Shown here: positions 1-64,000 of the stretch, piece by piece
Position numbering within the stretch: the stretch's first letter is position 1
Layout: every line of letters begins with the position of its first letter
Assembly (NCBI RefSeq): GCF_002807665.1
Contig: NZ_PEAY01000001.1
Span: forward strand, 620,001-684,000
Source of the DNA: Neoalteromonas facilis
GTDB taxonomy: Bacteria; Pseudomonadota; Gammaproteobacteria; Enterobacterales; Alteromonadaceae
DNA: 64,000 bases
Reading direction: 5' to 3'
Made by a program: the position numbers and the translations under genes
Notes under the pieces: generated by a model
The model's database searches: none
What the model was told of the DNA's origin: nothing
The model's input: the letters and a program-made list of their open reading frames with translations, nothing else

Positions 1-580
1 GGATACCTGGCAAACCAACACTGAACATAACGATCCGCCAATCAGCACTGCCACCTGTGAGGAAAAAGGCTGAGGCAAAGAATGCGGCCATGATCCCAAA
101 CGGAATACCGAGTGAGTATATTGCCAGCGCACCCGCGCGTTTTTCTTTTGGAAACAAGTCACTGATAATACTGTGTGATGGTGGACTACCGCCCGCTTCA
201 CCGATACCAACACCAATGCGCGCTAACGCTAATTGGACATAGTTAGTTGCGAGACCTGACAAGGCCGTAAAACCACTCCACAATGTCAATGATATTGCCA
301 CAATATTGACGCGATTGTAGCGGTCAGCAAGCCACGCAATGGGTATACCGACGATGGTATACAGTAGCGCAAAGTAAATACCTTTAAGATATCCAAGTTG
401 CGCGTCATCTAGGCCTAAATCGGCTTTGATGAACGGACTTAGAATCCCCAATATTTGCCTGTCGATAAAATTAAATGCATATACAAGCGTTAATATAATT
501 AACACGTAATTTCTATAGCCGTTTGATACTTCATTAGCGCCTGAAGTTGCGGCCGGGACTTCTCCTGCGGGATTACTCAT
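1..580 (-). CDS. MFS transporter, N-terminal part (cut by window start)
   Basis: Reading the minus strand from the ATG at 580 gives an open frame to the window edge, 193 residues with no stop. The product starts with a short hydrophilic tail (MSNPAGEVPA) and then shows a major facilitator pattern: helix 1 with NFIDRQILG (about residues 38-46), the loop 2-3 signature WLADRYNR, the helix 4 segment ARIGVGIGEAGGSPP, and SDLFPKEKRAGAL in the following loop. The glycine-rich GEAGGSPP motif is typical of Spinster-type and sugar-phosphate/aromatic-acid-like MFS proteins. It should be an inner-membrane secondary transporter; the substrate cannot be read. It is divergent from the thioesterase at 735, with a 154-bp shared upstream region. 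The C-terminal half lies outside the window. Confidence 0.88.
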   Translation of the reverse strand, partial: MSNPAGEVPAATSGANEVSNGYRNYVLIILTLVYAFNFIDRQILGILSPFIKADLGLDDAQLGYLKGIYFALLYTIVGIPIAWLADRYNRVNIVAISLTLWSGFTALSGLATNYVQLALARIGVGIGEAGGSPPSHSIISDLFPKEKRAGALAIYSLGIPFGIMAAFFASAFFLTGGSADWRIVMFSVGLPGI

Positions 581-734
581 ACTGGCTCTTATTATTGTTC
601 AGTTGCCTCAGTGTACGGAAAATGTGCAACGCGGCTCAACTAAATGTTAATTATTTGTATGCATAACTAAAACTGTTTGCACTGTAACCCCGTATCAAGC
701 AACATACGACCAACTCATCCGACCAGAAATTGTT

Positions 735-1550
735 ATGAATATAGATGACATAATCGAGACGATAACTCGGGATCAAATCACCCAAAGCACAACTAACGTC
801 GTTGAACTGACACTGGACAGTTCATGGGCACAAGGACGCACGGTTTATGGCGGCGTGTCCGCGGGTATAGCGTATTTGTGCTGTAAACCCCTAGTAAGTG
901 ATGATCGCGTGTTACGTAGCTACTCAGTCAACTTTGTCGGCCCTCTGATGTTTGATGCAACATTTACCGTTACCGCAACCATGCTCCGTAGCGGTAAAAA
1001 TGTATCGCAATTGAACGTTCAAATTACCCAAGATGAAAAAATTTGTTTGTCTGCATTAGCCTGTTTTGGTGTGGGTAGAGATTCTAAAATTGTGGTCAAT
1101 AAGGCACTACAACATGAATTATCGCCGCCTTTGAAAGCTAAATTTATTCCTCAAATACCTAAAGTCACGCCAAAATTTTTGCGTCATTTTGATCTCGCTA
1201 TTGATGATGGCGGCGTTCCCTTTATGAATGGCAAGAAATCGCATTACTACGGCTGGATGCGCTACTCCAAGCCCCCTAAAGCAATGACAGATGTACACTT
1301 AATATCTTTGATAGATGCGTGGCCTCCAACATTACTGCAAATGCTCAAATGGCCGGCTCCCGCAAGCACCGTGAGTTGGAACATTGAGTTTCTCCACCCT
1401 CACCGGCCAGTAAAACCGGATGATTGGTTTGCGTATAAAGCTGAGACACGCCAGGCTGGAGAGGGATACGGGCACACCGAAGCCAATATTTGGGACGCTG
1501 ACGGCGAGCTTGTTGCAATCAGTCGTCAAACCGTGGCTATCTTCGACTAA
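735..1550 (+). CDS. acyl-CoA thioesterase family protein (double hotdog)
   Basis: A 271-residue protein resembling the TesB-like double-hotdog thioesterase family, which hydrolyses acyl-CoA thioesters in the cytoplasm. The N-terminal hotdog carries QGRTVYGG (about 34-41), the usual start of the central helix, followed by a strand of the type SYSVNFVGPL. The second hotdog (about 150-271) ends with the strand pattern seen in this family (WDADGELVAIS). Length fits the family. The start has only a weak ribosome-binding site (CAGAAA). It converges on the HDOD gene with a 4-bp overlap of the two 3' ends. Substrate chain length cannot be inferred. Confidence 0.82.
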   Translation: MNIDDIIETITRDQITQSTTNVVELTLDSSWAQGRTVYGGVSAGIAYLCCKPLVSDDRVLRSYSVNFVGPLMFDATFTVTATMLRSGKNVSQLNVQITQDEKICLSALACFGVGRDSKIVVNKALQHELSPPLKAKFIPQIPKVTPKFLRHFDLAIDDGGVPFMNGKKSHYYGWMRYSKPPKAMTDVHLISLIDAWPPTLLQMLKWPAPASTVSWNIEFLHPHRPVKPDDWFAYKAETRQAGEGYGHTEANIWDADGELVAISRQTVAIFD

Positions 1551-2392
1551 AACACCATAAAACTGCTTGGGTTGAAGAGCGAAATGACATTAATACACTG
1601 TAAGTTAGTTGTATCCAGTGCTGTTTCAATCTGCTCTTCTTCCCAATCCAGGCATTCACGCAGAAAGGGTTGCAAGTTCGCGTAAGGGTCGTACACGTCC
1701 TGATGAACATTATCGAGCGCAAGGACGTAGGACAATTGGATTATTTGATCTTCAATATGATCGGCTGGAAACAGTTTATGGTGAACATTCGCCACTAAGT
1801 CGGTGAGCCGATCAGGCAAGCCCCATGCTGTCATTATTTCTGCTGACAATTGCGCAAAGGTGAAGCCACACAACGTCTGTTGCATCGCACGAGGTGTCGT
1901 ATTTTTATTAATCGCGGCACATTGAGACGCCATTTCGGGGTGCGATTGCACAATGGCTAGCTCACCAATATTATGTAGCAAACCCGCTACAAATAACCGC
2001 TCTGGTTCAGCGATACGCTTTTGTTCGGCTATATATTTACCGAGCAACGCACAACTTAAGCTTTGCTCCCAAAATTTATCCAAATCAATGACATTGCTAC
2101 TCACTGTGGCAAAGGTTTTGGCCACACCATATGAAACAGCCAAATCATAAAGCGCCTTCGTACCAATGATTTGAATCGCTTTTGATATGGTCTCAATTCT
2201 GTTTGGAAATTTATATAACGCACTGTTGGCAAGTTTGAGCAACTGAGCGGTTAAGGTTGGATCAAAGGTAATTAAACTGGCTATGTCGTCAACCGTCGAT
2301 TGCTCATCATCAATCACGGCCTTCAACGTGGTAACAGTGTCTGGCAGAGCGAACATTTCAGCTGCTTCAGCAGCGTAATCAATAACATTCAT
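1547..2392 (-). CDS. HDOD domain protein
   Basis: A 281-residue protein with a HDOD (HD-related output domain) fold: the N-terminal region ALPDTVTTLKAVI (about 15-27), the middle FDPTLTAQLLKLANSA (about 43-58), and the core LLHNIGELAI (138-147). In true HD phosphohydrolases this last motif contains His-Asp; here it is His-Asn, as expected for the degenerate, probably non-catalytic HDOD class. Such proteins usually act as signalling outputs in motility or cyclic-di-GMP networks. The gene starts one base into the stop codon of the ketopantoate reductase-like gene (TAATG), so the two are translationally coupled. No partner domain is fused. Confidence 0.85.
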   Translation of the reverse strand: MNVIDYAAEAAEMFALPDTVTTLKAVIDDEQSTVDDIASLITFDPTLTAQLLKLANSALYKFPNRIETISKAIQIIGTKALYDLAVSYGVAKTFATVSSNVIDLDKFWEQSLSCALLGKYIAEQKRIAEPERLFVAGLLHNIGELAIVQSHPEMASQCAAINKNTTPRAMQQTLCGFTFAQLSAEIMTAWGLPDRLTDLVANVHHKLFPADHIEDQIIQLSYVLALDNVHQDVYDPYANLQPFLRECLDWEEEQIETALDTTNLQCINVISLFNPSSFMVF

Positions 2393-3450
2393 TATTTCAG
2401 TCCAACCATATGATACAAATCACACGCACTAATACTGTCCTTACCATTATTCGACGCTTCAGCTTCGTGGATCATGTCCACAACTTTTGCATTCACGGGG
2501 CAATCAATGCCCAAACGTTCAGCGTTTCTCAGTACAGCTCCATTGAGAAATTCGATTTCCGTTTTCCGACCAGCATTTATATCCCACCACATGGACGTTC
2601 TAACCGTTGGATCTATCGCCAACATTTTGTTCGCCACACGTTTAAATAGCCAATTCGGTAATCGCAATATCCACGGAATTATGGGTGCAGAAACAGAAGC
2701 AACTTTTGGTAGCGTCAAGTTAAGTGCTTTAGCCACCGAGAGCAATTCTGTCATCATTGCTGCAATTACTAATCGATACTCTCTTTGTTCAAGCATAGCC
2801 TTGACTGGAATATTCGCCAAGGCGTTAATACTATTTCCTAAATTTAATTGTAACTTTGCCCACTGCATCGCCGTCATATCAGCGGTAAAATCTAACGGTA
2901 ATCGGCTTTCTACAGAGCCATCATCTGACCCATCCAAACACAAACAATCGCGCAACATAGCATCGTGGGTTGATGATTCTATGGTCAATCGCCCTTCAGA
3001 TCCTCTGTGAAAATGACCATTTTCTTGATCGACCACGTTAAATGGCACCATCACCCTAATGATCTCATTGTCTGGAAATGCCTCACGTACGGTGTGATCT
3101 GAGTCTAAACCGTTTTGACAACACAAAATTAAAGTATGTTGACCAACAAAAGGTTTCATATCTTCTACCGCCTGTTGGAGACCTGTGCATTTCACTGTAA
3201 GCCAGACGATATCAAAAACAGAATGCGGGCTTACTTCCTCATCTGAGCGAATAATCGACACGTTTTCTACTGACAATGTATTGTGCACGTAATCAGTCAA
3301 GGTAAGGCCTGATGAAATTTTGTCCGCCATACTCGGTCTGCAATACAAGGACACATTGCCAGAGTTTTCTCTGCGCTGCGCAATATGTGTTAACACACCA
3401 CCTAAATAACAGCCGATTAAACCCGCGCCAAAAACCAATTGAGAATGCAT
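2392..3450 (-). CDS. ketopantoate reductase family protein (PanE/ApbA-like)
   Basis: A 352-residue NADP-dependent reductase-like protein. From the ATG at 3450 the protein begins directly with a Rossmann strand and GAGLIG (residues 8-13). An ORF 17 codons longer exists but adds an unlikely extension and would leave only 28 bp to the divergent glycosyltransferase. Further family signatures are TVKCTG after the fifth strand, GLDSD, and the C-terminal KLQLNLGNSINAL helix that holds the catalytic Lys/Asn residues of PanE proteins. Known members reduce 2-oxopantoate to pantoate for coenzyme A synthesis. Several paralogous families share this fold, so the substrate is not certain. It is coupled to the HDOD gene downstream. 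Confidence 0.8.
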   Translation of the reverse strand: MHSQLVFGAGLIGCYLGGVLTHIAQRRENSGNVSLYCRPSMADKISSGLTLTDYVHNTLSVENVSIIRSDEEVSPHSVFDIVWLTVKCTGLQQAVEDMKPFVGQHTLILCCQNGLDSDHTVREAFPDNEIIRVMVPFNVVDQENGHFHRGSEGRLTIESSTHDAMLRDCLCLDGSDDGSVESRLPLDFTADMTAMQWAKLQLNLGNSINALANIPVKAMLEQREYRLVIAAMMTELLSVAKALNLTLPKVASVSAPIIPWILRLPNWLFKRVANKMLAIDPTVRTSMWWDINAGRKTEIEFLNGAVLRNAERLGIDCPVNAKVVDMIHEAEASNNGKDSISACDLYHMVGLK

Positions 3451-3529
3451 AGTAAGGTTATTGTAGTAAACGAATCTTGCTATCATACGCGATAATTCCA
3501 ATAAACTCAGTTACTAGAGTAGATAATTC

Positions 3530-4780
3530 ATGCACGCAGTTGTTGTCGGTTACGTATGGCCAGAACCCAATTCTTCGGCCGCCGGACAAAATATGCTTAA
3601 TCTAATGACGGCAATGGTCTCTGAAGGATGGCGAGTAGACTTTCTGTGTGCAGCCAAACACAGCGACAATGCAATTGTACTAACCGATTACGGGGTTACA
3701 CCGCATGACATTGTTATCAATGATGCGTCGTTTGATTCATTGATCGCAGCGTTAGCCCCTGACATTGTTATCTTCGATCGATTTATGATCGAAGAACAAT
3801 TCTCCTGGCGCGTCCGCCAACAGTGCCCTCAAGCACTATGCGTACTAAATACTGAAGATTTGCATGCACTGCGTTCGGCTAGACAGCAACAGAATAAATC
3901 TGGCGAGCAAGAAGTTAATCTGCACAGTGATCTTTTTTATCGTGAAGTCGCCAGCATCATGCGCTCTGATATAACATTGTTAGTGTCTGAATTTGAACAG
4001 CGCTTTTTACAGCATAATTTCGCTATAAATAAAGACGACTTACAGGTGCATCCACTCATGCCGCAGATAAATTCTGCGCATGCAGTCCCCGACTTTTCAC
4101 AGCGACAAGATTTTGTTTTTATTGGTAGTTTTCGCCACGAGCCTAATTGGGATTGTGTTCGATACTTAAAAGAGACCATCTGGCCGCAACTCAGTCAAAA
4201 GCTTAAAACTGCAAATTTGCGTATCTATGGCTCCTATCCGCCACCGAAAGCAATGCAGTTTCATGCCCCCAAGCAACGGTTTTTTGTAGAAGGTTGGGCT
4301 GAAAATGCACAGCAAACATTGGCAGCCGCTCGAATTTGTTTAGCCCCCCTCCGATTTGGAGCTGGCGTAAAAGGTAAGTTTCTTGATGCGTTTCAAGTTG
4401 GAACGCCTTGTATGACAACCCCTCTAGGCAGTGAAGGTATAACAGATAAGTCAAACTGGCCGGGATACATCAGCGAATCACCTGATGACATTATCAACCA
4501 TGCAGTACGCTTATACACCGATGAAAATGCGTGGTACCTAGCCCATCAACAAGCATTACAATTACGTCTGACGCCCGCCTGCTACGAGGCGCACCAACAG
4601 AGCTTGATTGAAGCACTGGTAGATGCCCATAAAGGTCTGGAACAACGACGCAAGCGCAACTTTGTGGGTGCAATGTTACGGCATCATTCTCATGCCAGCA
4701 CTAAGTACATGGGCCAATGGATTGAGGCAAAAACAGCACTGAAGAAGGAGCTTGAATCGAAAGAAGGTGGAGAAGGTTAG
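3530..4780 (+). CDS. glycosyltransferase family protein (GT-B fold)
   Basis: A 416-residue protein with a GT-B, GT4/GT1-like layout. The N-terminal half begins with a Rossmann strand and GYVWPEPNSSAAG (about 7-19), a donor/acceptor loop common in GT4 enzymes. The C-terminal domain starts near FVFIGSFRHEPN (about 200) and contains the sugar-nucleotide binding region GVKGKFLDAFQVGTP with SEGI after it. It probably transfers a sugar to a surface glycan or lipid in the cytoplasm; donor and acceptor are unknown. No other polysaccharide genes are adjacent. Its 3' end overlaps the SufE-like gene by 4 bp in convergent orientation. Confidence 0.8.
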   Translation: MHAVVVGYVWPEPNSSAAGQNMLNLMTAMVSEGWRVDFLCAAKHSDNAIVLTDYGVTPHDIVINDASFDSLIAALAPDIVIFDRFMIEEQFSWRVRQQCPQALCVLNTEDLHALRSARQQQNKSGEQEVNLHSDLFYREVASIMRSDITLLVSEFEQRFLQHNFAINKDDLQVHPLMPQINSAHAVPDFSQRQDFVFIGSFRHEPNWDCVRYLKETIWPQLSQKLKTANLRIYGSYPPPKAMQFHAPKQRFFVEGWAENAQQTLAAARICLAPLRFGAGVKGKFLDAFQVGTPCMTTPLGSEGITDKSNWPGYISESPDDIINHAVRLYTDENAWYLAHQQALQLRLTPACYEAHQQSLIEALVDAHKGLEQRRKRNFVGAMLRHHSHASTKYMGQWIEAKTALKKELESKEGGEG

Positions 4781-5184
4781 TTTGTTTCGGTTTGGATCCG
4801 CTTTATAACGGCGGCTAACCCATTTTGTCGCGAGGGGCTTAAAAAACGTGACAACCCGATATCAGACAAATACTGCTGATAGTCGAAGGTTGCCTGCTCA
4901 CTGCCTGTTAAGCTATTGGCTTTTTCTAAAATTATCGCCAGTAAGCCGCGCACAATTTTGGATGGTGAATAGGCATGATAGCTTTTACTGCCTTGCGCAT
5001 TAATATCAACCACTAACCAGACAGCCGCTTCACAGCCAACCACTTTATTCTCATCAATTTGTTGCGATTCATCCAGCGGGCGCATTTGCTTTCCCGCCAA
5101 CATGATTTGGCGAAACATGCTATCCCACGCCCTACTTGCGTGGATCGCAGTCGCCAAGGGTAAATGTTTATCAGGCACGAACAA
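4777..5184 (-). CDS. SufE/CsdE family sulfur-acceptor protein
   Basis: A 135-residue SufE-domain protein. It keeps the conserved sulfur-accepting cysteine in VVGCEAAVW (Cys51), the preceding GKQM segment (31-34), the KIVRGLLAII helix and the LSPSRQNGL motif near the C terminus. SufE-type proteins take persulfide sulfur from a cysteine desulfurase (SufS or CsdA) for Fe-S or other sulfur biosynthesis in the cytoplasm. No desulfurase of the SufS/CsdA type is adjacent; the class V aminotransferase-fold protein at 48.6 kb is distant. It follows the DUF2750 gene by 2 bp, so they form an operon. SufE and CsdE cannot be told apart with certainty. Confidence 0.88.
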   Translation of the reverse strand: MFVPDKHLPLATAIHASRAWDSMFRQIMLAGKQMRPLDESQQIDENKVVGCEAAVWLVVDINAQGSKSYHAYSPSKIVRGLLAIILEKANSLTGSEQATFDYQQYLSDIGLSRFLSPSRQNGLAAVIKRIQTETN

Positions 5185-5186
5185 CC

Positions 5187-5606
5187 TTAAGAAGCATTTG
5201 AAAGCGCTTCATTAACACATTCAACCCACTCGTTTGCACTAATAACAATACCTTCTTCTTCTTCTCCGCACGGGAATAACAGCAATAACGTATTGTTTTT
5301 TGCCAGACCTTCTGCCCAAACACTCAGGAACTCTTCAAGCTCAATACTCTTAGGCTCACATTCAGGAAAGTCATCCCTTTCCCATCCAACAACGAAATCA
5401 TGGTGTGGCCAAATGGGTAGACATAGCTCATTCTCGCTTTCCACCATCACCCAGCCGTTTTTGCCAAACAATCCCCAGATAACCGGTATCGTTTTTAAAT
5501 GCTCAAGAAAATAGTCAAAACGTTGCTCTGGCGTAAGGCGTGTAACACGCAAAAACTCCTCACTACTGAGTTTATCCGCAGCTGCGTCATGTCCATCGAT
5601 TTGCAT
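5187..5606 (-). CDS. DUF2750 domain protein
   Basis: A 139-residue acidic cytoplasmic protein that matches my memory of DUF2750: an N-terminal helix with TPEQRFDYFL (about 24-33), a central GLFGKNGWV and LPIWPHHDFV region (about 46-75), and a C-terminal VWAEGLAKNNTLLLLFP segment. No enzyme motif or membrane segment is visible. It lies directly upstream of, and almost touching, the SufE-like gene. In the family the function is unknown; linkage to sulfur transfer is only positional here. Confidence 0.72.
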   Translation of the reverse strand: MQIDGHDAAADKLSSEEFLRVTRLTPEQRFDYFLEHLKTIPVIWGLFGKNGWVMVESENELCLPIWPHHDFVVGWERDDFPECEPKSIELEEFLSVWAEGLAKNNTLLLLFPCGEEEEGIVISANEWVECVNEALSNAS

Positions 5607-5800
5607 AATATTTCGTCCTAAAAATGAAGTGGCGCGATTCTACCGATTGACCAATAAATGTACCAGCCCAAAACTTGCCTAAACGATAAAAACTTATGCA
5701 TTTTGAGGCAAATTCTCTGGCTTTAACTAGGCGCACTGGGCGCTAATTTTTGATACTCTACACATAAAATATTGTTATTCATTCAAAGTAGTACACATCA

Positions 5801-6607
5801 ATGAAATTCATCTCTTTTAATATCAACGGCATCCGTGCACGATTGCACCAATTACAAGCTCTCATAGACAAGCATTCACCTGACATCATTGGTTTGCAAG
5901 AGATCAAGGTCGACAACGATGCCTTTCCTGTTGCTGATATCGAAGCCATGGGCTATCACGTTGCCTTTCATGGGCAAAAAGGCCATTACGGCGTTGCACT
6001 GATGTCAAAGGTCCCGGCAGACAATGTTGAATATGGTTTTAAAAGTGATGCTGACGACGCTCAGCGACGCATGATCATTGGTCACTACACTCTTGAAGGG
6101 CAGCAAGTCACCGTTCTTAACGGATATTTCCCGCAAGGAGAGAGTCGTGATCATGCCACTAAATTCCCTGCCAAGCGTAAGTTCTATCAAGATTTAGATC
6201 ACTACTTAAATGACGAATGTGACAACCAGCAGAATGTCATTGTAATGGGGGATATGAACATATCCCACACTGACCACGATATTGGTATTGGTGAACAAAA
6301 TGCTAAGCGCTGGTTACGCACTGGAAAGTGTAGCTTTTTGCCTGAGGAACGTGACTGGCTCAATAATTTGCTGAGTTGGGGACTGCATGATACCTATCGT
6401 CATCAGCACCCTGATCGAAGTGACCAGTTTAGCTGGTTTGATTATCGTTCAAAGGGGTTTGATGACAACCGTGGGTTACGTATTGATTTGATATTAGCAA
6501 CACCTTCTATGCTTGAAAAACTCATTGAGACCGGCATCGATTACGAACTTAGAGGGATTGAAAAACCTTCAGATCATGCGCCTATCTGGGCTAGCTTCGG
6601 AGGCTAA
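5801..6607 (+). CDS. xthA: exodeoxyribonuclease III
   Basis: A 268-residue AP endonuclease/3'-5' exonuclease of the ExoIII family, acting in base-excision repair. Signature elements are all present: FNINGIRA (6-13), LQEIK with the metal-binding Glu34, the [13 protein letters not shown] loop near residue 150 with catalytic Asp/Asn, and SDHAPIW near the C terminus with the catalytic Asp-His pair. Length equals the E. coli enzyme (268). The permease gene starts 3 bp after its stop, with its ribosome-binding site GGAGG inside the last xthA codons, so the two are co-translated. Confidence 0.97.
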
Positions 6608-6610
6608 GCG

Positions 6611-7255
6611 GTGACATTGTTACAAACCTTAGGCATTGTTAGTTTCGCACTGATTTTACTTTGGGTGGTTAAACATATTGATCTAGCGGCTTTACGCCAG
6701 TCTAAATTACAACAGCACCTTGTATTTGGTGCCAGTGCCAGTGTGTTTTTCTTATGGATTTTCCGTGCAGGCATCTATGATGGTTTGTCAGTTCACTTTT
6801 TATGGCTAACCGCACTGTCGTTAACTCTAGGTGTACGCTATTCCATCCTTGCAGCCACAGCAGCATTACTGGGGGTAACGGCAATAGGACTGGAAGAATG
6901 GCATATGTTTGGCATTAATGGCCTGATAGGCATTTTGCTGCCCGTTTCCTTAACCCACCTGATTTTTAATTTTTCATTTCACCGTCTGCCACGGAATTTG
7001 TTTGTGTATATATTTGTCTGTGCATTTTTTCCGGGTGCACTGATGATTGCCAGTAAAATGTTCCTATTAGGAAGCTACTATACTGTTGACGGCATATACG
7101 ACTGGCTCACCGTTAAAGACAATTTTGTAGTACTAATCCCGCTGCTATTGTTTCCTGAAGGCATGCTAAACGGTATGACGATGACATTGCTGGTGATCTA
7201 TAAGCCTCATTGGGTTTACACGTTTCACGATAAGTTTTATATCGATGGCAAGTAA
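6611..7255 (+). CDS. CbiM-like energy-coupling factor transporter permease (orphan)
   Basis: A 214-residue integral membrane protein with about six hydrophobic segments. It resembles the proteobacterial branch of the CbiM/ECF substrate-binding permeases: RAGIYDGLSVHFLW (about 51-64) and the strongly conserved RLPRNLFVYIFVCAFFPGAL segment (about 124-143). The start is GTG at 6611, preceded by GGAGG in the end of xthA. CbiM proteins bind Co or Ni ions and normally work with CbiN, CbiQ and CbiO, none of which is nearby. The canonical N-terminal His-containing metal motif (MHIPDG) is absent, so metal transport is not established. Confidence 0.7.
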   Translation: MTLLQTLGIVSFALILLWVVKHIDLAALRQSKLQQHLVFGASASVFFLWIFRAGIYDGLSVHFLWLTALSLTLGVRYSILAATAALLGVTAIGLEEWHMFGINGLIGILLPVSLTHLIFNFSFHRLPRNLFVYIFVCAFFPGALMIASKMFLLGSYYTVDGIYDWLTVKDNFVVLIPLLLFPEGMLNGMTMTLLVIYKPHWVYTFHDKFYIDGK

Positions 7256-7273
7256 CCGGTGTTAATAGACAAT

Positions 7274-7300
7274 AAAAAAGCGCCTTGCGGCGCTTTTTTT
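7274..7300. terminator. bidirectional intrinsic terminator
   Basis: AAAAAAGCGCC at 7274-7284 pairs with GGCGCTTTTTT at 7289-7299 around a TTGC loop. The A run on one side and T run on the other make it function on both strands. It sits between the convergent xthA-permease pair (+) and the phosphoribosyltransferase gene (-). Confidence 0.92.
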
Positions 7301-7317
7301 AATCGAACACTTTTAAC

Positions 7318-7875
7318 CTAAAACAAAACATCCATAATGTTGGAGAGTTCGGTTTTACCCTCACGAATTTCCTGCTCAGTAAGCCCAGCAAGCTCATGTG
7401 GGAACACTAACCATTCGTCACTTTCACGTACATAGTAGTCCGGTGTCAGTTCAGTTTTATTATTGGCAGGTTTGAACCAAGGGCATGCAATACGCACATC
7501 ATGCGGCATGTTTAGACGCATTTGTGCCTTAATTTGCTTGATCAAAGCATCCACACTACGGCCTGAATCAAAGACATCATCCACGATCAAAATAGCATCG
7601 TCTGCATTGGCATTTTCAATCAAATAATGTAAGCCATGCACTCTAATTTCTTTGGCTTGTTTATCGATGCCGTAATAGGAAGACGTGCGCACCGCAATAT
7701 GATCCGTGGGCGTTTGTTTAAACTCAAAAAATTCCTGAACCGCTATACCAATCGGTGCACCACCGCGCCAAATACCGATGATAAATTGAGGGCGAAAACC
7801 ATCTTCATACACCTTAGAGGCGAGTCTAAATGAATCTTCAAGAAGTGATTGTGCAGTAATAAAGGTTTTTTGCAT
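7318..7875 (-). CDS. hypoxanthine/guanine phosphoribosyltransferase family protein
   Basis: A 185-residue type I phosphoribosyltransferase. The PRPP-binding loop ILIVDDVFDSGRS is at 95-107, preceded by the pyrophosphate loop WRGGAPIG (36-43). Family members make IMP or GMP from free purine bases and PRPP in purine salvage. It is related to, but not the closest form of, E. coli Hpt; xanthine phosphoribosyltransferase-like activity is possible. It is downstream of the LolC/E-type permease on the same strand with a 43-bp gap and ends at the bidirectional terminator. Confidence 0.85.
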   Translation of the reverse strand: MQKTFITAQSLLEDSFRLASKVYEDGFRPQFIIGIWRGGAPIGIAVQEFFEFKQTPTDHIAVRTSSYYGIDKQAKEIRVHGLHYLIENANADDAILIVDDVFDSGRSVDALIKQIKAQMRLNMPHDVRIACPWFKPANNKTELTPDYYVRESDEWLVFPHELAGLTEQEIREGKTELSNIMDVLF

Positions 7876-7918
7876 GAGCTGCCCCTAAAAAATGAATGGC
7901 CGCAAGTATAGTGAAAAC

Positions 7919-9112
7919 TTATTCGTATTGTAAGGCTCTTGCCGGTTGCACGGTTAATGCCTTAAATGCTGGATATAACGTAGACAGCAAACACAATACT
8001 AGCGCAAAAACCGCTACGCCTATCACTTGACTGACTCTCAAATCAATCGGTAAACCACCCGATAGACTGTATCCAGTGGACACACCGAAAGTCGACAACA
8101 GTGGGTTTAAACTTAGCACGGCAATAACCCCCAGCGCTGTTCCCAAAACAGCACCTTTCAATCCGTTTGCCATACCATTAAATAAAAACACTTTCATGAT
8201 GCTGTACTTGTGCATGCCGAGAGTCATTAATATGGCAATATCCCCCTGCTTCTCATTCACTACCATGACCAAAGCAGAAATTATATTGAATGCCGCCACA
8301 GCGATCACCAGCAATAGCAGCAAGAACATCATGTTTTTTTCCATTTTAACTGCGTCGAACAAGGGCCCTTGGCGGGCTCTCCATGTAGTATGGTCAATCC
8401 CGGCTTCATCTAGTGCTGCCGACGATTTGGCGTAATCAAACGCATCAGATAAAAAGATTCTGGAGGTATCGATTGGCCCTTTTTCGCGCTTGAGTTTTTG
8501 CAAATCACTTACATGCATAAACAGGGTCTTATCATCCAGTTCAGACCCCATATCAAAAATACCCGCCACCTCAACCAATCGTTGGCTCGGCACTCGACCA
8601 AATGGTGTGTAAACAGAAGCACCAGCAACCAAAATACGTAACGGCTCGCCGGGTCTAATCCCGAATTGCGAGGCCAATGCTCGGCCCATAATAATGCGAA
8701 AAGAGCCTGGCTGAAGATCACTTAGGTCGCCAACCAATAAACTGTCATCAATAATCGATAGCGTTTCCATTTGCTCGGGCTCAATGCCCTGCAGCATAAC
8801 CCCACGTAACGCATTGGACGTCTGTAACACGCCTTCTGCTTCACCAAACGGCATCGCACCAACAAGCGACGGTATCTGTTCAGTCGCAAGGGTTTGTGCT
8901 GGCGCTTGCGCAACAATATGTGGCATAACCCCTAAAATTCGCTGTTTAAGCTGGCCTTCAAACCCGTTCATCACCGACAACACAACAATCAGCGCCATGA
9001 TCCCTAGCGTTATACCGGTCACTGAGAAAAAATTTATAAAAGCAACAAAACTACTGGCTTGCGATGCGCGTGAATAGCGCAGACCAATAAATGCGAAAAC
9101 TGGATGGAACAT
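7919..9112 (-). CDS. LolC/LolE-type lipoprotein-releasing permease
   Basis: A 397-residue ABC permease of the MacB/FtsX class. TM1 lies at about 20-45 (SFVAFINFFSVTGITLG then VVLSVMNGFEGQLK), a large periplasmic domain follows, and three TMs occupy the C-terminal third (about 265-390). NGFEGQLKQRILGVMPHI is characteristic of LolC/E, which extracts lipoproteins from the inner membrane for LolA. The start chosen is ATG 9112 with AGGA upstream (minus strand); a longer ORF to 9217 adds 35 non-conserved residues. The usual neighbours lolD (ATPase) and a second permease are absent; the next gene downstream is the phosphoribosyltransferase. LolC and LolE cannot be separated by eye. Confidence 0.88.
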   Translation of the reverse strand: MFHPVFAFIGLRYSRASQASSFVAFINFFSVTGITLGIMALIVVLSVMNGFEGQLKQRILGVMPHIVAQAPAQTLATEQIPSLVGAMPFGEAEGVLQTSNALRGVMLQGIEPEQMETLSIIDDSLLVGDLSDLQPGSFRIIMGRALASQFGIRPGEPLRILVAGASVYTPFGRVPSQRLVEVAGIFDMGSELDDKTLFMHVSDLQKLKREKGPIDTSRIFLSDAFDYAKSSAALDEAGIDHTTWRARQGPLFDAVKMEKNMMFLLLLLVIAVAAFNIISALVMVVNEKQGDIAILMTLGMHKYSIMKVFLFNGMANGLKGAVLGTALGVIAVLSLNPLLSTFGVSTGYSLSGGLPIDLRVSQVIGVAVFALVLCLLSTLYPAFKALTVQPARALQYE

Positions 9113-9232
9113 AACGTCCTGTATAACTGAGCATTTCGCAGATTCATCTGAATCGCTTGCGAAAGTTATGGTTAATGCGACAATGCCTACGCATGATACG
9201 AACATCTGTGTAGCCATACAAGGTAATCTACT

Positions 9233-9838
9233 ATGGATCAGTCATTTGACAGTCTAACGCCCGAACAAAAAAAAGAGCGCTTTAGCGAATTTTTTCTGAT
9301 CAAACACACACTCAATGTCAATATTAAACCAGTAGAAGACAGTGAATTGCCCTCACCAAATATGTTAGAAGAGCATATGCCTTATGCTTTTAAAATTGCG
9401 GGTGAACTTGCCGCGCTGGAAGCCCAAGCGATTAGGCCACTGCGTAATTTAAGCACTCACGCGGCAGATTTGGCTGATTTTCTAAACGCGCAAGCGCGTA
9501 AAATTGATCTGATGATGTCATATATTCTGCATCAACAAGATGACGAAGCTCAGCGTTACTCGACACTACGTTTTGGCGGTGGTGGTATTGAAGTCATGTA
9601 TGACCAAGCCCTTGCAATTGGGAGCGCGGTTGAGCTTAAAGTATTTCTGCCAGAAGAAGCGGCAGCTGTATTTTGTTTTGCCGAAGTTATTGCTTGCGAC
9701 CCTCACGAAGACGGTTACCATATCGCCTTTATTTATAGCCGTATCCGCGACACCGATCAGGAGCTATTGGTGCGAGCCAGCTTGCACTTGCAAACGCAAC
9801 AATTACGAAAACGATCCGAAAACAGCGAAAAACAGTAA
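9233..9838 (+). CDS. PilZ domain-like protein
   Basis: A 201-residue cytoplasmic protein. The N-terminal half is helical (SLTPEQKKERFSEFF, then an Ala/Leu-rich helix at about 62-95) and the C-terminal half forms a beta domain with LRFGGGGIEV, GSAVELKVFLP, CDPHEDGYHIAFIY, like the PilZ domains that often lie beside mfd and lolC in Alteromonadales and Shewanella-type genomes. The classical RxxxR c-di-GMP binding motif is not clear, so it may be a degenerate PilZ. It is divergent from the LolC-like gene and 37 bp upstream of mfd, probably in the same transcript. Confidence 0.68.
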   Translation: MDQSFDSLTPEQKKERFSEFFLIKHTLNVNIKPVEDSELPSPNMLEEHMPYAFKIAGELAALEAQAIRPLRNLSTHAADLADFLNAQARKIDLMMSYILHQQDDEAQRYSTLRFGGGGIEVMYDQALAIGSAVELKVFLPEEAAAVFCFAEVIACDPHEDGYHIAFIYSRIRDTDQELLVRASLHLQTQQLRKRSENSEKQ

Positions 9839-9875
9839 CAATCGCGGCATTCAAGTAGGTACTCTTTTTTAATTC

Positions 9876-12800
9876 ATGAAACACTCGATATTCGATCCTG
9901 AACTACCAAAGAAAAAAAATAAGCAAGTCGACTTATTACAGTGGGGCCAGCTGCCTAAAAGCAGTGCAGCGCTTGCGATTGCCAATGCAGCAAGCAAACA
10001 TAAAGGCCCTACGTTACTGGTTACCGCAGATACACCCAGTGCGCTTAGATTAGAGCGCGAAATCCAGTTTTTTGCTAAGCCCAATGCTCTCAGCATTAAG
10101 GTGTTCCCAGATTGGGAAACCTTGCCATATGATACCTTTTCGCCGCATCAGGATATTGTCTCTCAGCGCCTTGAAACCCTTGATACGCTCTCAAATGCTG
10201 CTGACACCTTAGTCATTGTCCCGATCAATACCTTGATCCAACGACTTGCGCCAACAGACTATCTGGACCAATACCTACTATTGTTAAAAACCGGGCAAAC
10301 GCTCGACATTCAGGCGTTTAGACGCAAATTGGAAAAAGCCGGTTACTTGCACGTTAATCAGGTCATGAGCCATAGCGAATTTTCGGTGCGTGGTAGTATT
10401 ATTGACTTGTATCCGATGGGCAGCGAACTCCCATTCAGGATCGACTTATTTGATGACGAAATTGATTCTATTCGCTTGTTTGATCCAGAAGATCAGCGTT
10501 CGTCAGATAAAGTTGACGAAATCAGACTTTTACCCGCACGTGAGTTCCCCACCGACAAACCGGCCATTGCTCGATTCAGAGAACAGTATCTAACTCATTT
10601 TGATGCGGTAAGTTCCAAAGAATCGATTTTTCACCGAGTAACGACCGGTAGTGGCGTTCTTCCGGGGGGCATTGAATACTATCTACCGCTATTTTTCGAG
10701 AGCACATCAACATTATTTGACTACTTAAGTGATAACACACAAGTATTGATGCACGGTGATATTAATGATGCTTGTGAATTTGTCTGGGCAGACATTCAAC
10801 ACCGTTATGAACAACGTCGTTATAACCCCGAACGCCCACTGCTGCCCCCTTCATCCTTATACCTAACGGTTGAGGAACTTTTTGCACAATTAAAGTCGTG
10901 GCCACGGGTCAAAATATCGCCCGTAGACGTGGATGATAAGCCCGGCCAAATGAATTTTGCAGCGCAGTATGTAGATGATATCGCGCTACAGCCGCAACAC
11001 AAGGAACCAGCTCAACGCCTACGGCAACGTATTGAGGACGTTCTATCTCGTGGTGGCAGAGTTTTATTTTGTGCTGAAACCATAGGGCGCAAGGAAAACT
11101 TATTAAACATCCTTAAAAAAGCCCATATCTCACCGGTGCAGGTCGATCATCTCGACGCTTTTATTCAGCAACACGGTGCCATTGGTTTAACCATCGGCAA
11201 TGTGGAAAACAGTTTCCACCTGCAATATAGCGATGGTGAACTGTTATTTATCACTGAAACCGAACTGCTCGGCCACAAAGTAAGCCAACGACGCAGGCGT
11301 GACAAACAGAAAGCCACGGATGAATCGGCTGTAATACGTAACCTCGCTGAACTAACTGAAGGACAACCGGTTGTTCATATAGAACATGGTGTTGGTCGTT
11401 ATATTGGGTTACAAACCCTTGATGCCGGTGGTGTCACAACAGAATACCTCACCATTGAATATGCCAAGGGCGCAAAGCTTTACGTGCCTGTTGCAAGCTT
11501 GCATTTAATTAGTCGCTATAGTGGTGGTGACCCAGATCATGCACCACTGCATGGACTCGGCTCCGACGCATGGAGCAAAGCCAAGAAAAAAGCAGCCGAA
11601 AAAGTACGTGACGTAGCCGCACAACTACTCGATGTATATGCACGAAGAGCCGTAAAGCCCGGGTTCGCCTATACCATTGACTGGCAAGAGTATCAGCGTT
11701 TTGCAGACAGTTTTCCCTTTGAGGAGACGGTGGACCAACAGCAGGCTATTAGCGCTGTAATCAACGATATGGGCCAACCCAGTGCGATGGACAGACTGGT
11801 TTGTGGAGACGTAGGCTTTGGTAAGACCGAGGTTGCTATGCGAGCAGCTTTCTTAGCGGCAAATCAAGGCAAGCAAGTTGCAATCCTTGTTCCTACAACG
11901 CTTCTAGCGCAACAACACTATGAGAACTTTAAAGATAGGTTTGCTGATTGGCCGTTTAATATTGAAGTCATGTCACGTTTTGTGGGTACTAAGCAAACAA
12001 ACCAAGTATTGAAAGGGTTGGCAGAAGGTAAAGTTGATATCGTTGTTGGAACACATAAGCTGATCCAGGATGATGTGAAGTACCATGATCTGGGGCTGGT
12101 GATTATTGACGAAGAGCATCGCTTTGGCGTGCGTCAAAAAGATAAATTCAAATCGTTGCGCGCTGATGTTGATATCTTAACACTGACCGCCACTCCTATT
12201 CCCAGAACCTTAAATATGGCCCTAAGTGGTATGCGCGACCTATCCATCATCGCCACACCGCCGGCCAAACGCTTGTCGATTAAAACCTTTGTGCAACAAC
12301 GCGACAAAGAAGTGATCAGAGAAGCGGTCATGCGGGAAATACTGCGTGGTGGGCAAGTGTATTTCCTCCACAACGAAGTCGACAGCATCGAAAAGACCGC
12401 CCAGGAAATAGCCGAAATAGTCCCCGAGGCAAGAATTGCTATCGGACATGGTCAAATGCGTGAGCGAGAGCTCGAACAAGTGATGAGTGATTTTTATCAT
12501 CAACGTTTTAACGTATTAGTCTGTACGACTATCATCGAGACGGGTATCGATGTCCCTTCAGCCAACACCATCATCATGGATCGTGCAGATCATTTAGGTT
12601 TGGCTCAACTTCACCAACTTAGAGGTCGTGTAGGCCGATCTCATCACCAAGCGTATGCCTATTTGCTGACGCCTCATCCTAAGCGCATGACCAAAGATGC
12701 GACCAAACGGTTGGAAGCGATTGCCAATTTGGAAGATCTCGGCGCAGGTTTCCAACTGGCGACTCACGATTTAGAAATACGTGGCGCAGGAGAGCTATTA

Positions 12801-13373
12801 GGTGATGACCAATCCGGTCAGATCGCAAGTATTGGCTTCACCCTGTATATGGACATGCTTGAGCAAGCTGTCGAAGCGCTAAAACAAGGCAAAGAGCCAT
12901 CTCTAGATGCTGCCTTGGCTGAACAAACAGAGATTGAATTACGTATACCCGCGCTATTCCCTGATGATTATATCGGGGATGTTAGCACTCGCCTTTCATT
13001 GTATAAAAAGCTGGCCAGTTGTGCCTCAAAAGTCGACATCGATAATCTGCAGATTGAACTGATTGACCGTTTCGGTATGTTGCCCCCTGCTGCGAAAAAT
13101 TTGGTCGCTATTGCAGAATATAAATTACAGGCCAAAGACATCGGCATCACCAAAATAGATATGGGCAGTCAATCTGGTAGCATAGAATTTGCAGAAGATA
13201 CCAAAGTGGATCCAGGATACATTATTCAATTGGTGCAAACTCAGTCAAAGCAATTCCGCTTCGATGGCCCTACCCGATTGAAGTTGGTAAATACACCAAG
13301 CGATGCGCAAAAGCGTCTGGATATGGTATCTTCCATGTTGCAATCTTTTACTAAGGAATCCAGGCCTACATGA
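9876..13373 (+). CDS. mfd: transcription-repair coupling factor
   Basis: A full-length 1165-residue Mfd. It releases RNA polymerase stalled at DNA lesions and recruits UvrA. The N-terminal UvrB-like module spans about 1-350; the RNA polymerase interacting (CarD-like) domain includes PVVHIEHGVGRYIGLQ (about 500-515); the ATPase motor carries Walker A GDVGFGKTE (about 643-651) and Walker B IIDEEHRFG (about 743-751), then TATPIPRTLNMAL and the TRG-type GRVGRSHHQAYAYLL region; the C-terminal TRCF domain follows. The stop overlaps the start of the CsiV gene (ATGATG/TGA), giving a three-gene operon with the adenosyltransferase. Confidence 0.98.
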   Translation: MKHSIFDPELPKKKNKQVDLLQWGQLPKSSAALAIANAASKHKGPTLLVTADTPSALRLEREIQFFAKPNALSIKVFPDWETLPYDTFSPHQDIVSQRLETLDTLSNAADTLVIVPINTLIQRLAPTDYLDQYLLLLKTGQTLDIQAFRRKLEKAGYLHVNQVMSHSEFSVRGSIIDLYPMGSELPFRIDLFDDEIDSIRLFDPEDQRSSDKVDEIRLLPAREFPTDKPAIARFREQYLTHFDAVSSKESIFHRVTTGSGVLPGGIEYYLPLFFESTSTLFDYLSDNTQVLMHGDINDACEFVWADIQHRYEQRRYNPERPLLPPSSLYLTVEELFAQLKSWPRVKISPVDVDDKPGQMNFAAQYVDDIALQPQHKEPAQRLRQRIEDVLSRGGRVLFCAETIGRKENLLNILKKAHISPVQVDHLDAFIQQHGAIGLTIGNVENSFHLQYSDGELLFITETELLGHKVSQRRRRDKQKATDESAVIRNLAELTEGQPVVHIEHGVGRYIGLQTLDAGGVTTEYLTIEYAKGAKLYVPVASLHLISRYSGGDPDHAPLHGLGSDAWSKAKKKAAEKVRDVAAQLLDVYARRAVKPGFAYTIDWQEYQRFADSFPFEETVDQQQAISAVINDMGQPSAMDRLVCGDVGFGKTEVAMRAAFLAANQGKQVAILVPTTLLAQQHYENFKDRFADWPFNIEVMSRFVGTKQTNQVLKGLAEGKVDIVVGTHKLIQDDVKYHDLGLVIIDEEHRFGVRQKDKFKSLRADVDILTLTATPIPRTLNMALSGMRDLSIIATPPAKRLSIKTFVQQRDKEVIREAVMREILRGGQVYFLHNEVDSIEKTAQEIAEIVPEARIAIGHGQMRERELEQVMSDFYHQRFNVLVCTTIIETGIDVPSANTIIMDRADHLGLAQLHQLRGRVGRSHHQAYAYLLTPHPKRMTKDATKRLEAIANLEDLGAGFQLATHDLEIRGAGELLGDDQSGQIASIGFTLYMDMLEQAVEALKQGKEPSLDAALAEQTEIELRIPALFPDDYIGDVSTRLSLYKKLASCASKVDIDNLQIELIDRFGMLPPAAKNLVAIAEYKLQAKDIGITKIDMGSQSGSIEFAEDTKVDPGYIIQLVQTQSKQFRFDGPTRLKLVNTPSDAQKRLDMVSSMLQSFTKESRPT

Positions 13374-14932
13374 TGTTGTCTCGCTACACGTTCTGGTCAG
13401 CGTTAAAATCCACTTTGCGTGCATCTTCACTTGTGTTGTTAAGTACAATGGTGACTCATCAGGTCAGCGCACAGGAACAAGAATGGTGGTTTGATATAGA
13501 AGTCATCGTGTTTGAGCGTCAACATGAAATGCCGGTCGAGGAACACTTTGATCCTGTCGAAACCATTCCATCGAATTGGGATAGCGATCTTATAAGCCGC
13601 GCACTGACCCCCAACGTCGCAAGCCTATTGCCATTGCTAGAAGCGTGTGAAGTTGTCGAGCCACTGCCATCAATAGAGAGCATAATTGAGAGCTACAACG
13701 CCTATGTTGCAGCACAAGAAGCACTGGCTGAAGCTGAGCGGGAAGAGGCTCTATCAACAGCATTAAACGCTGATAGTGTAGATGCCGTTGACGCGTTGAT
13801 TGAGCTAGAAAATAGTGAAGACGATTTACTAACCATCCCTGCTGATGAGACGCAACTAGAAGGTGAAGAGCTGACGGATACCTCTGACTCAGCGCTAGAA
13901 ATTGACTTTCTTAGGGATGAGGTAACGTCAAATACGCAGTTACCGGAAGCGTCCGATTTAGCCTTTGAAATTGAACCCTATTCCACTCGGTTTCAAGCTT
14001 ATATTGATACGCTGCCAGCTTTAGAGCCAGTAAAACTTCCGACTCGAATTAATTGCATTCTGGACTCTGAATATCTGGATGGTAGTGAGGGACAGCTCTA
14101 TGCCTTTGACACTACTTTACCGCGCAAAGCACAAATACCAGTGAACATTGACGGAGTGGAATGGTTCCGTGCGTCAGAGGCTCATTTATTGCCTAATACG
14201 TTAAGAGAGTTGAACGACTTTGCTAGAGGCGTTAATCGACAGAAAGATCATAAAGTCTTATTGCACACATTGTGGCGTCAGGAAGTTAAGTTCGGTCGTG
14301 ATGTAGCAGATAGCATGCGTTTAATCGCTGGCCCCGATTTATATTTACCGCTATACGAGAAGGCGCGAGCAGACGCTCAAATTGAGCAAAATAATATGCA
14401 AGATGCAATCGAAGCCGCTACTGACGAAATTGAAACTGTCTCTGCGGATGACGAGAATCCTGACTATTTAGCCGATACCCTAGCGGCACTATCACATCAA
14501 ACCCTGACTCCGGAACAAGAAAAGCAACAGGCTTTATTTGATCAACTCCCCGCCCTATTAGACGCACCTGTTTCAAGCAATATTGTTGCTGAGATATTGC
14601 GTAGCGATGAGAAAAGCGATGACCTATTGGCAACTTATGAAACACCTTTATGGCAGATAGACGGCGAGTTTAAAGTGTACTTGCAATACATTAACCGCGT
14701 CCCGTACTTACATATCGACAATGATTTGGTTTATCAACGTCCTACTGCATATGCAGAAAACGGTTTACCAACAGCGTTTGAAGCAATTGAACTCAAACAA
14801 CTGCGTCGTGTAATCAGTCAACAAGTGCACTATTTCGACCATCCATTGTTTGGCATTGTGGTACAAATACGTCGACACCAAAGGCCTGAACCTGAAGTGG
14901 ATGCGTTGCTAACGGATACGTTGTCGCAATGA
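13370..14932 (+). CDS. CsiV family peptidoglycan-binding protein
   Basis: A 520-residue exported protein. A signal peptide ends near VSAQ (about residue 33), and the mature N terminus EWWFDIEVIVFER is the hallmark of CsiV (DUF2803), a periplasmic protein that in Vibrio cholerae works with the lipoprotein LpoA-type activator in response to D-amino acids. The conserved C-terminal part has YLQYINRVPYLHIDND and QLRRVISQQVHYFDHPLFGIVV. Two acidic, low-complexity stretches (about 110-190 and 340-400) are inserted, making the protein clearly longer than the family members I recall. It overlaps mfd upstream and the adenosyltransferase downstream by 4 bp each. Confidence 0.85.
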   Translation: MMLSRYTFWSALKSTLRASSLVLLSTMVTHQVSAQEQEWWFDIEVIVFERQHEMPVEEHFDPVETIPSNWDSDLISRALTPNVASLLPLLEACEVVEPLPSIESIIESYNAYVAAQEALAEAEREEALSTALNADSVDAVDALIELENSEDDLLTIPADETQLEGEELTDTSDSALEIDFLRDEVTSNTQLPEASDLAFEIEPYSTRFQAYIDTLPALEPVKLPTRINCILDSEYLDGSEGQLYAFDTTLPRKAQIPVNIDGVEWFRASEAHLLPNTLRELNDFARGVNRQKDHKVLLHTLWRQEVKFGRDVADSMRLIAGPDLYLPLYEKARADAQIEQNNMQDAIEAATDEIETVSADDENPDYLADTLAALSHQTLTPEQEKQQALFDQLPALLDAPVSSNIVAEILRSDEKSDDLLATYETPLWQIDGEFKVYLQYINRVPYLHIDNDLVYQRPTAYAENGLPTAFEAIELKQLRRVISQQVHYFDHPLFGIVVQIRRHQRPEPEVDALLTDTLSQ

Positions 14933-15462
14933 AGATCTATACCAAGCAAGGTGACGGTGGCACAACACAGATCTACACCAAAGACACACTTAGGGTTCGA
15001 AAAGACGACGCGATATTAGAAGCATATGGAACGCTTGATGAATTGAACGCTCACATTGGCCTACTGTCTTGTTACTTAGGCACTGACAATGTCGCGTTAG
15101 CAAGCTATGTTCAAGAGCTACAACATATACAACGTGATTTGTTCACTATCGGCTTTGCAATTTCAGATTCCAGTACATTGGAATCTGAGCGCGTGACCAT
15201 GCTCGAAGATGCCATCGATAAAATGCAGCAGAGCCTCCCCGCACAAACGCACTTTATATTGCCCGGCGGCACACAAAGCGCTGCTCAAGCCCATGTTTGC
15301 AGAACGGTTTGCAGAAGAGCTGAGCGCGTATTGGTGCATTTACACACTGAGCACGATGTAGCGCCGAACGCGCAACAGTACCTTAACCGATTATCTGACT
15401 ATTTATTTGTCATGGCACGATTGTGCAATCATGCCAATGGTGTCAGCGATATTCCGGTGTAA
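14929..15462 (+). CDS. cob(I)yrinic acid a,c-diamide adenosyltransferase (PduO type)
   Basis: A 177-residue PduO/MMAB-type ATP:cob(I)alamin adenosyltransferase. YTKQGDGGTT (4-13) forms the N-terminal ATP site, GTLDELNAHIGL the next conserved helix, and the C-terminal CRTVCRRAERVLV helix carries the catalytic Arg residues; NRLSDYLFVMAR completes the signature. It makes adenosylcobalamin in the cytoplasm. The ATG overlaps the CsiV gene stop (ATGA). Other cobalamin genes are not nearby, though the orphan CbiM-like permease at 6.6 kb might be functionally related. Confidence 0.95.
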   Translation: MKIYTKQGDGGTTQIYTKDTLRVRKDDAILEAYGTLDELNAHIGLLSCYLGTDNVALASYVQELQHIQRDLFTIGFAISDSSTLESERVTMLEDAIDKMQQSLPAQTHFILPGGTQSAAQAHVCRTVCRRAERVLVHLHTEHDVAPNAQQYLNRLSDYLFVMARLCNHANGVSDIPV

Positions 15463-15465
15463 TCT

Positions 15466-16869
15466 CTACGCGCTAAACTGCAAACTGATAACGCCTGCTG
15501 CAATCACTGCCACGATAACATTCAACAAGGCCCCTTCTTTGGCCATCGTTGAGATGTCAATTTTTCCCGTCGCATACACAATCGCATTCGGTGCCGTTGC
15601 AACCGGTAACATAAAGGCACAACTTGCACTAATTGCGGCAGGGATCATTAACAATGCAGGATCGATATTATTGGCCATAGCAGCACTGGCTAAGATCGGC
15701 ATTAGCAACGTAGCCGTTGCCGTATTCGACGTGATTTCAGTCAAGAAACTAACGGCCAAACATATCCCCAATACAAGCAGCACTATAGGCAAAACAGTCA
15801 AACCGGACAACGCCTCGCCAATCAATTGACTCAAACCACTGTGCGTAAAAGCACTGGCAATACAGATACCGCCAGCAAAGAGCAACAACATACCCCACGG
15901 GATGTATTGTGCCGTTTGCCAATCCAACAAGTATTCAGGCTTTTTAGTTTCGGGATTAGTTTCACCCGATGGAATTAGGCACATCGCGACAACACCAAGC
16001 AATGCGACCGTGCTATCGCCAATACCCGGCGCGCCAAGGAATGCCGACCAATATGGACGAAACACCCATGCCATGGCAATAAAGGCAAACACGATAAGTA
16101 CACGGCGTTCAGGTGATGACCATGCGGGCTGTTCAGGGATCGGGGTGTGCGCGAGCTCTCCTATTCCTCTGGTTAGCCATAGCGCCATGATCGGAATGGC
16201 CAGTACTACGATCGGTACGCCGTACTGCATCCAATCAAGGAATGTCATCTGAATACCAGTAAACTCCTCATAAACACTCATAAAGATAATGTTAGGAGGC
16301 GTTCCAATCGGCGTTCCTACACCGCCTAAACTCGCGGCATAGGCTATCCCCAATAACAATACAATAGCCAGTCTAGGTTGATTCAAATGTGCGACTACCG
16401 CTAAACCAAGAGGAACTAGCATCAGCGTCGTAGCGGAGTTTGAAATCCACATACTGAGCACTGCTGCGGTTAGCATAAACGCCAATACAATACGCCGAGC
16501 ACTGTGCGTCCCTGTAAGACGTAACATGTTAAACGCAAGACGCACATGAACACCTGACTTTTCCAATGCCTTAGATAGCATGAAGGCACCCATCAATAAT
16601 ACAATGACATGATTGCCCAATGCCGAGGCTGCGGTTTTATGGTCAATAACCCCCGCTAATGGGAACGCAACAAATGGGATCATAGACGTAACAGGGATTG
16701 GCATGGCCTCCGTTACCCACATCGTCCCAACGAGCATTGTGATAGCTGCGGTTAAGGCAATAATACTGGGTTGTTCCGTAAATGAAATTGCAACGAAGGT
16801 TCCACTCGACAACACCAGTGCTAGTGCCACCATTGGCCACTTCACCCAATTTTGTTGTACTTCACTCAT
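15466..16869 (-). CDS. DASS family sodium:anion symporter
   Basis: A 467-residue inner-membrane protein with about 11-12 hydrophobic segments. It belongs to the divalent anion:Na+ symporter family (SLC13, Na_sulph_symp): the first Ser-Asn-Thr region appears as ISNSATTLML (about 142-151) and the second as EITSNTATATLLMPI (about 372-386), which line the sodium and substrate site, with GGVGTPIGTPPNII between. Likely substrates are C4-dicarboxylates, citrate or sulfate. Its ATG overlaps the nagZ stop by 4 bp, so it is translated with nagZ. It converges on the adenosyltransferase, 3 bp apart. Confidence 0.9.
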   Translation of the reverse strand: MSEVQQNWVKWPMVALALVLSSGTFVAISFTEQPSIIALTAAITMLVGTMWVTEAMPIPVTSMIPFVAFPLAGVIDHKTAASALGNHVIVLLMGAFMLSKALEKSGVHVRLAFNMLRLTGTHSARRIVLAFMLTAAVLSMWISNSATTLMLVPLGLAVVAHLNQPRLAIVLLLGIAYAASLGGVGTPIGTPPNIIFMSVYEEFTGIQMTFLDWMQYGVPIVVLAIPIMALWLTRGIGELAHTPIPEQPAWSSPERRVLIVFAFIAMAWVFRPYWSAFLGAPGIGDSTVALLGVVAMCLIPSGETNPETKKPEYLLDWQTAQYIPWGMLLLFAGGICIASAFTHSGLSQLIGEALSGLTVLPIVLLVLGICLAVSFLTEITSNTATATLLMPILASAAMANNIDPALLMIPAAISASCAFMLPVATAPNAIVYATGKIDISTMAKEGALLNVIVAVIAAGVISLQFSA

Positions 16870-17873
16870 GCCTCAAGCTCCTGAATTTGTTCTAATTGTT
16901 TTAAAGCGTGTTGATAAAGGCTATTTCTATGTGACGCGGGTACGCTACGCGCTTTTAATTTGCTCGCTCGTGTAATTTTATCGACTTTACTACCCAATGA
17001 TTCAAGCACTGTAATTGCATCATCTCGATTATTGCACACCAATGCCATATCACAGCCTGCGTTGAGTGCTGCTTGGGCTCGTGAGTCGGCATTTCCTGCC
17101 ACAGTAGCGGCATGCATGGATAGGTCATCAGAAAATATAACGCCATTAAAATTCAACTGACGTCGCAGAATGTTTTGTAACCATATAGATGAGAATCCGG
17201 CAGGATGTTGATCAACCGCCGGGTAAATCACGTGCGCGGGCATCACCGCATCAAGTAATTTCATTTCATTTAGCCGAGAAAAAACATGCATATCGGTACA
17301 TGCAATCGTATCAAAATCGCGCGGATCAACAGGTATATCAATGTGTGAATCAGCCTTAACGGAACCGTGACCTGGAAAATGTTTTCCGGTAGAAGACATC
17401 CCCATACTGCGCATGCCGAGTATAAAAGCTTCAGCTAAATGAATAACCTGATTGGCATTTGTTGCAAATGCTCGATCGCCGATAACCTCTGAAATTGCGT
17501 TAATATCCAGTACGGGTGCGAAAGAAACATCAATATCCATTTGCGTCATTTCAAAACCAATGACCACGCCACAGGCTTTAGCAAGCACAGCGGCATGCTC
17601 AATTGAACCATTTGCTAAAGGCAGCAAAGTCCCCATTGCGGGTATACGTGTGAAGCCATCACGAAAACGTTGGACTCGCCCTCCTTCCTGATCAACCGCA
17701 ATCAAAATATTGGGTGACTCATCCCTTATCGCATTGATCAATAATCTGAGTTGCTCTGGATTGTCGTAATTTCGGGAGAATAAAATCAGTCCCCCCACCT
17801 GAGGGTGACGGAGAATTTCCTTATCCTCTTCGGTCAACGATTGACCGGCAATATCAAGCATAACTGGACCCAA
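16866..17873 (-). CDS. nagZ: beta-N-acetylhexosaminidase
   Basis: A 335-residue GH3 glucosaminidase that removes GlcNAc from anhydro-muropeptides in cytoplasmic cell-wall recycling. KHFPGHG is at 164-170, followed by the Asp-His acid/base loop (DSHID, 175-179), and the nucleophile motif is FSDDLSM (247-253). The chosen start is TTG at 17873: the protein then begins MGPVMLDIAG, the same beginning as E. coli NagZ, and AGGAG lies about 10 nt upstream. Internal ATGs would remove conserved sequence. It overlaps the DASS symporter gene by 4 bp. Confidence 0.95.
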   Translation of the reverse strand: MGPVMLDIAGQSLTEEDKEILRHPQVGGLILFSRNYDNPEQLRLLINAIRDESPNILIAVDQEGGRVQRFRDGFTRIPAMGTLLPLANGSIEHAAVLAKACGVVIGFEMTQMDIDVSFAPVLDINAISEVIGDRAFATNANQVIHLAEAFILGMRSMGMSSTGKHFPGHGSVKADSHIDIPVDPRDFDTIACTDMHVFSRLNEMKLLDAVMPAHVIYPAVDQHPAGFSSIWLQNILRRQLNFNGVIFSDDLSMHAATVAGNADSRAQAALNAGCDMALVCNNRDDAITVLESLGSKVDKITRASKLKARSVPASHRNSLYQHALKQLEQIQELEA

Positions 17874-17962
17874 AATACGACTACTCCTGTATTTAACGCT
17901 TTGCTTTAGGCAATTGCCTCGATAGGATGAGACAACAAATTGAAACTATACGAAAAACTACC

Positions 17963-20251
17963 ATGAAACGCATCTTGATTGCAGTAAGTGTATTACTGCT
18001 TCTATGTATCAGTGGCCTGTACTTAAGCCTGTCCCTAAGCCTTCCCTCACTTAACGATGATCGTGTTGCCCCCGTCTCTGCTAAAACCAGTGTTCATCGG
18101 GATGCAAAAGGACATACTCATGTTGAATCCGCCAGTCGCGTCGATGCCGCTTATGCGACCGGATTTGCGCATGCCCAAGACCGACTGTTTCAAATGGATC
18201 TATTCCGCCGCAGCGGTGCCGGTGAAATTGCTGAGCTGTTTGGAGAAGCGGCAATTGAAATGGACAAGCGTGCCCGCTTTCATCAATTCCGTCAACGAGC
18301 GCATTCGGTACTATCCTCATTACCACAGGACCAATTAGCCGTTTTAAACGCGTACGCGCAAGGGGTAAATGACGCAGCAGCACAGTACACCCTGTTACCC
18401 TTTGAGTATTTACTGCTGGGCGCACAGTTTAAACCATGGCTACCCGAAGATTCTTTGCTCGTGGTGTATAGCATGTACCTTGACTTGCAAGGCAGTCAGG
18501 TCGAGCGTGATATAACATTCTCCAGAGTCGCTGCTCGATATGGCCAATCCATGGTCGATTTCATGCTATTGCCCAGCAGTTATCAAGCAGCGTTAGATTA
18601 CACTGATGTAGAGCCGCCGGTTGTTATCGATATCCCTCCACTCCCCACCAATGACAACAAAGACTGGGCAGCCATTCCGATCCCAGAACCAATTGATATC
18701 GGTAGCAATAACTGGGCGATCAGCGGTGCCTTAACGTCCTCCGGTGTCCCCATGTTAAGCGATGATATGCACCTCGGATTGCGCGTTCCGCCCATTTGGT
18801 ATCGACTGTCATTGTCTTATACGCAAGATGATCAAAACGTATCCATCCATGGCGTCAGTTTACCTGGTGCTCCCGGCATTATTGTTGGTAGCAATATGCA
18901 TGTTGCTTGGGGTTTCACCAATGCCAATCTCGATAACACGGACTGGGTAAAACTGACGGACGATACACCGACCAACACTGTAAAAGAGTTGATTCATACA
19001 CCTGACGGTCAGCACGAATTGGCTATAGAAATTAGCGAATACGGGCCTGTGAGAACCATCGCAGGACAACGTTATGCCTTGCAATGGGTCGCACATTATC
19101 CCTATGCCATTAACCTCAAACATTTGGATCTGGACGCTGTTAAAACTATCCATGAAGCCCGAGACATAGCGTCATCCACTGGCATACCTGTGCAAAACTT
19201 TGTCGCTGTTGATGCAGAGGGGAATATCGGCTGGATGCCAGCGGGCGCCGTTACTGCCCGTCAAACACCCACTAATACAGCAATCAATCAAGAAGATGTA
19301 TCAGACCTGTGGCCACAACGTGAACCGAACCTTCCTGCCGTTATAAACCCTGAACACCAACGCATTTGGACTGCAAATGCACGTGTAATTGGTGTCGATG
19401 ATTTGGCCCGATACGGTGATGGAGGATATGCAGTCGGCGCAAGAGGCATGCAGATCAGGGATAGGCTATTCGAAAAAGAACAGTATTCTGAAGAAGACTT
19501 TTACCTTATTCAACAAGACAACGACGCTCAGTTTCTATCATCTTGGCAGGCATTATTGGTCAATACCCTACGCCAAAGCCCGAATGAATTTGAAACCGAT
19601 CTTAAGTTGCTAGACCAATGGCAAGCATGTGCATGCAGCTCGTCTGTTGGTTATACCTTGACTAGAAAGTTTCGCAGCGCATTACTCGATCGTTTATTTG
19701 CGCCGATTGAGCAGCACCTGCAAACAGAGGGGATGAGTTTAAGACCAGTATTGCGTCATTTGGAGCCAGCATTGAATGCACTACTGGAACAACAACCACC
19801 GCAATGGTTGCCATCAGGCTATCAAGATTACCTTCCCTTTTTATTGGATACCTATCGTCAAACGCGCCAATCACTATTGGATGAATATGCCAATGGGCAA
19901 ATTGAACATATTGATAAGCTCACATGGGGCAACGTCAATGAGTTAAATATCCAGCACCCGTTTAGTCGGGTGATGCCAATCCTTTCGCGTTTTCTTGATA
20001 TGCCATCCGTACCCGGCTATGGCGACAGTTACTTGCCGGCAGTACAAAACGGAACTCATGGTGCCTCGCAGCGGCTCACTGTGCAACCCGGCCGTGAGAA
20101 TGAGGCTATTCTGACGATCCCAGGCGGCCAATCTGGCCACCCTCTAAGTGAATTCTATCGCGTCGGTTTTAGCGACTATATGGACGGCGAAAAAACACCG
20201 CTGTTACCGTCCGCGCCAATCTATACGATTAGTTTTGAACCGCAGGCGTAG
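17963..20251 (+). CDS. penicillin acylase family protein (Ntn hydrolase)
   Basis: A 762-residue exported or membrane-anchored precursor. It starts with a hydrophobic segment (MKRILIAVSVLLLLCISG). The alpha-chain part has the conserved DAAYATGFAHAQDRLFQMD motif, and autoprocessing should occur at Gly-Ser in IDIGSNNWAIS, freeing the N-terminal nucleophile Ser248 of the beta chain. GSNMHVAWGFTNAN carries the oxyanion/catalytic Asn, and the end has PGGQSGHPLSEFY. The family cleaves amide bonds in penicillins, acyl-homoserine lactones and peptides. The start is uncertain: an upstream ATG at 17927 is also in frame and neither has a good ribosome-binding site. Its 3' end overlaps the next gene by 23 bp. 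Confidence 0.9.
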   Translation: MKRILIAVSVLLLLCISGLYLSLSLSLPSLNDDRVAPVSAKTSVHRDAKGHTHVESASRVDAAYATGFAHAQDRLFQMDLFRRSGAGEIAELFGEAAIEMDKRARFHQFRQRAHSVLSSLPQDQLAVLNAYAQGVNDAAAQYTLLPFEYLLLGAQFKPWLPEDSLLVVYSMYLDLQGSQVERDITFSRVAARYGQSMVDFMLLPSSYQAALDYTDVEPPVVIDIPPLPTNDNKDWAAIPIPEPIDIGSNNWAISGALTSSGVPMLSDDMHLGLRVPPIWYRLSLSYTQDDQNVSIHGVSLPGAPGIIVGSNMHVAWGFTNANLDNTDWVKLTDDTPTNTVKELIHTPDGQHELAIEISEYGPVRTIAGQRYALQWVAHYPYAINLKHLDLDAVKTIHEARDIASSTGIPVQNFVAVDAEGNIGWMPAGAVTARQTPTNTAINQEDVSDLWPQREPNLPAVINPEHQRIWTANARVIGVDDLARYGDGGYAVGARGMQIRDRLFEKEQYSEEDFYLIQQDNDAQFLSSWQALLVNTLRQSPNEFETDLKLLDQWQACACSSSVGYTLTRKFRSALLDRLFAPIEQHLQTEGMSLRPVLRHLEPALNALLEQQPPQWLPSGYQDYLPFLLDTYRQTRQSLLDEYANGQIEHIDKLTWGNVNELNIQHPFSRVMPILSRFLDMPSVPGYGDSYLPAVQNGTHGASQRLTVQPGRENEAILTIPGGQSGHPLSEFYRVGFSDYMDGEKTPLLPSAPIYTISFEPQA

Positions 20252-20834
20252 CGCTCTCATTTAACTTTGCTTGCCACAAAGCCAATGCTTGTGCATTGGC
20301 TTCCTGCACGTTCAAACGAGCGCCATCATTTTCGTTTTTTTGCGCTTCTATCAGTACTTCAGCAATCGAGTCGAGGGTTTGATCCCGAGCCTCAAATAAC
20401 GCCTGTACAGCAGGCAATAAATCCTTGGCTTGAGGATATTTCGCCGCGATAGGCTCAAATGCCTCACCGGCGCTGTACGCTTCATCAATTTCGCGTTGAA
20501 ATGCCCAGCGAGACGCGCGAAAACGAAGGTAATCGATCCCCTTGTCCCCCTCTAAAAAATGCAACTGCTGCTGTTTGTAACCGACTGAGATAGCAGCATC
20601 TATCAACCGCGATTGCCATGATTCGAACAGGTCATCGTCATTAAGCGTAAGTGCTTCTAACAAGCCAGCTTGCACATCACTCGCATTAAATAGTTCTTCT
20701 AGCAAAATCTGAGGCTCGTCAAACTGCGGCTCTGAATGATTAAATTGGTACACGACAGTAGCAATCACAGCAGCTGCAGCCAATATCCACAACCACAAGT
20801 GATATTTCATGGGTTTCTTCTGTTCCATAGTCAT
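20229..20834 (-). CDS. hypothetical membrane-anchored protein
   Basis: A 201-residue protein I do not recognise. It has one N-terminal membrane segment (LWLWILAAAAVIATVVY, about 12-28) with a short Lys-containing cytoplasmic tail, and a helical, acidic periplasmic part with many charged residues. The helical layout recalls the lipase-chaperone type of anchored protein, but no specific motif supports that. The ATG at 20834 or the Met at codon 9 could be the start. It converges with the penicillin-acylase gene, overlapping by 23 bp, and lies downstream of ihfA on the same strand. Confidence 0.65.
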   Translation of the reverse strand: MTMEQKKPMKYHLWLWILAAAAVIATVVYQFNHSEPQFDEPQILLEELFNASDVQAGLLEALTLNDDDLFESWQSRLIDAAISVGYKQQQLHFLEGDKGIDYLRFRASRWAFQREIDEAYSAGEAFEPIAAKYPQAKDLLPAVQALFEARDQTLDSIAEVLIEAQKNENDGARLNVQEANAQALALWQAKLNESATPAVQN

Positions 20835-20928
20835 AACTGAACTAAAACGTTATTGATTTATATAAGATTTTTGATGACATAATAGCAGACGCACACTTGA
20901 ACAGTATGCGTCGCATTATACAGCGAGG

Positions 20929-20951
20929 AAAATAAAACGCGGTATGCGTTT
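20929..20951 (-). terminator. probable intrinsic terminator after ihfA
   Basis: On the minus strand AAACGC and GCGTTT (20946-20951 and 20935-20940) pair around a 5-nt loop and are followed by TTATTTT. It starts 9 bp beyond the ihfA stop. The stem is short. Confidence 0.6.
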
Positions 20952-20959
20952 ATTTCTGG

Positions 20960-21259
20960 CTATTGACCTGTCGGTTTAGCGTTTTCTACGCGGCTCTTAA
21001 GCTTTTGACCCGGACGAAACGTCACTACACGGCGCGCCTTTATCGGTATATCTTCCCCTGTTTTGGGGTTTCTTCCCGGACGCTCGTTTTTGCTTCTCAG
21101 ATCAAAATTACCGAACCCTGACAACTTAACTTGTTCACCGGCCTCTAAAGAAGATTTAATCTCCTCAAAGAATGCTTCAACAAGTTCCTTGGAATCTCGC
21201 TTGTTCATGCCTAACTTTTCGAACAAGTGTTCCGCCATTTCAGCTTTGGTCAATGCCAT
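20960..21259 (-). CDS. ihfA: integration host factor subunit alpha
   Basis: A 99-residue HU/IHF family DNA-bending protein. The beginning [17 protein letters not shown] and the DNA-clamp arm with [12 protein letters not shown] followed by [13 protein letters not shown] identify it as the alpha subunit; the Pro that intercalates into DNA is in the GRNPKTG loop. It forms a heterodimer with IhfB (not in the window). Its position directly after pheT (7 bp) is the conserved gammaproteobacterial arrangement. Confidence 0.97.
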
Positions 21260-21266
21260 TGTCTTG

Positions 21267-23654
21267 TTACTCTCTTAACGCAGCCCTAAATTCTGACTCA
21301 AGACCTGCAACTACTGATTCCACCGCTTGTTGTATTTCGGCTTCTTCTAACGTTTTGCTGGTGTCTTGCAATGTAAGCGATAGAGCGAGGCTTTTCTTTC
21401 CAGGCTCTATACCTTTACCTCTGTACACGTCGAACAAGTTTAGGTCAACTAATTGATTTACGCCAATTTTTTCTACATACCCACGTATATCACCAAAATT
21501 CACACTTTCATCAACCACGATAGCAATATCACGTCGATTGGCTGGGAATTTGGAAATAGGCTTTGCCAATGGAATGTCACGTTGACTGATCGCGTCAATA
21601 AACAACTCGAACGCAAATGTGCGGCCATTTAGACCTAAGGCTTTCTCAAACTGAGGGTGAATTGCACCAACCCAACCGATCACCTTACCGTCTAGCTGAA
21701 TTTCAGCAGATTGACCTGGGTGTAGCGCACTGTGCTGTGCCGCAACAATCGTAACCTTCTGATTCAAACCACTGATATCTAACAGTGCTTCCACATCGCC
21801 TTTGATATCAAAGAAATCAACATGCTGCTCTTTCACTTCCCAATGTGTCGCCAATTGGTGCCCTGCTATCACGCCGGCAATCATAGATTCTTGTCGTAGC
21901 CCATTTTCGCCATTTGCATCAGGTATAAAACGCAATCCAGTCTCAAACAAACGCACGCGCGATTGCTGACGGTTTTGATTGTAGCTGACAGCTTGCAACA
22001 AGCCCGTCCACAAACTCACGCGCATCACTGACATTTCACTGGAAATCGGATGCGGTAACACTAGCCCTTCTTGGTTCGGGAAAAGCGCTTGTTGATGCTT
22101 AGGATCAACAAACGAATAGGTTATCGCTTCAGAATATCCACGTTGCAACAATACGTTTTTCAGCGCAGATGACGATAATTTTGCTTCTCGGCTTGGCAGC
22201 ATCGCCAATGTGCCGTTCGGCGCATTGTTAGGAATACTGTTGTAGCCGTATACACGTGCAACTTCTTCGATCAAATCTTCTTCTATTGCAATATCAAAGC
22301 GGTAGCTCGGCGCTTCAGCTGTCCACTCACCACTAGCAAATTGTACCGACAAACCTAAACGCGTCAGGATTTCTGTCACGGTATCGTCAGAAATATGATG
22401 ACCTAATACGCGATCAAGACGCTCACGTCGCAGCGTAACTGACGCCATTTGCGGAATATGCTGTTCTGACACGGCTTCCACGATTGGACCGGCTTCGCCC
22501 CCGACGATATCGAGCAATAGCTGTGTCGCCCGTTCCATCGCTGTGCGTTGAAGCTGAGGATCGACACCGCGCTCATAGCGATGTGACGCATCAGTATGAA
22601 GACCATATTGACGTGCTTTACCAATAATCGCGTCAGGTGCAAAGAATGCTGACTCTAAGAAAATATCCACCGTCTTATTTGTAACACCTGAGTGAAGGCC
22701 ACCAAAAATACCGGCCATCGCTAATGGTTTAGTGGCATCAGCAATAACCAATGTATTGTCTTTGAGCGTTACCGTGCTCTCATCCAGCAAGGTTAACTGC
22801 TCATCTGCTTTTGCGTGGCGAACAATAATCTTTTCGTCGATGGCATTTAAATCAAACGCGTGCATTGGATGCCCTAACTCAAGCAATACATAGTTAGTGA
22901 TATCGACAACAGGATCGATGCTACGCACGCCGCTACGACGAAGCTTCTCAACCATCCACAACGGCGTCTTTACATCCAATGTAATACCTTTTATGACACG
23001 ACCTAAATAGCGTGGGCACGCGTCTGGAGAATGAAGTTCAATTTCACGCGTATCATCGATGGTTGAAGCTGCTGCTTCAAAAGACAACGGATTAACATCA
23101 AGATTATTCAACACGCCCACTTCTCGAGCGATACCACGCATGCCTAAGCAATCAGCACGGTTTGGTGTTAAATCGACTTCGATAATATTGTCGTCAAGCG
23201 ACAAGTACTCGATGATATCGACACCAATTGGCGCATCTGTTGGCAGCTCGATAATACCCGAATGGTCTTCGCCCATGCCCAATTCAGAAAAACTACACAA
23301 CATGCCCAAACTTGGCTGCCCGCGTAATTTTGCTTTTTTGATCTTAAAGTTGCCAGGCAGTACTGCGCCAACTTTAGCCACCGCAACTTTTAAGCCTTGG
23401 CGACAGTTAGGTGCTCCGCATACGATATCGAGTAACTCTTCATCACCCACGTTGACTTTTGTCACGCGTAATTTATCTGCATCAGGATGTTGACCACATT
23501 CAACAACTTCGCCGACTACAACACCTGAAAACTCACCCGCAACAGGGTCTACACCATCGACCTCAAGACCGGCCATACTCAGCTGCTCAGATAATGCATT
23601 GCTATCAAGCGCTGGGTTTACATATTCACGCAACCACTTTTCACTGAATTTCAT
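21267..23654 (-). CDS. pheT: phenylalanyl-tRNA synthetase beta subunit
   Basis: A full-length 795-residue PheRS beta chain. It starts [14 protein letters not shown] and carries the tRNA-binding (EMAP-like) domain at about 40-150 ([18 protein letters not shown]), B3/B4 editing domain at about 200-380 ([33 protein letters not shown]), B5 at about 400-470, the catalytic-like core, and the C-terminal anticodon-binding FDX-ACB domain ([15 protein letters not shown]). With PheS it charges tRNA-Phe. It follows pheS by 12 bp. Confidence 0.98.
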
Positions 23655-23666
23655 ATTCGTCGCCCC

Positions 23667-24671
<1,005 letters not shown>

Positions 24672-24804
24672 CTAAATTTGTGCGTAAAAGCGTGCAAAAT
24701 AAAGCCGAGTATTTTACACAAGAATGCACCATAAGTGCTAGGGCTAGTTGCCGCTAAATAGCAGTAAATAGTAGGTTTTATCCTGAGTGATTAGCGTAAT
24801 TCGA

Positions 24805-25272
24805 TTAATTGCATAAAACGGCCAACTGTCCTTTGGTCAAATTTAATAGATCGTTCGGTGACAAACCTATTTCTAGCCCTCGTTTACCTGCACTTACATA
24901 TATAATCTTGTGCTCAACAGCACGTTTGTGAATATAAGTTTTTAAGGGCTTCTTCTGACCAAGTGGACTAACCCCGCCTAGGACATAACCGGTTGTGCGC
25001 TCAACATCCATGGGATTAGCCATTACTGCTTTCTTCGAATTAGCGGCTTTCGCTAACAATTTGAGATTCAACTGCTCTGTTACCGGGATAACGGCGACAA
25101 CTAATTCTTGCGTATTGAGCTGGCATACTAAGGTTTTATAGACGGTTTGCGGATCTAGCTTCAGTTTTTCTGCGGCTTCAAGGCCGTATGAATCAGCTGA
25201 GGGATTATGCTGATACTCATGCAGTGTGTGGGAAATTTTGAAACGGTTTAGAGTTTCCACTGCTGGCGTCAT
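24805..25272 (-). CDS. ybaK: Cys-tRNA(Pro)/Cys-tRNA(Cys) deacylase
   Basis: A 155-residue YbaK/EbsC-type editing domain that hydrolyses mischarged Cys-tRNA(Pro) in trans. Signatures are VYKTLVCQL (about 43-51), Ala/Val strand VVAVIPV, KKAVMANPMDVERTTGYVLGGVSPLGQKK with the conserved Gly-Gly-Xaa-Ser-Pro motif, and the terminal AGKRGLEIGLSPNDL. It is placed between rplT and pheS, an insertion into the usual rplT-pheS order, and has its own upstream region after the rplT terminator. Confidence 0.93.
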   Translation of the reverse strand: MTPAVETLNRFKISHTLHEYQHNPSADSYGLEAAEKLKLDPQTVYKTLVCQLNTQELVVAVIPVTEQLNLKLLAKAANSKKAVMANPMDVERTTGYVLGGVSPLGQKKPLKTYIHKRAVEHKIIYVSAGKRGLEIGLSPNDLLNLTKGQLAVLCN

Positions 25273-25472
25273 ATTTTCACTTCCCTGCTACCTCTTTCAT
25301 TCGCAACTTAAAAACTTCTTATGCAACCAGATTTAACCGTAAACATACTGCAACCAACTCGAACAATCGAGAATACAAGACGTATTAAACCGTTGATTTA
25401 GCCCACATTCAAGGATTGCCGGGAAAGCGATGACAAGCAGACAAATATGTGTCGCCGATATTTTTCACACAT

Positions 25473-25503
25473 AAAAAAACGGCGAGCTTCCTGCTCGCCG
25501 TTT
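25473..25503 (-). terminator. intrinsic terminator after rplT
   Basis: A perfect 11-bp stem, AAACGGCGAGC at 25477-25487 with its complement at 25493-25503, loop TTCCT, followed on the minus strand by seven T. It ends the thrS-infC-rpmI-rplT transcript, so the ybaK and pheST genes need another promoter or read-through. Confidence 0.95.
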
Positions 25504-25536
25504 CCATGAAAGAACTTAAACCTATTGGTTAATAGA

Positions 25537-25896
<360 letters not shown>

Positions 25897-25910
25897 TCAG
25901 TCTCCTTGTC

Positions 25911-26108
25911 TTAAACGTACGGCAACATGCGTTGGATAAGCTTAGTATCCGCTTCATGCGCTAATTTTTTGCCACGTAAATGGCGTTTACGCTTACTACT
26001 CTTCTTGGTCAAAATGTGACGCAAGTGAGACTGCTTGCTTTTAAAGCGGCCAGAAGCTGTTTTACGAAAACGCTTCGCTGCTCCGCTGTTTGATTTCATT
26101 TTAGGCAT
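25911..26108 (-). CDS. rpmI: 50S ribosomal protein L35
   Basis: A 65-residue L35 with the typical start [15 protein letters not shown] and the basic [19 protein letters not shown] segment. It is co-transcribed with rplT. The ribosome-binding site is GCGGAG, 8 nt upstream of the ATG. Confidence 0.99.
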
Positions 26109-26226
26109 TGCTAAAACTCCGCATTGTTAAATGTAGGCCTTGATACGTGCAGTCGTATATTTGCCTAGTTAAAATTTGCAGCAGGGTGACTGTCGGGTGC
26201 AGAACCGACGGTACTTTAGACCGCTA
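26109..26226 (-). promoter_or_regulatory. rpmI leader, candidate L20-responsive mRNA structure
   Basis: The 118-nt infC-rpmI gap holds a hairpin on the minus strand (GTCGG and CCGAC, plus coordinates 26192-26209) and a CAGTC segment just after it that is complementary to GACTG further downstream, so a long-range pairing or pseudoknot is possible. In E. coli, L20 represses rpmI-rplT by binding such structures in the same gap. Homology of this leader is inferred from position and pairing only. Confidence 0.4.
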
Positions 26227-26766
26227 CTACTTCTTCAGTGGGGCGAGCACCATGATCATCTGACGACCCTCTACCCGTTTAGGGAAAGACTCGCAGTTGG
26301 CAATGTCCTGCAGATCGTTTTTAACACGTTCTAGCAATTCAATGCCGATCTCTTGGTGAGCCATTTCACGTCCGCGGAAACGGATTGTGACTTTGGCTTT
26401 ATCACCGCCTTCAAGAAAGCGACGCAGGTTGCGCAGTTTTACCTGGTAATCGCCTTCATCAGTGCCAGGGCGAAATTTAATCTCCTTGACCTGAATTTGC
26501 TTTTGCTTTTTCTTTTGCTCTTTTTGAGCCTTACTTTTTTCAAAGAGGAATTTGCCGTAGTCCATAATTTTACAGACTGGCGGCTCAGCATTCGGACTAA
26601 TTTCTACTAGGTCCAGACTAGCGTCATCTGCTGCCTGTTGGGCTTCAGCAAAGGAGACAACCCCAACCTGCTCGCCTTCACTTCCTATCAAACGCACTTC
26701 ACGTGCTGTAATTTCGTCGTTAATGCGGGCTTTATCGCCCTGAGCCTTATTGTTAGCGCCTTTAAT
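26227..26766 (-). CDS. infC: translation initiation factor IF-3 (AUU start)
   Basis: A 179-residue IF-3 when started at ATT (26766-26764). The ATT is preceded at proper distance by GGAGGAATAGCAC (Shine-Dalgarno GGAGG), and the frame then reads [18 protein letters not shown], the normal IF-3 beginning. The first conventional start in frame (GTG 26697) would delete the conserved [10 protein letters not shown] segment. E. coli infC also uses AUU, which lets IF-3 repress its own translation by rejecting non-canonical starts. The N-domain spans about 1-75, linker [21 protein letters not shown] and C-domain with [13 protein letters not shown] follow. It lies between thrS and rpmI. Confidence 0.97.
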
Positions 26767-26848
26767 GTGCTATTCCTCCAAAAACAAAATCGTATGTTTG
26801 GCCCTGAACTTATTTATCCGAGCCAAACGTTAAGTACATGTTATCGGT

Positions 26849-28765
26849 TTACTTTATTTCTCGTTCCGAGACGTCTTTAGAAAGCAATTCAATGAATGCA
26901 TCTACCGACATTTTGCCGAGGTCCTCACCTCGGCGGGTTCTTACCGCAACTGCATTATCTTGCATTTCGGCATCACCTACTACCAACATGTATGGCACAC
27001 GCTGTAATGTGTGCTCGCGGATTTTAAAGCCAATCTTCTCATTTCTCAAGTCAGACTTTGCTCTAAACCCAGATTCCTGTAACTTTTTCGCTACTTTTTG
27101 CGAATATTCGCCCTGTTTGTCCGTAATATTGAGCAAAACGACCTGAACTGGGGCTAACCACGTTGGGAAAAAGCCAGCATATTCTTCGGTCAAAATACCA
27201 ATAAAACGCTCAAGTGACCCCAATGTAGCACGGTGGATCATTGCCGGTACCTTACGTTCGCCATCTTCCGCTACGTATGTTGCACCCAATCGGCCTGGCA
27301 TTGAGAAATCAAGTTGCACGGTTCCACATTGCCAAGCACGGCCAAGGCAGTCATATAATGTAAACTCGATTTTAGGGCCATAAAACGCCCCTTCACCCGG
27401 CAAATATTCAAAATCGATATTATTTGCAGTTAATGCATCGGCCAATTTCTGCTCAGCTTTATCCCAGGTTTCATCTGAGCCCACACGCTTTTCAGGTCGA
27501 GTGGACAATTTTACTGCGATATTTTCAAAGCCAAATACTTTATAAACTTCATACACCATGCGAATACAGCTAGACACTTCGTCCTGAATTTGCTCTTCAG
27601 TACAGAAAATATGGGCATCGTCTTGAGTAAAGCCACGTACACGCATGAGTCCATGCAACGCACCTGAAGGCTCGTTACGGTGACAGCAGCCAAATTCAGC
27701 TAAGCGTAACGGTAGATCACGGTATGATTTCAATCCTTGATTGAAGATTTGTACGTGCCCCGGGCAGTTCATTGGTTTGATCGCATACTCACGCTTTTCA
27801 GATTCCGTCGTGAACATGTTCTCTGCGTATTTATCCCAATGACCAGACTTTTCCCATAATGAGCGGTCCATCATCAATGGCGCTTTTACTTCACCAAAAC
27901 CGTATTCACGCTGTTTAATGCGGATAAACTTTTCTAGTTCGGTGTAAATTGACCAACCATCACTGTGCCAAAACACCATACCCGGCGCTTCTTCTTGCCA
28001 ATGCCAAAGATCCAATGACTTACCGATTTTACGGTGGTCACGTTTTTCAGCTTCTTCTAAACGCTGTAAATAGGCTTTAAGTTGTTTCTTATCTGCCCAT
28101 GCTGTGCCATATATGCGCTGCAGCATTTTATTTTCTGAATCACCACGCCAGTACGCACCAGCCACTTTCATCAGTTTAAAGTGCTGACAAAAACGCATAT
28201 TTGGTACGTGTGGACCACGACACATGTCGACGTATTCTTCGTGGTGATACAAACCTGGACGGTCATCTTTACTGATGTTTTCGTCCAAGATTTCCATTTT
28301 GTATGTTTCGCCGCGTGCCTCAAATGCATCGCGCGCTTCTTGCCATGATACTTTCTTCTTGATCACATCATAGTTGGTCTTAGCCAATTCAAGCATACGC
28401 TTTTCAATCTTGGCTAAATCGTCGTTGCTTAACGCTTCAGGTAAATCAACGTCGTAATAAAAACCGTTATCAATGGTAGGACCGATCGCCATTTTAGCGT
28501 CTGGATACAATTGCTTAATCGCGTGCCCAATCAAGTGAGCACAAGAGTGACGAATAATTTCTAAGCCGTCTTCGTCCTTTGCTGTAATAATGCTAAGTGT
28601 TGCATCATCTTCAATCATGTCGCACGCATCAACGCGTTCACCATTAACGCGCCCCGCAATGGTAGCTTTTGCTAAGCCAGGGCCGATATCCATAGCGACA
28701 TCGAGTACTGAAACAGGGTTAGAGAATTCTCGTTGGCTTCCGTCAGGAAGAGTAATTACAGGCAT
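26849..28765 (-). CDS. thrS: threonyl-tRNA synthetase
   Basis: A 638-residue ThrRS from the ATG at 28765 (AGGA upstream); an in-frame extension to 28828 is not conserved and overlaps the leader hairpin. Domains: TGS (about 1-62, starting [14 protein letters not shown]), editing domain (about 63-240, with [14 protein letters not shown] and the HxxxH/Cys zinc-like site), class II core (about 245-535, with [10 protein letters not shown] containing the zinc-binding Cys, and RPEKRVGSD), and the anticodon domain (about 540-638). It charges tRNA-Thr and begins the thrS-infC-rpmI-rplT operon. Confidence 0.99.
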
Positions 28766-28779
28766 GTTCGATCCTACAC

Positions 28780-28853
28780 AGTGGTGACGCCTACTCTGCG
28801 CCACTTGTTTAATTAAAATAAAAGGCAATAAAAAACACCCATACGAGGGGGTG
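28780..28853 (-). promoter_or_regulatory. thrS leader: two hairpins, one with a tRNA-Thr anticodon-like loop
   Basis: Distal hairpin: CACCC and GGGTG (28849-28853 and 28836-28840) with loop CCUCGUAU on the transcript, followed by six U. The inner seven bases CUCGUAU read as a tRNA anticodon loop with U33, anticodon CGU and purine 37; CGU is a threonine anticodon. Proximal hairpin: 28780-28805, an 8-bp stem (AGTGG-CGC with GCG-CCACT) with a 3-nt bulge and 7-nt loop, ending 4 nt before the Shine-Dalgarno AGGA. In E. coli, ThrRS represses thrS by binding leader hairpins that mimic the tRNA-Thr anticodon arm. The pairing is seen; the regulation is inferred. The distal element could instead be an attenuator. 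Confidence 0.5.
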
Positions 28854-29036
28854 CTGTTAAGCCGCGATTATAACGCTTAATCGTTTATATGCAATGGCTT
28901 AGCCCTACAGCTCGCTCCCCCTTTTTTAATTATTAATGATGATTCGTCATAAAAACGCGTTTTTTCATATCGAACTGGATTAACACATTTAAGATTGTTG
29001 TCCATACTTGAAGTTCAAGCCCTGCTAGAGAGACAT

Positions 29037-29945
29037 ATGTGGCATTTTATTAGCGACACGATTAGTTCGGCGATAAATGAAGTCTTTATATGTGACAGCG
29101 CTAAACCAATACATCGTCAACATCACCATACCAGCTACCTGCTTAAGGGCAGTCAGCGTCGCTTTTTCGTTAAAATATGCGACAACCTTGATGTGATAGA
29201 ACAGGCCCCATCCCCCCTATTTTGCGAAGCTGAAGGGCTTAACGCGCTAACCGATACGCAAACGATAAAATGTCCCAAGGTTATTTGCTATGGCAAATTT
29301 TCAGAAGCACACAAGCATTACGAATATTTAGTGCTGCAATACATTACCTTCAAATCGCCAAGCGAAAATCTTTGGCAGACGGCTGGCCAACAGTTGAGCG
29401 CCTTACATAATGCACCTATTTCGCTCACACTCAACGGACAAGAGCATCAATATGGCTGGCATCGGAATAACTTTCTCGGAGCAACACAGCAATTCAATAC
29501 ACCTAGTGGAAATTGGGCGGATTTCTACATTACTCAGCGTATTGAACGATTTCTGAGTGACATTCCTAAAAAGGAAAACGTTGTTGATAACGAAACTCTG
29601 CAGATTATCCATCAGGTATTATCCGGCCACTCCCCCAACCCAGCCCTGTTACACGGTGACTTGTGGCATGGCAATATTGGCTTTTGCACTTCAGCACCGG
29701 TTATTTTTGACCCCGCAGTGTGGATAGGTGACGCAGAGTGTGATCTCGCAATGGCAGCTCTGTTTGGCGGCTTTGCCAAGTCGTTCTTCTCAACCTATTG
29801 CGATTTAAATGCAATGCCAGATGGGATGGCGTTGCGCCGGTCCATTTATCAGTTGTCTCATGCACTAAATCATCAAGTGCTATTCGGCGATAGCTACCTA
29901 GAGATGAGTCGTTCGTTAGTTGAGGCTATTAAACGGTCGATATAA
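29037..29945 (+). CDS. fructosamine kinase family protein
   Basis: A 302-residue small-molecule kinase of the fructosamine-3-kinase/YniA family. From ATG 29037 (AGAGAG upstream) it begins MWHFISDTISSAI like E. coli YniA; a 14-codon longer frame has no site. FFVKICD holds the ATP-binding Lys, LLHGDLWHGNIGF the catalytic loop with Asp, and IFDPAVWIGDAECDLAM the Mg-binding Asp. Members phosphorylate ketosamines (protein deglycation) or related sugars in the cytoplasm. It is divergent from thrS and ahead of the DUF3080 lipoprotein gene. Confidence 0.92.
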   Translation: MWHFISDTISSAINEVFICDSAKPIHRQHHHTSYLLKGSQRRFFVKICDNLDVIEQAPSPLFCEAEGLNALTDTQTIKCPKVICYGKFSEAHKHYEYLVLQYITFKSPSENLWQTAGQQLSALHNAPISLTLNGQEHQYGWHRNNFLGATQQFNTPSGNWADFYITQRIERFLSDIPKKENVVDNETLQIIHQVLSGHSPNPALLHGDLWHGNIGFCTSAPVIFDPAVWIGDAECDLAMAALFGGFAKSFFSTYCDLNAMPDGMALRRSIYQLSHALNHQVLFGDSYLEMSRSLVEAIKRSI

Positions 29946-30038
29946 TCGCTATATAACATCATTCTAGTCTAACGATTTAACGCATCGTTCGTGTTATAAC
30001 GTGGAAAAATTAAAAGAAAACTCAATTGTTATACGAAA

Positions 30039-31067
30039 ATGAATTCCGTTGTGCTTAAACAGACATACATCCTGCTAATTGCATTATTCGTACTCACTGC
30101 TTGTAGCCCCAGCAATGCACTCAAAGATGCACTGGAAGAATACCATTCACGTTTAGCCCGTGTACTCGATATCGAGATTTCTCAACAACCTTTCACGTTT
30201 GAGCATTCGTTTCCGCCTAAAAGTACACTTTACAAAGAACCTGCATCACTTAGCATTAATGTTCAAGAGTTTATGTCCCTTCCCGATTGTCAGTTAAGTA
30301 CGTTGATAGCAGAACGCAATACGGCAATGGGTAAAACGCAACTCCCTTCTCAACGCTATATCTATGAGGTTAATTTACTCAACACATTACGCCAGTGCAT
30401 AGATGCTAACAGTGATAGCAGTGACCAAGGGAAATTAGTGGAAGCTTTCGAACACAAACGCACAACCATACATCACAGTTACGCTAACTTGCTGCAAACC
30501 AGCAGTGAAATCCATCAGGCTTTGACGCAATCTGCTGAATTTATTGATCTAACAGAAAATAGTGGATTGGTCGAAACCCTTGCAGCATTAGAGTTTTTAT
30601 TGTCGATCAATCCTGAACAACAGTTGTCATCATCAATCGAAAGTGAACGTTTAGAAAATCATTTACACGATTTACTGAAAACAAGATTACCAGCCAAATT
30701 ATGGCGTTCTGAACAGCTCATTATCGCTTTTTTCGATTTCTCAACGCCGTTGTTAAAACAGCAGTTCGACACCATCAGTTGCCGTACATCTGCCGAACAA
30801 AACAGGGCCTCTATATTACGCAATGTATTTTTCATGTTCTTTGCTGAACAAATTCAACCTATAGCCGGGCAAATTAACAACAGCTATTACAAACTTTCAC
30901 CGTTATTGGTGCGAATTGCTGACTTGTCAGAGATAGCACCTGAATGGAAGAATGCGATAGACGAAATGTTAGCGCAACATGACCGCTACGCGCTCGCGAT
31001 GAGGGAGCACATTACGTTGTGGCAGGAGCTATTCAAACGCTGTAATTTATCGCCTTCTAAAACGTGA
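30039..31067 (+). CDS. DUF3080 family lipoprotein
   Basis: A 342-residue predicted lipoprotein. The signal peptide ends in a lipobox LTAC with Cys22, followed by SPSN, so there is no Asp at +2 and outer-membrane sorting is expected. The mature part is helical with few conserved motifs: LKDALEEYHSRLARVLDI at its start, CQLSTLIAERNTAMGK, and a C-terminal WQELFKRC. It matches my memory of DUF3080, a gammaproteobacterial family without known function. It is 93 bp after the fructosamine kinase gene. Confidence 0.75.
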   Translation: MNSVVLKQTYILLIALFVLTACSPSNALKDALEEYHSRLARVLDIEISQQPFTFEHSFPPKSTLYKEPASLSINVQEFMSLPDCQLSTLIAERNTAMGKTQLPSQRYIYEVNLLNTLRQCIDANSDSSDQGKLVEAFEHKRTTIHHSYANLLQTSSEIHQALTQSAEFIDLTENSGLVETLAALEFLLSINPEQQLSSSIESERLENHLHDLLKTRLPAKLWRSEQLIIAFFDFSTPLLKQQFDTISCRTSAEQNRASILRNVFFMFFAEQIQPIAGQINNSYYKLSPLLVRIADLSEIAPEWKNAIDEMLAQHDRYALAMREHITLWQELFKRCNLSPSKT

Positions 31068-31080
31068 TAATTACTGCCTA

Positions 31081-31263
31081 CTAAGCGCTTTTCTTTTGCT
31101 CTAAATCAGACGCTTCATTGCTAGCATCTTGCTGCGCTTTAATTTTTTCAAGCTTTTTATACTTGATGATCCGCGCACCAAAAATACGCTCAACGTTTTT
31201 GCGTCCTAAATACGCAATCGGTGAATAGGGGTATTTCCGTTTAAAAAATTTAGCTAGTTTCAC
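31081..31263 (-). CDS. small basic protein, unknown
   Basis: A 60-residue Lys/Arg-rich protein (MKLAKFFKRKYPYSPIAYLG start) with an acidic tail and no membrane segment. The start codon is GTG at 31263 with GAGGG just upstream on the minus strand. I do not recognise it; composition suggests nucleic-acid or ribosome binding, which is only a guess. It converges with the DUF3080 gene, 13 bp apart. Confidence 0.5.
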   Translation of the reverse strand: MKLAKFFKRKYPYSPIAYLGRKNVERIFGARIIKYKKLEKIKAQQDASNEASDLEQKKSA

Positions 31264-31632
31264 AATGCCCTCTGTTAGTTATTAAACACTGGGGTCAAGT
31301 GATGGTTAAGAAATGATGCTGGCTCACAAATTTGCATTGCCATTTACATGCAGCGTTTTTTTTTTGATGCTGCTAAAAAAGAATGTGTTTTTATTCCTAA
31401 ATCCATTGACCCGTCGATAAGTATAGCAAATATAAAACATTTTTTCATTTCCAATTATTATAGCCAGAATGTGGCAATAATTTCCGCGAAGATTAATTGA
31501 GAAACAGATATGCCTATATAGTTAAATTTAAAAGTTTTGAGCTTGATCAATGATTTAGTTGCAAATTAAAGCTAGCCTTCTAAGCTCTATATAAATAATT
31601 AAACTTATCGGAACAGATTAAGGAAAAGGGCA
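31264..31632. other. intergenic region, AT-rich
   Basis: This 369-bp stretch between the small basic gene and the PAS gene is AT-rich and has no convincing ORF. It holds a run of ten T near 31356-31365 flanked by GCAGC and GCTGC, then six A, which could form a weak hairpin. The PAS gene has a good ribosome-binding site (AAGGAAAAGGG) at its end. No clear promoter was identified. Confidence 0.4.
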
Positions 31633-32724
31633 ATGAGTACAAATCAAGAGGAAATGCTGTTCCTCTCGCAGATATTCAACAACGTAAAGCCCGTTAGCTT
31701 GATCCGACAAGTGCTAGCTAATTCAGTTACGCCGATAGTAATAACCGACGCAGGTCAGGTCGATGGCCAATATAAAATCATTTACGCCAACAAAGCGTTT
31801 TGCCGTTTAAACGGGTACGAACTTGCCGAAATTGTGGGTCTTTCGCCCAAAATCCTTCAAGGCCCTAATAGCAATTATGATGGTTTAAAAAAATTAAGCG
31901 AGTCTTTAGAAACGACCGGTTATGCGCGCGGCATGTCACAAAATTATCGAAAAGACGGTAGCTGTTACCCTGTTTCGTGGGATATATCGCCGATCAGAAA
32001 CGAGAGTGGCGCAGTTGAAATGTATATTTCCGGTCAACGCGACCTAACCACATTGGTAGAACGCGCCAAAAACGCTAAAACCCTTAACGAACAAGTGATA
32101 AACCTGATTAATGATTTAACATCGGGTAAAAAACAGGCCGAGAATATCAAACATTCCGAAAGCAAACTTCTAAACAGTTTAAAAAACAATGCATCTAACT
32201 ATGTATCAACGTCAGCTACTGAGGCTGACGACGCTGACGATGATTTGTTTATAGAACTGGATGCTATGGATTTAGTGGAGGAACCTAATCCTCCCTTTCA
32301 ACAGCGAATGAGCGCGTCAGAGTACCTAGCCAATGGCCATTTGACGCAGGAAGAAATCAATACGCTTATTCAAACTCTCAGAGACATAGAAGAAGAAGTT
32401 GAATGCTTGTCTGCAGAGCAAAGCGACCTATCTCAAATCGAATTTATTCGAGAGAAAATTGCCCAATTATCTGATGACATCTTTTTCTTAGTTGAATTTA
32501 CCGACACATCTTTAGCCTTGAATGAAGTGGCGGAAGTATTGGCTTCAATAGATGATAACACCCTTACAGAACTCCACATTACCGTTCTAAAATCCCTCGT
32601 TGAAGAAGTGGATACATGGCTAGTGGGTATATTTGTTACTCGTACGGCGCAAAATATTTTTGATGGCGCCAAGTCGGTCAACTCGGCAGCCAAGCAATTT
32701 GTGTCTTTTGTTAAGCCCAAATAG
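31633..32724 (+). CDS. PAS domain protein, LOV-like without the photoactive Cys
   Basis: A 363-residue cytoplasmic protein. One PAS domain covers about 23-140 (SVTPIVITDAG, NKAFCRLNGYELAEIVG, YRKDGSCYPVSWDISPIR). The segment GLSPKILQGPNSN lies where LOV photoreceptors have GxNCRFLQG, but the flavin-adduct Cys is replaced, so it is probably not a blue-light LOV sensor. The C-terminal half is acidic and helical (about 225-360, rich in Glu, Ser and Leu) and contains no kinase, GGDEF or HTH motif. It ends 204 bp before the V-ATPase operon on the same strand; a role in sensing for that operon is possible but only positional. Confidence 0.82.
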   Translation: MSTNQEEMLFLSQIFNNVKPVSLIRQVLANSVTPIVITDAGQVDGQYKIIYANKAFCRLNGYELAEIVGLSPKILQGPNSNYDGLKKLSESLETTGYARGMSQNYRKDGSCYPVSWDISPIRNESGAVEMYISGQRDLTTLVERAKNAKTLNEQVINLINDLTSGKKQAENIKHSESKLLNSLKNNASNYVSTSATEADDADDDLFIELDAMDLVEEPNPPFQQRMSASEYLANGHLTQEEINTLIQTLRDIEEEVECLSAEQSDLSQIEFIREKIAQLSDDIFFLVEFTDTSLALNEVAEVLASIDDNTLTELHITVLKSLVEEVDTWLVGIFVTRTAQNIFDGAKSVNSAAKQFVSFVKPK

Positions 32725-32832
32725 TAGTGCACCGCAAAATATCCGAAAGATTAAGTAGCGGCCATTATATAGATTTGAAAATTGCCCCGATTAACTGCGC
32801 TCAATAGCCAAAGTTAGCCTACACTCTTAAAA

Positions 32833-32846
32833 CTGATCGAAATCAA
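32833..32846. promoter_or_regulatory. FNR/Anr-like box upstream of the V-ATPase operon
   Basis: CTGATCGAAATCAA matches the FNR consensus TTGAT-N4-ATCAA at 9 of 10 positions and is centred about 90 bp before the GTG of the B gene. A near-palindrome lies just downstream (ACCGATT, 6 nt, AATCCGGT, 32860-32880). Promoter hexamers are not clear, so whether a bound FNR protein would activate or repress cannot be said. Confidence 0.4.
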
Positions 32847-32928
32847 TAAATTGCCTATAACCGATTGAATGCAATCCGGTTTCATTTGATATTAAGACAA
32901 TAATTGCCAAGATAAGGGAGTTGGTTGG

Positions 32929-34311
32929 GTGCAACAATTAATCCGTTACTCACGCATCCTTGAAATTGTAGGAGACATTTTAAAAGTCAGCGTGTCTGAT
33001 GAAGCTGATAACCGACCTACAGACATGGCGATCCGGTTAGGTGATTTAGCCTTAGTTCGCACCGAGCATGAAGAGTCGTTGCCCGCACAAATCATTAGCA
33101 TCGATCGGAATATTGTATCGCTACAGGTCTTTGCAGGCACAAAAGGAATATCCAGTAGTGCCAGTGTTACCTTTCTCGGCCACCCTATTCAAACCACATA
33201 CTCACCCAACATTTTGGGTAGAGTTTTCGATGGCCTCGGTCGCCCATTAGATAAAGGGCCCGATCTCAGCTTAGATCCAAAAATCAATATTGGTGGCCCA
33301 TCCGTCAATCCGTGCGAACGGATCGTACCGAAAAAAATGATACGTACTGATGTCCCGATGATTGATGTATTCAACTGTCTGGTTGAAAGTCAAAAAATAC
33401 CACTATTTTCAGTTTCTGGTGAGCCATTCAACCCTTTCCTCGCGCGCATCGGCATTCAAGCTGACGCAGACATCGTGATCTTTGGTGGACTAGGGCTTAT
33501 TTTCGATGACTATTATCGCTTCAGAAAAAGCTTTGAAGACGCTGGCGTGTTTGCTCGAACCGTCATGTTTGTTAATCAAGCCTCCGACCCCATAGTTGAA
33601 AGGCTAATGGTGGCCGATATGGCACTTGCGGTAGCCGAAAGATTTGCCATAGAAGAAAGCAAACGCGTACTGGTATTACTGACAGATATGACCGCATATG
33701 CCGATGCCATGAAAGAAGTTGGCATCGCAATGGAACGCGTTCCGTCCAACCGCGGTTACATGGGGGACCTCTATTCTCAACTCGCAAGACGATATGAAAA
33801 AGCCTGCGACTACGCTAAGGGAGGTTCAGTTACTATTCTCTCGGTCACAACCATGCCCGGCGATGACGTCACTCACCCTGTGCCTGACAACACGGGTTAC
33901 ATTACTGAAGGGCAATTTTATTTGCACAACGGGGTTATCGACCCGTTTGGTTCATTGTCCCGATTAAAACAAAACGTCATTGGCAAAATTACCCGCGATG
34001 ATCACAGTCAGTTAATGAACACGATGATCCGCTTTTATTCTGAAGCCCAGGACGCACAAAAGAAAAAGGCAATGGCATTTGAATTGTCTGCCTACGACCA
34101 TCAACTATTGAAGTTTGGCGATTTATTTAAAACGCGCTTTATGGATATCAATGTGTCTATGCCCTTAGAGCAAGCATTGGATATGTGCTGGCAAACCCTC
34201 GCTGAATGCTTCTCGGCCGAACAACTGTTAATGAAACAAGCGTTGATCGATAAGTATTTCCATTCGTCAACGAGTGAGGAAAGCCAGTATGGCGCGACTG
34301 CAACTGAATAA
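32929..34311 (+). CDS. V-type ATP synthase subunit B
   Basis: A 460-residue non-catalytic nucleotide-binding subunit. The barrel domain begins ILEIVGDILKVS; NILGRVFDGLGRPLDKGP and VGEEASDP-like text VNQASDPIVERL and PSNRGYMGDLYSQLARRYEKA are strongly conserved B-subunit features, followed by VTHPVPDNTGYITEGQ. There is no Walker A, as expected for B. The start is GTG 32929 with AAGGGAG 8 nt upstream. It opens an operon whose genes overlap or touch. In most bacteria with this ATPase type A precedes B; here B comes first. Confidence 0.96.
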   Translation: MQQLIRYSRILEIVGDILKVSVSDEADNRPTDMAIRLGDLALVRTEHEESLPAQIISIDRNIVSLQVFAGTKGISSSASVTFLGHPIQTTYSPNILGRVFDGLGRPLDKGPDLSLDPKINIGGPSVNPCERIVPKKMIRTDVPMIDVFNCLVESQKIPLFSVSGEPFNPFLARIGIQADADIVIFGGLGLIFDDYYRFRKSFEDAGVFARTVMFVNQASDPIVERLMVADMALAVAERFAIEESKRVLVLLTDMTAYADAMKEVGIAMERVPSNRGYMGDLYSQLARRYEKACDYAKGGSVTILSVTTMPGDDVTHPVPDNTGYITEGQFYLHNGVIDPFGSLSRLKQNVIGKITRDDHSQLMNTMIRFYSEAQDAQKKKAMAFELSAYDHQLLKFGDLFKTRFMDINVSMPLEQALDMCWQTLAECFSAEQLLMKQALIDKYFHSSTSEESQYGATATE

Positions 34312-34894
34312 ATCGGCACTGGCAAAAGAGTCGCACAACTTAAAAACGTATCAGCGCTTTTTACCGTCTCTCGATCTCAAACGGCAGCAATTAATGGCAG
34401 AAAGAGCCAACGCGAGAAACGATTTGGTCCGTTTAGAGCAAGAAAACGCAGTATTGCTAAAGTCCATTGCCGACAAAGCACCAATGTTAGCCAATTCAGA
34501 CATATCGCTAGAAAACTTAGTGAGTATCGCGGATATCGAGATTGATGAAGAGAATATTGTCGGTACTCGGCTGCCGGTATTAACGTCATACAACGTCGTA
34601 ACTAAACCTTACAGTTATTTCAGCAAGCCACATTGGGTCGATTATGTATGCCGTCAACTCGCAAAAGCACTGCTACTCGATATTCAACTGCAGGTACAAC
34701 GCAAGCGCATAAAACTTTTAGAAAAAGCAGTATCGACCATAACCCAACGGGTCAATTTATTCGATAAAGTACTTATTCCCAAAGCTAAAGATAACATCAA
34801 GCGCATCAGAATTTATTTATCCGATGAACAAATGGTGTCAGTCGTACGCTCTAAAATAGCTAAACGCAAACATGCTCAACGGAGAGTCGAATGA
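34289..34894 (+). CDS. V-type ATP synthase subunit D
   Basis: A 201-residue central-stalk rotor subunit, a long antiparallel coiled coil. It begins MARLQLNKSALAKE and keeps KRQQLMAE (about 32-39); the C-terminal helix has QRVNLFDKVLIPKAKDNIKRI, the most conserved stretch of the family. The chosen ATG 34289 has GAGGAAA upstream; the gene overlaps B by 23 bp. D normally pairs with subunit F, which is absent from this operon. Confidence 0.95.
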   Translation: MARLQLNKSALAKESHNLKTYQRFLPSLDLKRQQLMAERANARNDLVRLEQENAVLLKSIADKAPMLANSDISLENLVSIADIEIDEENIVGTRLPVLTSYNVVTKPYSYFSKPHWVDYVCRQLAKALLLDIQLQVQRKRIKLLEKAVSTITQRVNLFDKVLIPKAKDNIKRIRIYLSDEQMVSVVRSKIAKRKHAQRRVE

Positions 34895-36702
34895 GTATTG
34901 CGCGACTTAAAAAAGTCACCTTTATCATGTTGAAAAAGCACAAGCCGGACTTTCTGGCAAAATTACAAACGTTGGGTTGTGCTCACATAATGCCGCTCAA
35001 TAAAGCACAAGATGGCAAAGTCGCCGCACCAACAGAAAGGCGCTCACCCAGAGCAGAGCGAACTTACAACGCCATAATGTTCCTAGAGTCTGTTTCGAAT
35101 AAACGTCGACCATTGAGCCGTGCGAATGATTTTGATGTTGAACAAGTCAGTCAAGAAGCGCTACAAATCAAATCTGCCTTGCGGGACGCTAGTGATAAAG
35201 CCGATTTTCTGCGTAAGCGTATCCAGGATATGAAACCGTGGGGAGACATCGAATTCCCACCTAACGAAGAGTTAAAAGGCTATCACTTATGGTTCTATAT
35301 GTTGCCTCGCAACAAAATGGAAAGCCTGCAACAAATTGAGCTCCCCTGGCAAATTGTGAGCATTACTCCACGTTTTGCTTATGTAGTGGTGATTGCAAAA
35401 CAAGAGCCACAGCCAGATTTACTTCCTGTTGCAAGAACTCACGTTGGTGCATTACCAATGCAGGAGCTATCTCTTCAATTAGAGCAACTGCATGCGCAAA
35501 TCGAAGATCTGCAATCGCAAAGAGAAGCGCTCACCCGATACTTGCTACTGATGCGGTTGCATTTGGCTGAGGCTGACGACAAAGCACTGTTGAAATTTGC
35601 CGGAACCCAAACACTCGACAATGAGAATTGGGTGATACTACAAGCTTGGGTGCCTACGGCCGCCATTCCCGCACTCGATCAGCTATGTGATTCATTCGAA
35701 TGCGCACGGATTGAGCAATCCCCCTCCGTCACTGACGAACCACCAACGCTTATTGAACAGCCAGAGATTCTGGCAGCTGGCAAAGATATGAGTTTGTTTT
35801 ATCAAACACCGCATTATCGAAGCTGGGATCCGAGCAAAGTTTTGCTCGCTTCTTTTTGCCTATTCTTCTCTATGATACTCGCCGATGCTGGCTATGGCAT
35901 CGTACTATTAGTCGCCTTGCTACTGAGTAAAAAACACATTACGCAAAAAAGTCACGGTCATGCGTATTACCTACTCGGCCTATGCCTTTCCGTTACCACT
36001 GTTTTGTACGGTGTTATGGTCGGCAGTTATTTTGGTATGACACCGAGTGAGTCCCACTGGCTGGGTAAACTGCACATACTGAATCTAAACGATTTTGACA
36101 GCATGATGCAGTTATCTATTTTTATTGGTGCCATTCACATAGGTATAGCAAACGCAATGCAAGCGTTCACCTTGCGTCACAACACACGAAAGTGGTCGTC
36201 GCTTGGTTGGATATGTTTGATCATCGCCGGTGTATTGGTGTGGCAATACAAACATATTGAAGCACTCTACATCTTAGCTGTGTGCGTAGCGGTAATTGGC
36301 GTTGTCTTGATAACACTGTTTTCGACCACAGAAACGCCCCTTGCCCCCAAACAACGCGTACTAGAAATGCTTAAAGGGCTACTCAAACTTACTGGGATCA
36401 TGGGGATCTTTGGCGATGTGTTGAGCTATATGCGGCTGTTTGCCCTGGGGTTAGCCAGCGCGTCGTTGGCGATCACTTTCAATCAATTGGCCGCCGATGT
36501 TTACCACAGTTCGCCGGGTTTGGGGCTATTGGGCGCCATCTTAATCCTATTGATCGGCCATATTTTGAATATCGCACTATCGTTGATAAGCGGCGTGGTA
36601 CATGGGTTACGTTTGAATTTTATTGAATTTTATAAATGGGGACTCCCCAATGAAGGTAAACCGTTTCAACGGTTTGCACGCAAGGAGATTAATCATGAAT
36701 GA
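34891..36702 (+). CDS. V-type ATP synthase subunit I (a-subunit)
   Basis: A 603-residue membrane stator subunit. The cytoplasmic N-terminal half (about 1-310) is helical, with the usual pattern of LEQLHAQIEDLQSQREAL. The membrane half (about 320-595) has about seven to eight helices: DAGYGIVLL, TVLYGVMVGSYFG, and the proton- or sodium-channel helix GDVLSYMRLFALGLASASLA, in which the Arg is the essential counter-charge for the rotor carboxylate. The ATG overlaps the D stop by 4 bp, and its 3' end overlaps K by 8 bp. Confidence 0.95.
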   Translation: MSIARLKKVTFIMLKKHKPDFLAKLQTLGCAHIMPLNKAQDGKVAAPTERRSPRAERTYNAIMFLESVSNKRRPLSRANDFDVEQVSQEALQIKSALRDASDKADFLRKRIQDMKPWGDIEFPPNEELKGYHLWFYMLPRNKMESLQQIELPWQIVSITPRFAYVVVIAKQEPQPDLLPVARTHVGALPMQELSLQLEQLHAQIEDLQSQREALTRYLLLMRLHLAEADDKALLKFAGTQTLDNENWVILQAWVPTAAIPALDQLCDSFECARIEQSPSVTDEPPTLIEQPEILAAGKDMSLFYQTPHYRSWDPSKVLLASFCLFFSMILADAGYGIVLLVALLLSKKHITQKSHGHAYYLLGLCLSVTTVLYGVMVGSYFGMTPSESHWLGKLHILNLNDFDSMMQLSIFIGAIHIGIANAMQAFTLRHNTRKWSSLGWICLIIAGVLVWQYKHIEALYILAVCVAVIGVVLITLFSTTETPLAPKQRVLEMLKGLLKLTGIMGIFGDVLSYMRLFALGLASASLAITFNQLAADVYHSSPGLGLLGAILILLIGHILNIALSLISGVVHGLRLNFIEFYKWGLPNEGKPFQRFARKEINHE

Positions 36703-37150
36703 GTTTGTCATCGCACTTGGCTGGTTCGGTATATATGCCCCAATGGCATTGGGCGCAATTGGCAGTGCAATTGGCTGTGGTATTGCGGGACAGGCAGGCA
36801 TTGGCGCAATGGTTGAAACAGAAGGGGGATATGGAAAATACATTGGTATTTCCGCCTTCCCTTCTACATTTGTGATCTACGGCATCGTGATCATGTTCAC
36901 GCTGAACCGTGTGGTAACCATCGAAAACGCAGGTGGATTATTTGGCGTTGGACTGCTTGCTGGTATCGCCATGCTTTACAGCGGTATATGGCAAGGTAAA
37001 GCCTGTGCTTCCGCCATCAATGCAGCAAAAGAAAAACCTGAGATTTTCGGTCTATCACTGGCCCCGGCAGCCATCATCGAAGGATTTGCTGTTTTTGCAT
37101 TTGTTTTCGCTTTAGTCGTTAGCGGCGGTATCGCTGGAGGTACTTTATGA
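36695..37150 (+). CDS. V-type ATP synthase subunit K (rotor proteolipid)
   Basis: A 151-residue four-helix proteolipid made of two fused hairpins. The ATG at 36695 follows AAGGAG. The ion-binding Glu is E129 in IIEGFAVFAF (helix 4); the corresponding helix 2 site is PSTFVIYG without a carboxylate, so there is one ion site per four helices as in V-type rotors. Compared with the Na+-binding ring of Enterococcus hirae NtpK as I recall it, Thr (T58), the helix 3 Gln (Q100) and the Glu are kept, but the helix 2 Gln is Phe (F59). A canonical Na+ site is therefore doubtful. It is followed by subunit E with a 4-bp overlap. Confidence 0.96.
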   Translation: MNEFVIALGWFGIYAPMALGAIGSAIGCGIAGQAGIGAMVETEGGYGKYIGISAFPSTFVIYGIVIMFTLNRVVTIENAGGLFGVGLLAGIAMLYSGIWQGKACASAINAAKEKPEIFGLSLAPAAIIEGFAVFAFVFALVVSGGIAGGTL

Positions 37151-37836
37151 ATGAAAAGCCAGGGCACGAGCATATAGTATCGCGCGGTGTTGACGAACTG
37201 ATAGAGCGTTTAAAATCCGAAGGCGTTGCCGCGGGTCAAGCAAAAGCGGATACCATTGTTGAGGAAGCGAAGCAAAAAGCAAGACAGTTGATAACTGAGG
37301 CAAAGAAAGAATCAGAAGAGCGTTTGCAAAAAGCCCGAATAGAGGCGCAATCGTTCCAACAAGCCGCTGAATCAGCACTCAAAACCGCCATGCGAGATAT
37401 GGTATTAGAATTAAAAGCTGACTTAACGCGCGAATTCAGCCACGATCTGCAGCGCCTTGTTGTAGAGGCAACACAACAGCCGGAATTGCTCGAAAAAATG
37501 ATATTAGAAATCGTCGGACAAACATCGGCGCCGGTCAGCAATGCCGACAACGTTCAATTGCTTTTGCCAGAGAAAATTGTAGGTCTTGAGGAACTTCGCA
37601 GTGATCCAAAAACATTGCATGAAGGAGCATTGTCAAATTTAGTCTTCAACCTAACACGCGACATGCTGAAAAACGGCGTTACGTTTGCTGCTTCGGATGA
37701 ACTTGATGGCGGCATACACATTAAATTGGTTGACCAAAACGTGACTTTAGATTTAAGCGATACAGCTGTGGCCACACTGCTCTTACAGCATTTGCAACCG
37801 CGTTTTAGGGCAATCCTTGAGGGCGTTATTCGATGA
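37147..37836 (+). CDS. V-type ATP synthase subunit E (peripheral stalk)
   Basis: A 229-residue peripheral-stalk subunit. The N-terminal half is a long charged helix (AKADTIVEEAKQKARQLI and later KARIEAQSFQQAAESALK), which pairs with a G/H subunit in classical enzymes; no G gene is present here. The C-terminal globular domain, GLEELRSDPKTLH to the end with GGIHIKLVDQNVTLDLS, binds the top of A/B. The gene starts in the stop of K. In Chlamydia-type operons E is the first gene, whereas here it is fifth. Confidence 0.93.
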   Translation: MNEKPGHEHIVSRGVDELIERLKSEGVAAGQAKADTIVEEAKQKARQLITEAKKESEERLQKARIEAQSFQQAAESALKTAMRDMVLELKADLTREFSHDLQRLVVEATQQPELLEKMILEIVGQTSAPVSNADNVQLLLPEKIVGLEELRSDPKTLHEGALSNLVFNLTRDMLKNGVTFAASDELDGGIHIKLVDQNVTLDLSDTAVATLLLQHLQPRFRAILEGVIR

Positions 37837-38531
37837 GCGCTTTTAGCGAAGACAAGTATGTAATGCTGATATCGAGCTTGCCCAGCCCGAATGGCTTGTT
37901 TAAATCTAGCCATACCCCGTTATCAAGGATAAAACTAGAACAGCGTCTAAGTGTTTTATCACCAGCTGAGCACACAATATTGGCGAGTGTGGAAAAGGCC
38001 TTAGACTGGCGCTTTTTAGATGCTGATATGTCTGATGAAATGATACGAGCACTAGATTTACACGCGATATCAAGTGTTCGTAATGAAACATTGAGTCTTA
38101 TCATTCGAAACCGTTTAGAAATGCGGACGCTTATCGCAGCTACGAGAATGCGTCACAACGGGAAAGCCAAGCCCTCCAGCGCACGGTGGGGTTTTGGACG
38201 ATGGCAAACACATATCATTAACCATTGGCAGGAAGCCGACTTTGCATTGAGTCATTTATTCCCATGGATAAATGAGTTTCGCCAGCATATTGAAAACGAC
38301 AACCCAGTGTTAGCTGAGCGTCTAATTCTGACTGAATCATTTAAACAATTGCAGCGACTCAGCCATCAACATAGGTTTGATTTTGAAGCCGTCGTCATTT
38401 ACGTCTTGAAATGGAACATTTTGGATCGCTCACTGAATAGTAATGGTTATCAGGCACAACGACGTTTTGAACAGTTAGTTAAACAGGGCTTGGGACAATA
38501 TCGACAGCTATTTACTCAGGAGGCACGATAA
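37833..38531 (+). CDS. DUF2764 family V-ATPase-associated protein
   Basis: A 232-residue soluble helical protein starting with YVMLISSLPSPNGL, the beginning typical of DUF2764 proteins that lie between E and A in chlamydial, spirochaetal and Bacteroidetes V-ATPase operons. Other features: WRFLDADMSDEMIRALDL, RMRHNGKAKP, ERLILTESFKQLQRL, and FDFEAVVIYVLKWNILDR. No catalytic motif. Classical V/A-ATPases have subunit C (d) as the central-stalk socket; none is encoded here, so this protein may replace it. That role is an inference from co-occurrence. It overlaps E by 4 bp and abuts A. Confidence 0.85.
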   Translation: MSAFSEDKYVMLISSLPSPNGLFKSSHTPLSRIKLEQRLSVLSPAEHTILASVEKALDWRFLDADMSDEMIRALDLHAISSVRNETLSLIIRNRLEMRTLIAATRMRHNGKAKPSSARWGFGRWQTHIINHWQEADFALSHLFPWINEFRQHIENDNPVLAERLILTESFKQLQRLSHQHRFDFEAVVIYVLKWNILDRSLNSNGYQAQRRFEQLVKQGLGQYRQLFTQEAR

Positions 38532-40343
38532 ATGGAAGCTGATAGCATACAAAAAGCATCAGCTCGGATTGTGGCTGTGCAAGACGATTTGGTGGAAATT
38601 CAATTACTTGACCCAACTACCAGCAGCTTAACTAAAAATGAAGTCATCTATGTTTGCCCCAAGGTGGATGCAAGTGCACCACATGAGGAGTGGCTAAAGG
38701 CTGAGATACTGCGCGTTAGAGGAGACTGCGCAGATGCTCAGGTATATGAAAGCACTCAGGGCGTTGCTATTGGCGATCCGGTTTACCAGACCCAACAAAT
38801 GCTGTCGGTAGAACTGGGCCCCGGATTATTGGGGCAAGTGTATGATGGTCTGCAAAGTCCATTGCCTGAACTGGCTAATCAATGCGGTACTTTTTTACCC
38901 AGAGGATATCGTGTAAACCCGTTAGATACTCACAAAAAATGGTCGTTTGTCCCAAGTCGAAAAAGCGGTGACAAACTGCATGCTGGTGATTGCATTGGTG
39001 TTGTCCAAGAAGGACGGATCAGTCACAAAATCATGTTGCCATTTGATTGGCGCGGCGAATTTCTGTTGGATTGGATCCAAGAAGGTAATTTTACTGTTGA
39101 TGATGCGGTAGCAAAGGTAGTAGACAATCACCAACGAAAACACCGCATTACCCTTAAGCAATCGTGGCCCGTGCGAAAACCACTTAACCGGAAACTGGTT
39201 AAAAATGGCTATTCTGAGCGACTATACCCGGCAGAGCCTTTACTCACTTCACAACGCTTAATTGATACCTTTTTCCCAATTGCCAGAGGCGGAACCGCGT
39301 GTATTCCCGGCCCTTTTGGCGCGGGTAAAACCGTATTGCAAAATCTGATTTCTCGCCACGCTGCGGTCGATGTGGTCATCGTCGTTGCCTGTGGCGAACG
39401 TGCTGGCGAAGTGGTTGAAACTATTACAGAGTTTCCTCACATGACAGATCCACACACTGGTGGCACGTTAATGGATCGTACCATTATCATTTGCAATACC
39501 TCTTCCATGCCGGTCGCCGCTCGAGAAGCATCGATATATACTGGCATAACGATTGGCGAGTATTATCAGCAAATGGGATTGGATGTGCTGCTCATTGCTG
39601 ACTCAACGTCGCGATGGGCGCAAGCCATGCGAGAAACCTCGGGACGACTTGAAGAGATCCCCGGCGAAGAAGGGTTCCCTGCCTATCTAGAATCATCGAT
39701 TAAAAGTGTCTATGAGCGAGCTGGCAGCGTCCGTACAAACGACAAAGCGATCGGCAGCCTGACGCTTATTGGTACTGTTTCCCCAGCCGGCGGAAACTTT
39801 GATGAACCAGTTACACAATCAACCCTATCTACGGTGAAATGCTTTCTGGGCTTGTCGGCAGATCGCGCATACAAACGCTTTTATCCGGCTGTAGATCCCC
39901 TCCTCTCATGGTCCCGGTATTCCGAACAACTTCACGATTGGTTTGATGAACACCAACAGCCCGGCTGGAGTGCACAAGTCGCTGCGCTGCAAGCGATGCT
40001 TCATCACGGTGATGCAGTTTTGCAAATGATGCAAGTAACCGGCGAAGAAGGCGTCACGCTAGAAGACTTTATCGTGTATCAAAAAGCATTATTTATCGAT
40101 ATGGTTTACTTACAACAGGATGCATTCGACCCCATTGATGCCGCCTGTGTTATGTCTCGTCAAAAACTACTGTTCAATCTAATTTGCGACTACACCCAGC
40201 AAGACTACGACTTCAGTGATAAGCAGCAAGCACGCGACTTTTTCACTCGGTTAACAGGCAAATTTAAAAACTTTAACTATGCGGAAACCGGAACTCCGAG
40301 CTATCAGACGTTACTTGAAGAGATACAGAACCATAAAATTTAA
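38532..40343 (+). CDS. V-type ATP synthase subunit A (catalytic)
   Basis: A 603-residue catalytic subunit. Walker A is GPFGAGKTVLQ (about 258-268), followed by VACGERAGEVVE with the catalytic Glu, then ADSTSRWAQAMRE and GRLEEIPGEEGFPAYL (Walker B and the alpha-helix of the A subunit). The non-homologous bulge domain of V/A-type A subunits is at about 115-190 (GQVYDGLQSPL onward). It starts directly after the DUF2764 stop and ends the operon. All residues needed for ATP hydrolysis are visible. Confidence 0.97.
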   Translation: MEADSIQKASARIVAVQDDLVEIQLLDPTTSSLTKNEVIYVCPKVDASAPHEEWLKAEILRVRGDCADAQVYESTQGVAIGDPVYQTQQMLSVELGPGLLGQVYDGLQSPLPELANQCGTFLPRGYRVNPLDTHKKWSFVPSRKSGDKLHAGDCIGVVQEGRISHKIMLPFDWRGEFLLDWIQEGNFTVDDAVAKVVDNHQRKHRITLKQSWPVRKPLNRKLVKNGYSERLYPAEPLLTSQRLIDTFFPIARGGTACIPGPFGAGKTVLQNLISRHAAVDVVIVVACGERAGEVVETITEFPHMTDPHTGGTLMDRTIIICNTSSMPVAAREASIYTGITIGEYYQQMGLDVLLIADSTSRWAQAMRETSGRLEEIPGEEGFPAYLESSIKSVYERAGSVRTNDKAIGSLTLIGTVSPAGGNFDEPVTQSTLSTVKCFLGLSADRAYKRFYPAVDPLLSWSRYSEQLHDWFDEHQQPGWSAQVAALQAMLHHGDAVLQMMQVTGEEGVTLEDFIVYQKALFIDMVYLQQDAFDPIDAACVMSRQKLLFNLICDYTQQDYDFSDKQQARDFFTRLTGKFKNFNYAETGTPSYQTLLEEIQNHKI

Positions 40344-40506
40344 CGATATTGGGTGACTATTGTCGCTTAATGAATAGTCATTATTAATTAAGAGAACCCA
40401 GGCGATTAACTTAGCGATAAAACAAAATTGGATATTTTTATGTCTGCACAAAGCGCAAGATAAATAAGAATATAGTGCTGTATCTGCGTAAATTGGTGTT
40501 ATAGTT

Positions 40507-40556
40507 TTCCGCGTGCACGGAAGCCCAACAAAGGTTGGTGTTTAACACCTGCTTTG
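40507..40556 (+). promoter_or_regulatory. structured leader upstream of the SPFH-NfeD pair
   Basis: Three small stems lie in a row: TTCCG/CGGAA (40507-40522), CCAAC/GTTGG (40525-40538), and GGTGTT/AACACC (40537-40549); the second and third are mutually exclusive, because the third can be extended by CAAAG/CTTTG (40529-40533 with 40552-40556). TATAGT just upstream (40500-40505) could be a -10. The A gene ends 163 bp before the first stem, so one stem may also act as its terminator, although no T run follows. No known riboswitch is recognised. Confidence 0.35.
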
Positions 40557-40617
40557 CCATCTAGCATCGCATTAAGGGCAGTGCTTTACTCAGACAATTT
40601 AAAAGTGGAGACATACA

Positions 40618-41562
40618 ATGGAATTAATCTTCAACTATCTATTTACCGCGCAAGCGTTGCTACTTGTTCTTGTCGTAATATTGCTTAAGTCATCGGTGAA
40701 ATTCGTACCACAAAACCGTGCATTCATCATCGAACGATTCGGCAAATACACAACGACCTTAGAAGCAGGCTTAAATTTTATCGTCCCCTTTATTGACCGT
40801 GTTGCTGCGGATAGAAGCTTAAAAGAACAAGCGGTCGATGTACCCGAGCAAAGTGCGATTACTAAAGACAATATTACATTGTCAGTTGACGGGGTTTTGT
40901 ATTTTCGTGTCATCGACGCCTATAAAGCAACATATGGTGTAGAGCACTATACCTTTGCGGTAACGCAACTGGCGCAAACCACAATGCGTAGCGAAATTGG
41001 TAAATTAGAGCTGGATAAAACATTTGAAGAGCGCGATGCGCTAAATACCAATATCGTGTACGCACTGAATGAAGCAGCCTCTCCTTGGGGTGTGCAGGTA
41101 TTGCGTTATGAACTGAAAGATATTAATCCACCCAATTCCGTTTTAGATGCAATGGAACAGCAAATGCGCGCCGAGCGTGTAAAACGTGCACAAATTCTTG
41201 AGTCTGAGGGTGATAGACAGGCCGCAATCAACCGTGCGGAAGGTGACAAAGCCGCTATAGTACTGGCTGCTGAAGCTGACAAAGAGCAACAAATTCTAAA
41301 AGCCGAAGGTGAAGCGCAAGCCATTACCCGCGTAGCAGCGGCTGAGGCTGAAGCGATTGAAACCATTGGTAAAGCAGCGGCGACAAGTGAAGGCCAAAAA
41401 GCAATTCAACTTGATCTTGCAAAAGGCGCTATTACCGCCAAAGAAAAAATCGCCAAAGAAAGTTCAGTGGTTTTGTTGCCTGAGAGCAATACTGAAATCG
41501 GTGGAGTTGTTGCGCAAGCCATGTCAATCATCAACACATTAAATTCAAACAAGGGTGCATAG
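40618..41562 (+). CDS. SPFH/band 7 domain protein (QmcA-like)
   Basis: A 314-residue membrane-anchored stomatin-type protein. An N-terminal helix (AQALLLVLVVILL, about 11-23) precedes the band-7 domain (about 28-200) with VPQNRAFIIERFGKYTTTLEAGLNFIVPF, VDGVLYFRVIDAYKATYGV and SPWGVQVLRYELKDINPP. A long Ala/Glu coiled-coil (about 190-270) supports oligomeric rings. E. coli QmcA/YbbK is the close analogue, and SPFH proteins with NfeD partners organise inner-membrane microdomains. It is 4 bp upstream of the NfeD gene and follows the V-ATPase operon by 274 bp. Confidence 0.94.
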   Translation: MELIFNYLFTAQALLLVLVVILLKSSVKFVPQNRAFIIERFGKYTTTLEAGLNFIVPFIDRVAADRSLKEQAVDVPEQSAITKDNITLSVDGVLYFRVIDAYKATYGVEHYTFAVTQLAQTTMRSEIGKLELDKTFEERDALNTNIVYALNEAASPWGVQVLRYELKDINPPNSVLDAMEQQMRAERVKRAQILESEGDRQAAINRAEGDKAAIVLAAEADKEQQILKAEGEAQAITRVAAAEAEAIETIGKAAATSEGQKAIQLDLAKGAITAKEKIAKESSVVLLPESNTEIGGVVAQAMSIINTLNSNKGA

Positions 41563-41566
41563 TCTT

Positions 41567-42019
41567 ATGGATAACATGCTAACCAGCATGCCTCACTTGT
41601 TTCTGGGCATTGGCGTTTTGTTACTCATCTTGGAAGTCCTGGTCGGTTTTACCACTGTTCTAATGATGACCTTAGGCCTTTCAATGATGATCACATCAGG
41701 TTTAATGTACGCCGATATTCTAGAAGAAAACATGCTTCACGCGTTTATCGCGGTTGCTGTATTGGATAGCATTTTACTGGCTATTCTTTATCGCCCGATG
41801 AAAAAGATGCAACACGATAAGGCGCCGAATGAAGTGAAATCGGATCTGATTGGCAACACGTTTGACGTCGACAGTGATATTGAGCCGGGGCAAAGAGCCA
41901 TGCAAAAGTATTCTGGGGTTAATTGGCAAATAAAGTGTCAATCACCGCTTAAAAAAGGCGAGTTAGTCAAGATCACTCACGTTGATGTAGGCGTGTTGCA
42001 TGTAGAACCAATACAGTAA
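41567..42019 (+). CDS. NfeD family membrane protein (short type)
   Basis: A 150-residue protein with about three hydrophobic helices in the first 80 residues (LFLGIGVLLLILEVLVGF, MMTLGLSMMITSGLM, FIAVAVLDSILLAI) and a C-terminal OB-fold domain (about 95-150: VKSDLIGNTFDVDSDIEPGQ, WQIKCQSPLKKGELVKI). It is the usual partner of SPFH proteins such as QmcA. The ATG at 41567 is preferred; a GTG four codons upstream overlaps the SPFH gene stop. Confidence 0.9.
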   Translation: MDNMLTSMPHLFLGIGVLLLILEVLVGFTTVLMMTLGLSMMITSGLMYADILEENMLHAFIAVAVLDSILLAILYRPMKKMQHDKAPNEVKSDLIGNTFDVDSDIEPGQRAMQKYSGVNWQIKCQSPLKKGELVKITHVDVGVLHVEPIQ

Positions 42020-42026
42020 GCGAAAC

Positions 42027-42060
42027 GTTGGGTAGGTGTTGAACACTATACCTATCCAAC
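42027..42060 (+). terminator. probable terminator after the NfeD gene
   Basis: GTTGGGTAGGT (42027-42037) pairs with ACCTATCCAAC (42050-42060) over 11 bp with one G-T pair and a 12-nt loop, followed by ATTTTAAAATT. It starts 8 bp after the stop of the NfeD gene. Confidence 0.75.
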
Positions 42061-42094
42061 ATTTTAAAATTCCCGGTTCTAGCTAACCTCTTAA

Positions 42095-42115
42095 AGTTGA
42101 GAGCAAAGCTCAACT
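42095..42115 (-). terminator. terminator-like hairpin left beside the displaced TPR gene end
   Basis: On the minus strand AGTTGAG, CTTTGCT loop, CTCAACT, then TTAAG: a perfect 7-bp stem starting at the stop codon of the partial TPR copy. It straddles the edge of the 142-bp repeat, and the other repeat copy lacks it. It is therefore probably the original terminator of the TonB operon. Confidence 0.5.
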
Positions 42116-42251
42116 CTCACCTCTCATTGCCTTATACTTTTCCTGCTCTTTAGAGATATAACTGATCCATCGTTGGGCTAGATCTCGACTTTTACTATGT
42201 TGTGCTGCCTTTTCACACGCCTGGATGGCGCTGTCGAAGGCATTTACATTA
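42110..42251. repeat. 142-bp direct repeat, copy 1
   Basis: Matches 43118-43259 at 139 of 142 positions in the same orientation, 1,008 bp apart. All three differences fall in third codon positions and are synonymous (His CAT/CAC, Gln CAG/CAA, Ala GCG/GCC). The repeat starts exactly at the stop codon of the TPR reading frame. Confidence 0.95.
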
Positions 42252-42334
42252 ACTCGTTTCTCAACTATCACGAGGTAACCGAAAAGTCCCCCTCCACTGT
42301 CAGATTTTTTTACACCCAACATCAGACTATCCAA
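42110..42334 (-). pseudogene. displaced 3' fragment of the TPR gene
   Basis: Its last 46 codons (from NVNAFDSAIQ to the stop) encode exactly the same amino acids as the end of the intact TPR gene at 43118-44377. The frame upstream of the duplicated part (42252-42334) is unrelated and has no ribosome-binding site, so this is a gene remnant and not a small gene. It is evidence of duplication with insertion of the PEP-CTERM unit between the two copies. Confidence 0.85.
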
Positions 42335-42418
42335 TAATGCATTGTATTAATTAGATTTTATTTTAGGCACATCACTTGCTTCAGTACCTCTGTAGTAAAA
42401 TTTGTCTGAGTAGTAAAA

Positions 42419-42988
42419 ATGAAAAAATTGTTGTGTGTTACCCTTCTACTATTATCAAACGTTGCTAACGCGGCGATCATCTTTTCTGAAGATTTCGAAA
42501 ATGGTCTTTTGTTTGGCGCGGGAAATAACTGGGTTAGTAATATTTCAGGCGCTATCGTCGTCGATCCGCTTCAAGGAGACAAAGCATTAAGTTTCCGTTC
42601 ACTTATCGGCGGAGGCGATTTGTTTTCAAAAACGCTTACCAGTACAACCGGTAAATTCTTTATTTCATTTGATTATTTAGGTACTTGCCAAACCAACAAC
42701 TGTGGTGGTTTTTTTGGCAATAGTATCACCCAATGGGTGGGCACAACTGCGCCATACCCAGACCTATTAGTAGATAACGGTCAATGGAACACCTACACGT
42801 TTGAAGTAACAGGTAATTCTATGTATTTATTTCTTGAAGATTGGGTAGGTTCAGGTGGCACAGTCGGGGACGTTTTCTTTGACAACATTATTGTTCGTGA
42901 CTCTCTAGCTTCAGTATCTGAGCCTGCGACGCTAGGCATGTTATCTATGATGTTATTATTGGCATTCCGCAGAGTTGCCTCACGCTAA
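42419..42988 (+). CDS. PEP-CTERM sorted surface protein
   Basis: A 189-residue exported protein. The signal peptide is MKKLLCVTLLLLSNVANA; the mature domain is a beta-sandwich-like region (FSEDFENGLLFGAG, FFISFDYLGTCQTNNCGG, WNTYTFEVTG, VGDVFFDNIIV). The C terminus has the full tripartite sorting signal: SEPAT (167-171), a hydrophobic helix and a basic tail (FRRVASR). PEP-CTERM proteins are cut by an exosortase and displayed with exopolysaccharide; no exosortase gene is in the window. The two Cys of CQTNNC may form a disulfide. It sits inside the 1,008-bp unit between the two TPR-gene repeats, which suggests recent arrival. Strong terminator follows. Confidence 0.88.
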   Translation: MKKLLCVTLLLLSNVANAAIIFSEDFENGLLFGAGNNWVSNISGAIVVDPLQGDKALSFRSLIGGGDLFSKTLTSTTGKFFISFDYLGTCQTNNCGGFFGNSITQWVGTTAPYPDLLVDNGQWNTYTFEVTGNSMYLFLEDWVGSGGTVGDVFFDNIIVRDSLASVSEPATLGMLSMMLLLAFRRVASR

Positions 42989-43015
42989 TCGAACCTGTTG
43001 ATTATGTTGAATAGT

Positions 43016-43043
43016 AAAAGCCGGAGATTTTCTCCGGCTTTTT
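43016..43043. terminator. bidirectional intrinsic terminator
   Basis: AAAAGCCGGAGA (43016-43027) pairs with TCTCCGGCTTTT across a TTT loop, with a T run on one side and an A run on the other. It ends the PEP-CTERM gene and, on the other strand, the TonB operon, whose old terminator was displaced to 42095. Confidence 0.93.
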
Positions 43044-43117
43044 AATGTTTGACGCTTTATTTGAAGTGAGAATTTTGTCGAAAGCTTAACTACGATTTTA
43101 AAATTCAATGCACAAAA

Positions 43118-43259
43118 TCAACTCTCACCTCTCATTGCCTTATACTTTTCCTGCTCTTTAGAGATATAACTGATCCATCGTTGGGCTAGATCTCGACTTT
43201 TACTGTGTTGTGCTGCCTTTTCACAGGCTTGGATGGCGCTGTCGAAGGCATTTACATTA
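43118..43259. repeat. 142-bp direct repeat, copy 2
   Basis: This copy is the 3' end of the intact TPR gene. It matches 42110-42251 with three synonymous differences. The sequences beyond the stop codon differ completely between the two copies, so the repeat boundary coincides with the gene's end. Confidence 0.95.
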
Positions 43260-44377
43260 TAGCGTGTCATGCCAATGAGTAGCCAAGCCTCACCAAGATG
43301 TTCTGGGTCTAAGCCCTTATCCAAAGCAGTTCGCGCAACAGTTTCAGCCTCTCGCCACTGTGCTACATCATAATGCATATACGCCAATCGCATGTACAAT
43401 TCACCGTCCTCAGCCATGCTAGCCGCTCGCTCTAGTGCGACCATCGATTCATCGACTTCTGCAGCTAAACGCCAGGCCTGAGACAGCATTTCAAAATTGC
43501 GTTGCGTTTCTTTCAATCGGCCAGATGACAACTCTTGCTCTATCAATTGCGCCGCTTTTATCGGCACCTTTTCAGACATGTACAAGCTGGCTAAATTAAG
43601 TAGCTGAGAAGACTCCTTGAGTTTTCCTGCTTCATATAACGATTCCATCAATACCGTTTGCTTATCCAACCGATCGTTCTGGCCATAGATGGATGCTAAA
43701 TACAGAATATAAGTCGATTTCGGGTAGTGTTTAATAAGTAGAACGAGTGTCTCGATCATATTGTCTAACTGCTTTAATTCAAAGTAGACCGCATTTTGTA
43801 ATAGCAGAAGGTTTTCTTTAGGGATATTGCCTGCAAGTTGATCAATTTCTCTGGCTTTAAATACACCGCTTAAGGCTGCGTTCCAATCACCGAGTTTGTA
43901 ATTGGCTTGTGCTAACAATGCCCAATCATCTGACGAAGGAACTTCCGCAACCTCAACCAGCTTAGCGCCTAGATCACGTGCGGCGACGTAATTCTCTTGA
44001 ACCATATTTAATTGCATCAGCGTTTTAAGCACTCGCATATGCAAAAACACCGGGATCCCGCCCTCATATTCCAGTACCTGCGAAAATGCCGGCATCGAGG
44101 CCGCTTCTCCTTTCGTGCGATATAAGATTGTACCTTTTAAGTACCATAATTGAGCTTGCTCATAACGCGATAATCGGCTTCTGTTTAACGTTTCCTCTAA
44201 TACGCTTAACGCTTCTTGCTCATTTTCTTCATCAACCAATTGATTGATGCTTTCAACCGCTTTAAACACTGGGAGACTCATTGCATAAGTCTTTTTACCC
44301 TTTGCCGCTTGCCCTGAAAAGCTAACGCTAAGCAGCAAAAACGCACAAATAATTGCCAAGCAGACTCTTTGCATCAT
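43118..44377 (-). CDS. TPR protein of the TonB2-type system
   Basis: A 419-residue exported tetratricopeptide protein. A signal peptide runs to about residue 24 (SGQAAKG), then successive helical pairs cover about 30-410 (for example WYLKGTILYRTKG, WALLAQANYKLGDWNAALSG, LYMRLAYMHYDVAQWREAETVA, AWLLIGMTRYNVNAFDSAIQACE). TPR proteins end such DUF3450-ExbB-ExbB-ExbD-TonB operons in Vibrio and Alteromonadales and are thought to help TonB-dependent uptake from the periplasm. The ATG overlaps the TonB stop by 4 bp. Its 3' end is duplicated 1 kb downstream. Confidence 0.9.
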   Translation of the reverse strand: MMQRVCLAIICAFLLLSVSFSGQAAKGKKTYAMSLPVFKAVESINQLVDEENEQEALSVLEETLNRSRLSRYEQAQLWYLKGTILYRTKGEAASMPAFSQVLEYEGGIPVFLHMRVLKTLMQLNMVQENYVAARDLGAKLVEVAEVPSSDDWALLAQANYKLGDWNAALSGVFKAREIDQLAGNIPKENLLLLQNAVYFELKQLDNMIETLVLLIKHYPKSTYILYLASIYGQNDRLDKQTVLMESLYEAGKLKESSQLLNLASLYMSEKVPIKAAQLIEQELSSGRLKETQRNFEMLSQAWRLAAEVDESMVALERAASMAEDGELYMRLAYMHYDVAQWREAETVARTALDKGLDPEHLGEAWLLIGMTRYNVNAFDSAIQACEKAAQHSKSRDLAQRWISYISKEQEKYKAMRGES

Positions 44378-45042
44378 TGCTCATTCCTATCGTGAAGAGT
44401 AAACCTAAATAGGTTTTGCACATGGGGCACTTCAATAGTTTCACCATCAATTATTCTAGGCTTGTACTTAAACTTTTTAGCCGCGTCTAGTGAAGCTCTC
44501 ACAAACAGTTTCGGGCACTGCCCCTGAACCGTCTGCACATCTTTAGTTGCCCCTGTTTCGGTGACCGTGTATTCGACTAAACAGGTCCCCTCTATCCCTT
44601 CCATCGAGGCCTTGATCGGATACACCGGTGCGACTTTCACAATAGGCAGGTATTCACCGTCTCCCTGCCCCACGCCAATTGCACCAATATCAACATCAAT
44701 TGCACTTTCAACCGAGGGCGCAGCGACTTCTAATACACCTTCACTTACGGCCTGCTGATTACTTTGCGGTGTGGGTGGCGCTGGTGGAGCTTGTTGCTCT
44801 TCTGGCCGCGTAGGCTTACGTCGGTTTTGGGTAGATGTTTCGTCACGTTTTACGCGCACGAAATCTAGGAAATTAGCCTTTGCGCTATCATCAAGCTCCT
44901 TATGACTCGCTTGAATAAGCGCATGCATAAACAGCGTTAATGCACCTGCGACAACAACACCCAGTACAAATAAAAGCGCAAAACGCCAAGCATAATGACG
45001 GTCAGATACTTGCGCTAAGCTATCTATTTCTAATTGACTCAT
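44374..45042 (-). CDS. TonB-type energy-transducing protein
   Basis: A 222-residue TonB. One TM anchor (FALLFVLGVVVAGALTLFMHAL, about 22-43) follows a short cytoplasmic tail; a Pro-rich linker (QQAPPAPPTPQ, about 83-93) spans the periplasm; the C-terminal TonB domain has YPIKASMEGIEGTCLVEYTV and a terminal ASLDAAKKFKYKP. It passes proton-motive energy from ExbB/ExbD to outer-membrane receptors. Two Cys (about 148 and 170) in the C domain could be linked. It overlaps both neighbours by 1-4 bp. Confidence 0.95.
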   Translation of the reverse strand: MSQLEIDSLAQVSDRHYAWRFALLFVLGVVVAGALTLFMHALIQASHKELDDSAKANFLDFVRVKRDETSTQNRRKPTRPEEQQAPPAPPTPQSNQQAVSEGVLEVAAPSVESAIDVDIGAIGVGQGDGEYLPIVKVAPVYPIKASMEGIEGTCLVEYTVTETGATKDVQTVQGQCPKLFVRASLDAAKKFKYKPRIIDGETIEVPHVQNLFRFTLHDRNEQ

Positions 45043-45449
45043 TAGTCTCGATCCGCTGCGAGCGCAATATCATATACGCCGGCTTTACGTGAAGCGTCCA
45101 TCACTTTGACGAGCGTTTCATTTCGTGACATACGATCCGCTTGAATAACCACAATTCCCTTAGGGTTCTCAGCATGCAACCTTTCAATGTTGGGGCGCAG
45201 CGCGCGAAGATCCACTTCACGGCGATTAATCCAAACCTTATTATTAGCATCAATGGCAATCAATATATTGGCTTTTTCTTGTACCACTGACGTTGAGGCT
45301 TTTGGTGCATCAATTTCAATGCCAGACAGTTTTACAAACGTAGCCGTTACAATGAAAAAGATCAGCATAATGAACACCACATCCAACATCGGTGTAATGT
45401 CAACACTGGCTTCTTGATCTTGTGCTTGAGTGGTTATAAATCTACGCAT
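45042..45449 (-). CDS. ExbD-type biopolymer transporter
   Basis: A 135-residue ExbD/TolR protein. The single TM helix contains the essential Asp in ITPMLDVVFIMLIFFIV (about 18-34), and the periplasmic part has IDAPKAS and GIVVIQADRMSRNETLVKVMDA. With ExbB it forms the proton-driven motor that powers TonB. Its frame overlaps the upstream ExbB gene by 8 bp and the TonB gene by 1 bp. Confidence 0.96.
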   Translation of the reverse strand: MRRFITTQAQDQEASVDITPMLDVVFIMLIFFIVTATFVKLSGIEIDAPKASTSVVQEKANILIAIDANNKVWINRREVDLRALRPNIERLHAENPKGIVVIQADRMSRNETLVKVMDASRKAGVYDIALAADRD

Positions 45450-46008
45450 GCTTATTCACCTTTCTGATCCGTTTATGGTTTTCATCCATGCGGAATGTTT
45501 CTAGGAATACCAGCTTCATAACATCAGCTTTTTTAATTAGATAATTGGAAACCATTAGGCCTGATATCGCCACCACCATACCTGCCATGGTGGATACCGT
45601 GGCTTTAGATACCCCACCGGCAGTTGTTCGAGCACTGTTGTTACCGGTTATCGCTAATGCATCAAAAATTTCCAACATCCCCAAAACGGTTCCAAGTAAG
45701 CCTAATAAGGGGCAAACTTTCACCATAGTGCGGATCAACTGAAGGTTGCGTTGCATGTCGCGTGAAAGGCGACTGATCAACAATTGACGAAACTGCCCCG
45801 CATGCCAACTCTTATGCTCAGGCAAGGTTTGCCACAATAAATAGGCTACACGTTGCTTGCTGGGTAACACCATGTAGAAAAACACGACGCGCTCCACAAT
45901 GAGTGCCCACATAAACGCGGCAATGACGATGATCAAAAACAAAATATCACCGCCCAGCTCTAGCATGTCGCCTAACCACGGAAATAAATTATCGAGGAAA
46001 ACAGGCAT
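45442..46008 (-). CDS. ExbB-type proton channel protein (short)
   Basis: A 188-residue MotA/TolQ/ExbB family protein. TM1 is about 19-40 (ILFLIIVIAAFMWALIVERVVFF), and the two C-terminal TMs contain VCPLLGLLGTVLGMLEIFDAL and GVSKATVSTMAGMVVAISGLM, the conserved motor core. This is the second ExbB of the operon, without a long N-terminal domain. It overlaps ExbD by 8 bp. Confidence 0.95.
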   Translation of the reverse strand: MPVFLDNLFPWLGDMLELGGDILFLIIVIAAFMWALIVERVVFFYMVLPSKQRVAYLLWQTLPEHKSWHAGQFRQLLISRLSRDMQRNLQLIRTMVKVCPLLGLLGTVLGMLEIFDALAITGNNSARTTAGGVSKATVSTMAGMVVAISGLMVSNYLIKKADVMKLVFLETFRMDENHKRIRKVNKHA

Positions 46009-46011
46009 GCT

Positions 46012-47424
46012 CTAGTCCCCCGACTTTTGCGCCTGAACAGCAACTAAGGCGACAGCTTCCTGCTCAATGATTTGCGACAATTTGGTCGCTTTATCATTAA
46101 CTAAGTTATGTAACAGTAAGGTCGGAATTGCGACAGTTAAGCCCAATACGGTAGTCACCAAGGCTTGAGAAATCCCCCCAGCCATGAGTTTAGGGTCACC
46201 AGCACCAAATAAGGTTATCGCTTGAAACGTTATGATCATGCCGGTAACGGTGCCTAGCAGACCTAATAATGGAGCTATCGCGGCACTGATCTTTAAGAAT
46301 GACAGCCCTCTGGTAATGCGCGGTACCTCGCGCAAAACAGCTTCGCCTAGTTTTAACTCCAGAGACTCCAAACCATCATTTAAATTGTTTTGATACACGC
46401 TTATTATGCGACCCAACGCATTGTTGCCGGGTTTATCTAGATGTTTAAGCTGACCTTTGATCCTGGCATCTTCAATTACTAGGATGATGTATCGCAGCAA
46501 TGCGAGCAGGACAACAACTGCGCCCAGCCCAAGAATGATGTAACCAATAATACCGCCTTGCTGCACGCGCTCTCTTAGATCTGGCGCAGCCCCCATCAAT
46601 GAAATGAGTTGCCCTCTAACAGGATCAAGCGTGAGCGGAATAATACTGGCGTCGTTGTTAGCGATTTGCTCTGCACCACTCATATAACGATTGGACGGTT
46701 GGCGGGGGAATTCCACCAGCCTCCCTGTTTCGGCGATACGCTGGATATACTTACCGTTGGCAATCAGGTTGAATGTGCCTAAACGGATAACATCCATTTG
46801 TTGCTCTTGACCTTCAGTGTTCAGTACGGTCTGCTGACTCTGAACAACCTTGCCAGACTCAACCATTTCGCGCTGCAATTCAAACCATAACGATTCGATT
46901 TCCTCAACAGTCGGTAACTCAGTTGACGAGCCCATCTTTTGCGAAAACTGATTCAGTCTTTGCGTTCTCTCTGGATAATGTATCTGAATTAACGAGTTAT
47001 CAAATTGCCCTTGTGCATCATTCGCAACTAACTGTAAAACACCAAATAATTCTTTTAGCGCTCCCAACCGCTCACCTAGTCGCTCTTGCAACAAAGTGAT
47101 TTGCTGATCATTGTCTTCAAAGGCTTGCTCTCGTTGCGCACTCAGTGTTTCTGCAGCCTTGCGTTGCTCTTGAATATCTTTGAGCAATTGCTGTTGCTGT
47201 GTCTTATCTTGCCTAAACTCTGCAATTCGTTGCTGATTAAATAGCGCGTCGCTGCGGTGGCCAGCTTTAACGCTGTCGAGCAATGCGTCCATAGAAATGG
47301 CTTTTGATTCAGATGTATTTGGCGTATCCGAAGCTCCTGTAGCACTTTGCTGATTGTTCTCCTGTGCTACCCCCATAAATGCAATAACCAGAAGCATGGG
47401 TATAAATAGTTTTAGTGCTTTCAT
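46012..47424 (-). CDS. ExbB-type proton channel protein with periplasmic coiled-coil
   Basis: A 470-residue MotA/TolQ/ExbB protein. A signal peptide (to about residue 20) precedes a long coiled-coil (about 50-125, QRIAEFRQDKTQQQQLLKDI and following Gln/Glu-rich helix) and a periplasmic domain, before the channel part: TM1 about 280-302 (GGIIGYIILGLGAVVVLLALL) and the core IAPLLGLLGTVTGMIITFQ with GGISQALVTTVLGLTVAIPTLL. This long ExbB is TtpC-like as in Vibrio TonB2 systems. It overlaps the DUF3450 gene by 4 bp and is 3 bp upstream of the short ExbB. Confidence 0.94.
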   Translation of the reverse strand: MKALKLFIPMLLVIAFMGVAQENNQQSATGASDTPNTSESKAISMDALLDSVKAGHRSDALFNQQRIAEFRQDKTQQQQLLKDIQEQRKAAETLSAQREQAFEDNDQQITLLQERLGERLGALKELFGVLQLVANDAQGQFDNSLIQIHYPERTQRLNQFSQKMGSSTELPTVEEIESLWFELQREMVESGKVVQSQQTVLNTEGQEQQMDVIRLGTFNLIANGKYIQRIAETGRLVEFPRQPSNRYMSGAEQIANNDASIIPLTLDPVRGQLISLMGAAPDLRERVQQGGIIGYIILGLGAVVVLLALLRYIILVIEDARIKGQLKHLDKPGNNALGRIISVYQNNLNDGLESLELKLGEAVLREVPRITRGLSFLKISAAIAPLLGLLGTVTGMIITFQAITLFGAGDPKLMAGGISQALVTTVLGLTVAIPTLLLHNLVNDKATKLSQIIEQEAVALVAVQAQKSGD

Positions 47425-48191
47425 TGGCGCACCTCCACAGAAGCCTGCATGGGAACGGTGATTAGCTCAGGTGATATTTCTTCTCTCGCAATCTTCAAGC
47501 CTTTGGTAATATGACGTAGATATTGCTGTTCAGTCAGGGGAAGCCATTGGTTACTCTGCTTATCCCACATACCCACTTGTTCACCTGCAAGATCACGATA
47601 TAACAGTGCGATACGGCCGATGCGTAAAAAATCAACGGCAAATTGGTTACCCGACACTTGCACCCGTCCTTTGTATGATTCGATCGTGTAGCCATACTCG
47701 TTTTCGATTTGATAGGCTTCAAATACTCGTCGGCATTTTTCTGAGGTTGAATACTCTGACTTTTCGAGCAAGTTACGTAACCCCTCGATCCGCTCTTCTC
47801 TCTCGAGTGGCAAAAACGGCATATCCAGCGCTACAAAATTTTCCAGAGCGTCGACCATCCGCACCAACAACGGCATAATCTGTCGCTCAATTTGAGTGGC
47901 ATTGCTAATGGAGAAGTTAAGCTTGGCAATTTCTGATTGCTGATCGTCCAGTTGGCGTTGCAGCATGGCGTTGTACATGTTTAATCCATCTACCACTTTG
48001 AGCTCATCGATATATTGCTTTTCTAACGCGCGTGTGGCTTCGTAATCAGCGTCTATCTGTTGTTGAGCCGAGCGATTATCTTGTAATCGTTCCAACCCTT
48101 GTTCTACCAGCTCTTGCGTTTTTTCTTGTGCCAAAACGTTATTGATGCCTAAACCAATCAGCACCGAGATGACGAGCACTTTCCCTACCAT
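47421..48191 (-). CDS. DUF3450 family periplasmic protein
   Basis: A 256-residue exported protein, first gene of the TonB2-type operon. From the ATG at 48191 (AGGTGGA upstream) it begins MVGKVLVISVLIGLGINNVLA, a signal peptide; a 5-codon longer frame is possible. The mature part has a coiled-coil (about 25-105, with LEKQYIDELKVVDGLNMYNAMLQRQ) and a C-terminal domain with CRRVFEAYQIENEYGYTIESY and VDFLRIGRIALLYRD. The family always lies beside ExbB/TonB genes, and its exact role is unknown. Confidence 0.9.
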   Translation of the reverse strand: MVGKVLVISVLIGLGINNVLAQEKTQELVEQGLERLQDNRSAQQQIDADYEATRALEKQYIDELKVVDGLNMYNAMLQRQLDDQQSEIAKLNFSISNATQIERQIMPLLVRMVDALENFVALDMPFLPLEREERIEGLRNLLEKSEYSTSEKCRRVFEAYQIENEYGYTIESYKGRVQVSGNQFAVDFLRIGRIALLYRDLAGEQVGMWDKQSNQWLPLTEQQYLRHITKGLKIAREEISPELITVPMQASVEVRQ

Positions 48192-48606
48192 GTGTCCACC
48201 TTGCATTTATGCATACCAAGCTAAGGTACTCATTACACAACGGACATTTTTAAACTCAACCACTAACAACGCGAAAGTTGTTCCAGATCATATTTTTAAT
48301 AAAATGTTAATGGACCTTCCATTGGCCAAACAGGCATCGGAAGGGTATAAACCTTCTTACGCACCAATACCTATACCTGTGCAGCAGAGCAACATTGGCA
48401 AGTGTTTAGGGATAATTAAGAACAGCCCCCAGCAAAGTGAAAACCCCATCAAGATCGCTTTTAATAGTAATTATTTCTACATATTGAAATTATATTGAAA
48501 TACTTTTTCTTTCACATTTCGTAATTGACGTAAGAAAGAAACAATTTGCTAACACATTAAGAGGAAAATACGTTCTATAAATCGAACAGACTGAACACGA
48601 ATATCC
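48192..48606. other. divergent intergenic region
   Basis: 415 bp separate the TonB operon (-) from the aminotransferase-fold gene (+). A plus-strand ORF up to 48498 overlaps the DUF3450 gene and has no family resemblance or ribosome-binding site. The section from 48460 to 48560 is AT-rich (many short A and T runs) and probably holds both promoters. AATAGTAATTATT near 48464-48476 resembles part of a Fur box but the match is poor. TTAAGAGGAAAA (48557-48568) lies too far from ATG 48607 to be its ribosome-binding site. Confidence 0.35.
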
Positions 48607-50109
48607 ATGCTGACCCAACACTTTGCAGCTTTTAGAAAGCACATCATTGGCCAACAAATTTCCCATGAGTTGAATGGTCAAAGCCACGATATTTTGTACG
48701 CAGATTGGACGGCAAGTGGCCGTCTATACGAACCGATTGAGCAGTTTATCAGTCAAGCGCTTGGCCCTTATGTAGCCAATACCCATACTGAAACGAACCT
48801 TACAGGTTCAACTATGACCCATGCGTACCATCAGGCACAACAAATCATTAAGCAGCACGTAAATGCCAATGAACATGATGCGCTCATCTGTGCGGGCTCA
48901 GGTATGACGACTGTCGTTAATAAATTACAACGCATGATGGGATTGCGTGTACCGAATAGCATGAGTAAGAGCGTCGATGATCCCTCGCGCCCTGTCGTGT
49001 TTGTCACTCACATGGAGCATCACTCTAATCAAACCACATGGAACACCTGTGATGTGACAGTAGAAATTATAAAGCGCGGACCTGACGGCAAGCCTTGTCA
49101 AAACCATCTGATTGAACTGCTACAGCAATATCGCAACCACGCGCTAAAAATTGGATCTTTCACCGCCTGCAGTAACGTCACGGGTATTCGAACGGACTAT
49201 CACCAACTCGCCAAAATCATGCACCAACATGACGGATTATGTTTTGTTGATTTTGCTTGCTCTGCTCCGTACGTAAATATTGATATGCACCCGAGTGATC
49301 CGCAACAAAAGCTAGATGCAATTTTCTTTTCACCACACAAATTCCTTGGCGGTCCTGGCAGCAGTGGCGTGCTCGTGTTTGACCGTTCGTTGTACGCAAC
49401 GGATGTCCCCGATCAACCCGGTGGCGGCACTGTGACATGGACAAATCCTTGGGGACAACAAGGCTTTTACAGCGATATCGAAATCAGGGAAGACGGTGGT
49501 ACGCCGGGTTTTCTGCAAACCATTAAAGTCGCACTCGCTATACAGGTTAAAGACGCAATGGGCGTAAATAACATTAGCCGCCGGGAAAAAGAGCTTACTG
49601 CCATTCTGATGAACGGGCTAAGCTCAATTGAAGGTATTTACCTGCTAGAGCCTGATATAAAGGATAGGCTATGCATCGTTTCACTATACGCTCCGCAATG
49701 CCATTACAATCTATTGGTTCGTTTACTCAATGATAAGTTTGGCATTCAAGTGAGAGGTGGATGCAGTTGTGCAGGAACCTATGGCCATATTTTGTTGAAT
49801 GTAGACAAAGCGCACTCTGAGTCTATTACCTGTAAAATCGACCAAGGCGATCTGTCTGATAAACCTGGCTGGGTGAGAATATCGTTACACCCGACAAACA
49901 CAGATGAAGAAGCACAATCTATCGTTACAGCTGTGCGCAGTGTTATGCAGAATCTGAAGAGTTGGAAACAAGAATATGATTTTGATCCCACTAGCGGTGA
50001 CTTTATCGCAAAAACAGCAGCGAAAACCGAACTGATTGGGCTCAATACATTTAATGTGTTTGGCCATGAACAGCACATCGATAGCCTTCAGAAGATGTCG
50101 GTTGCCTAA
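48607..50109 (+). CDS. class V aminotransferase-fold PLP protein
   Basis: A 500-residue fold type I PLP enzyme of the aminotransferase class V/cysteine desulfurase superfamily. The PLP lysine is in FFSPHKFLGGPGSSGVLVF (about 240-258), the Asp that binds the pyridine nitrogen is in CFVDFACSAP (about 212-221), and YADWTASGRL marks the N terminus. A Cys-containing loop RGGCSCAG (about 384-391) sits where desulfurases have their catalytic Cys, so persulfide chemistry is possible. There is no adjacent sulfur-acceptor gene. The exact reaction is not determined by eye. Confidence 0.87.
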   Translation: MLTQHFAAFRKHIIGQQISHELNGQSHDILYADWTASGRLYEPIEQFISQALGPYVANTHTETNLTGSTMTHAYHQAQQIIKQHVNANEHDALICAGSGMTTVVNKLQRMMGLRVPNSMSKSVDDPSRPVVFVTHMEHHSNQTTWNTCDVTVEIIKRGPDGKPCQNHLIELLQQYRNHALKIGSFTACSNVTGIRTDYHQLAKIMHQHDGLCFVDFACSAPYVNIDMHPSDPQQKLDAIFFSPHKFLGGPGSSGVLVFDRSLYATDVPDQPGGGTVTWTNPWGQQGFYSDIEIREDGGTPGFLQTIKVALAIQVKDAMGVNNISRREKELTAILMNGLSSIEGIYLLEPDIKDRLCIVSLYAPQCHYNLLVRLLNDKFGIQVRGGCSCAGTYGHILLNVDKAHSESITCKIDQGDLSDKPGWVRISLHPTNTDEEAQSIVTAVRSVMQNLKSWKQEYDFDPTSGDFIAKTAAKTELIGLNTFNVFGHEQHIDSLQKMSVA

Positions 50110-50250
50110 ACTACATTTATTAATTTAACGGTTGTCATTTATAAAAATGCAGCAGCATTAGGGTATGTGTATTCGGCAAGATGTGCTGACATCGAGGATA
50201 GCAGTCTCAATGCATTTATATAGCGGTGAGTTACGATTCCATAGTTCAAC

Positions 50251-50275
50251 AGGTTTGGACTGTTGATCCAAACCT
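50251..50275. terminator. hairpin between convergent genes
   Basis: AGGTTTGGA (50251-50259) and TCCAAACCT (50267-50275) form a perfect 9-bp stem with a 7-nt loop between the aminotransferase-fold gene and the chemoreceptor gene. No T run follows, so it is either a weak terminator or an mRNA-end stabiliser. Confidence 0.45.
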
Positions 50276-50282
50276 ACAAAAT

Positions 50283-51776
50283 CTAAGCTTTAAACTGCCC
50301 TGCTAGCTCGTCAAGCTGATTAGCCGTTTCGCGCATATTCTCCGCTGAATTCGTCATTGAGGTAAATTGTGACAAGCTATCTTGTCCTGCACTGACGATT
50401 CGGTTGATGTTGCAACTCAACTCTTCACACACCGTACTTTGCTCCTGAACAGCCGTTGCGATTTGCGCCGCCATGCCGGTGATATCCTTAGTTGATTGTA
50501 AAATTCCGCTAATGGACGCACTGGAGCTTGATGCAGATTCGACTGATAATTTACTTTGCTGCTGACTCGACGACATTACGGATACTGCAGATTTAGCGCT
50601 GGACTGCAACTTATGGATCGTGTTTTGGATCTGCGTTGTACTTTCTTGAGTGCGACTCGCTAATGCCCTCACTTCATCCGCAACAACCGCGAACCCGCGC
50701 CCTTGTTCACCCGCTCTAGCAGCTTCAATCGCCGCATTGAGTGCGAGTAAATTGGTTTGCTCGGCGATACTAACGATCACCTCTAATACGCTTACAATAC
50801 CTTCAACATCACTTTCTAGAGATAGAATAACCTCAGTTGCAGAGTCTAGCTGTCGAGAGAGTTCATTGATTGACGCAACCGATTCACCAATAACATCTGA
50901 TACTCGCTGTGCATCGACGCTGACCTGCTCAGCCGCACCCGCTGTATTTTGCACATTGTGTTCTATTTCTTTGGATGACGACGCCATTTGTGTCACCGCT
51001 GTCGCGACTTGGTCAGTTTCAATTTGTTGCTTTTCGATATAACCACGCCCCTTAACGGTGCCATTTTCCACGTTTTGCGCATTATTCACGGCTTCAGAGA
51101 TTGCCCCTTGAATTGCCACCACCAGGTTTTGAATTTTGACTACAAACTCGTTGAATGAATTAGCAACCATGCCAATCTCATCTTCATTTTTGACGGTAAG
51201 GCGTTTGGTTAGGTCCCCCTCTCCGCGAGCAATGTTTTCAAGAGCCAATCCGACTTCAGACAGTGGTTTGCGCACCAGATACTCTACCAACGAATACAAC
51301 GCAGCGACTAACAGAACAGCTAATATAATGCCCTTCACTACAGCAGTTATCGCTAAACTACTAAGTTCATCATCAACGGCTGTATGATCGACATATAATT
51401 TAACTTGCCCAACAGGAACCTGGTTTCCACCATCATCAAAAGAGAGCTTTATGATACGCATATCATCGGTCGTTGCTCCTGGAGAGGCCATTGTTTGCTC
51501 ACCAGAGTCATTGAATAGCTCAAGTCGGGCTATGCTATCCGCTTGTTGTTCTGCACTTAAGATGCGCTCTGTTTGCTGTTCTTCGAAATTCCACACCGCT
51601 CCCGGCAAATTGAGCTGAAGGCGTGTAGCTGCCATTGAAATTTGCGTTTCCAATCGATTATGAAGACGGTTCTTTTGAGAGCTATATTCAAATATGCCTG
51701 AAGCAATAACCACTACTACTACCACAGCGAGTACAGCGATAATCAAGCGAAATGATATGGACTGAGTAAACTTCAT
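50283..51776 (-). CDS. methyl-accepting chemotaxis protein
   Basis: A 497-residue chemoreceptor. TM1 is about 8-28, a periplasmic sensor of roughly 110 residues follows (about 29-140), TM2 is about 142-165, then a HAMP domain ([34 protein letters not shown]) and the signalling domain with the hairpin tip [37 protein letters not shown]. It senses a periplasmic ligand and controls CheA through CheW. The sensor domain is unlike a Tar-type helix bundle by eye. It is 30 bp downstream of a solute-binding protein gene on the same strand, which suggests that protein may supply the ligand. Confidence 0.95.
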
Positions 51777-51806
51777 ATGCCGTATATTCCTTACTGGTAA
51801 GCGTCT

Positions 51807-52532
51807 TTATTTCAGATAGTCTGCCATTACCGCATCTACATCTATTTTCTCAAGTCCCTCGTTAAATATGGCCTGCCATCGCTTTCCTTCGGCCGAATTT
51901 TTAAACGCAATGTGGAGATCTTTCTCGACTAATAGCTTGGGGTTCATTTGAAGTTTATCGGCAACCTTCGCAAGCGCTTTATCGTTTTCAACCATATAAC
52001 GAAACACATTTGCATCAATCACCGCCGCATTGATCCTGCCTGCTGCGACCTTTAACAGGTTTTTATCATCTGATGTTACGGTTTGCGCATTGATTTCGCC
52101 TGAAGCAATCTTGGCATCAAGCTCTTCGGTATTGACGTAGTCTTGTACAACACCAATGGTATAAGCGTTGAGATCATCATAACTTGACCAACTAATGGGC
52201 GAACTGACGGACTCCACCAAGCCGAGTGGCCCTTTCCCCATTGGGTTTGAAAACACAAATTTATCACTTTCAAAAAAATACTCTGGCAAGTAACCAATGT
52301 ATTTACTATCTTCTTTCTCTGCCAAGTTGACCGCGCGGCTCCATGGGTAAAACTCAACCACTAATTCATGACCCATTGCACTAAACGCGGCTTTAGCAAC
52401 GGCAATGGAAGCGCCCAGCTCTTTCATTTGCGAGTCAGAATAAGGCGGCCAAACAAGAGACGTTACATAAACCGTTTCAGCCGCGACTTTTGCTGTAAAT
52501 AAGAGCGCAATGACAAGTGTGACAATTCGCAT
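51807..52532 (-). CDS. periplasmic solute-binding protein (SBP family 3-like)
   Basis: A 241-residue exported protein. The signal peptide ends near AKVAA (about residue 18). The mature part fits the type 3 solute-binding fold with an amino-acid or small-organic ligand: WPPYSDSQMKELGASIAVAK, VEFYPWSRAVNLAEKEDSKYIGYLPEYF, then hinge SYDDLNAYTIGVVQDYVNT. No ABC permease or ATPase gene accompanies it. It lies between the chemoreceptor and the TorF-like porin, 8 bp after the latter. Confidence 0.88.
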   Translation of the reverse strand: MRIVTLVIALLFTAKVAAETVYVTSLVWPPYSDSQMKELGASIAVAKAAFSAMGHELVVEFYPWSRAVNLAEKEDSKYIGYLPEYFFESDKFVFSNPMGKGPLGLVESVSSPISWSSYDDLNAYTIGVVQDYVNTEELDAKIASGEINAQTVTSDDKNLLKVAAGRINAAVIDANVFRYMVENDKALAKVADKLQMNPKLLVEKDLHIAFKNSAEGKRWQAIFNEGLEKIDVDAVMADYLK

Positions 52533-52540
52533 AACGCCTC

Positions 52541-53221
52541 CTAAAAACTGAAGGTTTTACTGGCGGTCGCTAGAACAACGGTATCGCCATAAGTGTCTAG
52601 GTCCGTTCCCTCCACGCCTAAAGTGAAGTCAAAACCTTGCCACGCATAGCTAGCAGTCAATTGCCAATGTATATAATCCTTATCGTTGTCTTCCCAAACA
52701 AAATCATCCTCGTCCATGCTGACTGATCTATCGACCCCTACCAGTACGCTGAAATCATCATTTACAGGGATCGTATGACTAATTTTAGTGATGTAGTGAC
52801 CCGCGCCTGTACCAAAGTAATCCCATGCATACCAAAATTTGAGCTCGGTATTGTTGATCCCCCACGCAATATAGGCTTCCGCATAGTCTCCATCACTACT
52901 GAAGTCGCCACCATGATACGTGTACTGAGCGATGCCGATATCCAAACTCATGTCGTCACCGAGATCGTGCCAATAACCGACGTACAGATCGATTTCAATA
53001 TCAGTGTCATCGCCGAAATCTACGTTAGAAGCCCATGTGCCAGCATACCAACCGGTTTCACCTTCCCAATCGATACTGCCCTGCAAAGCAGGGTCCTCAT
53101 CTGTTTGTGAAACACCGTTAAAGAGATAATCACTGGCAAGCGTTATGGTTGAAGACCACTCTGCATTTACAGCAAATGGAGTAACTAAACACGCGGTTAA
53201 AACGAAGCACTTTAGTTTCAT
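52541..53221 (-). CDS. TorF-like outer-membrane porin/channel
   Basis: A 226-residue exported beta-barrel protein of the TorF/Gcw_chp type. A signal peptide (CFVLTACLVTPFAVNA) leads into ASDYLFNGVSQTDEDPALQGSIDWEGETGWYAGTWASNVDF, the family's N-terminal signature; the end FSF with a terminal Phe is typical of barrel proteins. The ATG at 53221 is chosen; the longer frame to 53248 has no ribosome-binding site. Many Asp and Gly-Asp turns indicate alternating beta strands. It is the first gene of the porin-SBP-chemoreceptor group and is divergent from the second solute-binding protein. Confidence 0.88.
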   Translation of the reverse strand: MKLKCFVLTACLVTPFAVNAEWSSTITLASDYLFNGVSQTDEDPALQGSIDWEGETGWYAGTWASNVDFGDDTDIEIDLYVGYWHDLGDDMSLDIGIAQYTYHGGDFSSDGDYAEAYIAWGINNTELKFWYAWDYFGTGAGHYITKISHTIPVNDDFSVLVGVDRSVSMDEDDFVWEDNDKDYIHWQLTASYAWQGFDFTLGVEGTDLDTYGDTVVLATASKTFSF

Positions 53222-53482
53222 GACTGCTCTCATCAAAGAATTGACCATTCAGGCGTAAGTATAGTTGAGAATTTTTTACCGCCAGTTTTTTTGTTTGATT
53301 TTTGTACAATACCAATTAAGCAGGCTTCAACGCCTAATATTAGCCATGCATACTTCCGGCCTGTCGACCTATTTTGGCATTCCTAGATTGTGTGGCTATA
53401 TTTAGGTAGTCCTTTACATCATTCGTTCATGAAGCTCCCAGCTCTGAACACTTTACCGTTCAACGGGTTCAAGAGAGAAAAG

Positions 53483-54238
53483 ATGAAAAACATTACCCCT
53501 ATCTTTGCTTTGAGTTTTGCGATTTTTAGTAGTCATGCACTGTCTGACACCATATCTATTCGCGCTGACGATTGGTATCCCAATAATGGCGATCCCAATT
53601 CAGATAAGCCGGGTTATATGATTGAGTTAGCAAAGGCTATATTCGAGCCTGCTGGGCATACGGTAGATTATCAACTAATGCCATGGGAGCGAGCCGTTGA
53701 TTCGGTGCGTAAAGGCTCCCATGACTGTGTCGTGGGCGCTTACAAAGAAGACGCGCCTGATTTCGCGTTCCCTGCTGTATCGTGGGGGCTCGACAGTACA
53801 GGATTCTTTGTTAAATCGGATAGCGCATGGGAATACACTGGCTTTGATTCACTGCTAACACAAAAGGTCGGAGTCATTAACGGCTACGCATATGGTGAAG
53901 AGATTGATGAATTGATTGCCGCTAATCCAAGCAGTTTTGACGGTTTAGGCGGTAACGACGCTTTGGAAAAGAACATCAAAAAACTCTCTGCTGGTCGTAT
54001 TGATGTTGTTATTGAGTCACCCAATGTTATGAAAGCGAAATTGCAGGAGCTCGGACTCAGTAACATTAAGCAAGCGGGTACCTTGGGTGAACCATCCGAA
54101 ATGTTTATTGCTTGTAGTCCTGCCAAAGAAAGTTCTGCAGGATATATAAAATTAATAGAAGAAGGCACCGCACAATTGCGCGCCTCCGGTCAATTACAGC
54201 AAATTATGAGTCGCTATGGCATGTCTGATTGGCAATAG
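53483..54238 (+). CDS. periplasmic solute-binding protein (SBP family 3-like)
   Basis: A 251-residue exported protein. Start ATG 53483 has AAGAGAGAAA upstream and gives a signal peptide (ITPIFALSFAIFSSHALS); an ORF start 31 codons earlier is unlikely. Mature features: ADDWYPNNGDPNSDKPGYMIELAKAIFEPAG, MPWERAVDSVRKG, DAPDFAFP. It resembles the SBP at 51807-52532 in its second strand motif PWERA/PWSRA. No transporter is adjacent. It is divergent from the porin gene, 261 bp away, and is closed by a bidirectional terminator. Confidence 0.87.
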   Translation: MKNITPIFALSFAIFSSHALSDTISIRADDWYPNNGDPNSDKPGYMIELAKAIFEPAGHTVDYQLMPWERAVDSVRKGSHDCVVGAYKEDAPDFAFPAVSWGLDSTGFFVKSDSAWEYTGFDSLLTQKVGVINGYAYGEEIDELIAANPSSFDGLGGNDALEKNIKKLSAGRIDVVIESPNVMKAKLQELGLSNIKQAGTLGEPSEMFIACSPAKESSAGYIKLIEEGTAQLRASGQLQQIMSRYGMSDWQ

Positions 54239-54274
54239 ATAAGTGTGTAGTTGGTACACATAATCCAAACTGAC

Positions 54275-54300
54275 GAGTCGCACATATCAATGTGCGACTC
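54275..54300. terminator. bidirectional terminator-like hairpin
   Basis: GAGTCGCACAT (54275-54285) pairs with ATGTGCGACTC (54290-54300) over 11 perfect bp, loop ATCA. It lies between the convergent solute-binding protein and acetolactate synthase genes. Short AT-rich tracts follow on each side. Confidence 0.8.
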
Positions 54301-54313
54301 AGTAAATTTTCTG

Positions 54314-56179
54314 TTAAATGTTGCTTCCCTGTTGGCCTTTATTCGCATGCACTAATTGCTGCTGATCCATGATGATGTCTTTATAACTGCCCCCTGCGGG
54401 GATCATAGGAAACACATTTTCCTCAAACTCAACCACCACATCGAGCAAATATGGTTGATTCGGATCGGCCAACATCCTTTTGTACGCTCCCTCTAATTCA
54501 TCTTTATGCGTTACTCTCTCGGCAGTTATATTGTAGCCTTTCGCAATCGCAATAAAGTCAGGGTAAATCGCAGAGTTTACATCGCCTTGCTCAAATGGAT
54601 CTGACATGTCAGAACTAGATCTGTTCCGGTCATATATCATGTCCTGCCATTGCCTCACCATCCCTAACCACTGATTGTTAATGATCACGATCTTCACGCC
54701 CAAACCGAAGCGATAACACGTCGCGAGTTCCTGCACATTCATATTGAATGAGCCATCACCATCAATATCAATGACCATGCGTTCAGGAAACGCTACTTTT
54801 GCCCCAATCGCAGCGGGAAGGCCAAAGCCCATGGTGCCAAAACCTGAACTGGACAAAAATTGTCGAGGTGCAGCACTAGCATAATGTTGCATTGCCCACA
54901 TTTGATGTTGTCCAACGCCTAACGAAACAATCGCATTTCGCTGTGTAACTTCAGCTAATACAGAAATAGCGTATTGAGGTGACAATGAATTCCCATCGCT
55001 AAGAGGAACGTTAAAAGGATAATCCCGCTTTAAAACGTTCAGATAATCCACCCAAACATTTTGTTTGGGTTTTACTGGCACATCCCGTAATTGAGAGAGC
55101 GCGACAGCTAAGTCTGCGCAAATCGGAAACGTAACGATTTTGTTCTTATTCAATTCATTGCGATCAATGTCAATGTGGATAATCTTAGCGTGCTCAATGA
55201 ATGTGTTTACGTTGCCGGTCACACGATCGTCGAAACGAACCCCCAGTGCGAGCACCAAATCAGCTTCATTCACTGCAGTATTTGCACACTTGCTGCCGTG
55301 CATTCCCAAAGGACCAAAATTCAATGCGTGTTCGGACGGAAGAAGCCCTTGTCCCATAATAGTGGTAACAACAGGGCATTCGATGCGCTCAGCAAACAAT
55401 CGCAAGCTGGCCGCAGCGTTGGCCGCCACAATACCCCCACCGGCATAAATGACGGGCTTTTGCGCTTGTTCAATTAAGCGATATATCTCCTCCACCTGAA
55501 ATTGCGTCATCTCTTGATTGCTGGCAGATGGCATGTCAACAAGCGCAGGGATTGGTGGCTCAATATAATTACCAAAGCAATCCAAAGGATACTGCTGTTG
55601 AATATCTTTAGGTAAATCGATTAGCACCGGACCTTGCCGCCCAGTGGTCGACAAAAGGAAACTACGACTTACGATTTCAGGAATGTCGGATACCTTTTTG
55701 ATCAGAAAACTGGCTTTGGTAATGGGCGCCGTAATGGCTGTAATATCCACTTCTTGAAACGCGTTCTTACCTAATAAATGCGTTGGTACATTGCCTGTAA
55801 TTGCAACTATCGGTGTGGAGTCACTGTTTGCGTCGGCAATCCCTGTCACCAAATTGGTTGCACCGGGACCTGATGTCGCCAAACATACCCCTACTCGACC
55901 GGAAGCCCTTGCATAGCCTTGCGCTGCATGCACTGCTCCTTGTTCATGCTCGGTTCTGATGACACGGATAGGACTATGTGCAAGAACGTCAAAAATTTCC
56001 AAGTTGGCACCACCTGGATAACCAAAAACAACCTCTACACCTTCGGCAATAAGCGCCTTGATCAAGAGCTCAGCACCGCGAAGAGCACATCCCTTGTGCG
56101 CACTTTTAATATCAGCAAAACTGCCGTTTACGATGGAGTGACTAGATGAATAGGTAAGGTTGTCATTTGAGGTATTCAT
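54314..56179 (-). CDS. acetolactate synthase large subunit
   Basis: A 621-residue TPP-dependent enzyme. It joins two pyruvates to 2-acetolactate (or pyruvate with 2-oxobutyrate) in valine, leucine and isoleucine synthesis. The catalytic Glu is in FGYPGGANLEIFD and TEHEQGAVHAAQGYARASGRVG (about 70-90), FAD/subunit region DLPKDIQQQ, and the TPP motif is IDGDGSFNMNVQELATC (about 470-486) with NNQWLGMVRQWQ after it. About 30 residues precede the usual start; no nearby ATG is better. The small regulatory subunit (IlvH/IlvN) is absent from this locus. It lies downstream of an Lrp-type regulator on the same strand. Confidence 0.96.
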   Translation of the reverse strand: MNTSNDNLTYSSSHSIVNGSFADIKSAHKGCALRGAELLIKALIAEGVEVVFGYPGGANLEIFDVLAHSPIRVIRTEHEQGAVHAAQGYARASGRVGVCLATSGPGATNLVTGIADANSDSTPIVAITGNVPTHLLGKNAFQEVDITAITAPITKASFLIKKVSDIPEIVSRSFLLSTTGRQGPVLIDLPKDIQQQYPLDCFGNYIEPPIPALVDMPSASNQEMTQFQVEEIYRLIEQAQKPVIYAGGGIVAANAAASLRLFAERIECPVVTTIMGQGLLPSEHALNFGPLGMHGSKCANTAVNEADLVLALGVRFDDRVTGNVNTFIEHAKIIHIDIDRNELNKNKIVTFPICADLAVALSQLRDVPVKPKQNVWVDYLNVLKRDYPFNVPLSDGNSLSPQYAISVLAEVTQRNAIVSLGVGQHQMWAMQHYASAAPRQFLSSSGFGTMGFGLPAAIGAKVAFPERMVIDIDGDGSFNMNVQELATCYRFGLGVKIVIINNQWLGMVRQWQDMIYDRNRSSSDMSDPFEQGDVNSAIYPDFIAIAKGYNITAERVTHKDELEGAYKRMLADPNQPYLLDVVVEFEENVFPMIPAGGSYKDIIMDQQQLVHANKGQQGSNI

Positions 56180-56276
56180 TTACTGAGCCTTGCATCTCGC
56201 TGGGTATATTTGTTCTTGCGTAGATTGTAAGTAAACGACTCAGTTATTTTTTATCTAACTCGGTATTCAATTTGAC

Positions 56277-56336
56277 CTATCGGGTATTTTTTATCTCACC
56301 TTGACCATTTTTATGAATTATAAATACCTTAACCAT
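56277..56336 (-). CDS. possible leader peptide before acetolactate synthase
   Basis: On the minus strand ATG 56336 has GAGGA 6 nt upstream and encodes a 19-codon peptide starting MVKVFII, with four branched-chain residues in the first seven. It ends 97 bp before the acetolactate synthase gene. Branched-chain leader peptides control ilv genes by attenuation in enterics. No clear terminator follows, so this is only a candidate. Two copies of AGATAAAAAATA flank its end. Confidence 0.25.
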   Translation of the reverse strand: MVKVFIIHKNGQGEIKNTR

Positions 56337-56425
56337 ATAAATTCCTCGTTGTAGCTCCAACATGAATTACTGTAAGTCAAAGCGATCGCAAAAGTCAGCG
56401 AAGGAGACACAAAATGCAATATTGG

Positions 56426-56896
56426 TCAGATCGCATCCAATGGTACTTCGGTGGTGTACTTCACTTGAGTTAACGCTGCCATAGAGTTAATTTCTTGCAC
56501 ACCTGGCACCTGCGATAAATACGTTCGAAAGAATTGTTCATAACTTTCTACATCTTGCGTTACAACTCTTAAAAGAAAGTCTATCCTGCCAAGCATGACA
56601 TAACACTCTGTTACTTCAGGGAAATTTCGAATTTGCTCCTCAAACTCTCCCACGTGTTGACGTCCATTTGCAGACAATTTGATTTCCACGTAGATAATGA
56701 CATTGAGTCCAAGCTTTTTACGGTTCACCAATGCGACTCGACGCTCAATAATACCGTTTTCTTCTAATCGCTTGATCCTTCGCCAACAGGGAGGTTGTGA
56801 CATATTCACCCGTTCTGCAATTTCTGAAACAGAAATCGAGGCATCTTTTTGCAGTATGTCTAATATACGTTTATCAGTGGCATCAAGTTTATGCAT
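56426..56896 (-). CDS. Lrp/AsnC family transcriptional regulator
   Basis: A 156-residue Lrp/AsnC regulator. The N-terminal winged HTH covers about 3-50 (LDATDKRILDILQKDASISVSEIAERVNMSQPPCWRRIKRLEENGII), and the C-terminal RAM ligand domain has ECYVMLGRIDFLLRVV. The ATG at 56896 is preferred over the adjacent GTG. It is upstream of the acetolactate synthase gene on the same strand, and Lrp proteins often control ilv genes, so it may control that gene and itself. Confidence 0.93.
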   Translation of the reverse strand: MHKLDATDKRILDILQKDASISVSEIAERVNMSQPPCWRRIKRLEENGIIERRVALVNRKKLGLNVIIYVEIKLSANGRQHVGEFEEQIRNFPEVTECYVMLGRIDFLLRVVTQDVESYEQFFRTYLSQVPGVQEINSMAALTQVKYTTEVPLDAI

Positions 56897-56908
56897 CACA
56901 GAGACCAG

Positions 56909-56929
56909 ATAGGTAATTTATATACCTAT
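56909..56929. promoter_or_regulatory. inverted repeat before the Lrp-type gene, candidate operator
   Basis: ATAGGTA (56909-56915), 7-nt spacer, TACCTAT (56923-56929): a perfect 7-bp inverted repeat beginning 13 bp upstream of the regulator's start. A palindromic site at this distance suits autorepression by the Lrp/AsnC protein; binding is not shown. Confidence 0.5.
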
Positions 56930-57013
56930 GATAAACGCAAAAATATATTTTGATATCTGAAATTAAAAACAGCATTAAAAATAAAGGATTACAACAGTAT
57001 TTATTCAATACCC

Positions 57014-57044
57014 ATAAAAAAAAGCGACACCTATGTGCCGCTTT
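57014..57044 (-). terminator. intrinsic terminator after the TonB-dependent receptor gene
   Basis: AAAGCGACAC (57021-57030) pairs with GTGCCGCTTT (57035-57044) across CTAT, with one wobble pair on the minus strand, followed by a run of T on the minus strand. It starts 19 bp after the receptor stop. Confidence 0.9.
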
Positions 57045-57063
57045 AATTTGCCAATACTAACAG

Positions 57064-59679
57064 TTAGAAACTGTATGTCGCCTGTAAATAGGTAAACCGA
57101 CCTTGACCACTGTGCACACTTTGTACATAGCCCATAAAGTCATGATGACTAAATGAAGGCTCTTCATTTAGCAGATTAGTAGCACCTAACGTCAAACGAG
57201 TGTTATCGTTGAGCGAATAGTTAACAACTAAATCTAATGTGTTCATCGCATCAATCGTTTTATCACCAAACCCTGAATCTGCGTCTCCATCAAACTCTCC
57301 GATATGATTCCAAGCTAGTGTTGCTGCAAGATCATCCATCGACCAATCGACAGAAGCAGTGAAGCGCAATTCAGGCTGCTCAAACTCACCTTCTTGCTTA
57401 TTCACACGCTTACCGCCAGAAGCATCAGGACGAAGCTCTTCAAAATCGAGCACATAGTTCATGACATAGCTGAATCTAAACATCCCCATATCGGTCTCTA
57501 AACGATAGCGAACATCGACGTCCAAACCAGATGTATTCAAGTCACCGATATTTTGGAATGAGTCATATACACGTACAACTTCGCCCGGATCACCTGGATT
57601 TCCTGTAGGAATACGCTCGACAACGTTAGGATCATCACCAAAATTAGTGAACACGAATTGGGTATCTGAGTCGATGATGTTTTCAATTTCATAATCGTAA
57701 TAATCGACAGAGAAACTTAGCGCATCGGTAACTTCATAAATAACACCAATGTTGTAGTTAGTCGATTCTTCCGGTCCCAAATCAGGGTTACCGGCGAAAA
57801 CAGCGGTATATTCCATAGGCTGACAACCTACGCCAACAGCATTACAGCGAATGGTATCAACCAAATTCGGTGATTCATCGGTACGGCCAAGACCCAGTTG
57901 ATGTAACGACGGCGCACGGAACGCTGTGCCATAAGAACCACGAACGGTTAGGTTATCTGCAGGTGTCCAGCGAACCGCCACTTTAGGATCGGTAGTCGTA
58001 CCAAAATCACTGTAATCCTCATGACGAATACCAAACTGAACTTCCAGCTCATCCATTACAGGCATAACAAGCTCAGCAGTAAATGCGTTACTGTCTCGAC
58101 TACCATTTGCTTGAGTCGCTTCAGTACCAAAAACGTTGCCACGCAGGAATTGGTCATCTGGGTTATCCGCAATTGCCTCCTCACGGTATTCAGCTTTTAA
58201 ACCCAGCATCATATCGCCACCCGCCATTTGCATGATTGGTCCAGAGATAGACGCATCTAGCGTTTTCGCCGTTGATTTACCTACACGTGTAGTGGATGTC
58301 TCGATGTAATCTAATGCTTCTTGTGTATTCGAGCTTGGTTCAAACGGATTCCAGAGTCCGCTATCAATTGCGTCTTGAATACGTTCAGAGTTCGGGAAGC
58401 CATCAACCCCGCGCTCGACAGATTCACTCTTGATGTAGCTGTAGGCAGTTTCCCAGTTCCAAGTATCAAACTCTCCCTGAAGGCCAATGATTGCACGGTA
58501 ATAATCAGTATCCACGCGCTTCTCACGATTGCCAATGTCAACAGTACGTCTGCGCATCGTCAGATCCTGACCATAAAATGGGTGACTTGGATCATCTGCA
58601 AATGGATGATTTGGGTTATCGCCCGACATAAACAATTCATTGAAGCTAGGGCTTCCCGCACCGCGCACTATAGATTTCGAATTCTGACCATTTAATTCGG
58701 CGAACGCGCGTAGGTCGTTATTTACCTCATATTTACCCATATAGTTAAAGCTGAATCGTTCAGCATCTGGGACCATAGTCATATAAGGTGCATAGTCATA
58801 TACACATAAAGATGCCGCACGATTTATGTCTTCTGGTGCACAACGGTCGTTACCAAATTCATCGATAATCCGATTGGTTGGGTCTGAAGCCAGTGCAATG
58901 GTACCTGGAATACCCGATGAACTTCTGAAGTCGACTGCATCAGGATCACCAGGGCGCAATGCGGACTGATTAGCTGAGCGAGAATATGACCGATCGGCGT
59001 ATAAAACTTCTTCACGATCAAAGTAATCCATAATGAAAGTGTGACTGAATTTGTCTGCGCTGCTACCCCATATTAGGCTGACATTGCGCTCTTCTCCGCC
59101 ACCATCAGCTGTTGTACCGATTTTTGCACTGACTTGAGCGCCATCAAAATCATCTTTTAAAACAATGTTGATAACACCCGCTATAGCATCAGAACCATAG
59201 GTCGCCGACGCGCCATCTTTTTGAATATCCACTCGCTTGATTGCTGCTAGCGGAATATTGTTAATATCAACGAACGCCGTATCAATGCCTTTTGCAAAAG
59301 GTGAAACCGACACGCGGCGTCCATTAACAAGTATTAGGGTAGAGTCCGCACCTAACCCGCGCAATGAAACGCTTGAACCGCCATTAGCCGTATCATCGCT
59401 ACTATTTCCCTGTGTTGAGAATGTTCCCTGCCCAGAAATTGGCAATTTGGTGAACAGCGAGATCAAGTCTGTTACGCCGGTGTTTGCTATTTGCTCGGCA
59501 TCTATTGATGTGATCGGTGATGCACCTTCTAAATCCGTACGCTTAATAATAGAGCCGGTAACTTCGATCTTCTCGATGTTATCGGTATCGGTTTGTTGTG
59601 CAAATGCATACGAAGAAGAGAGAGCTAAGTTTACTGCGGCCGCAGTCAGTGCGAGTTTTACTGTGTTTCTGTTTTTCAT
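57064..59679 (-). CDS. TonB-dependent outer-membrane receptor
   Basis: An 871-residue receptor. The signal peptide ends at AFAQ (about 28), then a TonB box-like DNIEKIEVTG, the plug domain (about 40-160: TDLEGASPITSIDAEQI, SSVSLRGLGADSTLILVNGRRV, DIQKDGASATYGSDAIAGVINIVLK) and a 22-strand barrel to the final Phe of QATYSF. The plug resembles the large group of Alteromonadales and sphingomonad receptors for oligosaccharides, peptides or aromatic compounds; no siderophore-specific motif is seen. Uptake would be powered by a TonB system like the one at 43-48 kb. AGGGAC precedes the ATG. Confidence 0.96.
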   Translation of the reverse strand: MKNRNTVKLALTAAAVNLALSSSYAFAQQTDTDNIEKIEVTGSIIKRTDLEGASPITSIDAEQIANTGVTDLISLFTKLPISGQGTFSTQGNSSDDTANGGSSVSLRGLGADSTLILVNGRRVSVSPFAKGIDTAFVDINNIPLAAIKRVDIQKDGASATYGSDAIAGVINIVLKDDFDGAQVSAKIGTTADGGGEERNVSLIWGSSADKFSHTFIMDYFDREEVLYADRSYSRSANQSALRPGDPDAVDFRSSSGIPGTIALASDPTNRIIDEFGNDRCAPEDINRAASLCVYDYAPYMTMVPDAERFSFNYMGKYEVNNDLRAFAELNGQNSKSIVRGAGSPSFNELFMSGDNPNHPFADDPSHPFYGQDLTMRRRTVDIGNREKRVDTDYYRAIIGLQGEFDTWNWETAYSYIKSESVERGVDGFPNSERIQDAIDSGLWNPFEPSSNTQEALDYIETSTTRVGKSTAKTLDASISGPIMQMAGGDMMLGLKAEYREEAIADNPDDQFLRGNVFGTEATQANGSRDSNAFTAELVMPVMDELEVQFGIRHEDYSDFGTTTDPKVAVRWTPADNLTVRGSYGTAFRAPSLHQLGLGRTDESPNLVDTIRCNAVGVGCQPMEYTAVFAGNPDLGPEESTNYNIGVIYEVTDALSFSVDYYDYEIENIIDSDTQFVFTNFGDDPNVVERIPTGNPGDPGEVVRVYDSFQNIGDLNTSGLDVDVRYRLETDMGMFRFSYVMNYVLDFEELRPDASGGKRVNKQEGEFEQPELRFTASVDWSMDDLAATLAWNHIGEFDGDADSGFGDKTIDAMNTLDLVVNYSLNDNTRLTLGATNLLNEEPSFSHHDFMGYVQSVHSGQGRFTYLQATYSF

Positions 59680-59736
59680 TTATTGTCCCTGTGTGTATAA
59701 CTACAACTTGTTGTTTTATTTAGTAGTTCTGTTGCC

Positions 59737-59758
59737 CAAACTCCAAGCAACGAGTTTG
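59737..59758. promoter_or_regulatory. inverted repeat upstream of the receptor gene
   Basis: CAAACTC (59737-59743), 8-nt spacer, GAGTTTG (59752-59758): a perfect 7-bp inverted repeat whose centre is 68 bp before the receptor ATG. It is a candidate operator for a regulator not in the window. Confidence 0.45.
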
Positions 59759-60055
59759 TTATAACACACTAGATTCAAAAACGTATAGGCTAACATGTTG
59801 CAAAATTTGTCTAAATTGAGGTATCCGTGTTGCATCAAAAATGCGTTTTGAGTTGAAATATGACAAGTAAGACCGTCACCGCGAAACTGTGCACTAGGGA
59901 TGTTCGTTCGCTGTGTAGATAACTCGATAGAGTTGTTTTAATCAGCACTTTGAACAATGAAATTGTCAATGATCGGGAATTATTTTGATTGATAAGGCGC
60001 GACATTTCTTCGTGCCTTTACAATCAAATTGAGTGAACGCAGTGATCTGTTTAAT
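59759..60055. other. intergenic region between receptor and amidohydrolase genes
   Basis: Together with the receptor upstream site this makes a 376-bp gap (59680-60055). Both flanking genes run on the minus strand. No ORF of usable length, no repeat and no clear terminator for the amidohydrolase gene were found. Confidence 0.4.
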
Positions 60056-61339
60056 TCATTGAATTATCCTGCCATTTTTGATTGTCATCACCACTGACTT
60101 AAAGGCATTTAGATCGTTAAGAGGATTGCTGTTCAAAATAACCAAATCGGCTTGTTTACCTTCACTCAAAGAACCAACTGATTGTTCAATTTTCAGTAAT
60201 TTAGCCGCATGTATTGTCGCAGCTTTGATCACATCTATAGGGGTCAGTCCTACCTCCTCATGCAATGCCATCATTTCATCAACAATCGGTGGATAAGGTT
60301 GACTGTAATCAACACCGCTGTCTGTGCCGACGAGGAAAGGAACGCCTGCAGTATAAGCAGCCTTTGCTGCCGCAATCCCATTCTGATATACATTCTTAGA
60401 TTTGTGATCCTTGAAGGTGTTAATGGTGGCATCCAAGTAAATGCTTTGTTCAACCATACTGGAGATCATTTGTTTGAACATCGAAGCATCAGTGTCTATC
60501 GCAAAGTCTGAATAGCGTTCTTTACCCGTCCCCGTGCCTTTATCCGTTGAACTCCAAGCTAATAAGCTAGCATGCGACATACTCGTTATCCCTGCATCTA
60601 CTAACTCATGTGGCTTTGCTGGCAGAATAGCAGCGTGTCCCCACGACGGAATACCTTGTCGACGGGCTTCTGAAATTACTTCACCAGCCTGTTCTGCAGT
60701 AAGGTCTGCATATAGCTTGATCCCTGATGCACCAGTGCCAATAGCTTGGGCAACAGCTAAAGCATAATCGGTTGTATTTGAAACCGCTTTCATCCAAGGC
60801 ACTTGACCGGCTGTTAAACCTGCAGTTGAAGCGTGAGTTCTCGGATCATCAAAAAATGTTTCCCCAGCCATAAGAGCTGAATAATAGATATTTGGAGAAT
60901 CAATTTCGTCAATCAGTGCCATCCTTGATAGATAAGCTAACTGCCTCACATCACCGGCCATATCACGGATCCCTGTAACGCCATGACGCAATAAAAAACG
61001 TAATCGCTTTTTCACGTCATCTAGCGAATCATATCCCGATGGCGATGTTGCATTGTGTACATGCATATCAAACAAGCCTGGTGTTACGGTGTAACCAGAT
61101 AAATCGAGGTGGTGCTTTGCCGCCTCGCGCAATCCTGAAGGATCTGCACTGATCTTTAGTATCTTTCCATCACCAATTAGAATGTTTTGATCTTTTAACA
61201 GTTCCGCATTTTCCACATCGACAATATCAACATTCATGAGCAACAGATTGTTTAGGTCTGACGCTTTTGCGCAGTTGAACAACATGACAAACGCACACAC
61301 GAAGGTTTTAAGGAAAAGACTACTTATGGACTTCATCAT
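60056..61339 (-). CDS. secreted amidohydrolase family protein
   Basis: A 427-residue exported metal-dependent hydrolase of the imidazolonepropionase/dihydroorotase-like group. A signal peptide (SSLFLKTFVCAFVMLFNCAKA) precedes the mature domain. Metal ligands and core motifs: LFDMHVHN (His93, His95), GIKLYADL with the Lys that may be carbamylated, WGHAAI and SMSHASL with later His ligands, and GTDSGVD with the catalytic Asp. The composite beta-sandwich ends with VILNSNPLNDLNAFKSVVMTIKNGRI. Substrate unknown. It is upstream of the TonB-dependent receptor on the same strand and may process its ligand; that is inferred from position. Confidence 0.9.
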   Translation of the reverse strand: MMKSISSLFLKTFVCAFVMLFNCAKASDLNNLLLMNVDIVDVENAELLKDQNILIGDGKILKISADPSGLREAAKHHLDLSGYTVTPGLFDMHVHNATSPSGYDSLDDVKKRLRFLLRHGVTGIRDMAGDVRQLAYLSRMALIDEIDSPNIYYSALMAGETFFDDPRTHASTAGLTAGQVPWMKAVSNTTDYALAVAQAIGTGASGIKLYADLTAEQAGEVISEARRQGIPSWGHAAILPAKPHELVDAGITSMSHASLLAWSSTDKGTGTGKERYSDFAIDTDASMFKQMISSMVEQSIYLDATINTFKDHKSKNVYQNGIAAAKAAYTAGVPFLVGTDSGVDYSQPYPPIVDEMMALHEEVGLTPIDVIKAATIHAAKLLKIEQSVGSLSEGKQADLVILNSNPLNDLNAFKSVVMTIKNGRIIQ

Positions 61340-61602
61340 ATTGAGCTACCTAACTGAAAACGGCTAATTTGTACTTAATAAGTGAGGATACACCAGAGGA
61401 AACAAAGAAATACATTTTTGCACCGATGAATTCCAGACTAAAAGAGCACTGGGCTGAAATTTGGATCGGGTGGTTTGCATGGCATAGGTAAAAAGCCAAA
61501 CAGTCGTCCACTTATCTTGCGCACGGGCACTCTGGTCGTATAAACACGACAGAAAAATACAATGTTATTTATGCTGGAACTTTGGCCCCTTGGAGAAACG
61601 CC

Positions 61603-62094
61603 ATGAAAAAATATCTTGCAACCATAGTACTTTGTCTCGTTAGCTTTCATCTATTTGCTAACCCTCAGGTAGACAACCAGACAATCGCTCAGACCTATTT
61701 TGACGCTTACATTGCACGTGATTGGCAAACACTAGCGCAATTTCTTCATGAGGATGGTAGCTTCGCAGATACCACGGCTAAACCTGTATTTGGTGACGTT
61801 TCCGTTGCGGGAAAAGCAGAGACAGTGACCTACTTTACAAAAAACTACGCCAGCATTCAGGAGATGTCGTTTACTTCATCCCGTCAATGGGTGTCGGGGG
61901 ATGTCGCGATATTTGAAGGTGTGCTGAATTGGAAAATTGACCTCGGCGACAATAAAATCGTAGATACCAAAAGCATGCCTTTTATTACCATTCTAGAACT
62001 CAAAGAGGGACAAGTTCTGCACCATCGAGACTACGCCGACTATCAGCCGTTTCTGAAAGCACACGCCGAGATGAATGAAACGAAATCACCATAA
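61603..62094 (+). CDS. secreted SnoaL/NTF2-like protein
   Basis: A 163-residue protein with a signal peptide (MKKYLATIVLCLVSFHLFA) and an NTF2-like cone fold (about 25-150): AQTYFDAYIARDWQTLAQFLHEDGSFAD, FEGVLNWKIDL, MPFITILELKEGQVLHHRDYADY. SnoaL-like proteins bind or isomerise small hydrophobic molecules, but secreted members are poorly known. The ATG at 61603 (GGAG upstream) is preferred to the TTG seven codons earlier. It is divergent from the amidohydrolase gene. Confidence 0.82.
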   Translation: MKKYLATIVLCLVSFHLFANPQVDNQTIAQTYFDAYIARDWQTLAQFLHEDGSFADTTAKPVFGDVSVAGKAETVTYFTKNYASIQEMSFTSSRQWVSGDVAIFEGVLNWKIDLGDNKIVDTKSMPFITILELKEGQVLHHRDYADYQPFLKAHAEMNETKSP

Positions 62095-62224
62095 ACATTA
62101 CGGCAATATAATGGAGACAACACAACAAAACCGCTGGGCCCATAGAAACTCGAACAATAGAATTGAAACACTTATCCATAAATCAAGTACAATAGCGCTT
62201 TAACATGGTGAAAAGGCAGTTCAA

Positions 62225-63229
62225 GTGGCGTTACAGTGGTTTCCGGGGCATATGCACAAAGCCCTTAAAGAGATTAAGGAATCTCTCAGTCAAGTAGACA
62301 TCCTCATTGAGGTTTTGGATGCTCGCATTCCCTATTCCAGTGAAAACCCTGAAATTGCCAAAATCCGTGGCGACAAACCTTGCCTCAAGATTTTAAACAA
62401 ATACGACTTGGCAGACCCAGAAATTACAGCTCGCTGGCAGGCGCATTTAGAAAGTGAACGCGGTGTCACCACCATTACAACTTCAAGTGACAAACCGGCC
62501 GAGAGCAAGCAAATCATGCAGATCATACGCCGTATCTGCCCCGAAAAAGATGCGTCTGTTAAATCCATTAACGCCATGATTACAGGCATTCCGAATGTAG
62601 GTAAGTCAACGTTGATTAATATCTTAGCAGGTCGCGTGATAGCCAAGACCGGCAATGAGCCAGCTGTAACCAAAGCCCAACAGCGTATACGTTTAGATAA
62701 TGGCATAGTCTTACACGACACCCCAGGCGTGTTATGGCCAAAGTTAGAAAACCCCAATTCAATTTACCGGTTAGCGTCTTCAGGGGCGGTTAAAAACACC
62801 GCGATGGAATATGACGACGTCGGGTTCTTTGCGGCTGATTATTTGATTAAAGCCTACCCTGAATTGATGAAGCAGAACTATAAGCTTGATGAACTGCCAG
62901 ACACCGAAATAGAGTTTCTTGAAGCTGCCGCGAAAAAGCGTGGTGCTATCATGAGTGGCGGCAAAGTAAACCTGCATAAAATTTGTGAAGTCCTATTAAA
63001 CGAATTGCAGTCAGGAAAGCTCGGTAGGATCAGCCTAGAAACACCAGAAATGCTTGCGCAAGAACAGATCGAAATAGCCGAAGCTGCGGCTAAAAAGGCT
63101 GCTGAAAAAGCTAAACGTAAACAGCGTTTCAAAGACGGATCAGCGACGCCAGACAAACAAGAGCGCAAAGAAAAACGCACCGAAAAACGCGCCGAACAAA
63201 GTCGACGCATGAAGAAAAATCGCAGGTGA
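62225..63229 (+). CDS. YlqF/RbgA-type ribosome assembly GTPase
   Basis: A 334-residue circularly permuted GTPase. G4 is LNKYDL (about 57-62), which comes before the G1 loop GIPNVGKST (about 122-130) and G3 DTPG, as in YlqF/RbgA proteins; the N terminus MALQWFPGHMHKALKEI is the family signature. RbgA assists late 50S assembly in the cytoplasm. The C-terminal 60 residues are very basic (KKAAEKAKRKQRFK and onward) and probably bind rRNA; this tail is longer than in Bacillus RbgA as I recall it. The start is GTG 62225, with AAGG upstream. Confidence 0.93.
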   Translation: MALQWFPGHMHKALKEIKESLSQVDILIEVLDARIPYSSENPEIAKIRGDKPCLKILNKYDLADPEITARWQAHLESERGVTTITTSSDKPAESKQIMQIIRRICPEKDASVKSINAMITGIPNVGKSTLINILAGRVIAKTGNEPAVTKAQQRIRLDNGIVLHDTPGVLWPKLENPNSIYRLASSGAVKNTAMEYDDVGFFAADYLIKAYPELMKQNYKLDELPDTEIEFLEAAAKKRGAIMSGGKVNLHKICEVLLNELQSGKLGRISLETPEMLAQEQIEIAEAAAKKAAEKAKRKQRFKDGSATPDKQERKEKRTEKRAEQSRRMKKNRR

Positions 63230-63244
63230 TTTAGGTTGCCAATT

Positions 63245-64000
63245 TTACTGGCTAGGGCTTTCTACCACAGATAGCGCTACGGCCTCGGCAACGCGAATGC
63301 CGTCAATCCCCGCGGACCAAATGCCGCCTGCATAACCGGCTCCCTCGCCAGCGGGATAAAGCCCTTCTACATTAACGCTTTGGTAGTCTTTACCACGTTT
63401 AATGCAAACCGGTGAAGACGTACGCGTTTCGACGCCAGTCAATAAACCTTCCGCTTTAGCAAACCCTTTAATTTGACGGTCAAAGGCTGGAATGGCCTCG
63501 CGGATCGCTTCGGTCACATAGTCAGGCACGACCTTACTTAAATCGGTCAAGGTAATACCCGGCGTGTAAGAAGGCTGTACTTCGCCTAACTCAATGCTCG
63601 GTTTACCTTTCAGGAAGTCACCAATTAATTGTGCGGGTGCATGGTAATTTTCGCCCCCGGCTTTGAATGCCATTTCTTCTAACTTGCGTTGCAACGCGAT
63701 TCCTGCGAGAGGATGCCCTGGGTAGTCTTTCTCGGGTTCAATACCCACCACAATTGCGCTATTCGCGTTACGTTCGTGGCGTGAGTATTGGCTCATGCCA
63801 TTGGTCACTACGCGGCCTGGCTCAGATGCAGCAGCCACGACAGTGCCTCCCGGACACATACAAAAACTGTACACTGAGCGACCATTTTTACAGTGATGCA
63901 CCAGTTTGTAATCTGCCGCACCAAGGATCGGGTTGCCCGCATTATCACCAAAGCGACAGCGGTCAATCATGCTCTGCTCATGTTCAATGCGAAAGCCAAT
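63245..64000 (-). CDS. NAD(P)/FAD-dependent oxidoreductase, C-terminal part (cut by window end)
   Basis: The minus-strand frame is open from the window edge to the stop at 63245: 251 residues ending with VEGLYPAGEGAGYAGGIWSAGIDGIRVAEA, the C-terminal FAD-binding motif of the COG2509-type flavoprotein group. CMCPGGTVVAAASEPGRVVTNGMSQYSRHERNANSAIVVGI is also conserved in this group. The frame continues upstream of the Met at 63970 (GFRIEHEQS precedes it), so the true start lies outside the window. Its substrate is unknown. Confidence 0.88.
   Translation of the reverse strand: MGFRIEHEQSMIDRCRFGDNAGNPILGAADYKLVHHCKNGRSVYSFCMCPGGTVVAAASEPGRVVTNGMSQYSRHERNANSAIVVGIEPEKDYPGHPLAGIALQRKLEEMAFKAGGENYHAPAQLIGDFLKGKPSIELGEVQPSYTPGITLTDLSKVVPDYVTEAIREAIPAFDRQIKGFAKAEGLLTGVETRTSSPVCIKRGKDYQSVNVEGLYPAGEGAGYAGGIWSAGIDGIRVAEAVALSVVESPSQ

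Follow-up and report, generated by a model that had tools for sequence, protein, structure and literature searches.

The window, a stretch of 64,000 nucleotides of Neoalteromonas facilis DNA, was found to carry a seven-gene operon for a V-type rotary ATPase of the minimal class, with its genes in the order B-D-I-K-E-X-A (X being the DUF2764 gene) and not in the order E-X-A-B-D-I-K of the spirochaetes. The overall explanation, in which we have reasonable confidence, is that of a working minimal V-ATPase from a clade with this rotated order, in which DUF2764 would serve as subunit C and the enzyme would probably be a proton pump.

Gene Content and Junctions of the Operon

The seven ORFs were all open across positions 32929–40343, with zero internal stops (Table 1). 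These intact ORFs ruled out a frameshift or gene decay, in A and B as in the other genes. Chance would by no means give seven specific family matches in collinear order, and the sequence-only reading of seven tightly packed genes for a minimal V-type ATPase was borne out. The most likely start of atpD was read from the sequence as the ATG at 34289, from which the overlap with atpB is 23 bp; the other overlaps, read in the same way, were of 4 bp (D/I, K/E and E/DUF2764) and 8 bp (I/K), and DUF2764 and A abut.

Table 1. Genes of the V-type ATPase operon, in window positions.
Gene	Product	Position	Strand	Evidence
atpB	V-type ATPase subunit B	32929..34311	+	GTG start; NF002555 E 2.8e-209
atpD	Subunit D, central shaft	34274..34894 (ORF as listed)	+	PF01813 E 1.2e-35; NF002565 E 4.9e-58, over cut-off
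atpI	Subunit I, membrane stator	34891..36702	+	PF01496 E 2.9e-11, over cut-off; NF004429 E 1.2e-69, below cut-off
atpK	Double-hairpin ring subunit	36695..37150	+	NF007200 E 2.5e-52; PF00137 (ATP-synt_C), two stretches
atpE	Subunit E, peripheral stalk	37147..37836	+	NF002424 E 3.2e-28, below cut-off
DUF2764 gene (X)	Probable shortened subunit C (AC39) homologue	37833..38531	+	PF10962 E 1.1e-5
atpA	Catalytic subunit A	38532..40343	+	NF003220 E 3.1e-231; P-loop GPFGAGKT intact

The V/A type was recognized by a subunit A carrying both the P-loop and the extra barrel-sandwich domain (ATP-synt_ab_Xtn, E 7.1e-27), accompanied by B, D, I, K and E, the last through a match below cut-off; the Pfam scan of the atpE product gave no match. 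The DUF2764 product scored 25.7 bits against PF10962 (cut-off 24.1), and the presence of its gene within an operon that has no subunit F corresponds to the minimal DUF2764 class. In the whole genome, subunit F was not found (PF01990, best E 0.353, inside an 854-aa frame), and PF01992, the family of classical subunit C, gave no match at E ≤ 10, DUF2764 included. The earlier statement that a classical subunit C is absent was literally right, yet DUF2764 is probably a shortened homologue of C, as argued below. Judged from its sequence, the operon probably encodes a complete and working V-type rotary ATPase of this class. The minimal V-ATPases of spirochaetes, chlamydiae and Bacteroides share the seven genes and families and a double-hairpin K, as judged from the loci examined here together with PMC6349859 and PMC10790697.

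In the proposed mechanism, ATP would be hydrolysed in a head made of A and B; D would be the shaft, with E as peripheral stalk, I as membrane stator and K as the ring, and DUF2764 would probably seat the shaft on the ring in place of C, without subunit F.

Gene Orders as Cuts of One Ring

A scan of genome contigs with the single A protein gave no confirmed match, and confirmed loci were obtained by an alignment-based scan. Among 95 loci examined, the rotated order was complete in 53 and truncated in five, and E-X-A-B-D-I-K was complete in 16, seven of them from Spirochaetota, and truncated in 12; as the alignment scan contributed the 80 best of its 527 confirmed loci and near-duplicates were left in, these counts are not prevalences. 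The order was undecidable in 9/95 and mixed orders were seen in none. Hence, the difference from the spirochaete order claimed in the sequence-only reading was found in the loci themselves, and its extension to chlamydiae and Bacteroidetes stands on print: a passage of PMC6349859 likens the order ‘atpEXABDIK’ to that of Spirochetes and Chlamydiales, and one of PMC10790697 gives DUF2764 as the second gene of the Bacteroides operon.

The rotated order occurred in Gammaproteobacteria, Alphaproteobacteria, Cyanobacteria, Planctomycetota, Nitrospirota and Gemmatimonadota (five phyla), and all gammaproteobacterial loci examined that had a decided order shared it except one (L041), contrary to the earlier idea of a rotation within this lineage. 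In another locus, L061, A stood alone and the other operon genes were unrecognised across its 18 kb. The gene order marks an operon lineage that is old and common to proteobacteria, cyanobacteria and other phyla, rather than being a local accident.

Furthermore, an archaeal-type order, I-K-E-C-(F)-A-B-D, was found in six of the ten examined regions that had I, K, E, C, A, B and D all assigned. The archaeal V/A-ATPase shares homologous A, B, D, I, K and E subunits and a like cyclic order with the operon of the window, but it has C and F, its linear order begins at I and it lies on a long separate branch. All three orders can be read off a single gene ring, I-K-E-C/X-A-B-D, from different starting points, and in this ring DUF2764 occupies the place of subunit C between E and A. 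The ring would have been cut at D/I in archaeal operons, at K/E in those of the spirochaete type and at A/B in the rotated clade.

A tree of the A subunit with an archaeal-type root was computed from loci of decided order only, namely 33 rotated rows hand-picked from the 53 complete ones, all 28 rows of the spirochaete-type order and 11 outgroup rows. The two orders formed sister clades (SH-aLRT 99 and 95), the rows of each order falling on one side of a branch, in quick IQ-TREE runs in which L040, L041 and L019 were long rows. Since the orders are sister clades, the tree does not show descent of either one from its sister. One order might have arisen from the other through a tandem duplication that then lost its opposite ends, and not by separate cuts, which we place a little short of an even chance: a duplication with deletion, or else a circular excision, would account for the cyclic relation among the three orders, but the rooted tree gives no direction between sisters and a duplicated intermediate was not noticed in the gene tables of the loci.

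Ion Specificity of the K Ring

In the alignment to 2bl2, Phe59 of the window’s K falls at the position of Gln65, a Na+ ligand of Enterococcus hirae NtpK, so the full Na+ ligand set is not present; the equivalents Thr58, Gln100 and Glu129 are retained. Leu occupies the Gln65 position in solved K chains such as 6qum_O, which we take to be a Thermus chain. The corresponding column of the K alignment held 57 Gln, 12 Met, 7 Phe and 1 Gly (n = 77; Gln lost in 20), with three changes at this position on the tree over 75 labelled rows. Unlike the K of the window, that of the spirochaete type kept Gln in 19/19.

The loss of one Na+ ligand (Gln to Phe59) therefore predicts proton coupling, and the ring of the window probably moves protons. 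The remaining side-chain ligands are kept, so that the ring might still carry Na+. An enzyme that goes on pumping Na+ despite Phe59 is nevertheless the less likely reading. It draws on the three retained equivalents and on a passage of PMC2359735 which considers it possible that ligands are replaced or reshuffled in subunits of the double-hairpin type; against it stand the Leu of solved chains such as 6qum_O and the rule, given in the same source, that the Gln65 position is polar in Na+ enzymes and aliphatic in H+ enzymes. With proton coupling as the preferred reading, the enzyme would most likely be an ATP-driven proton pump beside the F- and N-type ATPases of the cell. The gene set, its order, the split of the two orders on one branch and the ligand change were observed directly; the ion, the direction, the activity and the identity of DUF2764 as subunit C are inferred.

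DUF2764 as a Probable Shortened Subunit C

Several profile comparisons suggest that DUF2764 is probably a shortened homologue of subunit C (AC39) doing its job. The hhalign comparison of DUF2764 with AC39 gave a score of 36.2 (P 2.5e-4, probability 43%), against at most 18.7 for reversed alignments, 21.5 for six other subunits, 21.1 for 60 column shuffles and 28.6 for 60 block shuffles. When halved, the comparison gave a score of 28.1 (P 0.0042) with rotated members only and 27.0 over 39 columns (P 0.0047) with spirochaete members only, both below the best block shuffle, which keeps real segments. The similarity is weak and lies in the C-terminal part of AC39.

Additionally, in a search of 456 ORFs with the DUF2764 profile, C proteins took the first three ranks, with 5/10 C proteins at rank 27 or lower, and the AC39 profile, run on 3667 ORFs, placed X proteins in 15 of the top 16 ranks, none individually significant (best E 0.09). 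In the Pfam scan of 65 DUF2764 members, AC39 was the only other family matched by more than one (two members, best E 0.066).

Subunit C is folded into three helical domains that form a funnel. The DUF2764 models are all helical (pLDDT 91.9 for the AlphaFold model) but shorter, most members having 175–250 aa vs about 340–370 aa in subunit C (e.g., 1R5Z). In Foldseek searches of the PDB with two confident DUF2764 models, no match reached E ≤ 0.001, and subunit C was absent among the matches listed (50 of 173 and 50 of 65); the best PDB sequence match of the DUF2764 profile had E 0.72.

The absence of subunit C from these Foldseek matches and from the genome by Pfam would suit a DUF2764 that is a class-specific subunit or assembly factor without relation to C, the enzyme being truly devoid of C, as would a passage of PMC2936114 that gives Borrelia-, Kuenenia- and chlamydial-type clusters as lacking C, F and G homologues. 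We regard this as less likely, because DUF2764 sits between E and A, where C would be expected, the profile comparison and reciprocal rankings favor AC39 over other subunit families, and the Pfam matches, though only 2/65, point to AC39 too. The one unexplained gene of the operon appears to encode a relative, long overlooked, of an established motor subunit.

Probable Horizontal Spread and Meaning

The A subunit of the window grouped with those of Roseobacteraceae and Paracoccaceae, and DUF2764 was patchy, being present in 2/4 genomes of the genus and 3/196 of the family. The rotated order spans Proteobacteria plus four other phyla and therefore supports horizontal transfer, so that the operon would be a member of a distinct clade that has likely spread horizontally. 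Acquisition of an E-X-A-B-D-I-K operon by this lineage followed by local rearrangement, as proposed at first, would account for the patchiness and for an order unlike that of spirochaetes, but is very improbable, since 53 loci from five phyla have the identical order in full and the orders split on a single branch of the A tree. Only the horizontal part of that proposal is retained. Table 1 of PMC2359735 already listed V-ATPases in Gammaproteobacteria, and in several other of these groups, in 2008.

A broader generalization, for which we see the chances as evenly balanced, is that DUF2764 would be a drastically shortened subunit C in Bacteroides, spirochaetes, chlamydiae and the rotated clade, that most prokaryotic V-ATPase operons would be cuts of one ancestral ring at a site fixed per clade, and that a single-residue change would three times have turned the ring of the rotated clade from Na+ to H+. 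Minimal bacterial clusters are stated to lack subunit C in part of PMC2936114, and DUF2764 is left unexplained in a section of PMC10790697 that nonetheless reports a strong effect of the operon on Bacteroides fragilis fitness in deoxycholate. In the open-access literature searched, neither the rotated class nor DUF2764 as subunit C was found described. Should DUF2764 prove to be subunit C, shaft and ring would be coupled in the usual way in the minimal enzyme, which would offer structural work a target for which the prediction is clear. In the rotated clade, moreover, the gene order has stayed constant across phyla despite transfer, a clean example of an order set clade by clade, and the Gln ligand, lost repeatedly, provides a natural series in which to test what decides between Na+ and H+.

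The genome of the window also encodes F1 beta and alpha of both the standard and the alternate (N-type) kind; the N-type F1F0 enzyme is likewise rotary, but belongs to the F-type family, with other subunits and at another locus. A conserved neighbor travelling with the operon was sought by ORF clustering in 52 of the 58 rotated loci (six near-duplicates dropped; ORFs picked by length, with antisense frames often retained) and rejected, as only small families of 4–6 loci emerged, the large clusters being taken for operon genes and antisense frames. In one sister genome, a pyruvate formate-lyase gene and that of its activase lie directly upstream of the operon, a hint at anaerobic use.

Operon Content and Neighborhood

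The sequence-only reading had proposed a tightly joined seven-gene V-type ATPase operon, and all seven genes, in the order B-D-I-K-E-DUF2764-A, were indeed found present, intact and closely packed. No frameshift, which would have spoken against that reading, was found in A or B; subunit A retains its P-loop and subunit K is a double hairpin. The suggested lack of subunit F and of classical subunit C (AC39, PF01992) extended to the whole genome, since neither was found by a genome-wide profile search. Standard and alternate (N-type) F1 beta/alpha genes, assigned as alpha and beta by profile, were located on other contigs, C22 and C19 (loci L020 and L021). With these standard and N-type F1F0 genes beside the V-type operon, the genome encodes three rotary ATPases.

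In the sister genome (G001), pyruvate formate-lyase and its activase lie directly upstream of the operon, with a gap of 98 bp between activase and B; in the window these two genes are not so placed beside it. The adjacency in G001 hints at ATP-driven pumping during fermentation, pumping being the presumed direction.

Coordinates of the operon, its neighbors and features at compared loci
Feature	Location	Remark
V-type ATPase operon	window 32929-40343	seven genes
PAS/LOV-like protein	window 31633-32724	upstream of operon; E 5.5e-21 to the YtvA family, under the cut-off
Band-7/HflK-like gene overlapped with NfeD-domain gene	window 40618-42019	just downstream of operon
Pyruvate formate-lyase and activase	L015:3749-6804	G001, sister species
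DUF2764 and A about 6 kb apart	L058:3500-9741	tubeworm endosymbiont MAG; operon otherwise rotated, truncated
A gene alone	L061:8256-10073	Methylococcaceae MAG contig, 18 kb; other operon genes unrecognized

Distribution of the Gene Order

With the genome of the window counted each time, DUF2764 (PF10962, here X) was detected in two of four genomes of the genus and in 3 of 196 of the family, and an A subunit at E <= 1e-100 in 4 of 247 of the taxonomic order, one of which (G200) is apparently archaeal-type, with no DUF2764 match seen beside A. The DUF2764 profile matched 10 of 369 genomes of the class sample, again including that of the window; eight of these ten loci showed the rotated order B-D-I-K-E-X-A, one the spirochaete-type order E-X-A-B-D-I-K (L041) and one was undecided (L042), although the profile was made from rotated operons and may favor them.

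Bacterial and archaeal genomes were scanned as well, and the best 80 of 527 loci kept; these also placed the rotated order in Rhodobacterales, Stappia, Cyanobacteria, Planctomycetota, Nitrospirota and Gemmatimonadota, and the spirochaete-type order in Spirochaetota, Kiritimatiellota, Verrucomicrobiota, Lentisphaerota, Fibrobacterota, Omnitrophota and two Bacillota MAGs. Altogether, 95 loci (drawn in part from these best 80 of 527) comprised 53 complete and 5 truncated rotated operons, 16 complete and 12 truncated spirochaete-type operons and 9 undecided cases; none of the 95 mixed the two orders, and Planctomycetota held both (3 rotated, 1 spirochaete-type). The packing is looser at L058 and at L060, where B and D lie about 2 kb apart. 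One genome (G153) carries two complete rotated operons on separate contigs (L017 and L018), whose A subunits are about 60% identical to that of the window.

In PMC2359735, V-ATPases are recorded for Stappia, Beggiatoa, Neptuniibacter, Nitrococcus, Nitrosococcus and Synechococcus, gene order aside. No description of the rotated order, or of DUF2764 as subunit C, was found in searches of one open-access library.

Phylogeny of Subunit A

On a tree of 33 rotated, 28 spirochaete-type and 11 outgroup A sequences (archaeal and archaeal-type enzymes), a single branch set the rotated rows apart, and another did so for the spirochaete-type rows (SH-aLRT 99 and 95); only two changes, the minimum possible, are needed for the three groups. 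A larger tree, in which some order labels were presumed, agreed. The A subunit of the window grouped first with G001 and G626, of its own family, and then with Roseobacteraceae, Paracoccaceae and one gammaproteobacterial MAG. This grouping supports the horizontal acquisition proposed earlier, as a transfer between classes. The accompanying proposal, a rearrangement after acquisition in this lineage, was not borne out, as the tree points to a much older gene-order event. Operon and window differ little in GC content (0.459 and 0.447), and a recent arrival is therefore not indicated by composition.

Two records may be mislabeled: the A subunit of L068, named Salinisphaera sp. G21_0, is nearly identical to that of Endozoicomonas, and a Methanomicrobiales MAG contig (L102), possibly misbinned, bears an operon of the DUF2764 type that groups with an Omnitrophota MAG.

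One Circular Order and the Identity of DUF2764

Gene order was read in ten AC39-bearing regions, nine archaeal and one from Treponema. Six (L172, L175 and L177-L180) showed I-K-E-C-A-B-D with all seven genes assigned, L172 having extra frames before D; L171 was without an assigned E, and L173 and L174 without an assigned D. Subunit F, judged by eye from small frames and with no profile, was not seen in L179. Drawn as a circle, the archaeal order is identical to both E-X-A-B-D-I-K and B-D-I-K-E-X-A, with X taking the position of C(-F). This rule has an exception: a Treponema MAG (L176) has an archaeal-type operon ordered C-I-K-F-E-A-B-D.

The position of X where C stands suggested that it is subunit C, which was then tested, and we consider DUF2764 probably, if not securely, an AC39 homolog. 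A profile-profile comparison of 65 DUF2764 with 34 AC39 proteins scored 36.2 (P 2.5e-4, probability 43%), the match spanning AC39 columns 210-335 of 369. All full-alignment controls were lower: at most 18.7 for reversed alignments, 21.5 for other subunits, 21.1 for 60 column shuffles and 28.6 for 60 block shuffles. The halves of the DUF2764 alignment scored 28.1 and 27.0 (P 0.0042 and 0.0047) on overlapping parts of AC39, not exceeding the best block shuffle (28.6). With the AC39 profile, X scores exceeded those of each of six other subunit families, the rows being related and the test values thus inflated, and X supplied 15 of the top 16 among 3667 ORFs, the best E being only 0.09. Conversely, the X profile ranked C proteins 1, 2 and 3 among 456 ORFs (E 5e-4, 1e-3 and 0.03), and five of ten C proteins at 27 or lower.

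A Pfam scan gave a weak AC39 match in 2 of the 65 DUF2764 members, and the Pfam AC39 model matched nowhere in the genome of the window. AC39 matched seven control genomes, including Bacteroides ihuae, and six of the seven matches were over the cut-off. Subunit C was absent from the 50 Foldseek matches listed, of 173 and of 65, for each of two confident DUF2764 models (pLDDT 91.9 and 92.7). Such minimal clusters are described as being without C, F and G in PMC2936114, and DUF2764 is treated as unknown in PMC10790697.

Ion Specificity of the K Ring

When K of the window was aligned to E. hirae NtpK (2bl2), Phe59 stood opposite the Na+ ligand Gln65 (numbering as in PMC2359735). Among 77 K subunits this position held Gln in 57, Met in 12, Phe in 7 and Gly in 1, with Gln in 19 of 19 spirochaete-type and 38 of 58 rotated operons. 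The other ligands were conserved: Ser/Thr and the second Gln in 77 of 77, and Glu in 76, with one gap. Mapped on the A tree, the loss of Gln took three changes; on the larger tree these lie in the group of the window and Rhodobacterales, among the cyanobacteria and in two Methylococcales. According to PMC2359735, Na+ enzymes have a polar residue here and H+ enzymes an aliphatic one. That criterion names neither Phe nor Met, so that reading the K of the window as an H+ type extends it.
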